From a virus: 21,711 nt of DNA. Made by a program: the position numbers and the translations under genes. The DNA is taken from the IMG/VR virus record IMGVR_UViG_3300031227_005578, positions 1 through 21,711 of that record. One strand, given 5' to 3'. Under the pieces are notes generated by a model, which worked only from the letters and a program-made list of their open reading frames with translations, had not been told where the DNA came from and made no database searches. Shown in pieces: positions 1-21,711 of this stretch; position 1 is the stretch's first letter; each line of letters begins with the position of its first letter.

Positions 1-423
1 GCCTTGCTGGTTAAACGCTTTATATAAAATTCCATCTTCTTCATAACAAAAGATAGAATTTGAACAACCGTTACAGTTAATCATAAAATCACAATTATAT
101 AAACCATTTGAGTTCCAGTTTCCATCAGACGAATAAGCACCAGATACATCGTAATTGTAACCACTATAACTTAACCCATTACAACTTTGTGTATAATATG
201 AACTGTAAATTGCCTCCCCCCAGTAAACATGATCTGAACTGTAAATTGCTTCACTGTCTTCTACATAATCTGAACTGTGAATTGCTTTACTGTCTTTTAC
301 ATAATTAGAATCATGTACTGCCCTTGAAAAATCACGTGCTTTTGTTTTATCTTTTTCTAATAAACTTTCTTTACACCCAGCTAAAAACATTACTAAAATT
401 AAAACCATTACCACTTTTTTCAT
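1..423 (-). CDS. Repeat-bearing lipoprotein, 3' end cut by window edge
   Basis: Starts at ATG 423-421 after AGGAGGTAGAGTA and stays open for 141 codons to base 1, so the C-terminus is missing. The N-terminus MKKVVMVLILVMFLAGC is a lipoprotein signal: two lysines, a hydrophobic core, and lipobox LAGC with Cys17 as the likely lipidated residue. The mature part is rich in Ser, Tyr, Asn and Asp. It has an imperfect repeat of about 11 residues (DSKAIHSSDYV, DSEAIYSSDHV, then GEAIYSSYYT) and later Cys/Asn-rich stretches (NCDFMINCNGCSN), suggestive of a beta-solenoid. The start overlaps the stop of the upstream gene by one base (TAATG), so the two are probably co-translated. Function is unknown; a cell-surface or superinfection role is only a guess. 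Lipoprotein call is good, function is not. Confidence 0.75.
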   Translation of the reverse strand, partial: MKKVVMVLILVMFLAGCKESLLEKDKTKARDFSRAVHDSNYVKDSKAIHSSDYVEDSEAIYSSDHVYWGEAIYSSYYTQSCNGLSYSGYNYDVSGAYSSDGNWNSNGLYNCDFMINCNGCSNSIFCYEEDGILYKAFNQQG

Positions 424-719
424 TACTCTACCTCCTCTTTAACTTCCTCCACTTCCGCCTCAACCGGCACCGCCTCTTGAACTATACTCGCCTTTAAATC
501 TTCAAGCCCTATGATTGCCCCCCACAGATAGTTCCCCTGATTTATAGCTTGCTTTAAACTTCTTGAAGTCTGCTCCATATTCTTCGTCAGGGTGTCAAGG
601 TCCTGCTTATGCTGTGCTATCTTAGCGTCTATATCGGCTATGATAAGGGCATCGTCTGCATAGACACACGATACGAATATAAGCGATACTAATAGAATTA
701 AAAAGATTATTTTCTTCAT
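423..719 (-). CDS. Small exported coiled-coil protein
   Basis: A 98-residue product. The ATG at 719 is preferred over one 30 bases upstream because AAGGAGAAG lies just before it and because the upstream option would run into the previous gene. Residues 1-21 form a signal sequence (MKK, then a hydrophobic core). Cleavage could be by signal peptidase I after VYA-21; Cys18 is in a poor lipobox (FVSC), so lipidation is doubtful. Residues about 28-68 look like an amphipathic coiled coil (IDAKIAQHKQDLDTLTKNME), and the last 20 residues are very acidic. Small exported coiled-coil proteins near a phage lipoprotein recall spanin pairs, and the next gene is a lipoprotein, but no lysis gene is next to them to support this. 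Unknown function. Confidence 0.7.
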   Translation of the reverse strand: MKKIIFLILLVSLIFVSCVYADDALIIADIDAKIAQHKQDLDTLTKNMEQTSRSLKQAINQGNYLWGAIIGLEDLKASIVQEAVPVEAEVEEVKEEVE

Positions 720-720
720 T

Positions 721-1137
721 TTACTTCTCCTTTTTGATTTCAAAAACATTTTTAAAGAATTGAATAGCTTTATAAAAGAAACTATTTTTTAATTCTGCAA
801 GTTCAAATGCAAGCAATTCATTATTTTTTCTTGTAGCTTCTGCTAATCTAACAAATTGATAACAGAGTTGGCGAACAGTCTCTTTGTCTCGCACAGCGTT
901 TATGTCTACCCCTACACCTAAAGTAAGACCCCAATTAGATTCCCCCATCGTTGTTTTTAAGGTTTCTATGTCATATCCCTCTTTCCATAGTTGCTCGCCA
1001 GCCCATTCAATTAACGTTTTTACAGCCAATGGGAGCATTTCTTTTTCATTTTTTGTCTTTATAAAACTTACGGCATGTCTAAATTTCTCGCACTTTTTTC
1101 TGCTAAGAAAATTAGCTAAAGTTAAATCTTCAAACAT
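721..1137 (-). CDS. Hypothetical protein, about 138 aa
   Basis: Start is ATG 1137-1135, with a TTG directly before it as an alternative; GAGGGGG lies 7-10 bases upstream of both. No family recognised. The protein is mostly helical with charged Lys/Glu patches, a Trp/Gly-containing centre (ESNWGLTLGVGVDINAVRD), and a C-terminus rich in Phe and Lys (FFKNVFEIKKEK) that could contact membrane, although no transmembrane segment is evident. It is one base away from the exported coiled-coil gene downstream and 16 bases from the coiled-coil gene upstream, so it belongs to the same operon. Confidence 0.65.
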   Translation of the reverse strand: MFEDLTLANFLSRKKCEKFRHAVSFIKTKNEKEMLPLAVKTLIEWAGEQLWKEGYDIETLKTTMGESNWGLTLGVGVDINAVRDKETVRQLCYQFVRLAEATRKNNELLAFELAELKNSFFYKAIQFFKNVFEIKKEK

Positions 1138-1153
1138 CAATTCTTTACCCCCT

Positions 1154-1441
1154 CTATTTAATCCCCAATTTAGCTCTCAAAAAATCCTCAACTTTACCCA
1201 TAAACTCATCTTCAAAGTCGTGTTCTTTAAGGAAGACATGGCTTGCTATCTCTAACTTCAATGCTTCCAACTCATTCTGTTTCTTGAGCTTTTCTATCTC
1301 CTTCTTGCTTAACTTGCCCTCAAAAGTCAGCCTTTCTATTCTTGCCTTGCTTTCTTCATTCTCCTTGCATTTTACGATTAAAGCCTGTGCTGTTTCTATA
1401 ACCTCATCTGCTTGCTTTAATAGATTGGTTATGTTTTTCAT
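1154..1441 (-). CDS. Small coiled-coil protein
   Basis: A 95-residue protein with a textbook ribosome site (AAGGAGGTGAAGAA directly before ATG). Residues about 5-70 are heavily charged with regular Leu/Ile spacing (ERLTFEGKLSKKEIEKLKKQ) and should form a long helix or coiled coil. The last 25 residues could form a short helical cap. There is no signal peptide or membrane segment, so it is expected in the cytoplasm. No family recognised. Lies 14 bases downstream of a two-TM protein with an almost identical ribosome site. Confidence 0.7.
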   Translation of the reverse strand: MKNITNLLKQADEVIETAQALIVKCKENEESKARIERLTFEGKLSKKEIEKLKKQNELEALKLEIASHVFLKEHDFEDEFMGKVEDFLRAKLGIK

Positions 1442-1455
1442 TTCTTCACCTCCTT

Positions 1456-1824
1456 TTATTTATCCTTCATTTGTTTATTCAAATAATCAAAAGCTAAGTC
1501 CTTTAACATCTTGTAATCTTCCGGTAATTCCTTGACTATCTCCGAATTAGCTATCTTTGGCAGGACATAGATTGTCACCATCTCTCTAATAGTAGGCATA
1601 AAAACTAATATCAGTACTGAAATTAAGAGTGGGGTTAACAATGTTAGACCTAATTTTTTAAAGATTGAAACTGCTTTAACGGCTTCCATTCCATCATCAA
1701 ATTTATTAACATAATATGATATAAAAGAAATCAATGTTCCAATCGATGTAATCACACAAACAACAATAACAAAATCCCTTATATTATCCAGCCTCGTAAT
1801 CCAATAAATCATTCCACTTGTCAT
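1456..1824 (-). CDS. Two-TM phage membrane protein
   Basis: A 122-residue product. The ATG at 1824 is chosen because AAAGGAGGTGAAGAA ends directly at it; the upstream in-frame codons encode the ribosome site itself (YKGGEE). There are two hydrophobic helices, about residues 17-40 and 58-78, separated by a short charged loop. The segment after TM2 (MPTIREMVTIYVLPKIANSE, then LPEDYKML) has the look of a small two-TM protein that recurs in many tailed phages and is usually left as hypothetical. Two TMs and small size also allow a holin, but there is no endolysin next to it. Confident as a gene, weak on function. Confidence 0.75.
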   Translation of the reverse strand: MTSGMIYWITRLDNIRDFVIVVCVITSIGTLISFISYYVNKFDDGMEAVKAVSIFKKLGLTLLTPLLISVLILVFMPTIREMVTIYVLPKIANSEIVKELPEDYKMLKDLAFDYLNKQMKDK

Positions 1825-1847
1825 TTCTTCACCTCCTTTATATTTTC

Positions 1848-2123
1848 TCAAGTTGCTTCCCTCTTGGCTGAACTTATTACCATTTTAGCAAAGCCGAAGT
1901 CAATGTCAAAACTCGTATCTGCCTTAACCTCTGCCCTGCTTTCACCAACGGTAAAAACAGCCACTTTCTTATCATTTCTTTTCTTAATCTTGTATCCCGT
2001 GTTGTGTTCTTTTAAAACAGAAACAGAACCCCTAAGCTCTTTCTTGCTTTCAACCCAGTCGGTTAGCTGATAAGGGTATTTTACAGATCTACCTGTTTTT
2101 GATTTTGAGATTTTAATTTTCAC
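1848..2123 (-). CDS. Hypothetical protein, 91 aa, GTG start
   Basis: Start is GTG 2123-2121 after AAGGGGGTGAAAG. The product is basic, lacks a signal or membrane segment and alternates short beta-like stretches (KKVAVFTVGESRAEVKADTS, then FDIDFGFAKMVISSAKRE), suggesting a small beta-rich domain. No family recognised. The first bases after the start match those of the next upstream small gene (AAAATTAAAATC), which may be a local duplication or just a preferred AT-rich initiation region. The ribosome site overlaps the stop region of the upstream 46-aa gene. Confidence 0.65.
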   Translation of the reverse strand: MKIKISKSKTGRSVKYPYQLTDWVESKKELRGSVSVLKEHNTGYKIKKRNDKKVAVFTVGESRAEVKADTSFDIDFGFAKMVISSAKREAT

Positions 2124-2136
2124 CTTTCACCCCCTT

Positions 2137-2277
2137 CTAAAATTTTATATTTTTAAGTTCAACAATAATACCACAAATTCCCTCTTCGTTTATAAAAAAA
2201 TATACTGTATCTTTGAATGCTAACCAATAAATAATAATAAAAATTAGTAATATAAGTATTAAGATTTTAATTTTCAT
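2137..2277 (-). CDS. Single-TM miniprotein, 46 aa
   Basis: A short ORF read directly from the sequence: ATG 2277-2275, stop TAG 2139-2137. A strong ribosome site, GGGGAGGTG, sits 4 bases before ATG. The product starts MKIKILILILLIFIIIYWLA, a basic tip followed by a hydrophobic helix spanning about residues 3-20, and ends in a short tail. It is a membrane-anchored miniprotein or an uncleaved signal anchor of unknown role. Good ribosome site and tight packing against the next gene support it; length is the only reason to doubt it. Confidence 0.6.
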   Translation of the reverse strand: MKIKILILILLIFIIIYWLAFKDTVYFFINEEGICGIIVELKNIKF

Positions 2278-2327
2278 TTACACCTCCCCATTTTGCGTTT
2301 TAAGCCACTTTTCTTGATTTAAACCGC

Positions 2328-2420
2328 TTAAGCTCTAACATGACCACATCTTTCAACCTTGCCACTTAAAAGCCCATCATATATCGATTGTAGAGCCACA
2401 TTGACATCCCACATTCTCAT
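2328..2420 (-). CDS. Possible 30-aa ORF coupled to the methyltransferase
   Basis: ATG 2420-2418 overlaps the TGA of the DNA methyltransferase gene (ATGA), a typical translational coupling arrangement. It encodes 30 residues beginning MRMWDVNVALQSIYDGLLSG, with a plausible helical composition, and ends at TAA 2330-2328. Beyond this stop the frame stays readable towards the next gene, so a longer ancestor cut by a stop is possible. There is no independent ribosome site. Weakly supported. Confidence 0.35.
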   Translation of the reverse strand: MRMWDVNVALQSIYDGLLSGKVERCGHVRA

Positions 2421-3562
2421 TCATCAAACAATGTCCTATCTTTTTGCCAACTTTTTATGCGAGCCTTAGATATTTCTACATACTCTTTTTCTCTTTCTAT
2501 GCCTATGAAATCAAATCCCTCTAATTTACAAGCTATCCCCGTTGTGCCACTTCCCATAAATGGGTCTAAAACTATCCCATTTTTAGGTGTTATTAAACGA
2601 CATAGGTATTGCATTAACTTTATAGGTTTAACTGTTGGGTGGTTGTTCTTCCTTAATGTCTTTCCTCTTAAATAAGGGTTATCTATTTTCTTCTGTCTGC
2701 CATCATCTGTAATCTGTTCGTCTTTATCTAACCCCTTATTCCTCTCACTTTTTGATGCTTTGGCACAGTAGAAGAAGCGTTGTGGTTCTCCCATAATATC
2801 TACTACCTCATCACTTCCATCGTGGATTAGGTTTGCAGGGAAGCGACCTTGAACTTCTGTTGAACCTTCCTTTTTACCAGAATATAATCCTTTACCACTA
2901 TCAGTTCTTGTATCACAAGCAGTCATACCAGTTTCTTTATTACCAGAAAATTCATTTACTCTTGTTTCACTTCCAACCCTACACCCATCTATATTGATAC
3001 CACCAGTTCCGTGCTTTAAGACGTTCTGGGCTATTGTTTTCTCTGATAGAGGTTTGCGGGCTAATGTCCATAGTTCCATAGCTGGTTTAAGAGCTGTGCC
3101 CCAACCTTCGTGAGGTGATGAGCCTTTAGTATAAGTAAAATCGCCTTTTGTATCGTTTTGATTCCAACCATTATTATCATCATAGGGTTTTACATTTCTG
3201 TGCCTTTTACCTGTTGCTTCTCTCTCATTTCCCTGAAACCTATCTACTGCTTTACCTATATTTAAACTTTTAGGAAAACCCGAGCCATATACCCAACCCA
3301 CAATATCTCTTATCTCAAATCCTGCATCTTCTATATTAACTGCCATTCTATGTTGAGTTCTTGTTCCGCAGGCACACAATATATGTCCACCTGGCTTTAA
3401 AACTCTTAAACACTCTTTCCACAGCTCAATAGAGGGAACATCATAATCCCACTTCTTAGCCATAAATGATATGCCATAAGGCGGGTCTGTAACGATAGCG
3501 TCTACCGAACTGTCAGACAACTTCTTTAACTCAACCCCGCTATCTCCTAATATAAGCCTCAC
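2417..3562 (-). CDS. DNA methyltransferase (N6-adenine or N4-cytosine), beta class
   Basis: A 381-residue enzyme expected to transfer a methyl group from S-adenosylmethionine to an exocyclic amino group in DNA. Catalytic motif IV, DPPYG, is at residues 26-30 near the N-terminus, and the SAM-binding motif I, DPFMGSGTTG, is at 333-342 near the C-terminus. The order IV, target recognition region, I defines the beta class (COG0863-like). The centre (residues about 85-320) holds a large target region with GWVYGSGFPKSLNIGKAVDR, often seen in phage enzymes. GTG start after GGAGGT. No restriction nuclease is adjacent, so an orphan enzyme is likely, for protection against host restriction or for marking phage DNA. 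Whether A or C is methylated cannot be told from DPPY alone. Confidence 0.9.
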   Translation of the reverse strand: MRLILGDSGVELKKLSDSSVDAIVTDPPYGISFMAKKWDYDVPSIELWKECLRVLKPGGHILCACGTRTQHRMAVNIEDAGFEIRDIVGWVYGSGFPKSLNIGKAVDRFQGNEREATGKRHRNVKPYDDNNGWNQNDTKGDFTYTKGSSPHEGWGTALKPAMELWTLARKPLSEKTIAQNVLKHGTGGINIDGCRVGSETRVNEFSGNKETGMTACDTRTDSGKGLYSGKKEGSTEVQGRFPANLIHDGSDEVVDIMGEPQRFFYCAKASKSERNKGLDKDEQITDDGRQKKIDNPYLRGKTLRKNNHPTVKPIKLMQYLCRLITPKNGIVLDPFMGSGTTGIACKLEGFDFIGIEREKEYVEISKARIKSWQKDRTLFDE

Positions 3563-3565
3563 TCC

Positions 3566-3715
3566 CTACCTCCAAATCACTATAAACACTATTAAAAACA
3601 GTCCTGCTACCACGCCATACTGCCACCACCGAGCTTGAAACTCGCTATCCACCGCACAGTGGGCAAAGAGCATTGCCATTATTAAAACTTCGGCTAATGT
3701 AGCTATAATTTTCAT
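3566..3715 (-). CDS. Small membrane protein, 49 aa
   Basis: ATG 3715-3713 follows GGGAGGGGAAAGG; stop is TAG 3568-3566, three bases before the GTG of the methyltransferase. Two hydrophobic stretches are seen: residues 2-19 (KIIATLAEVLIMAMLFAH) and 33-48 (YGVVAGLFLIVFIVIW), with a charged, Trp-rich loop between (DSEFQARWWQ). It could be a two-TM hairpin of 49 residues. No family recognised. The strong ribosome site and the tight fit between neighbours make it a likely real gene. Confidence 0.6.
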   Translation of the reverse strand: MKIIATLAEVLIMAMLFAHCAVDSEFQARWWQYGVVAGLFLIVFIVIWR

Positions 3716-3727
3716 CCTTTCCCCTCC

Positions 3728-3832
3728 CTATTTAATTAAAGCACATATTAAAATAACAACAAGATACACAAAGGCTAAAGTGGTTATATAGATTATAGCA
3801 AAAATTACTAACAATTTAATAAGTATTTTCAT
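3728..3832 (-). CDS. Single-TM miniprotein, 34 aa
   Basis: ATG 3832-3830 partly overlaps the end of the replication gene (its TAA is at 3836-3834); AAGGGGAAG lies 7 bases upstream and doubles as the end of that gene. The 34-residue product is almost wholly hydrophobic after MKILIK (LLVIFAIIYITTLAFVYLVV) and ends ALIK, i.e. one membrane helix with basic ends. The stop at 3730-3728 abuts the ribosome site of the next small membrane gene, so the two small membrane proteins follow each other directly. Function unknown. Confidence 0.5.
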   Translation of the reverse strand: MKILIKLLVIFAIIYITTLAFVYLVVILICALIK

Positions 3833-3833
3833 T

Positions 3834-4631
3834 TTAAATCTTCCCCTTACCCCCTTCTAAAATATCCTTAAAGCTCAAAGTGGACTTTTCTTCCTTAAAC
3901 TTATCGTGTTCTTTTATATTAAGCTCCGCAAAGTAGTTAGGCAATTCCTTTTTAAGCACTTCCGATAAATAGCCCCAGGGGTTTTCAGCCTTGCTTTTAT
4001 GTAGAGCCTTGCCTCCCTTAATCATTAAATCAATCGGCGGATAATACCCCTTTAGCCTTTTAACCCTCTCTATGAAAGTAAAGATATTGAATTTTAAATT
4101 ATCATTAAGTTCTTTATGGATTAAAGCCAACTCTTGCTTTTGAGCCTGAGTGGGTGCAGGGAAAGGCTGTTTAGAGTTATCCACAGAAGCAGCCGAAGGC
4201 TTGTGTTTCTTTATATTAACTTTACTTAACTTAACTTTACTTAACTTAACTTTACTTAACTTAGGGGTGTCAGTGGTTGTCATTGGTATGCCATTAGACT
4301 TAGGGCATTCTCTCCTTCGTTCTCTATCGGCTCTAAATGTTTGAAAATCATTAAACTTAGTATATTGCTGATATAGTTTATTATTATCCTTATATAATGA
4401 GATTAACCCGGCCTTGCTTATTTCCACTAATGCAGTTTCAATGTTTTTTATGGTGATTTTCTTGTTTTTAGGTAGGACTTCTGTTTTAATATCTTCCGAA
4501 TCAGCCGTATAGCATCCGTAATCATCAAGGTATGGGAATGTCCATGTCCATACTATTTGGGATTTTAATGATAATTGATTTACTTTTTTTGATTGTGATA
4601 TTCTTCTTGATAACATTCTTCTGTTTGCCAT
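3834..4631 (-). CDS. Replisome organizer / replication initiation-like protein
   Basis: A 265-residue protein with AAGGAGCAATA before its ATG. The N-terminal 90 residues (ANRRMLSRRISQSKKVNQLS, then WTFPYLDDYGCYTADSEDIK) resemble the winged-helix N-domain of phage replisome organizers, which bind the replication origin. Residues about 125-145 are a low-complexity linker made of LSKVK copied three times from a 15-bp DNA repeat. The C-terminal half (about 165-250) is helical and may bind a helicase or loader, as in DnaD-like proteins. No ATPase motif is present, so it is not a helicase loader of the DnaC type. It sits beside nuclease, SSB-like and methyltransferase genes, which supports a replication role. 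The exact family is an inference. Confidence 0.7.
   Translation of the reverse strand: MANRRMLSRRISQSKKVNQLSLKSQIVWTWTFPYLDDYGCYTADSEDIKTEVLPKNKKITIKNIETALVEISKAGLISLYKDNNKLYQQYTKFNDFQTFRADRERRRECPKSNGIPMTTTDTPKLSKVKLSKVKLSKVNIKKHKPSAASVDNSKQPFPAPTQAQKQELALIHKELNDNLKFNIFTFIERVKRLKGYYPPIDLMIKGGKALHKSKAENPWGYLSEVLKKELPNYFAELNIKEHDKFKEEKSTLSFKDILEGGKGKI
4216..4260. repeat. Three tandem 15-bp repeats inside the replication gene
   Basis: The 15-mer TTAACTTTACTTAAC occurs three times without a mismatch at 4216-4230, 4231-4245 and 4246-4260, followed by a partial TTA. On the coding strand it encodes LSKVK three times in frame, in a linker between two domains. Identical copies indicate recent slippage. 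Because phage origins often lie inside the initiator gene as short direct repeats (iterons), it may also be a binding site for the encoded protein; this is an inference. Confidence 0.8.
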
Positions 4632-4640
4632 TATTGCTCC

Positions 4641-4816
4641 TTAAAACATACTTTCTTGGTTCTTTCTAAATAAATCACCCTGTATATCTTTTTTACTTTC
4701 GTTTAGAATATGAAGTCCTATTTTTGGTAATACGCAATTTCTTAAAATGGTTCTTTTGTTACTAATATTATAATCATTTTGCCTCCTATGCCAGCATATA
4801 AATTTAAGATTTTCAT
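4641..4816 (-). pseudogene. Remnant of a phage cytosine-type DNA methyltransferase with internal deletion
   Basis: The frame from ATG 4816-4814 reads MKILNLYAGIGG, the typical start and SAM-binding motif I of small phage C5-type DNA methyltransferases, then goes KM and stops at 4744-4742 after 24 codons. In another frame, the sequence down to TAA 4643-4641 reads TILRNCVLPKIGLHILNESK, then DIQGDLF, which looks like the extreme C-terminus of the same enzymes. Everything between (normally well over 100 residues, including the PC catalytic motif) is absent. The two ends are thus joined out of frame. A deletion in the phage, or an assembly collapse, would produce this. The family match comes from memory of such proteins, not from a search. 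Confidence 0.55.
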
Positions 4817-4817
4817 C

Positions 4818-5096
4818 TTAAAACAACACCTCTTTGTTATCCTCAACTAATGATTTACATTTGTGAATACTTAATCTCTTTAACTCTCTAACGTCTCTTA
4901 AAATTGTCTCTACACTCGCCCAGTGGTTCTCTATTTCAAGCACGGTCTTGCAACCTAAGAGTTGGAAGGTTCTGGCAATTATCTTGTTGGGTGAAGCGTC
5001 GGGGTCTTCCGCCAGAACGTCAAAAGCCTTTTGCCCCGCAGAGCTTATCTTTCTATTCAACCAGTATTTATTTCCTCTATACTTCACCCAACTCAT
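4818..5096 (-). CDS. Hypothetical protein, 92 aa
   Basis: Start ATG follows TAGGAGGTTAATT. The protein is short, Trp-containing and mostly helical. Residues about 18-75 (AGQKAFDVLAEDPDASPNKI, then ARTFQLLGCKTVLEIENHWA) could form a helix-turn-helix-like bundle, but no family was recognised. There is no signal or membrane segment. Its stop precedes the methyltransferase remnant's ATG by one base. Located among replication genes, so a regulatory or DNA-binding role is possible. Confidence 0.65.
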   Translation of the reverse strand: MSWVKYRGNKYWLNRKISSAGQKAFDVLAEDPDASPNKIIARTFQLLGCKTVLEIENHWASVETILRDVRELKRLSIHKCKSLVEDNKEVLF

Positions 5097-5110
5097 AATT
5101 AACCTCCTAT

Positions 5111-5446
5111 TTAAAAAGGCACCTCGTTCTCATCGTCGTGAATGGTATCAACGCTTTCTTCCTGCACCACGTTGTTGCTCTTTTTATAGACTTCAAACTT
5201 GTGCCAAAAATATCCACCCACTTTATATTGACCTAACTTTGCCTTTGCCCCACAAGCACAGACTACATTTACATATACGTTGCCTTCCTTGTCTTTATTG
5301 CTGTCCATTTTCATAGGTGCATTACCGCAAACGTCGCACTTCTTCGGCGGGTTAGAGAGGACTATTGCTTTATGCAGTGTCTCCATTTCTTTAGTCTCCT
5401 CTATGTGTAGGTTTACATTGTTTCCTAATTTAACCGTTGCTTTCAT
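5111..5446 (-). CDS. Zinc-ribbon protein with SSB-like C-terminal tip
   Basis: A 111-residue protein. Four cysteines, Cys37-x2-Cys40 and Cys63-x-Cys65, flank a basic beta-rich loop (KMDSNKDKEGNVYVNV) and should bind zinc. The region GAKAKLGQYKVGGYFWHKFE resembles a phage protein family usually left unnamed. The last residues, HDDENEVPF, copy the acidic tip of bacterial single-stranded DNA-binding proteins (DDDIPF), the docking peptide for replication and repair partners. A linker of polar residues (about 88-101) separates the two, as in SSB. No recognisable OB-fold signature is visible. Likely acts on phage DNA with the adjacent replication and nuclease genes. Zinc ribbon and tail are seen; ssDNA binding is inferred. 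GGGAGATTTAAA precedes ATG. Confidence 0.75.
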   Translation of the reverse strand: MKATVKLGNNVNLHIEETKEMETLHKAIVLSNPPKKCDVCGNAPMKMDSNKDKEGNVYVNVVCACGAKAKLGQYKVGGYFWHKFEVYKKSNNVVQEESVDTIHDDENEVPF

Positions 5447-5457
5447 TTTAAATCTCC

Positions 5458-5766
5458 CTATATTTCTAATCTTTCATTGATTTTCCTAATTCTATTTTCA
5501 AGATTGTGTAGATTGCCCCAATAGTTTCTTAATTTTTTGACTAATGGAACTACTTGTTGTGATGGCTCCAATGCTGTTTTTTCCTCATCAGGCACATCCT
5601 CAGGCATCGGAGTTAAAACATCTACAAGCTTATCTTCTAATTCTGATATTTGTTTTATGCAATTTTCAATTTTTCTTCCAAGTAGTTCCATTTCTGTTCT
5701 TACTTGAGGCGTTTTTTTGTCTACTGTTTGAGGTATTTTTCTCTCTGGTTCTACAAGTTCTCCCAT
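5458..5766 (-). CDS. Coiled-coil protein, 102 aa
   Basis: ATG 5766 follows AAAGGAGAAAGAAG. Residues about 25-50 (EMELLGRKIENCIKQISELE) and 72-102 (VVPLVKKLRNYWGNLHNLEN) look like amphipathic helices that could pair as a coiled coil; between them is an acidic, Pro-rich linker (TPMPEDVPDEEKTALEPSQQ). No catalytic motif or signal peptide is visible, and no family recognised. The start region is overlapped by the 46-aa gene upstream. Confidence 0.65.
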   Translation of the reverse strand: MGELVEPERKIPQTVDKKTPQVRTEMELLGRKIENCIKQISELEDKLVDVLTPMPEDVPDEEKTALEPSQQVVPLVKKLRNYWGNLHNLENRIRKINERLEI

Positions 5767-5891
5767 CTTCTTTCTCCTTTGTTAGTTATTAGTTTCGAAT
5801 GTCCTTTTGTAAACCATCCTTTTTCTATACCTTTAAATACTTTTGGGATGTAGTTTTTAGAAATAACTTTTTCTTTAATTTCTTCTTCCAT
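5751..5891 (-). CDS. Short basic protein, 46 aa
   Basis: ATG 5891-5889 follows AAAGGAGGTAGGGAA, one of the strongest ribosome sites in the window; stop TAG is 5753-5751, so its end overlaps the next gene by 16 bases in a different frame. The product (MEEEIKEKVISKNYIPKVFK, then GIEKGWFTKGHSK) is small, soluble and basic after an acidic start. No family recognised. Strong initiation signal and tight packing support it. Confidence 0.55.
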   Translation of the reverse strand: MEEEIKEKVISKNYIPKVFKGIEKGWFTKGHSKLITNKGERRWENL

Positions 5892-5908
5892 TTCCCTACC
5901 TCCTTTAA

Positions 5909-6265
5909 TTATTCATCAAGCCATCTAAAAATACTTTGAAGCCCGTTTAATTCAGACGAAACAGAGTTTATATTTGAGATAGCACATTTATACAATGCCT
6001 CTGCTTTGTCCATTTCAAGTTTTTCTTCCCAGCACACCCCCTTTGCTATTTTTTCTGTGATAGTGGCGGGAGGGCTTTGTATTTTCTCACCCTCAAGCTC
6101 TACCTCTTTGCCTGCCTGTAAAGACATAATAGTTATAGCTATCTTCTTGTCATACCCAGCCGAAGATTTAGCTTTGTCCTCTGCTCTTGATTTAATCACG
6201 CCTCTTATTTTTGCAAGCAGTTTTATCTTTTCTTCAATTCTGTCAGCTATCTGTTTTATTTCCAT
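5909..6265 (-). CDS. Conserved-looking phage protein, 118 aa, helical
   Basis: ATG 6265 follows AAGGGGAAATAAA. Mostly helical. The stretch YDKKIAITIMSLQAGKEVEL then PPATITEKIAKGVCWEEKLE then MDKAEALYKCAISNI resembles a small protein often found near phage recombination or ssDNA-binding genes. The last residues (ELNGLQSIFRWLDE) form an amphipathic end. It is one base downstream of the PD-(D/E)XK nuclease and likely co-transcribed with it. A role in recombination is a guess from context. Confidence 0.65.
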   Translation of the reverse strand: MEIKQIADRIEEKIKLLAKIRGVIKSRAEDKAKSSAGYDKKIAITIMSLQAGKEVELEGEKIQSPPATITEKIAKGVCWEEKLEMDKAEALYKCAISNINSVSSELNGLQSIFRWLDE

Positions 6266-6266
6266 T

Positions 6267-7118
6267 TTATTTCCCCTTAAAGTTTATCCACTTAAACGCC
6301 TGACGTAGGCTTAAAAATGTCTCAAAATCAAAATCCAAATAATTGTTGTATTCAATCGACTGAAACTCATTTTTAATCTTCGTATAACTAAATGATTTTT
6401 TATCCCATCGCTTTAGATATTCGGATTTAGGAAATCTTAAGGCGTATCGTTCCTTAACATCTATTCCATAAGGTATGAAAGTTTTTAGGTATGCGGCGGT
6501 CTGGGGTCGCCAGCCATCTGAAATGTTATCTGCGAATTTGAAGTCTATGATAGCTATGTTTCCCGATGTCATAAGGGCAAGTAAATCAAGCGTGCCTGCA
6601 TAGTCATTAACTAAATCACACACCCTCGCCTCTGATAAGTAAAATTCCTTTATATTCTTATCCGACCATTCAATAAACGGCTTACACATATCGGGTAAAT
6701 CAGGTAAAGGCTTATTTCGTATTTTTGCTTTTACCCACTCCTCTAATTTATCGTGTCCTTCTTGACCTATATCCTTTGCTTTATCAGACTTCCTTCTAAA
6801 TGCGGATTTGGCGTTATGTAGATGTTTAAAAAACTCATCCGGGGACATTTTCTTAATACTCTTTAATTGTTCCTTAAGATGTTGTTGCTCCACATTACTT
6901 ATCTCATCTTTAAACTTATCAAAGTAGCCTAAAAATTTAACTGCCTCCTTCGCACCCCAAGCAGGCATCCAGTCTTTCGGTAATAAATTAGTTACACTTG
7001 TAACACCTGCCAATCTCTTGCCTGTATCAATTCTTTCGTAGTAGTGGCTATTGCCTGACTCTACATACTTGACTTTACTCATCATATCCAAGACTGCGGA
7101 GATTATTTTGGGTTTCAT
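6267..7118 (-). CDS. PD-(D/E)XK nuclease, RecB/Cas4-like
   Basis: A 283-residue protein carrying the order of motifs of RecB-type exonuclease domains: GQEGH at 118-122, SEAR at 162-165, YAGTLDLL at 173-180 with acidic Asp178, IIDFKF at 190-195 (the D-x-K pair Asp192/Lys194), and QTAAYL at 206-211. These residues bind metal and cut DNA in this superfamily. Expected to process phage DNA ends for recombination or to degrade host DNA. No CRISPR-adaptation gene is near, and no four-cysteine cluster of Cas4 is seen, so a phage recombination nuclease is the better reading. The start overlaps the upstream gene's stop (ATGA), showing translational coupling. Confidence 0.85.
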   Translation of the reverse strand: MKPKIISAVLDMMSKVKYVESGNSHYYERIDTGKRLAGVTSVTNLLPKDWMPAWGAKEAVKFLGYFDKFKDEISNVEQQHLKEQLKSIKKMSPDEFFKHLHNAKSAFRRKSDKAKDIGQEGHDKLEEWVKAKIRNKPLPDLPDMCKPFIEWSDKNIKEFYLSEARVCDLVNDYAGTLDLLALMTSGNIAIIDFKFADNISDGWRPQTAAYLKTFIPYGIDVKERYALRFPKSEYLKRWDKKSFSYTKIKNEFQSIEYNNYLDFDFETFLSLRQAFKWINFKGK

Positions 7119-7324
7119 GCCGCTACCTTCTCTTCTATTCCCCTATCCATTATATTAAAATTTATATGTTCTGCCAGCTTGTTAGCCAACTCCTCTGTCA
7201 ACTGCACGGCACAGATTAAATTGTCGGTATGGAAGGTGATGAGAATGTCTCTTGTAGACCTTAACTCCTCGTCCATATCAATTACTTTTACATTTGTTAC
7301 CTTATCCACAACGATGTTGCTCAT
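7115..7324 (-). CDS. Hypothetical protein, 69 aa
   Basis: ATG 7324-7322 overlaps the stop of the upstream TM gene (ATGA), and its own TGA overlaps the start of the nuclease gene. AAAGGAGGGGATTAA precedes it. The product has a beta-rich N-half (VVDKVTNVKVIDMDEE, then DILITFHTDNLICAV) and a helix QLTEELANKLAEHINFNIMD. Double coupling suggests it may work with the nuclease. No family recognised. Confidence 0.65.
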   Translation of the reverse strand: MSNIVVDKVTNVKVIDMDEELRSTRDILITFHTDNLICAVQLTEELANKLAEHINFNIMDRGIEEKVAA

Positions 7325-7479
7325 TTAATCCCCTCCTTTATCTCTCTATCAACCCTCTTCTGATACTCTTTATCCTGCACGCACCTTATATATTCATACA
7401 ATATACCGCCTACTAATAAGACAGTGGCAAGCATAAAGGCGATGGCGGTGGCTATGACTTCAGGCGTTATGTTAGACAT
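7321..7479 (-). CDS. Single-TM protein, 52 aa
   Basis: ATG 7479-7477; GAGGGG lies 8 bases upstream. Stop TGA 7323-7321 overlaps the next ATG. Residues 7-29 (EVIATAIAFMLATVLLVGGI) form one membrane helix followed by a charged cytoplasmic-type tail (YEYIRCVQDKEYQKRVDREI). Its last codons also carry the AAAGGAGGGG ribosome site of the next gene. A small bitopic membrane protein of unknown role. Confidence 0.6.
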   Translation of the reverse strand: MSNITPEVIATAIAFMLATVLLVGGILYEYIRCVQDKEYQKRVDREIKEGIK

Positions 7480-7494
7480 TATCCAACCCCTCTA

Positions 7495-8289
7495 TTAGTA
7501 AACATTGTAACCCATTTGTCTTATGTTTTCTCTTTCAGTCAAGGTTAAGCTACTGAGGTCAAGTACACCTCCCACCTCTTTAGGCAAGACTAAACCCTTT
7601 GCCGAGGTCAAGCTACTGAGGTTAAGTACACCTCCCACCTCTTTAGGCAAGACTAAACCCTTTGCCGAGGTTAAGCTACTGAGGTTAAGTACACCTCCCA
7701 CCTCTTTAGGCAAGACTAAACCCTTTGCCGAGGTTAAGCTACTGAGGTCAAGCCAACCTCCCACCTTTTTAGGTAAAACCAAACCTTTTGCTGAGGTCAA
7801 GCTCCTGAGGTCAAGTACACCTCCCACCTCTTTAGGCAAGACTAAACCCTTTGCCGAGGTCAAGCCATTGAGGTCAAGCCAACCTCCCACCTTTTTAGGT
7901 AAAACCAAACCTTTTGCTGAGGTCAAGCTCCTGAGGTCAAGTACACCTCCCACCTCTTTAGGCAAGACTAAACCCTTTGCCGAGGTCAAGCTCCTGAGGT
8001 CAAGCCAACCTCTATATACGCTATCCCTACCTCTCTCTGTCATTGCCCAGTTAAAAAAACTAACAAAGGTTGGAAACTTACGCAAAAAACTTTCCTTATA
8101 TTCTTTTTTATTAACCCTATCATTATTATCAAACCTCAACTCCACCTCTCCCGATGGCAGATAATGCCCTTCTCTCCACACTTTCAAGTTGAGTTTTAAC
8201 TCCTCTTCCGTCTCTCCGTGAGAACTTAAATCAAAAATAGATATATCCATATTAAGTGGATTATGAAAAAAACTTGCAAATCTACACAT
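7495..8289 (-). CDS. Leucine-rich-like repeat solenoid protein
   Basis: A 264-residue protein, ATG 8289 after GGAGGAGGTTAGATA. The first 93 residues are an N-domain (MCRFASFFHNPLNMDISIFD, then HYLPSGEVELRFDNNDRV) with no recognised family. Residues about 94-250 consist of a 21-residue unit, LDLRSLTSAKGLVLPKEVGG with one further residue, repeated seven times plus partial copies at both ends; consensus leucines recur at fixed spacing as in leucine-rich-repeat or related beta solenoids. The last unit degrades and ends with LTERENIRQMGYNVY, a cap. No signal or membrane segment, so cytoplasmic. Such folds bind other proteins; target unknown. Near-identical repeats at DNA level point to recent expansion. 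Confidence 0.8.
   Translation of the reverse strand: MCRFASFFHNPLNMDISIFDLSSHGETEEELKLNLKVWREGHYLPSGEVELRFDNNDRVNKKEYKESFLRKFPTFVSFFNWAMTERGRDSVYRGWLDLRSLTSAKGLVLPKEVGGVLDLRSLTSAKGLVLPKKVGGWLDLNGLTSAKGLVLPKEVGGVLDLRSLTSAKGLVLPKKVGGWLDLSSLTSAKGLVLPKEVGGVLNLSSLTSAKGLVLPKEVGGVLNLSSLTSAKGLVLPKEVGGVLDLSSLTLTERENIRQMGYNVY
7541..8011. repeat. 63-bp tandem repeat array
   Basis: Seven full 63-bp units begin at 7541, 7604, 7667, 7730, 7793, 7856 and 7919, with a partial eighth at 7982-8011. The period is exactly 21 codons. Two sequence types occur: one with CTTTAGGCAAGACTAAACCC and one with TTTTAGGTAAAACCAAACC. They alternate from 7730 onward, giving a 126-bp higher-order repeat. The unit at 7793-7855 is identical to the one at 7919-7981. 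Confidence 0.95.
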
Positions 8290-8444
8290 TATCTAACCTC
8301 CTCCATTAACTTGCACAATTCTTTCATAATCTCATTTTTAGTATGACCGCCAGCAGATACCCACTCCACAAAGTCCATCATTAACTGGGTTCTACTGTTA
8401 ACCTTTGCTACATCTTCCATTGTTAGATTTTTTACGTCTACCAT
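8289..8444 (-). CDS. Small helical protein, 51 aa
   Basis: ATG 8444-8442 is chosen because AACAAGGGGGTGGAGATA ends at it; an in-frame ATG at 8471 overlaps the stop of the upstream gene but has a weaker site. The product (MVDVKNLTMEDVAKVNSRTQ, then HTKNEIMKELCKLMEEV) looks like a short helical bundle. Its stop overlaps the start of the repeat protein downstream (TAATG). Function unknown. Confidence 0.6.
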   Translation of the reverse strand: MVDVKNLTMEDVAKVNSRTQLMMDFVEWVSAGGHTKNEIMKELCKLMEEVR

Positions 8445-8470
8445 TATCTCCACCCCCTTGTTTTTATACA

Positions 8471-9241
8471 TTATTTAAACTCCACAAGTTGAACATTATT
8501 AAAAGCGTTGACTCTAACTTTATTATAAACAGATAATATATCTTCCTGTCTTATCGTGACTGAAATTATTTTGTGGGGGTCTCCACCTGCAAACGCAATG
8601 GCTCTCTCGTAGGAAGTCCAATGCCAACCCTCACCACATTCTATTGCCTGACTTCTTTTAAGTTTTGATTTATCCCCCTTGCCAATTTTATATTGATATT
8701 TACCAGAAAAAATGTCTGTTAAATTTGGTCTAACTGATTTATAGAATGTTCCTGTGCCATTTTGCATTAACACTCCTGTCATTATAAAGATATTAAGTTC
8801 TGAAAATGTATCCTTGGAATTTTTATTGAAATTTTTTACTATCTCGGCATGGTAGCCTATCTTGGCATCGTCGCCTATCTCGGCATAGTCGCCTATCTTG
8901 GCATAGTCATCTATCTCGGCATAGTTGCCTATCTTGGCATCGTCGCCTATCTTGGCACGGTAGCCTATCTTGGCATAGTCATCTATCTTGGCATCGTCGC
9001 CTATCTCGGCATTGTCGCCTATCTCGGCATCGTTGCCTATCTCGGCAGAGTCGCCTATCTCGGCACGGTAGCCTATCTTGGCATCGTCGCCTATCTCGGC
9101 ACGGTCGCCTATCTCGGCATAGTCGCCTATCTTGGCAGAGGTAGAGATAACAATGTTGCGGTCTCTCAAAAAATCTTCAAATTCTTTATTTTCACTATTT
9201 ACTAATTTCCAATTATCATTAAACCAAAGATATATTTTCAT
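8471..9241 (-). CDS. Left-handed beta-helix (hexapeptide repeat) protein with C-terminal domain
   Basis: A 256-residue protein. ATG 9241 is chosen since AACAAGGGGGTGGAG lies directly before it; the longer GTG start upstream would read through that site. Residues about 35-135 hold sixteen successive hexapeptides of the type A-[EK]-I-G-D-x, fitting the [LIV]-G-x2-A-x rule of left-handed parallel beta-helices; three hexapeptides make one coil, so about five coils. There is no acyltransferase active-site histidine in the repeats. The C-terminal 100 residues (ECGEGWHWTSYERAIAFAGG, then HKIISVTIRQEDI) form a separate alpha/beta domain seen in other phage repeat proteins. Overlaps the upstream 39-aa ORF by ATGA. 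Binding or scaffolding role is inferred. Confidence 0.8.
   Translation of the reverse strand: MKIYLWFNDNWKLVNSENKEFEDFLRDRNIVISTSAKIGDYAEIGDRAEIGDDAKIGYRAEIGDSAEIGNDAEIGDNAEIGDDAKIDDYAKIGYRAKIGDDAKIGNYAEIDDYAKIGDYAEIGDDAKIGYHAEIVKNFNKNSKDTFSELNIFIMTGVLMQNGTGTFYKSVRPNLTDIFSGKYQYKIGKGDKSKLKRSQAIECGEGWHWTSYERAIAFAGGDPHKIISVTIRQEDILSVYNKVRVNAFNNVQLVEFK
8840..9139. repeat. 18-bp tandem repeat array
   Basis: Sixteen 18-bp units and a partial seventeenth, on the plus strand TATCTYGGCAnngTcgCC-like, start at 8840 and encode the hexapeptides of the beta-helix. Units differ mainly at the codon for the sixth residue and between Glu and Lys, so variation is concentrated at outward-facing positions. Confidence 0.9.
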
Positions 9242-9357
9242 CTCCACCCCCTTGTTTTCTGTCCGACCCCATCTTCCCAATTCATCTTGTCTTCTTCTGA
9301 CCACTCGCTTAAATCTAACGGATAGGTGTAATTGTCCTCGTCATAAAAGTTAGGCAT
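9238..9357 (-). CDS. Short acidic protein, 39 aa
   Basis: ATG 9357-9355 is preceded by GGGGAGGAAAAATAAA; stop TGA 9240-9238 overlaps the ATG of the beta-helix gene. The product (MPNFYDEDNYTYPLDLSEWS, then EEDKMNWEDGVGQ) is strongly acidic and aromatic. No family recognised. The ribosome site and coupling support it. Confidence 0.55.
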   Translation of the reverse strand: MPNFYDEDNYTYPLDLSEWSEEDKMNWEDGVGQKTRGWR

Positions 9358-9358
9358 T

Positions 9359-9730
9359 TTATTTTTCCTCCCCTAAAAAGTAATTTACATTCTTCACCCA
9401 ATTACTATTAAGTGGGTGTGCTTTGGGTGGACAATAACGTAAAGAAATAAACACTATCAAATCATAAGGTTTGCCAGCGTCAACCCACCTCTTGCGACCA
9501 TTCCTTATACTATTAAAGCATATCCTTCTGGCTTCATCAGGCGTATCGTATTTAACAGAACGTATGCCGTATAAATAGTCTGCTTTCTCCGCACCCTCTG
9601 CCTTATAGACAGCATTGACTATCTGCTCATCTGTCCACGCATAGGCTTGCATAACCTGCAAGATTAAAAGCAGAAGTGTAAGTATTAAGGCGATGAATAG
9701 TATTGAAAGAATTGTTTTGATTATTTGCAT
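9359..9730 (-). CDS. Exported protein, possible cell-wall-active enzyme
   Basis: A 123-residue product from ATG 9730, which follows TAAGGAGAACTAAT (the codons upstream only spell the ribosome site). Residues 1-30 form a signal peptide or anchor (MQIIKTILSILFIALILTLL) with an AYA cleavage site at about 28-30. The mature part WTDEQIVNAVYKAEGAEKAD and, near the end, SLRYCPPKAHPLNSNWVKNV match a small exported phage protein pattern that I associate with lysozyme-like proteins; the acidic residue in KAEGA would be the candidate catalytic Glu. No known lysozyme signature is complete, so enzymatic activity is unproven. Likely acts outside the inner membrane. Confidence 0.65.
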   Translation of the reverse strand: MQIIKTILSILFIALILTLLLLILQVMQAYAWTDEQIVNAVYKAEGAEKADYLYGIRSVKYDTPDEARRICFNSIRNGRKRWVDAGKPYDLIVFISLRYCPPKAHPLNSNWVKNVNYFLGEEK

Positions 9731-9731
9731 A

Positions 9732-10125
9732 TTAGTTCTCCTTAAATTGCTTATAATATTTTTCCCACTCACTAAACCCAACCTTTGAAAGTTTTTTAAA
9801 TATCGGTATAACCTTTTTATTGTATCGTTTTTTTATGCTTTCCCAGCAGAGTTTGTGAATTATTATTTGTCCTATAATGTCCCACTCAGTTGCGGTAAAA
9901 TATTTAATACATTGCTGTCTAATTATTTCTTGAAAGAATAAGTGAGAATTAAGATATTTTTTAGTACCCCCAAGGTTGGCACCCCTAAGGTTAACATTAC
10001 TAAGGTCAGCACCCCTAAGGTTGGCACCCCCTATTCTTTTCTAAGCAATCTTTAATGCTTTCATATTTACCACACAACAAAACCTTATCATTACCCCACC
10101 TTGATAATATTTTAATCTCTCTCAC
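9732..10125 (-). pseudogene. Pentapeptide-repeat protein interrupted by a +1 frameshift
   Basis: GTG 10125-10123 follows AAGGGGGTTAAT and reads MREIKILSRWGNDKVLLCGK, then KYESIKDCLEKN, and goes out of frame in a run of five G (plus-strand C at 10027-10031), ending soon at TAG. Dropping one G restores RGANLRGADLSNVNLRGANL, four to five pentapeptide repeats of the A(N/D)LxG type, and then a 70-residue basic C-terminus ending at TAA 9734-9732. The total length, 394 bases, is exactly one more than 131 codons. Pentapeptide proteins fold as right-handed quadrilateral beta-helices; some mimic DNA. Causes: sequencing error, true mutation or programmed slippage. The stop overlaps the ribosome site of the next gene. 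Confidence 0.7.
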
Positions 10126-10137
10126 ATTAACCCCCTT

Positions 10138-10347
10138 TTAGTTGATTAACCATTCAGCTATTTTCCAAGCACCAATGCCATAAGTAATAATAAACATTAA
10201 AAGCATAGCAAGCATAATTATCCCATTCCAGTTAATATTACTTTTCCCTAATTCCATCCAGTTTTCAGTAGTAACTACATTTAATACCCAGAAGACAAAC
10301 AACTCAATGGCTATGATTGATATGGTTATTAAGATTTTTATTAACAT
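10138..10347 (-). CDS. Two-TM membrane protein, 69 aa
   Basis: ATG 10347 follows AAAAGGAGTAAT. Two hydrophobic segments, residues 2-24 (LIKILITISIIAIELFVFWV) and 43-64 (GIIMLAMLLMFIITYGIGAW), with a polar loop (TTENWMELGKSNINWN). Small size and two TMs are compatible with a holin, but nothing nearby confirms this. It lies one base after the glycosyltransferase stop, so the two could be co-translated. Confidence 0.65.
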   Translation of the reverse strand: MLIKILITISIIAIELFVFWVLNVVTTENWMELGKSNINWNGIIMLAMLLMFIITYGIGAWKIAEWLIN

Positions 10348-10348
10348 A

Positions 10349-11455
10349 TTACTCCTTTTGTGATGTAATTCTATTTATAATCTTCAAACTTTCTTTAACG
10401 GTTGTATTCCAACTGTATTTCTTTGAGCTCTCAAGAGCTTTTTGGCAATCTTTTAATTTTTCTCCGTTGCTCTTTGAAAGATACGTAACGATACTTTCGG
10501 CAAGGGCTTCTATTGTATTTTCTTTTGTGAAAAAACCGTTTACCCCTTCACTTACTGAATTTTTTAGACCCTGCACGCTGTATGTTAAGGCTGGTGTTCC
10601 CATAGCGTTAGCTTCGGTAACAATCAATCCCCAACCCTCCCTGACCGAAGCTACTACAATTAGATGCGCCAAAGACATAAGCCTTAATTTGTCTTTATTA
10701 TTTAAAGTATGAAAGAACTTAATGCCTGTATCATCTTTAGCTAAATTATATAATTGTCCTTTATATGATTTGTCACCATTGCCTACAATCCACAACTTTA
10801 AATCAGGTTGTTTCGCTTTAGCTAATTTATAAGCCTCAATAATGTGATGAACTCTTTTAGATTTCTTTAATCTGCCTACATAAATCAGCGTCGGTAACTC
10901 TTCTTTATCAGGCAAACCATTAAGAGGCTTAAACTCTATGCCCATTGGTATAATGCTTATTCTGTTTTCCTTAAAACCTAAATTGATTAAATCATCTTTG
11001 GTGCTGTCAGAAACGGTTATCACATCATTATTGTTATAACTCTTTATAAAAAAGGGTTCCATTAAATACCCAAATAAAGATACAGGAAAGACAAACTCAT
11101 AAAACCAGATTTCTTTAGCCAACTGATTAACAAAGCAGATAACTTTTTCCTTTGCGTATAGATTAGAAAAGAATGGTATTGTATTGATTTCATCAACAAT
11201 TAAATCAAACCCACCCTTAAATTCTTTTTTATAGTAAACATAAGCCTGCCAATAAACACTTATGACATTACCTGCTCTAATAATTTCAACTCCGTCAACA
11301 TCTTCTCTTTCTTTAGACCCCTTAAAGAGGCTTGAGAACAATGTAACCTTATGACCCGTAGCCACCCAACCCTTAGCCAACTCGTGAGTGAGAACTTCGG
11401 CTCCGCCAGCTCTGGGGTTTTTTATATCTTTCCAATTTAATATAAGAATTTTCAT
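10349..11455 (-). CDS. GT4-family glycosyltransferase
   Basis: A 368-residue enzyme. ATG 11455 overlaps the upstream stop (ATGA), so it is preferred over an in-frame start 33 bases earlier. The N-domain begins MKILILNWKDIKNPRAGGAE, the nucleotide-sugar GT-B start with a glycine-rich loop binding. The C-domain has LIYVGRLKKSKRVHHIIEAY and ends the active site with REGWGLIVTEANAMG, whose E-x7-E pair is the hallmark of GT4 retaining transferases. It should move a sugar from a nucleotide-sugar donor to an unknown acceptor: phage DNA base, host surface glycan or a phage protein. Full length for the family; no signal peptide. Cytoplasmic or membrane-associated. Confidence 0.9.
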   Translation of the reverse strand: MKILILNWKDIKNPRAGGAEVLTHELAKGWVATGHKVTLFSSLFKGSKEREDVDGVEIIRAGNVISVYWQAYVYYKKEFKGGFDLIVDEINTIPFFSNLYAKEKVICFVNQLAKEIWFYEFVFPVSLFGYLMEPFFIKSYNNNDVITVSDSTKDDLINLGFKENRISIIPMGIEFKPLNGLPDKEELPTLIYVGRLKKSKRVHHIIEAYKLAKAKQPDLKLWIVGNGDKSYKGQLYNLAKDDTGIKFFHTLNNKDKLRLMSLAHLIVVASVREGWGLIVTEANAMGTPALTYSVQGLKNSVSEGVNGFFTKENTIEALAESIVTYLSKSNGEKLKDCQKALESSKKYSWNTTVKESLKIINRITSQKE

Positions 11456-11754
11456 TTTGTAATTGCCTTCCATTCCTTGCCTGTCCAAACCTTGTTATAC
11501 TTCTCTTTCATTACAAAAGCAAGCCAGAGTTGTTCCATAGAGTCAAATTCATAATAATATGGGGTTTCATTTATTTGTAATTTAGTAACAATATCCACCA
11601 TAAATCTTAAAGCCCCAAAGTTAGTTAAATCATAATCAATCATATCCTGCAGTTGGTCTTGCACATTTTTGGTTCCATTAAAGTTATTAAAATCATTAGG
11701 TTGTTGTTCAATAGCCTTATCTAACATCAACCAGAACTCTTTGGAATTATCCAT
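11452..11754 (-). CDS. Hypothetical acidic protein, 100 aa
   Basis: ATG 11754 is preferred to the GTG at 11766 because TAGGTGG lies eight bases before the ATG. Predicted mostly helical, acidic and rich in Asn/Gln, Trp and Tyr (YYYEFDSMEQLWLAFVMKEK). No family recognised. Its last codons overlap the glycosyltransferase start, so it is translationally coupled to that enzyme and might be a partner. Unknown function. Confidence 0.6.
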   Translation of the reverse strand: MDNSKEFWLMLDKAIEQQPNDFNNFNGTKNVQDQLQDMIDYDLTNFGALRFMVDIVTKLQINETPYYYEFDSMEQLWLAFVMKEKYNKVWTGKEWKAITK

Positions 11755-11758
11755 TATA

Positions 11759-11953
11759 TCAACCACCTAAATTAGTTTTAATCGAAAAGTTTGCTACATC
11801 ACGACGGAGAATTGTCTTATGCCCGTTGCTTGAATCTATACACTTATAAACAAGTATAGTTATTTCGGCATTCATCTCTTGAAGTGCGCCCTTGCTAATA
11901 TTCTTGCCCTTTGCGTGGCAGAGCTTTTTAATTGCGGCTTGATTTATATTCAT
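11759..11953 (-). CDS. Candidate single histone-fold protein, 64 aa
   Basis: ATG 11953 follows AAAGGAGGCAACCCA. The chain fits the three-helix histone layout: short helix (NQAAIKKLCHAKGKN), loop with Ser, long middle helix (KGALQEMNAEITILVYKCID), then the loop SNGHKTILRRDVANFSI, matching the G-R-K-T-I-K-x-E-D-I segment of archaeal histones in length and pattern. A length of 64 residues equals one histone fold without tails. Such proteins bind and wrap or bridge DNA and occasionally occur in bacteria and phages. The call is based on pattern alone; a general helical regulator is the alternative. Confidence 0.5.
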   Translation of the reverse strand: MNINQAAIKKLCHAKGKNISKGALQEMNAEITILVYKCIDSSNGHKTILRRDVANFSIKTNLGG

Positions 11954-11969
11954 TGGGTTGCCTCCTTTG

Positions 11970-12233
11970 TTAAAAATTATACCAAGTTTTATCTGCTAAA
12001 AATTTATACTCTCTAACAGATACATCGTCTGCATATAAATTATCTAATATAATTTCTTCTATTGAATTATCGTTGAATTTAACAGTTAAAATTCTATACC
12101 TACCATTCATATCTTTTATGACCTTGCCTATTTTTTTACCTTTTCTTATTTTTTTACCAAGCCAACTATTGTCCCCTGTTTCTTCAATGCTACCACCAAA
12201 ATTTACTATATCAAGTTTTTCTTTCATTTCCAT
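11970..12233 (-). CDS. Hypothetical protein, 87 aa
   Basis: ATG 12233 is preferred, as TAAGGAGGCGGGAAG ends at it; another ATG at 12227 overlaps the stop of the upstream leader ORF (ATGA) and is also possible. The product is basic in the middle (LGKKIRKGKKIGKVIKDMNG) and beta-rich later (RYRILTVKFNDNSIEEIILD). It resembles a small beta-barrel binding fold but no family was recognised. Confidence 0.6.
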   Translation of the reverse strand: MEMKEKLDIVNFGGSIEETGDNSWLGKKIRKGKKIGKVIKDMNGRYRILTVKFNDNSIEEIILDNLYADDVSVREYKFLADKTWYNF

Positions 12234-12379
12234 CTTCCCGCCTCCTTATAAATAAAAAGAACCCCCATTGAGAAACCTCTACAAAGTAGAAGCTCAGCCA
12301 GACTGTCAGAAACAGTTCTCTCTGGGGGCATAGAAAACCCTTGAATATCTGCTATCTGGCTATTAAATTCAAGGTTCAT
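12224..12379 (-). CDS. Leader ORF of the minus-strand operon, 51 aa
   Basis: ATG 12379-12377 follows AATAGGAGGTTAAAAT, an excellent ribosome site, only about 30 bases from the -10 box of the operon promoter. It encodes 51 residues (MNLEFNSQIADIQGFSMPPE, then RTVSDSLAELLLCRGFSMGV) and its TGA overlaps a possible start of the next gene. The DNA of this ORF contains several inverted repeats, so it might be a regulatory leader rather than a conventional gene. No family recognised. Confidence 0.5.
   Translation of the reverse strand: MNLEFNSQIADIQGFSMPPERTVSDSLAELLLCRGFSMGVLFIYKEAGRWK
12262..12328. other. Nested inverted repeats in the operon leader
   Basis: Three complementary pairs lie together: an outer pair CCCCCATTGAGAA (12262-12274) with TTCTCTCTGGGGG (12316-12328), 11 of 13 matched; TCTAC/GTAGA (12278-12290) around AAA; and ACTGT/ACAGT (12302-12316) around five bases. 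Together they could fold into a three-way junction in RNA of either strand. They lie inside the leader ORF. An alternative pair, CCAGA/TCTGG, competes with the outer stem. Suggests an attenuator-like or structured leader, not proven. Confidence 0.4.
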
Positions 12380-12409
12380 ATTTTAACCTCCTATTTTTAT
12401 CTTGAATGA

Positions 12410-12438
12410 ATTATAGCATATTATTTTATCTTTGTCAA
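12410..12438 (-). promoter_or_regulatory. Consensus sigma70-type promoter of the minus-strand operon
   Basis: Reading the minus strand: TTGACA (12438-12433), 17 bases (12432-12416), TATAAT (12415-12410). Both hexamers match the housekeeping consensus perfectly and the spacing is optimal. The predicted start is near 12403, giving a leader of about 24 bases before the ATG at 12379. It should be recognised by the host polymerase early in infection and faces all minus-strand genes. Confidence 0.9.
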
Positions 12439-12566
12439 GGGCAAATGAAAAAAAGTTTTATACCCCTCACAGCGACGACGAATTAACACTCCGCTAAAAT
12501 TATTTTTATTTTATTTACACATTTATCAAAATTAGGACACAAGTATATATAGAAGGAGGTGATAAA

Positions 12567-12890
12567 ATGCGGAAGGAAAAGAGAGTAGACTTTCAAGCGA
12601 TAGAAGCGAAGGCAGGTGCGAGTGGAAAGATGTTGTCAAAGTCTGAAAAAGAAATCTACAATGCCATTAGCTATGATCCGTGGCAGGGCGCAATAGACCT
12701 TTTCTCAATCTTGCAAAGGCTCAAGGAGATTTTATCAAAGAGAGAGTTGCAGGCGTTTAGATTATATGCGAGGTATGACGACCATAAGATATCGGCTGAC
12801 AGGCTTAAAATAAGCTATGAGGCGGAAAGACAGTTATACTCAAGAGTTAAAAGAAAGTTAAAGAAGATAAGAAAAGATAAACTTTTTTAA
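12567..12890 (+). CDS. Small HTH protein resembling sigma factor region 4
   Basis: A 107-residue basic protein with ideal ribosome site (AGAAGGAGGTGATAAA). Residues about 56-100, ILSKRELQAFRLYARYDDHK then ISADRLKISYEAERQLYSRV, follow the sigma-70 region 4 / LuxR-type helix-turn-helix pattern (L-x2-R-E, then a recognition helix preceded by I-S). Regions 2 and 3 of a sigma factor are absent. The C-terminal tail KRKLKKIRKDKLF is strongly basic. First gene of the structural strand and followed by hairpins, so a transcription regulator for the late operon is a sensible inference. Could also be a packaging-related DNA-binding protein. Confidence 0.6.
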   Translation: MRKEKRVDFQAIEAKAGASGKMLSKSEKEIYNAISYDPWQGAIDLFSILQRLKEILSKRELQAFRLYARYDDHKISADRLKISYEAERQLYSRVKRKLKKIRKDKLF

Positions 12891-12904
12891 AAAAATGTGT
12901 CACA

Positions 12905-12945
12905 TTTACCTTTTAATTTAAAGGTAAACCCCCCTATATAAGGGG
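12905..12945 (+). terminator. Two adjacent hairpins after the HTH gene, possible terminator
   Basis: TTTACCTTT (12905-12913) pairs with AAAGGTAAA (12920-12928), a 9-bp stem with a 6-base loop. Directly after it CCCCT (12931-12935) pairs with AGGGG (12941-12945) around ATATA. No long U tract follows, so intrinsic termination is not secure; a processing site or protein-binding site is equally possible. The remaining 12946-13031 shows no gene. Confidence 0.35.
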
Positions 12946-13031
12946 AAGGGTATAAAATTTCTGCTCTCCTCATTTGTAAACCTGCTGACAACACATAAGA
13001 GTTAATGGGGCAGAAAGCATTGGGGAGGGCT

Positions 13032-13062
13032 TATAATCTCAGCTGTCCGATTTTATCGGACA
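13032..13062 (+). promoter_or_regulatory. Possible -10 box followed by a stable hairpin
   Basis: TATAAT at 13032-13037 would start transcription near 13044. There TGTCCGAT (13044-13051) pairs perfectly with ATCGGACA (13055-13062) around a TTT loop. No good -35 hexamer is seen 17 bases upstream, so this would need an activator or phage-specific factor. The hairpin would be the very 5' end of the message and could protect it, or the DNA palindrome could be an operator. Confidence 0.4.
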
Positions 13063-13080
13063 CTAACTAAAGGAGAAAGT

Positions 13081-13485
13081 ATGAAGAAGTTACTATTATT
13101 TGCGACAATAATCTTTGTAATGCTGACCGCCTCTAACAGCTATGCGGAGTATAAATTCTATGAGAAAGGCGACTTGAAAATATCAATACAAGAGATGTCA
13201 GCCTGTATGTTATATGATATTAAAAACAAAGAGACTTTAGGCGGGCTTATCACCTCTCCTATTCAATATAAATCCCTCAACCTTGATATTGGTTGCATTG
13301 GTGTATATGATAATTTAGATGAGTTTGACGAGCTTGATATATTTGTGGGTATTTCGGCTGATGTAAATTCATTAAAGATAAACGATAACTTGTATGGAAG
13401 CGTAGGCTTGTTTGCCTCTCCCGGTTGGATTGATAATGGCAAGGTGCGATACGGCGGCTATGGCAAGATAGGCGTGAAATTCTAA
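13081..13485 (+). CDS. Exported beta-rich protein
   Basis: A 134-residue product after AAAGGAGAAAGT. Residues 1-22 are a Sec signal peptide (MKKLLLFATIIFVMLTASNS, then YA) with cleavage after SYA-22. The mature part alternates strands typical of outer-membrane or autotransporter-like proteins (KSLNLDIGCIGVYDNLDEFD, LYGSVGLFASPGW) and ends VRYGGYGKIGVKF with a C-terminal Phe as in outer-membrane proteins. It has a pair of Cys. About 110 residues is short for a barrel. A phage protein altering the cell surface is one reading. Function unknown. Confidence 0.7.
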   Translation: MKKLLLFATIIFVMLTASNSYAEYKFYEKGDLKISIQEMSACMLYDIKNKETLGGLITSPIQYKSLNLDIGCIGVYDNLDEFDELDIFVGISADVNSLKINDNLYGSVGLFASPGWIDNGKVRYGGYGKIGVKF

Positions 13486-13532
13486 AAATATGTATGATAG
13501 TTTAGCTATAACTAAACAAAAGGACACATATA

Positions 13533-13760
13533 ATGCTATTTTTATTCACCTCTAAAACCTGCCCCAACTGTGCAAGGCTCAAGCAAGGGCTTAAAAAGAA
13601 AGGCGTGGAGTATAAAGAGAAGGACACGGAAACACCGGAAGGCTTAGGAGATTATTATTATTACAATTCAAAGGATATGAGCCTGCCTAAGCTGATAGAG
13701 GTGGATAAGAGAGAGTGTTTTGTGGCGGATAGAACGGGTGAGTATGATGAGAGAGGTTAA
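13533..13760 (+). CDS. Glutaredoxin/NrdH-like redoxin
   Basis: A 75-residue protein starting MLFLFTSKTCPNC, with the thioredoxin-fold active site Cys10-Pro-Asn-Cys13 after the first strand. Residue Pro52 in SLPKLIEVDK fits the conserved cis-proline before strand 3. Length is about right for NrdH/glutaredoxin. Should carry electrons to a disulfide substrate such as ribonucleotide reductase; none is encoded here, so it may use the host enzyme. AAAGGACACATA precedes the start. The 3' end overlaps the next gene. Confidence 0.8.
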   Translation: MLFLFTSKTCPNCARLKQGLKKKGVEYKEKDTETPEGLGDYYYYNSKDMSLPKLIEVDKRECFVADRTGEYDERG

Positions 13761-14280
13761 GTTTGAAGAGAGAGTTTATGAAGTATTAGATAGAACGCCC
13801 AATATGTTATTGCTTAGAATTGACTCTTTGGATATGCCTTTACTTGAAGAAATAGAGTTTGATAATGTAAGAAAGAAGGTTGGCTCAAGTCACACCTTTA
13901 GATTATATGAAAAGTTTGTAAGAAAGATTCGTAAAAATATAATTAAAGGTAATGATTATGACGGTGAAGCAATGGCTTGGATTGGGTTAAAGACAATAGA
14001 GCAAAAAAGCCCCGTCCTTGTAAGGAAGTTAAAGAAATATAAAAAGCCGAGTGGTTTGTTAGTTTATGAACAATGCTACGGAAACAAAGTGGGTTGGTTT
14101 ATATATATACTTGACAAAGCGTCTTATTTAGATTTTAGCTATTTTAGTTTTAATAGGACAATTTCAAGGCATTTAAAGCGTAAAGTTAATCCTATTGGAA
14201 ACACTATACACAAGGTTATATTCTGGTTTTATGTCTTAATGTTAGGCGCATTTAAGGAGAACGAAGGCAAGGTAAGCTAA
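13744..14280 (+). CDS. Hypothetical basic protein, 178 aa
   Basis: Begins at ATG 13744 (a second ATG follows immediately), overlapping the redoxin by 17 bases; GGGTGAGT is a modest ribosome site. Beta-rich N-part (VKFEERVYEVLDRTPNMLLL), a basic centre (EKFVRKIRKNIIKGNDYDGE) and a hydrophobic C-terminal stretch (KVIFWFYVLMLGAF) that could be a membrane helix or buried strand. No family recognised. Precedes the packaging genes. Confidence 0.6.
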   Translation: MMREVKFEERVYEVLDRTPNMLLLRIDSLDMPLLEEIEFDNVRKKVGSSHTFRLYEKFVRKIRKNIIKGNDYDGEAMAWIGLKTIEQKSPVLVRKLKKYKKPSGLLVYEQCYGNKVGWFIYILDKASYLDFSYFSFNRTISRHLKRKVNPIGNTIHKVIFWFYVLMLGAFKENEGKVS

Positions 14281-14335
14281 AATAAAAAGATATTATCTGC
14301 AAACTGTTGAAGGTAAAAGTATTGAGGTGATATAA

Positions 14336-14578
14336 ATGGCAAAGCGCGGAAGGAAGGGGTATGAAGAGGAGCTAAAGAGGCAGAGTTTAATAGACCTTTC
14401 TTATACTATCTTAGGTCAGGCGTTAAAGAGTAGCAAGGTTAGTCCTGGAGATAAACGCAGGATAGCCTTAGAGATTGTTAAGCGAAGGATACCGGCTCGA
14501 TCTGAACACGATGTAAATGTTAATCTAAAAGAAATATCTAATGAGTTCAAGGCGTTGTTTAACATTAAAGAGCTTTAA
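14336..14578 (+). CDS. Putative small terminase subunit or packaging-linked DNA-binding protein
   Basis: An 80-residue protein after GAGGTGATATAA. It starts MAKRGRKGYEEELKRQSLID, a basic start common in small terminases and AT-hook proteins, followed by helices (LSYTILGQALKSSKVSPGDK, then RRIALEIVKRRIPARS). The location, six bases before the large terminase gene, is the canonical position of the small subunit that recognises the packaging site. It is shorter than most known small terminases (usually 130 or more residues), so the role is inferred mainly from position. Confidence 0.5.
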   Translation: MAKRGRKGYEEELKRQSLIDLSYTILGQALKSSKVSPGDKRRIALEIVKRRIPARSEHDVNVNLKEISNEFKALFNIKEL

Positions 14579-14584
14579 GTATAT

Positions 14585-16093
14585 ATGAGAATGGTTGAAG
14601 ATAGTAAAAAGCTCATTGAGACAATGCAGTTGTTTGATAAGAACACGGGTGAGTATATACCTTTTAAGCTCTGGCAGAGACAAAGTGAACTGCTTGAGTT
14701 AATACATAGCGAGAAGAAGATAATACTCTTAAAGAAGCGTCAGGTTGCAGGCTCACAGCTTACAGGGGCAGACAGCCTGGCACAATGTATGCTCTTAGAT
14801 AACTTTCTCGTATTGGTTCTTTCTAAAACAGGTGATGATGCAAAGGAATACTTACGCAGGGTATCGGGTATGTATTACGCCTTGCCTAAAAGTGTCCGCC
14901 TTGCAAGCCCTCTTATCGCAGAAGAACACCCGATGGAGAAGATGGAGTTTAAGAACGGTTCTCGTATACTATCTCTTTCAGCCAGAAAGGGCGCAGGTTA
15001 TACGGCTGATAGGGTGATTATAGATGAGGCGGCTAAAATCAATACAAAGACCTCTCATATTACATTAGACGAAGTGTTAAAGAATGTTGAACCGGCTCTT
15101 GAAAAAGCGGGGGGGCAGCTTATATTGGTCTCTACTGCCGAAGGATATGGACAGTTTCAGCAATTATACGCTAAGGGTAAGACGGGAGAGACATCTTGGC
15201 GCTCTTTCTTCTTCTCTTGTTGGGACGACCCCACCTTTATTAAAGAGAAGAGAGACCAGTTGGTTATTGACCACGGTGAAGACCACGTCAATGAAAACTA
15301 TCCCAGAACCGATATAGAGGCGTTTTTAGTATCAGGGAATTGCAGGTTTAATATAACTTGCCTCAAGTCTATGCAGGAAATCTCTATGAAAGAGGGCGAG
15401 AGGTGTTATTTAAGCAAGGTTAAGAAGTCAATTATCTGCCAGAGAGACCCTAAAGGCATTGTTAGAATATTTAAACACCCTCAAAGGGGAGAGATTTTTA
15501 CATCGGGGTTTGATATTGCAGAAGGGCTTGAAACGGGAGATTATTCTACCGGACAGATATTAAATGCTAAGACATTAGAACAGGTGGCTGAATTACGTTG
15601 TCACTACGAACCTAACGTCTTTGCGGAAGAAATATCAAGGTTATGCACTTATTACCATAGCTGTATGGCAGGAATAGAACGCAATAATCACGGCATAGCG
15701 GTCTTGCAGGAGTTAAAGAAGATATATTTTAACCTCTATTATATGGAGAGTTTTGCCGAGAATACACAGGTTAGAAAGAGAAAGCTCGGCTGGATTACAA
15801 GCTCAAAGACCAAACCTTTAATGGTGGCAGAGGGCGATAAGATGATTAGAGAGGCGGAGGCATTGGTTCATTCTCCCGATTTAATCTCCGAACTAATGAC
15901 ATTTATCAGGTTTGCAGATGGCACAACGGGAGCTCAAGACGGCTCTCACGATGATTTAGTGATAGCATGGTTAATAGCTTTACAGGTGCGTAAGTATGTC
16001 CACGCCGAAGAACCTACCAGAGAAGAGATGCATAAAGAGTTAAAAGCCGATAGGGAATTTGAGAAACAGATTGAAGGTGTAAGGGGGTATTGA
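14585..16093 (+). CDS. terL: Terminase large subunit
   Basis: A 502-residue DNA-packaging motor protein. The N-terminal ATPase has LLKKRQVAGSQLTG at 48-61 (Walker A-like), VIIDEAA at 144-150 (Walker B with catalytic Glu) and STAEG at 183-187 (coupling motif). The C-terminal RNase H-fold nuclease shows GFDIAEG with Asp310, GIERNNHG with Glu365 and DGSHDDLVIAW with Asp456/457. It cuts concatemers and pumps DNA into the prohead through the portal encoded next. Start ATG 14585 has a weak ribosome site; a second ATG at 14591 is also possible. The stop overlaps the portal start (TGATG). Confidence 0.95.
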   Translation: MRMVEDSKKLIETMQLFDKNTGEYIPFKLWQRQSELLELIHSEKKIILLKKRQVAGSQLTGADSLAQCMLLDNFLVLVLSKTGDDAKEYLRRVSGMYYALPKSVRLASPLIAEEHPMEKMEFKNGSRILSLSARKGAGYTADRVIIDEAAKINTKTSHITLDEVLKNVEPALEKAGGQLILVSTAEGYGQFQQLYAKGKTGETSWRSFFFSCWDDPTFIKEKRDQLVIDHGEDHVNENYPRTDIEAFLVSGNCRFNITCLKSMQEISMKEGERCYLSKVKKSIICQRDPKGIVRIFKHPQRGEIFTSGFDIAEGLETGDYSTGQILNAKTLEQVAELRCHYEPNVFAEEISRLCTYYHSCMAGIERNNHGIAVLQELKKIYFNLYYMESFAENTQVRKRKLGWITSSKTKPLMVAEGDKMIREAEALVHSPDLISELMTFIRFADGTTGAQDGSHDDLVIAWLIALQVRKYVHAEEPTREEMHKELKADREFEKQIEGVRGY

Positions 16094-19074
16094 TGGCTGA
16101 ATTACTTAATCAGGAAGAACACGCTTTTAAAGAAGAGGATTTCACAGCTTTTATTTGTCAAACCATTAAAGAGGCGATAAGTGAGCGCAAGGCATTTGAC
16201 GCTTTAGTTGATACGTGGTGGAATGACTGGCGCGATATGAAGAATGAAAAGACTTTCCCTTTTAAAGGGTGTTATTCACCAGATACAGAAGCTTTAACCG
16301 ATAAGGGCTGGGTTGGAATTGCTGATATTAAATTAACAGATAAAGTTTATTCTCGTGCTTTAAATGGGCAAGCGGAGTATATGCCTGTTACTGACACCGT
16401 AAAAAACTATTATAAAGAAATGATAGAATTTACAAGCAGACCCGCCAATTTATTGGTATCACCAGACCACAATGTGTATCTTGATGATGTTGGTGTGGAT
16501 AAGATAAAATTTACTAAAGCTAATAAGTTATTAAAAATTAACGGAAAGCATTTAAGAATTCCACTAACCTCAACTTGGCAAGGTGAGAAAATTGATAAAA
16601 TATATGGATTTGATACTCACGATTGGATGAGTTTTCTTGGTTGGTATATTTCAGAAGGATATTCGAGAATTACTCCAAAGGGAAGGAAAGAAGGAAAGCG
16701 TATAGTTAAAAACGAAAGACAGACTTATATTGGTATCAGTCAATCCCAAAAAACAAATCCTGAAAAATGCAAACAACTTGAGAATTTATTTAATAGGATG
16801 AATTTAGAATATAAATATTATACGCAAGAATATCTCGTGAGAACAAAAGGTTTTCCTAAAGAAGCAATAAAAGAATTGAGAGAACTGGGAAAATGTTCTG
16901 ATAAGTTTATTCCTCAAAAATATCTTAATTTAGATAAAAAGTATTTGGTTTGCTTGTTGAATAGTTTAATAGATGGCGATGGTTGTATTTCCCATGGCGG
17001 AACAACTTATTATACTACGTCAAAACGATTAGCGGACAATATTCAGGAGTTAGTTCAAAAAGTAGGATTAAGAGCTGTTATTAGGAAGCGCGATAGAAGG
17101 GGCAAGGGTGGAACAATCAGAGGGAAGCCCTGCATAACTAAAAAAATAAGTTATGTGTTGGGAATATTATCTACACGAAATGCAAGGGTTGGAAGATTAA
17201 AAAGAAAAATCGTAAAATATAATAACTATGCTTATTGTGTAACTACTCCATATCATACTTTATATGTCCGCAGGAATGGAATTGCTTGTTGGTGTGGAAA
17301 TTGCAGTAATTTCTCTGTGCCTATCTCGTCTACTAAAGCCGATGCTGTTATCCCCCGCATAAGTGAGAGTATATTCGGCATTAACCCGCCTATAGAAGTT
17401 AAGGCTATGAATAAAACCGCGGCTCAACACAGAGATACAATTAAAGCATTTCTTAACTGGGATTTAGATACCCACCCTGAAATAGCCAAAGAGATATGGT
17501 TCTTTATTCAAAACGCTGTTTGGAGTGGCACGGGATTTACAAAGAGCTTTATGAATATAGAACGAGAGATGGAACAGAAAGATATTGTGGCTTACATTGT
17601 CAATGGAGAGATAGCCAGAGACCCGAATACAGGCAAGAGGATAGACGTTACACAGCATAATACAGACTTATTTACACAAGCAAGAGTGCCTTTTGAGATA
17701 AGAGAGGACATTGTAGAGAAAAAGCCAGCATGGAAGAAGTATAACCCTGATATTCTAACCCTTGATATTAAAGATGTATTATTCCCCTCAAGCTCGGAGT
17801 CTATTGAAGACGCTTGGGATAATTCCTTAATTGCGGTGCGTGTCTGGAGGACAAAGGATTACTTACGCAGACAGCTCAAGGACGATAAGAAAGAGCTTTA
17901 TAAACGCCTTGATAAGATAAAGATAAAGGGATTAGATGAAGAACAGGCTAAAGAGGGAGACGATAAGCGGAAAGAACAATTAGCTAAATTTGCCTCAAAG
18001 ACAAAGAAAGTAGAATGTTTTGAAGTCTATGTTAATTATGATGTTGACGGTGATGGGCTTGAAGAAAAGGTGGTTGCTATCGTTAATGTTCAGCAGGATT
18101 TATTGTTTGGCTGGGAGAAATATCCATACAAGCACGGCAGATGCCCGATTATTCCAGGATATATTAAACCTTTACATAATCACCCTTTCGGTGTAGGCAT
18201 ACCTGAAATGCTTTATGATACAAAGGGAGAGATAGACGCTGTTCATAATCAGCGTGTAGACAGAGGCTCATACTACAACGAACCTATCTTAATGCACACT
18301 AAAGCAAGCGGTTATAATCCGGCTATTCATAAAAGAGGTGTAGGCAGGCATTGGAGGTTAAAAGATATAAGCGAAGGTTCTATTAGATTTACCCAGCCTC
18401 CTAAATATGAAGGCGAGTCAAAAGAAGAAGAGATTATCTTACAAAACTATGCCCAGCAGAGAAGCAATGTCAGTGATTACAACGTCGGCTCAGAGTCGGA
18501 GACGAATAAAAAGCCTACTGCGACAGGCATTATGGCATTGATTAAAGAGAGCAATATCGGCTTTAGGAACTTTACCAAGTGGATTTCACTAAGCGTGGCG
18601 GAGATATTCAGACAGAGATTTGCATTATATCAGCAGTATTGGGGTCAGGCTTCCGATGAGGAAGTAAAGTCTTGGGTTGAGCAAATTCTTGATATACCGG
18701 ATAACCCTTTAAGTGTAGATAACTTTGACGCTATAAATCAGCAGTTTAACATTGTGATGACGGCTACAAAAGATGATATTAACGTTGAGCTTACAAAGGC
18801 ACAGCTTATCTACGATGTCTCTATGAACCACCCTCTTTTTCAGCAAGTGCCGACAAAGACAAGAGACGCTATTATAGAGCTGTTTAGAAAGGCTGGTATA
18901 CAAAACCCCGAGAGCCTTGTGCCGACAGTTGAGGAGATAAAGAATTGGCAGGCAGAGGTGCAGGCGGAAGCCTTACGTATGGTTGAGCAGGAGAAGGCTC
19001 AGGCTAATGTAGAAGAAGCGGAGAAAAAGGGATTTGATACTGAAATGTTAAGACAGGAGGCAAGCAAAGAATGA
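16093..19074 (+). CDS. Portal protein containing an in-frame intein
   Basis: Encodes 993 residues. ATG 16093 (TGATG coupling to terL, AAGGGGGT upstream) is favoured over TTG at 16090. After removal of the intein (residues 60-403) a portal of 649 residues remains. The join restores FPFKG-CSNFSVPISSTKAD, matching the conserved F/WP-x-G-x-SN site near the N-terminus of portals. The rest carries CPIIPGYIKPLHNHPFGVG (about 695-715), GEIDAVHNQRVD, and NVGSESETNKKPTATGIMAL, typical of the portal stem region, and a Gln/Glu/Ala-rich C-terminus. Twelve copies form the head vertex channel. Next to scaffold and capsid genes. Unspliced protein should be nonfunctional. Confidence 0.9.
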   Translation: MAELLNQEEHAFKEEDFTAFICQTIKEAISERKAFDALVDTWWNDWRDMKNEKTFPFKGCYSPDTEALTDKGWVGIADIKLTDKVYSRALNGQAEYMPVTDTVKNYYKEMIEFTSRPANLLVSPDHNVYLDDVGVDKIKFTKANKLLKINGKHLRIPLTSTWQGEKIDKIYGFDTHDWMSFLGWYISEGYSRITPKGRKEGKRIVKNERQTYIGISQSQKTNPEKCKQLENLFNRMNLEYKYYTQEYLVRTKGFPKEAIKELRELGKCSDKFIPQKYLNLDKKYLVCLLNSLIDGDGCISHGGTTYYTTSKRLADNIQELVQKVGLRAVIRKRDRRGKGGTIRGKPCITKKISYVLGILSTRNARVGRLKRKIVKYNNYAYCVTTPYHTLYVRRNGIACWCGNCSNFSVPISSTKADAVIPRISESIFGINPPIEVKAMNKTAAQHRDTIKAFLNWDLDTHPEIAKEIWFFIQNAVWSGTGFTKSFMNIEREMEQKDIVAYIVNGEIARDPNTGKRIDVTQHNTDLFTQARVPFEIREDIVEKKPAWKKYNPDILTLDIKDVLFPSSSESIEDAWDNSLIAVRVWRTKDYLRRQLKDDKKELYKRLDKIKIKGLDEEQAKEGDDKRKEQLAKFASKTKKVECFEVYVNYDVDGDGLEEKVVAIVNVQQDLLFGWEKYPYKHGRCPIIPGYIKPLHNHPFGVGIPEMLYDTKGEIDAVHNQRVDRGSYYNEPILMHTKASGYNPAIHKRGVGRHWRLKDISEGSIRFTQPPKYEGESKEEEIILQNYAQQRSNVSDYNVGSESETNKKPTATGIMALIKESNIGFRNFTKWISLSVAEIFRQRFALYQQYWGQASDEEVKSWVEQILDIPDNPLSVDNFDAINQQFNIVMTATKDDINVELTKAQLIYDVSMNHPLFQQVPTKTRDAIIELFRKAGIQNPESLVPTVEEIKNWQAEVQAEALRMVEQEKAQANVEEAEKKGFDTEMLRQEASKE
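16270..17301 (+). other. Intein with LAGLIDADG homing endonuclease, in the portal gene
   Basis: 344 residues, from Cys60 (block A, CYSPDTEALTDKGW) to Asn403, with Cys404 as the first residue of the C-extein. Block B is RPANLLVSPDHNVYL with the histidine (Ser replaces the usual Thr of TxxH). Blocks C and E of the endonuclease are LGWYISEG (182-189) and LNSLIDGDG (289-297); Glu and Asp of these two would bind metal. Blocks F and G are YCVTTPYHTLYVRRNG and ACWCGN, with Gly instead of the penultimate His, a known natural variant. It looks intact: no stops, all splicing residues present. Homing into an intein-less portal allele is expected. Its DNA looks more AT-rich than the exteins around it. 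Confidence 0.93.
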
Positions 19075-19397
19075 AAGATAAAAAGTTGTCTCAAGAAAAT
19101 AAAGATTTTCGTATAGAAAGAGCAGTAGGCATAAGCAAACTCTTGAAAGAGAGAGGTTATAAGATTTTACAGGAAGAGTGGGAGAGAATTAAAGAGGAAG
19201 CGTTTAAGGCTTTAATCAACGAGAGCCTTGCGAAAGATGAGTTAAGGGCGGCACAAATGATTTATAACCAGATATGCGAGTGGATAGATTTACCAAGTAA
19301 TATCATCAAAGAGGGTAAAGAGGTCTCACACGAGGAAGAAAGAACTACTTTTAGGTCTATAAAAGAGAATATGGCATTTTTAGGGAGGAGATATTAG
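19071..19397 (+). CDS. Hypothetical protein after portal, 108 aa
   Basis: ATG 19071 overlaps the portal stop (ATGA). The protein is helical and charged (ERAVGISKLLKERGYKILQE, then KDELRAAQMIYNQICEWIDL), ending FRSIKENMAFLGRRY. Its position between portal and scaffold suggests a head-assembly or connector role but no motif supports this. The end contains the GGGAGGAGATATT ribosome site of the next ORF. Confidence 0.65.
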   Translation: MKDKKLSQENKDFRIERAVGISKLLKERGYKILQEEWERIKEEAFKALINESLAKDELRAAQMIYNQICEWIDLPSNIIKEGKEVSHEEERTTFRSIKENMAFLGRRY

Positions 19398-19398
19398 C

Positions 19399-19569
19399 TT
19401 GAATGGAAAGCAGTCGAAGAAGTTAAGAAAAGTCTTTTATGGTGAGCAGTATCCTAAAGACTTTAGGCAGTATAAGAGATTTGATGACGGCGAGATAAGA
19501 GCAGACAGTATTAGACAGATGTATCAGAAGGCTAAACAGAAGATTATCAAAGGAGGTGTTGTCGGATAA
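19399..19569 (+). CDS. Short basic protein, 56 aa, TTG start
   Basis: TTG 19399 lies just behind GGGAGGAGATATTAGC and two bases after the previous stop. It reads MNGKQSKKLRKVFYGEQYPK then DFRQYKRFDDGEIRADSIRQ and ends at TAA 19567-19569. It is strongly basic and of the type seen in other phages between portal and scaffold genes. There is no ATG start in frame, so the TTG decision rests on the ribosome site. The 117 bases after it hold no gene and only a small TCCC-GCAA-GGGA hairpin near 19650. Confidence 0.55.
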   Translation: MNGKQSKKLRKVFYGEQYPKDFRQYKRFDDGEIRADSIRQMYQKAKQKIIKGGVVG

Positions 19570-19686
19570 TAGATTTTATTTTAAATAATACTTGAACAAA
19601 AACTATAGCAGTTACCCTTTATTTGTATTAAAGGAATTGCAAATTTGGGTACTCCCGCAAGGGAACTCAAGGAGGAGAGAGGTAAG

Positions 19687-20541
19687 ATGGACGAAGAAAA
19701 ACAGCAGTTGGGAATTGATGATACCGGCGATGAGCCAGTTATTGATTTAAGAGCTACACCACCTGTGGAAGAAGAGCCACAGAAAGAAACAGAAGGAACA
19801 GAAGAAGTAGAAGGAAAAGAGGGAGAAGAAGGAAAAGAAGAAGGCGATAAGGAAAATTGGGAAGAAAGATATAAGAACCTACAATCTTTTAGCGACAAGA
19901 AAATCTCTGACTTACAGAGATATGAAAGGTTGGTCAGCCCGTTTGGTAAGCATATTAAAGAGGCTGGCGGAGGCGAGCTTACGTTTGAATTTCCAGAGAC
20001 TTCCAAAAAGCCAGAAGATGCCCCTCAACCACCCACAGATGAAGATTGGGAGACTAATCCGAAGGAAGCGGCTGAAAAACTCGTAAACTATAAAGAACAC
20101 TTGAGAGACCAGAAGTTAAACGAGAACAGGGTTAAAGAGCATAATGCCGAAGTGGCAACGAAAGCGGAAGAAGACTATAAATCAAAAAGAGAGGATACTT
20201 GGAAAAAAACACAGGAGATGTTTCCTGATGTTACCAATCAAGACAGTGCTTTGTTTAAGAGAGCAACCGCTATCTTGAACGAAGACCCGAAGTTGGCACT
20301 AAGCCCTTTTTGTGATTTAAGAGCCGTTAAAGAAGCCGCTTACGATTTAGGCATTAAGTTGGTTAATCCTGATAAGCCAGTTAAGCCTAAAAGTAAGGAT
20401 AATGCCAGTTACATCATCGGAGGTAAGGGTGGAAGCGCTGGTTCAAAGGGTAAAGCTGACATGAGTGATGATGATTTCTATAAATTGCCTGATGAACAGC
20501 AAAGAGAGATTATGCGAAAGCAGGTCTTGGATAAAACTTAA
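19687..20541 (+). CDS. Scaffold-like protein
   Basis: A 284-residue protein. ATG 19687 is chosen since AAGGAGGAGAGGTAAG ends at it; an in-frame start at 19645 would read through the site. The N-terminal 60 residues are very acidic and Glu-rich (GTEEVEGKEGEEGKEEGDKE); the middle is helical with coiled-coil character (EERYKNLQSFSDKKISDLQR), and the C-terminus is Lys-rich and polar, ending LPDEQQREIMRKQVLDKT, compatible with a capsid-binding helix. It directly precedes the capsid gene, as scaffolds do. No sequence family is certain. Confidence 0.75.
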   Translation: MDEEKQQLGIDDTGDEPVIDLRATPPVEEEPQKETEGTEEVEGKEGEEGKEEGDKENWEERYKNLQSFSDKKISDLQRYERLVSPFGKHIKEAGGGELTFEFPETSKKPEDAPQPPTDEDWETNPKEAAEKLVNYKEHLRDQKLNENRVKEHNAEVATKAEEDYKSKREDTWKKTQEMFPDVTNQDSALFKRATAILNEDPKLALSPFCDLRAVKEAAYDLGIKLVNPDKPVKPKSKDNASYIIGGKGGSAGSKGKADMSDDDFYKLPDEQQREIMRKQVLDKT

Positions 20542-20565
20542 CATAGTAATAAGGAGTAAATAAGA

Positions 20566-21711
20566 ATGGCTATTTTGGAAGTAATGACAAGTGCTGATAT
20601 AGCTAATCTTATACCAGAACTATGGGCTAAAAAAATCAGATTGGATGCCAGATATAAGGCTTTCTGGGATAGATTTGAAGGTGCTGAAGGTTCAAAAAAA
20701 CCTCTGATTAAAAGAAATGATTTTATGAAAGAGGCTGGAGACACCGTTCATATCAATGTTCAGAGTAGGCTTAGAAATGCTGGCGTTACTGGCGAAACCA
20801 CCTTAAAGGGAAGTGAAGGTAAACTAACCTTTGGGCAATTTGATGTGACCGTTGACTGGATAAGAAATGCTGTCAGTTTTACAAAGAAAGCAAAGAAAGA
20901 GTCGCTACTTGATTTAATTATAGCTTCAAATGGAGCTCTTTCAGATTGGTTGGCACAGGAAAAAGACTCTGATACGTTTAAAGAGGTTCTTTCTACAGCC
21001 TCGCCTGATACATTGTTTGCTGGCGATGCAATAGGAAGGACAACTTTGGATGCGGGTTGCGGATTCGGCACAACTGAAATAGATAGGATGAGACTTGCTC
21101 TTATTCGTAAAAGAGCACTTCCTATTAGTATTATGCGTGATGGGAAAAATCAAATTCCTATTTACGGTATAGCTATTTCAGAGATAGACGAATACAATCT
21201 TAAAGCAGATGCGGTTTGGGTAAAGCGTAATTGCGAAGCCCTCGTTAAAGGAGACAGTAATCCTCTGGTAAGTGGTGCTTTAGGTATGTTTAATGGTTGC
21301 CTTATATATCCTCATTATGGAATGGCAGGAGACCAAGGCACACCGTTGCGTCCGGAAGCAAGTGTGTATGGAGTTCACACGGCTGTTGTAGCGACAATTA
21401 CCGTAGGTGATAGCACAGATGGTGTTGATTACACGAGATACTTTGATGATGATGGCACGATTGCTATAATCGACTCATCTGGACAGAAAGAGTTTGTGAC
21501 CTATACCGGCAAGGAGCTTTATTCCTTTACGGGTTGCACAAGGGGAGCAATTTACGGTTCTGACGGTGCGGCAGACGGTGCGATTAATTACACAGGCACG
21601 GAGATAATCACACAGGTGAACCACCTTACCAAGCAGATAGGTTTTGGTGCTGAAATATGTGCCAGAAGCTGGGCATTGTATCCTACTCCGACTACGGAAG
21701 TTGAGGATTAT
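20566..21711 (+). CDS. Major capsid protein, N4-gp56-like, 3' end cut by window edge
   Basis: Open for 382 codons to the window end from ATG 20566, behind AAGGAGTAAATAAGA. The start MAILEVMTSADIANLIPELW, then FWDRFEG, GDTVHINVQSRLRNAGVTGE and FDVTVDWIRNAVSFTKKAKK, with later KRALPISIMRDGKNQIPIYG, follows the N4-gp56 family of HK97-fold capsids. Residues about 270-330 (TITVGDSTDGVDYTRYFDDD, then EFVTYTGKELYSFTGCTRG) look like an inserted small beta domain on the head surface. The C-terminus resumes the capsid with GFGAEICARSWALYPTP. About 400 residues are usual, so little is probably missing. Confidence 0.9.
   Translation, partial: MAILEVMTSADIANLIPELWAKKIRLDARYKAFWDRFEGAEGSKKPLIKRNDFMKEAGDTVHINVQSRLRNAGVTGETTLKGSEGKLTFGQFDVTVDWIRNAVSFTKKAKKESLLDLIIASNGALSDWLAQEKDSDTFKEVLSTASPDTLFAGDAIGRTTLDAGCGFGTTEIDRMRLALIRKRALPISIMRDGKNQIPIYGIAISEIDEYNLKADAVWVKRNCEALVKGDSNPLVSGALGMFNGCLIYPHYGMAGDQGTPLRPEASVYGVHTAVVATITVGDSTDGVDYTRYFDDDGTIAIIDSSGQKEFVTYTGKELYSFTGCTRGAIYGSDGAADGAINYTGTEIITQVNHLTKQIGFGAEICARSWALYPTPTTEVEDY

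Follow-up and report, generated by a model that had tools for sequence, protein, structure and literature searches.

Orphan DNA methyltransferases occur patchily among phages; in the lactococcal 936 group, for example, one type is present in 41 of 90 phages (PMC4759559). Vibrio phages 1.182.O and 1.082.O encode a small enzyme of 203 amino acids (AUR93085.1 and AUR86135.1; COG0270), which is intact and has both its PPC and its EN motif. Here, we analyzed a 21,711-nucleotide stretch of DNA, referred to as the window, which is the 21.7-kb record of an uncultivated virus of bacteria. Within it lies a short locus that shares both termini of the Vibrio phage enzyme (83% of 12 and 60–65% of 20 residues) but lacks the whole interior. 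We conclude that this locus is very probably a pseudogene remnant of a small (~213 amino acid) phage C5-cytosine DNA methyltransferase, left by an internal deletion. A literature search of titles and abstract openings returned no paper on a comparable methyltransferase remnant, which is no proof of absence in print, and PMC4190342 contains none of six terms that would denote a truncated or broken gene. The features of the locus and its surroundings are as follows.

4818–5096, minus strand: upstream gene of 92 amino acids that matches no family; one base lies between its stop and the ATG of the head
4742–4816, minus strand: head, the first 12 codons of a small C5 methyltransferase gene (motif I, MKILNLYAGIGG), after which 12 residues are out of frame and a stop follows
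4782–4787, minus strand: AGGAGG, part of the Ile-Gly-Gly codons of the head (end of ATA GGA GGC), not a breakpoint repeat
4777–4781, minus strand: deletion junction, whose precise position inside a run of A is ambiguous
4641–4778, minus strand: tail, the last ~45 codons of a small C5 methyltransferase gene (KRTILRNCVLPKIGLHILNESK...), in the −1 frame relative to the head, with no start codon of its own
3834–4631, minus strand: replication initiation protein of 265 amino acids, directly downstream (phrog_1408, E = 8.7e-09)
2417–3562, minus strand: intact beta-class N6/N4 amino-methyltransferase of 381 amino acids (PF01555, E = 1.7e-36)

The head begins with an ATG at 4816, reads MKILNLYAGIGG and then KMIIILVTKEPF, and ends at a stop at 4744–4742. 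The tail is read in the −1 frame; it opens with codon AAT at 4778, closes with the stop TAA at 4643–4641, and begins NDYNISNKRTILRNCVLPKIGLHILNESK... (in full, NDYNISNKRTILRNCVLPKIGLHILNESKKDIQGDLFRKNQESMF). The span of 4641–4816 given in the original prediction is thus exact, and the second fragment does follow a few codons on and in another frame, as had been described; the spacing between head and tail is 35 nt. From the stop of the previous gene up to the point where the tail becomes conserved, the tail frame contains no ATG, GTG, or TTG. The remnant can still encode a 24-residue peptide that lacks a catalytic site, and the tail is left without a start codon.

Motif I has the form LNLYAGIGGNR in this family. 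The window keeps MKILNLYAGIGG; the following two residues, N-R, which do not vary in 58 of 58 relatives, fall in the part removed at the junction. Two further blocks, PPC at residues 67–69 and EN at 110–111, are invariant in all 58 aligned relatives, and we take them to be motifs IV and VI of C5 enzymes. PPC is absent from both fragments of the window, as is EN(V) with its invariant E110 and N111. The C-terminal RN(C)V..GL(H)I block, on the other hand, is kept in the tail as RNCVLPKIGLHIL, identical to that of two intact IMG/VR relatives (L004 and L005). The window copy is not a single uninterrupted open frame, as its head and tail lie in different frames. Instead, it has both ends of an intact relative in order and on the same strand, with the middle absent and the frame broken, which is the pattern that defines an internal-deletion pseudogene. 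As a point against this reading, neither the Pfam nor the PHROG models were matched by the tail alone, and no PHROG model was matched by the right-frame head alone.

We searched 50,697 phage records with the head and the tail as separate protein queries. The tail matched two records and the head three, and the two in common were Vibrio phages 1.182.O and 1.082.O, with the head at the first codon and the tail near the last of the same annotated methyltransferase. One by one, the E values are weak (tail, 0.5 and 0.9; head, 3 and 3), but the coincidence of both matches in a single gene is telling. Against the relatives (the IMG/VR loci from the scan described next plus the two Vibrio phages), the best tail score was 67.0 bits, compared with a maximum of 23.9 over 60 shuffles; the best head score was 28.1 bits, compared with 20.4, also over 60 shuffles. 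A scan of IMG/VR with the tail reading gave eight confirmed loci, seven of which hold the whole gene while a contig end cuts the eighth. Head and tail were found together in 64 loci (89 rows examined, three of them repeats), in the same frame in every case and spaced 429–531 nt apart. Both pieces are the ends of one small phage cytosine methyltransferase, as originally proposed, and the protein searches and comparison with full-gene relatives that had been suggested as checks agree on this. A further point against is that even the nearest relative reaches only 73% identity across 40 residues of the tail. In genome_contigs, 90 stretches fit a tail pattern and none was confirmed, and megablast of the window against phages gave no match.

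A wider IMG/VR scan, which used words from the middle of the gene, yielded 153 confirmed loci, of which the best 80 were kept. Deleted copies are invisible to such a scan and could appear only among the eight loci sought by the tail. Once the window (L098) and a duplicate of L005 (L097) are taken out of the combined set of 88 rows, 86 distinct relatives remain, 58 of which entered the alignment used for invariant residues and for the fold model. The gene is one open frame in 84 of the 86, and the remaining two are cut by a contig end; three motifs established 56 of these open-frame calls, and one alignment covering residues 7–190 of 213 or more established the other 28. In a separate comparison of breakpoints, both ends were present in 61 loci; 60 of these are open throughout the intervening sequence, and one has a stop. 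The intact relatives are small enzymes of ~213 amino acids, and all four that were tested match both PF00145 (C-5 cytosine methylase, best E = 9.7e-12) and phrog_363 (DNA methyltransferase).

We predicted the structure of the intact relative L005. A model from only four sequences (pLDDT 38.4) was set aside, and the model from 58 sequences reached a pLDDT of 89.0 and a pTM of 0.86. It superposes on DNMT3A with a Z score of 14.7 and an R.M.S.D. of 3.2 over 192 residues (model residues 1–208), on M.HhaI with a Z score of 14.2 and an R.M.S.D. of 3.9 over 200 residues (1–213), and on M.HaeIII with a Z score of 13.8 and an R.M.S.D. of 3.7 over 196 residues (1–208). Foldseek's own top match was a DNMT2, over 128 columns. 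Since the superposition runs end to end, the head corresponds to the start and the tail to the end of the C5 methyltransferase fold, with the catalytic middle gone.

Compared with L004, L005, and L006, 490 nt are missing at the junction, and 496 nt compared with L007. The missing middle that had been noted therefore amounts to ~490 nt, about three quarters of the gene, and includes both catalytic motifs. Because 490 is not a multiple of three, the frame changes in the window. In the junction string GGAGGCAAAATGAT, head codons GGA GGC AA are joined to tail codons AAT GAT; even the nearest relatives are too distant for the junction to be placed to the exact base. The two breakpoints share 0–2 nt in the 16 closest relatives. 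AGGAGG had been placed directly at the junction and proposed as a possible microhomology. It is indeed close by (4787–4782), but it ends a few bases before the junction, belongs to the head's own codons, and has no similar word at the tail breakpoint of the relatives, so that a role as microhomology is not supported. One deletion event of about 490 nt, whose ends shared hardly any sequence or none, would have taken roughly codons 13 to 175 and moved the frame by one. Such a joint would fit end-joining or slippage, rather than recombination at AGGAGG.

The missing middle is not found elsewhere in the available sequence, namely the window and two further contigs, L012 and L013 (the first of which overlaps the window), which rules out relocation of the middle within these three. 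Insertion into an ancestral mini-gene is likewise rejected, as the interior makes up the core of the PF00145 match, and the whole gene stands in 84 of 86 relatives.

The remnant is a clean scar of the loss of a phage DNA-modification gene, set between the stop codon of one neighbor and the ribosome-binding site of the next. The AAGGAG of the replication initiation gene overlaps the tail stop, five bases before the ATG of that gene. The deletion was presumably tolerated because the phage had ceased to need methylation, and both ends presumably survive because the stop of the previous gene and the ribosome-binding site of the replication gene lie within or next to them. The survival of exactly these two ends may reflect selection to keep flanking gene signals. 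An imperfect 22-nt direct repeat (73%), at 4640–4661 and 4817–4838, brackets the remnant exactly; both copies sit where a gene ends and contain TTTTAAG when read on the minus strand, and two-copy repeats this weak often arise by chance.

No relatives of the 92-amino-acid upstream gene, of the replication gene, or of the exonuclease gene were found in viral_contigs, so that a close sibling carrying the gene intact at this position was not encountered, which also counts against the remnant reading. We also scanned nine adjoining proteins for the neighbors of the intact gene in seven relatives. Two have a replication-type neighbor, a DnaD-like helicase loader in L028 (7e-21) and a weak O-like match in L022 (4.7e-04). 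Among the others, an endonuclease adjoins the gene in two and a head-tail adaptor in one, and two gave no match.

Among the alternatives, the one that survives best is a narrower form of the remnant reading and compatible with it: most phages of this species keep the gene and the contig represents a deleted minority, or the reverse. The tail is still open over 45 codons, with no stop arisen, and 18 consecutive residues (LRNCVLPKIGLHILNESK) are unchanged relative to L004 and L005, so the deletion may be young. The patchy distribution of orphan methyltransferases in phages, as seen in the lactococcal 936 group (PMC4759559), points the same way. However, no intact version of this very gene was found in viral_contigs, where the nearest tail is 73% identical, and we regard a population variant as possible but on balance unlikely.

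We compared 29 tail codons of the window with those of L004–L007. Against L004, there are 12 synonymous and 6 amino-acid-changing differences; against L005, 9 and 7; against L006, 8 and 10; and against L007, 6 and 10. Among the four relatives themselves, the counts range from 12 synonymous and 1 changed up to 12 and 9. Amino acid changes are somewhat more numerous in the window, mostly in the first tail residues. For most of its history, the tail has been evolving as coding sequence, and on that scale the loss is probably recent, as judged from a short stretch only.

A second alternative is that the gene is intact in the living phage and that the contig skips its middle through an assembly artifact or a chimeric read. 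The window is the record of an uncultivated virus, and no independent contig spans the junction: the junction 25-mer has no exact match in viral_contigs, a search in which near-identical records may be hidden, and L012 begins only at window position 7741. However, no word of at least 11 nt in the 41-nt junction stretch is repeated in the window, and the breakpoints share next to nothing, as above. A k-mer assembler would therefore have nothing to collapse on, and the junction words would come from the reads. Furthermore, L012 is a separate contig of the same species and agrees with the window at 99.5% over 13,992 nt, which argues that the assembly is sound elsewhere. The collapsed assembly that the original prediction allowed for is thus improbable, with the lack of a second contig across the junction as the point in its favor, and we infer that the deletion arose in the phage.

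Other genes of the window also drew our attention. A pentapeptide-repeat gene at 9782–10137 on the minus strand, with a relative at L004:25–261 (65% DNA identity), appears frameshifted, a five-G run at 10031–10027 separating its N-terminal frame (REIKILSRWGNDKVLLCGKYESIKDCLEKNRG) from its repeat frame (GANLRGADLSNVNLRGANLGG). L012 is identical to the window here over 500 of 500 nt; therefore, broken genes of this phage are not limited to one assembly. Genes at 7495–8289 and 8471–9304 contain short tandem repeats with units like SSLTSAKGLVLPKEVGGVLDL and AEIGDxAKIG. The start of L012 falls inside the first of these, and the repeat probably broke the assembly of that contig. A portal-like frame of 994 amino acids (16090–19074) seems to hold an intein at about residues 61–404 (CYSPDTEALTDKGW ... 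CGNC). Its homology to L015 is interrupted by the candidate intein and resumes at residue 393; the portal and intein labels come from reading the sequence by eye.

It is very doubtful that head and tail still yield one small protein through ribosomal frameshifting at AGGAGGCAAAATG. The tail frame is open for 45 codons and a Shine-Dalgarno-like AGGAGG is located where the frame would change, but that word is accounted for by the head codons, the catalytic motifs are lost, no classical slippery heptamer was seen by reading, the region folds no better than its shuffles (z = −0.23), and the junction is in no other record of viral_contigs. Just as implausible is a role of the scar as a newly formed regulatory element or leader peptide acting on replication, based on AGGAGG-N4-ATG directly upstream of the replication initiation gene and a promoter-like pair made by the junction (4794–4767, minus strand; CTGGCA in the head, 16 nt, TATAAT in the tail; 10 of 12 positions), as such pairs occur in the region at chance level (11 found, 11.1 expected). 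An RNA element was also considered and rejected, with no Rfam or tRNA match in the window and no unusual folding.

The beta-class methyltransferase was correctly described as kept. It is intact and has the beta order of motifs, with DPPY (motif IV) at residue 26 before the Gly-rich motif I, DPFMGSG, at 333. It does lie downstream, though its start is 1.08 kb past the end of the remnant, rather than the 1.2 kb first given. The enzyme is common in viral contigs, with 284 confirmed stretches, and none of the best 80 loci has a small C5 gene in flanks of up to 5 kb. A single modification system formed by the two enzymes is therefore unsupported. Of the C5 loci, one (L051) lies alongside a 42% relative of this beta-class methyltransferase. 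L074 combines an intact small C5 methyltransferase with several adjacent stretches similar to the beta enzyme, which points to a row of more than one methyltransferase. The small C5 and beta enzymes are occasional neighbors and not a fixed system.

The remnant is an ordinary broken gene of a known enzyme family, and such gene loss is expected in phages. If the host and sister phages were known, it could show which host restriction pressure relaxed. The predicted L005 fold superposes end to end on DNMT3A, M.HhaI, and M.HaeIII (Z scores of 13.8–14.7); these chains are 267–327 residues long, compared with 213 in the phage relatives, and the window keeps the ends only. L004–L007 resemble the window in the tail (69–76% identical in protein and 76–85% in DNA) and in 10–11 of the 12 head residues, but each is one open frame of ~213–237 amino acids with a head-to-tail spacing 490–496 nt longer. 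Finally, according to two reports (PMC4759559, PMC4190342), the orphan methyltransferases of lactococcal 936 phages are likewise phage modification genes of patchy occurrence, but unlike the remnant described here, those tested are functional.
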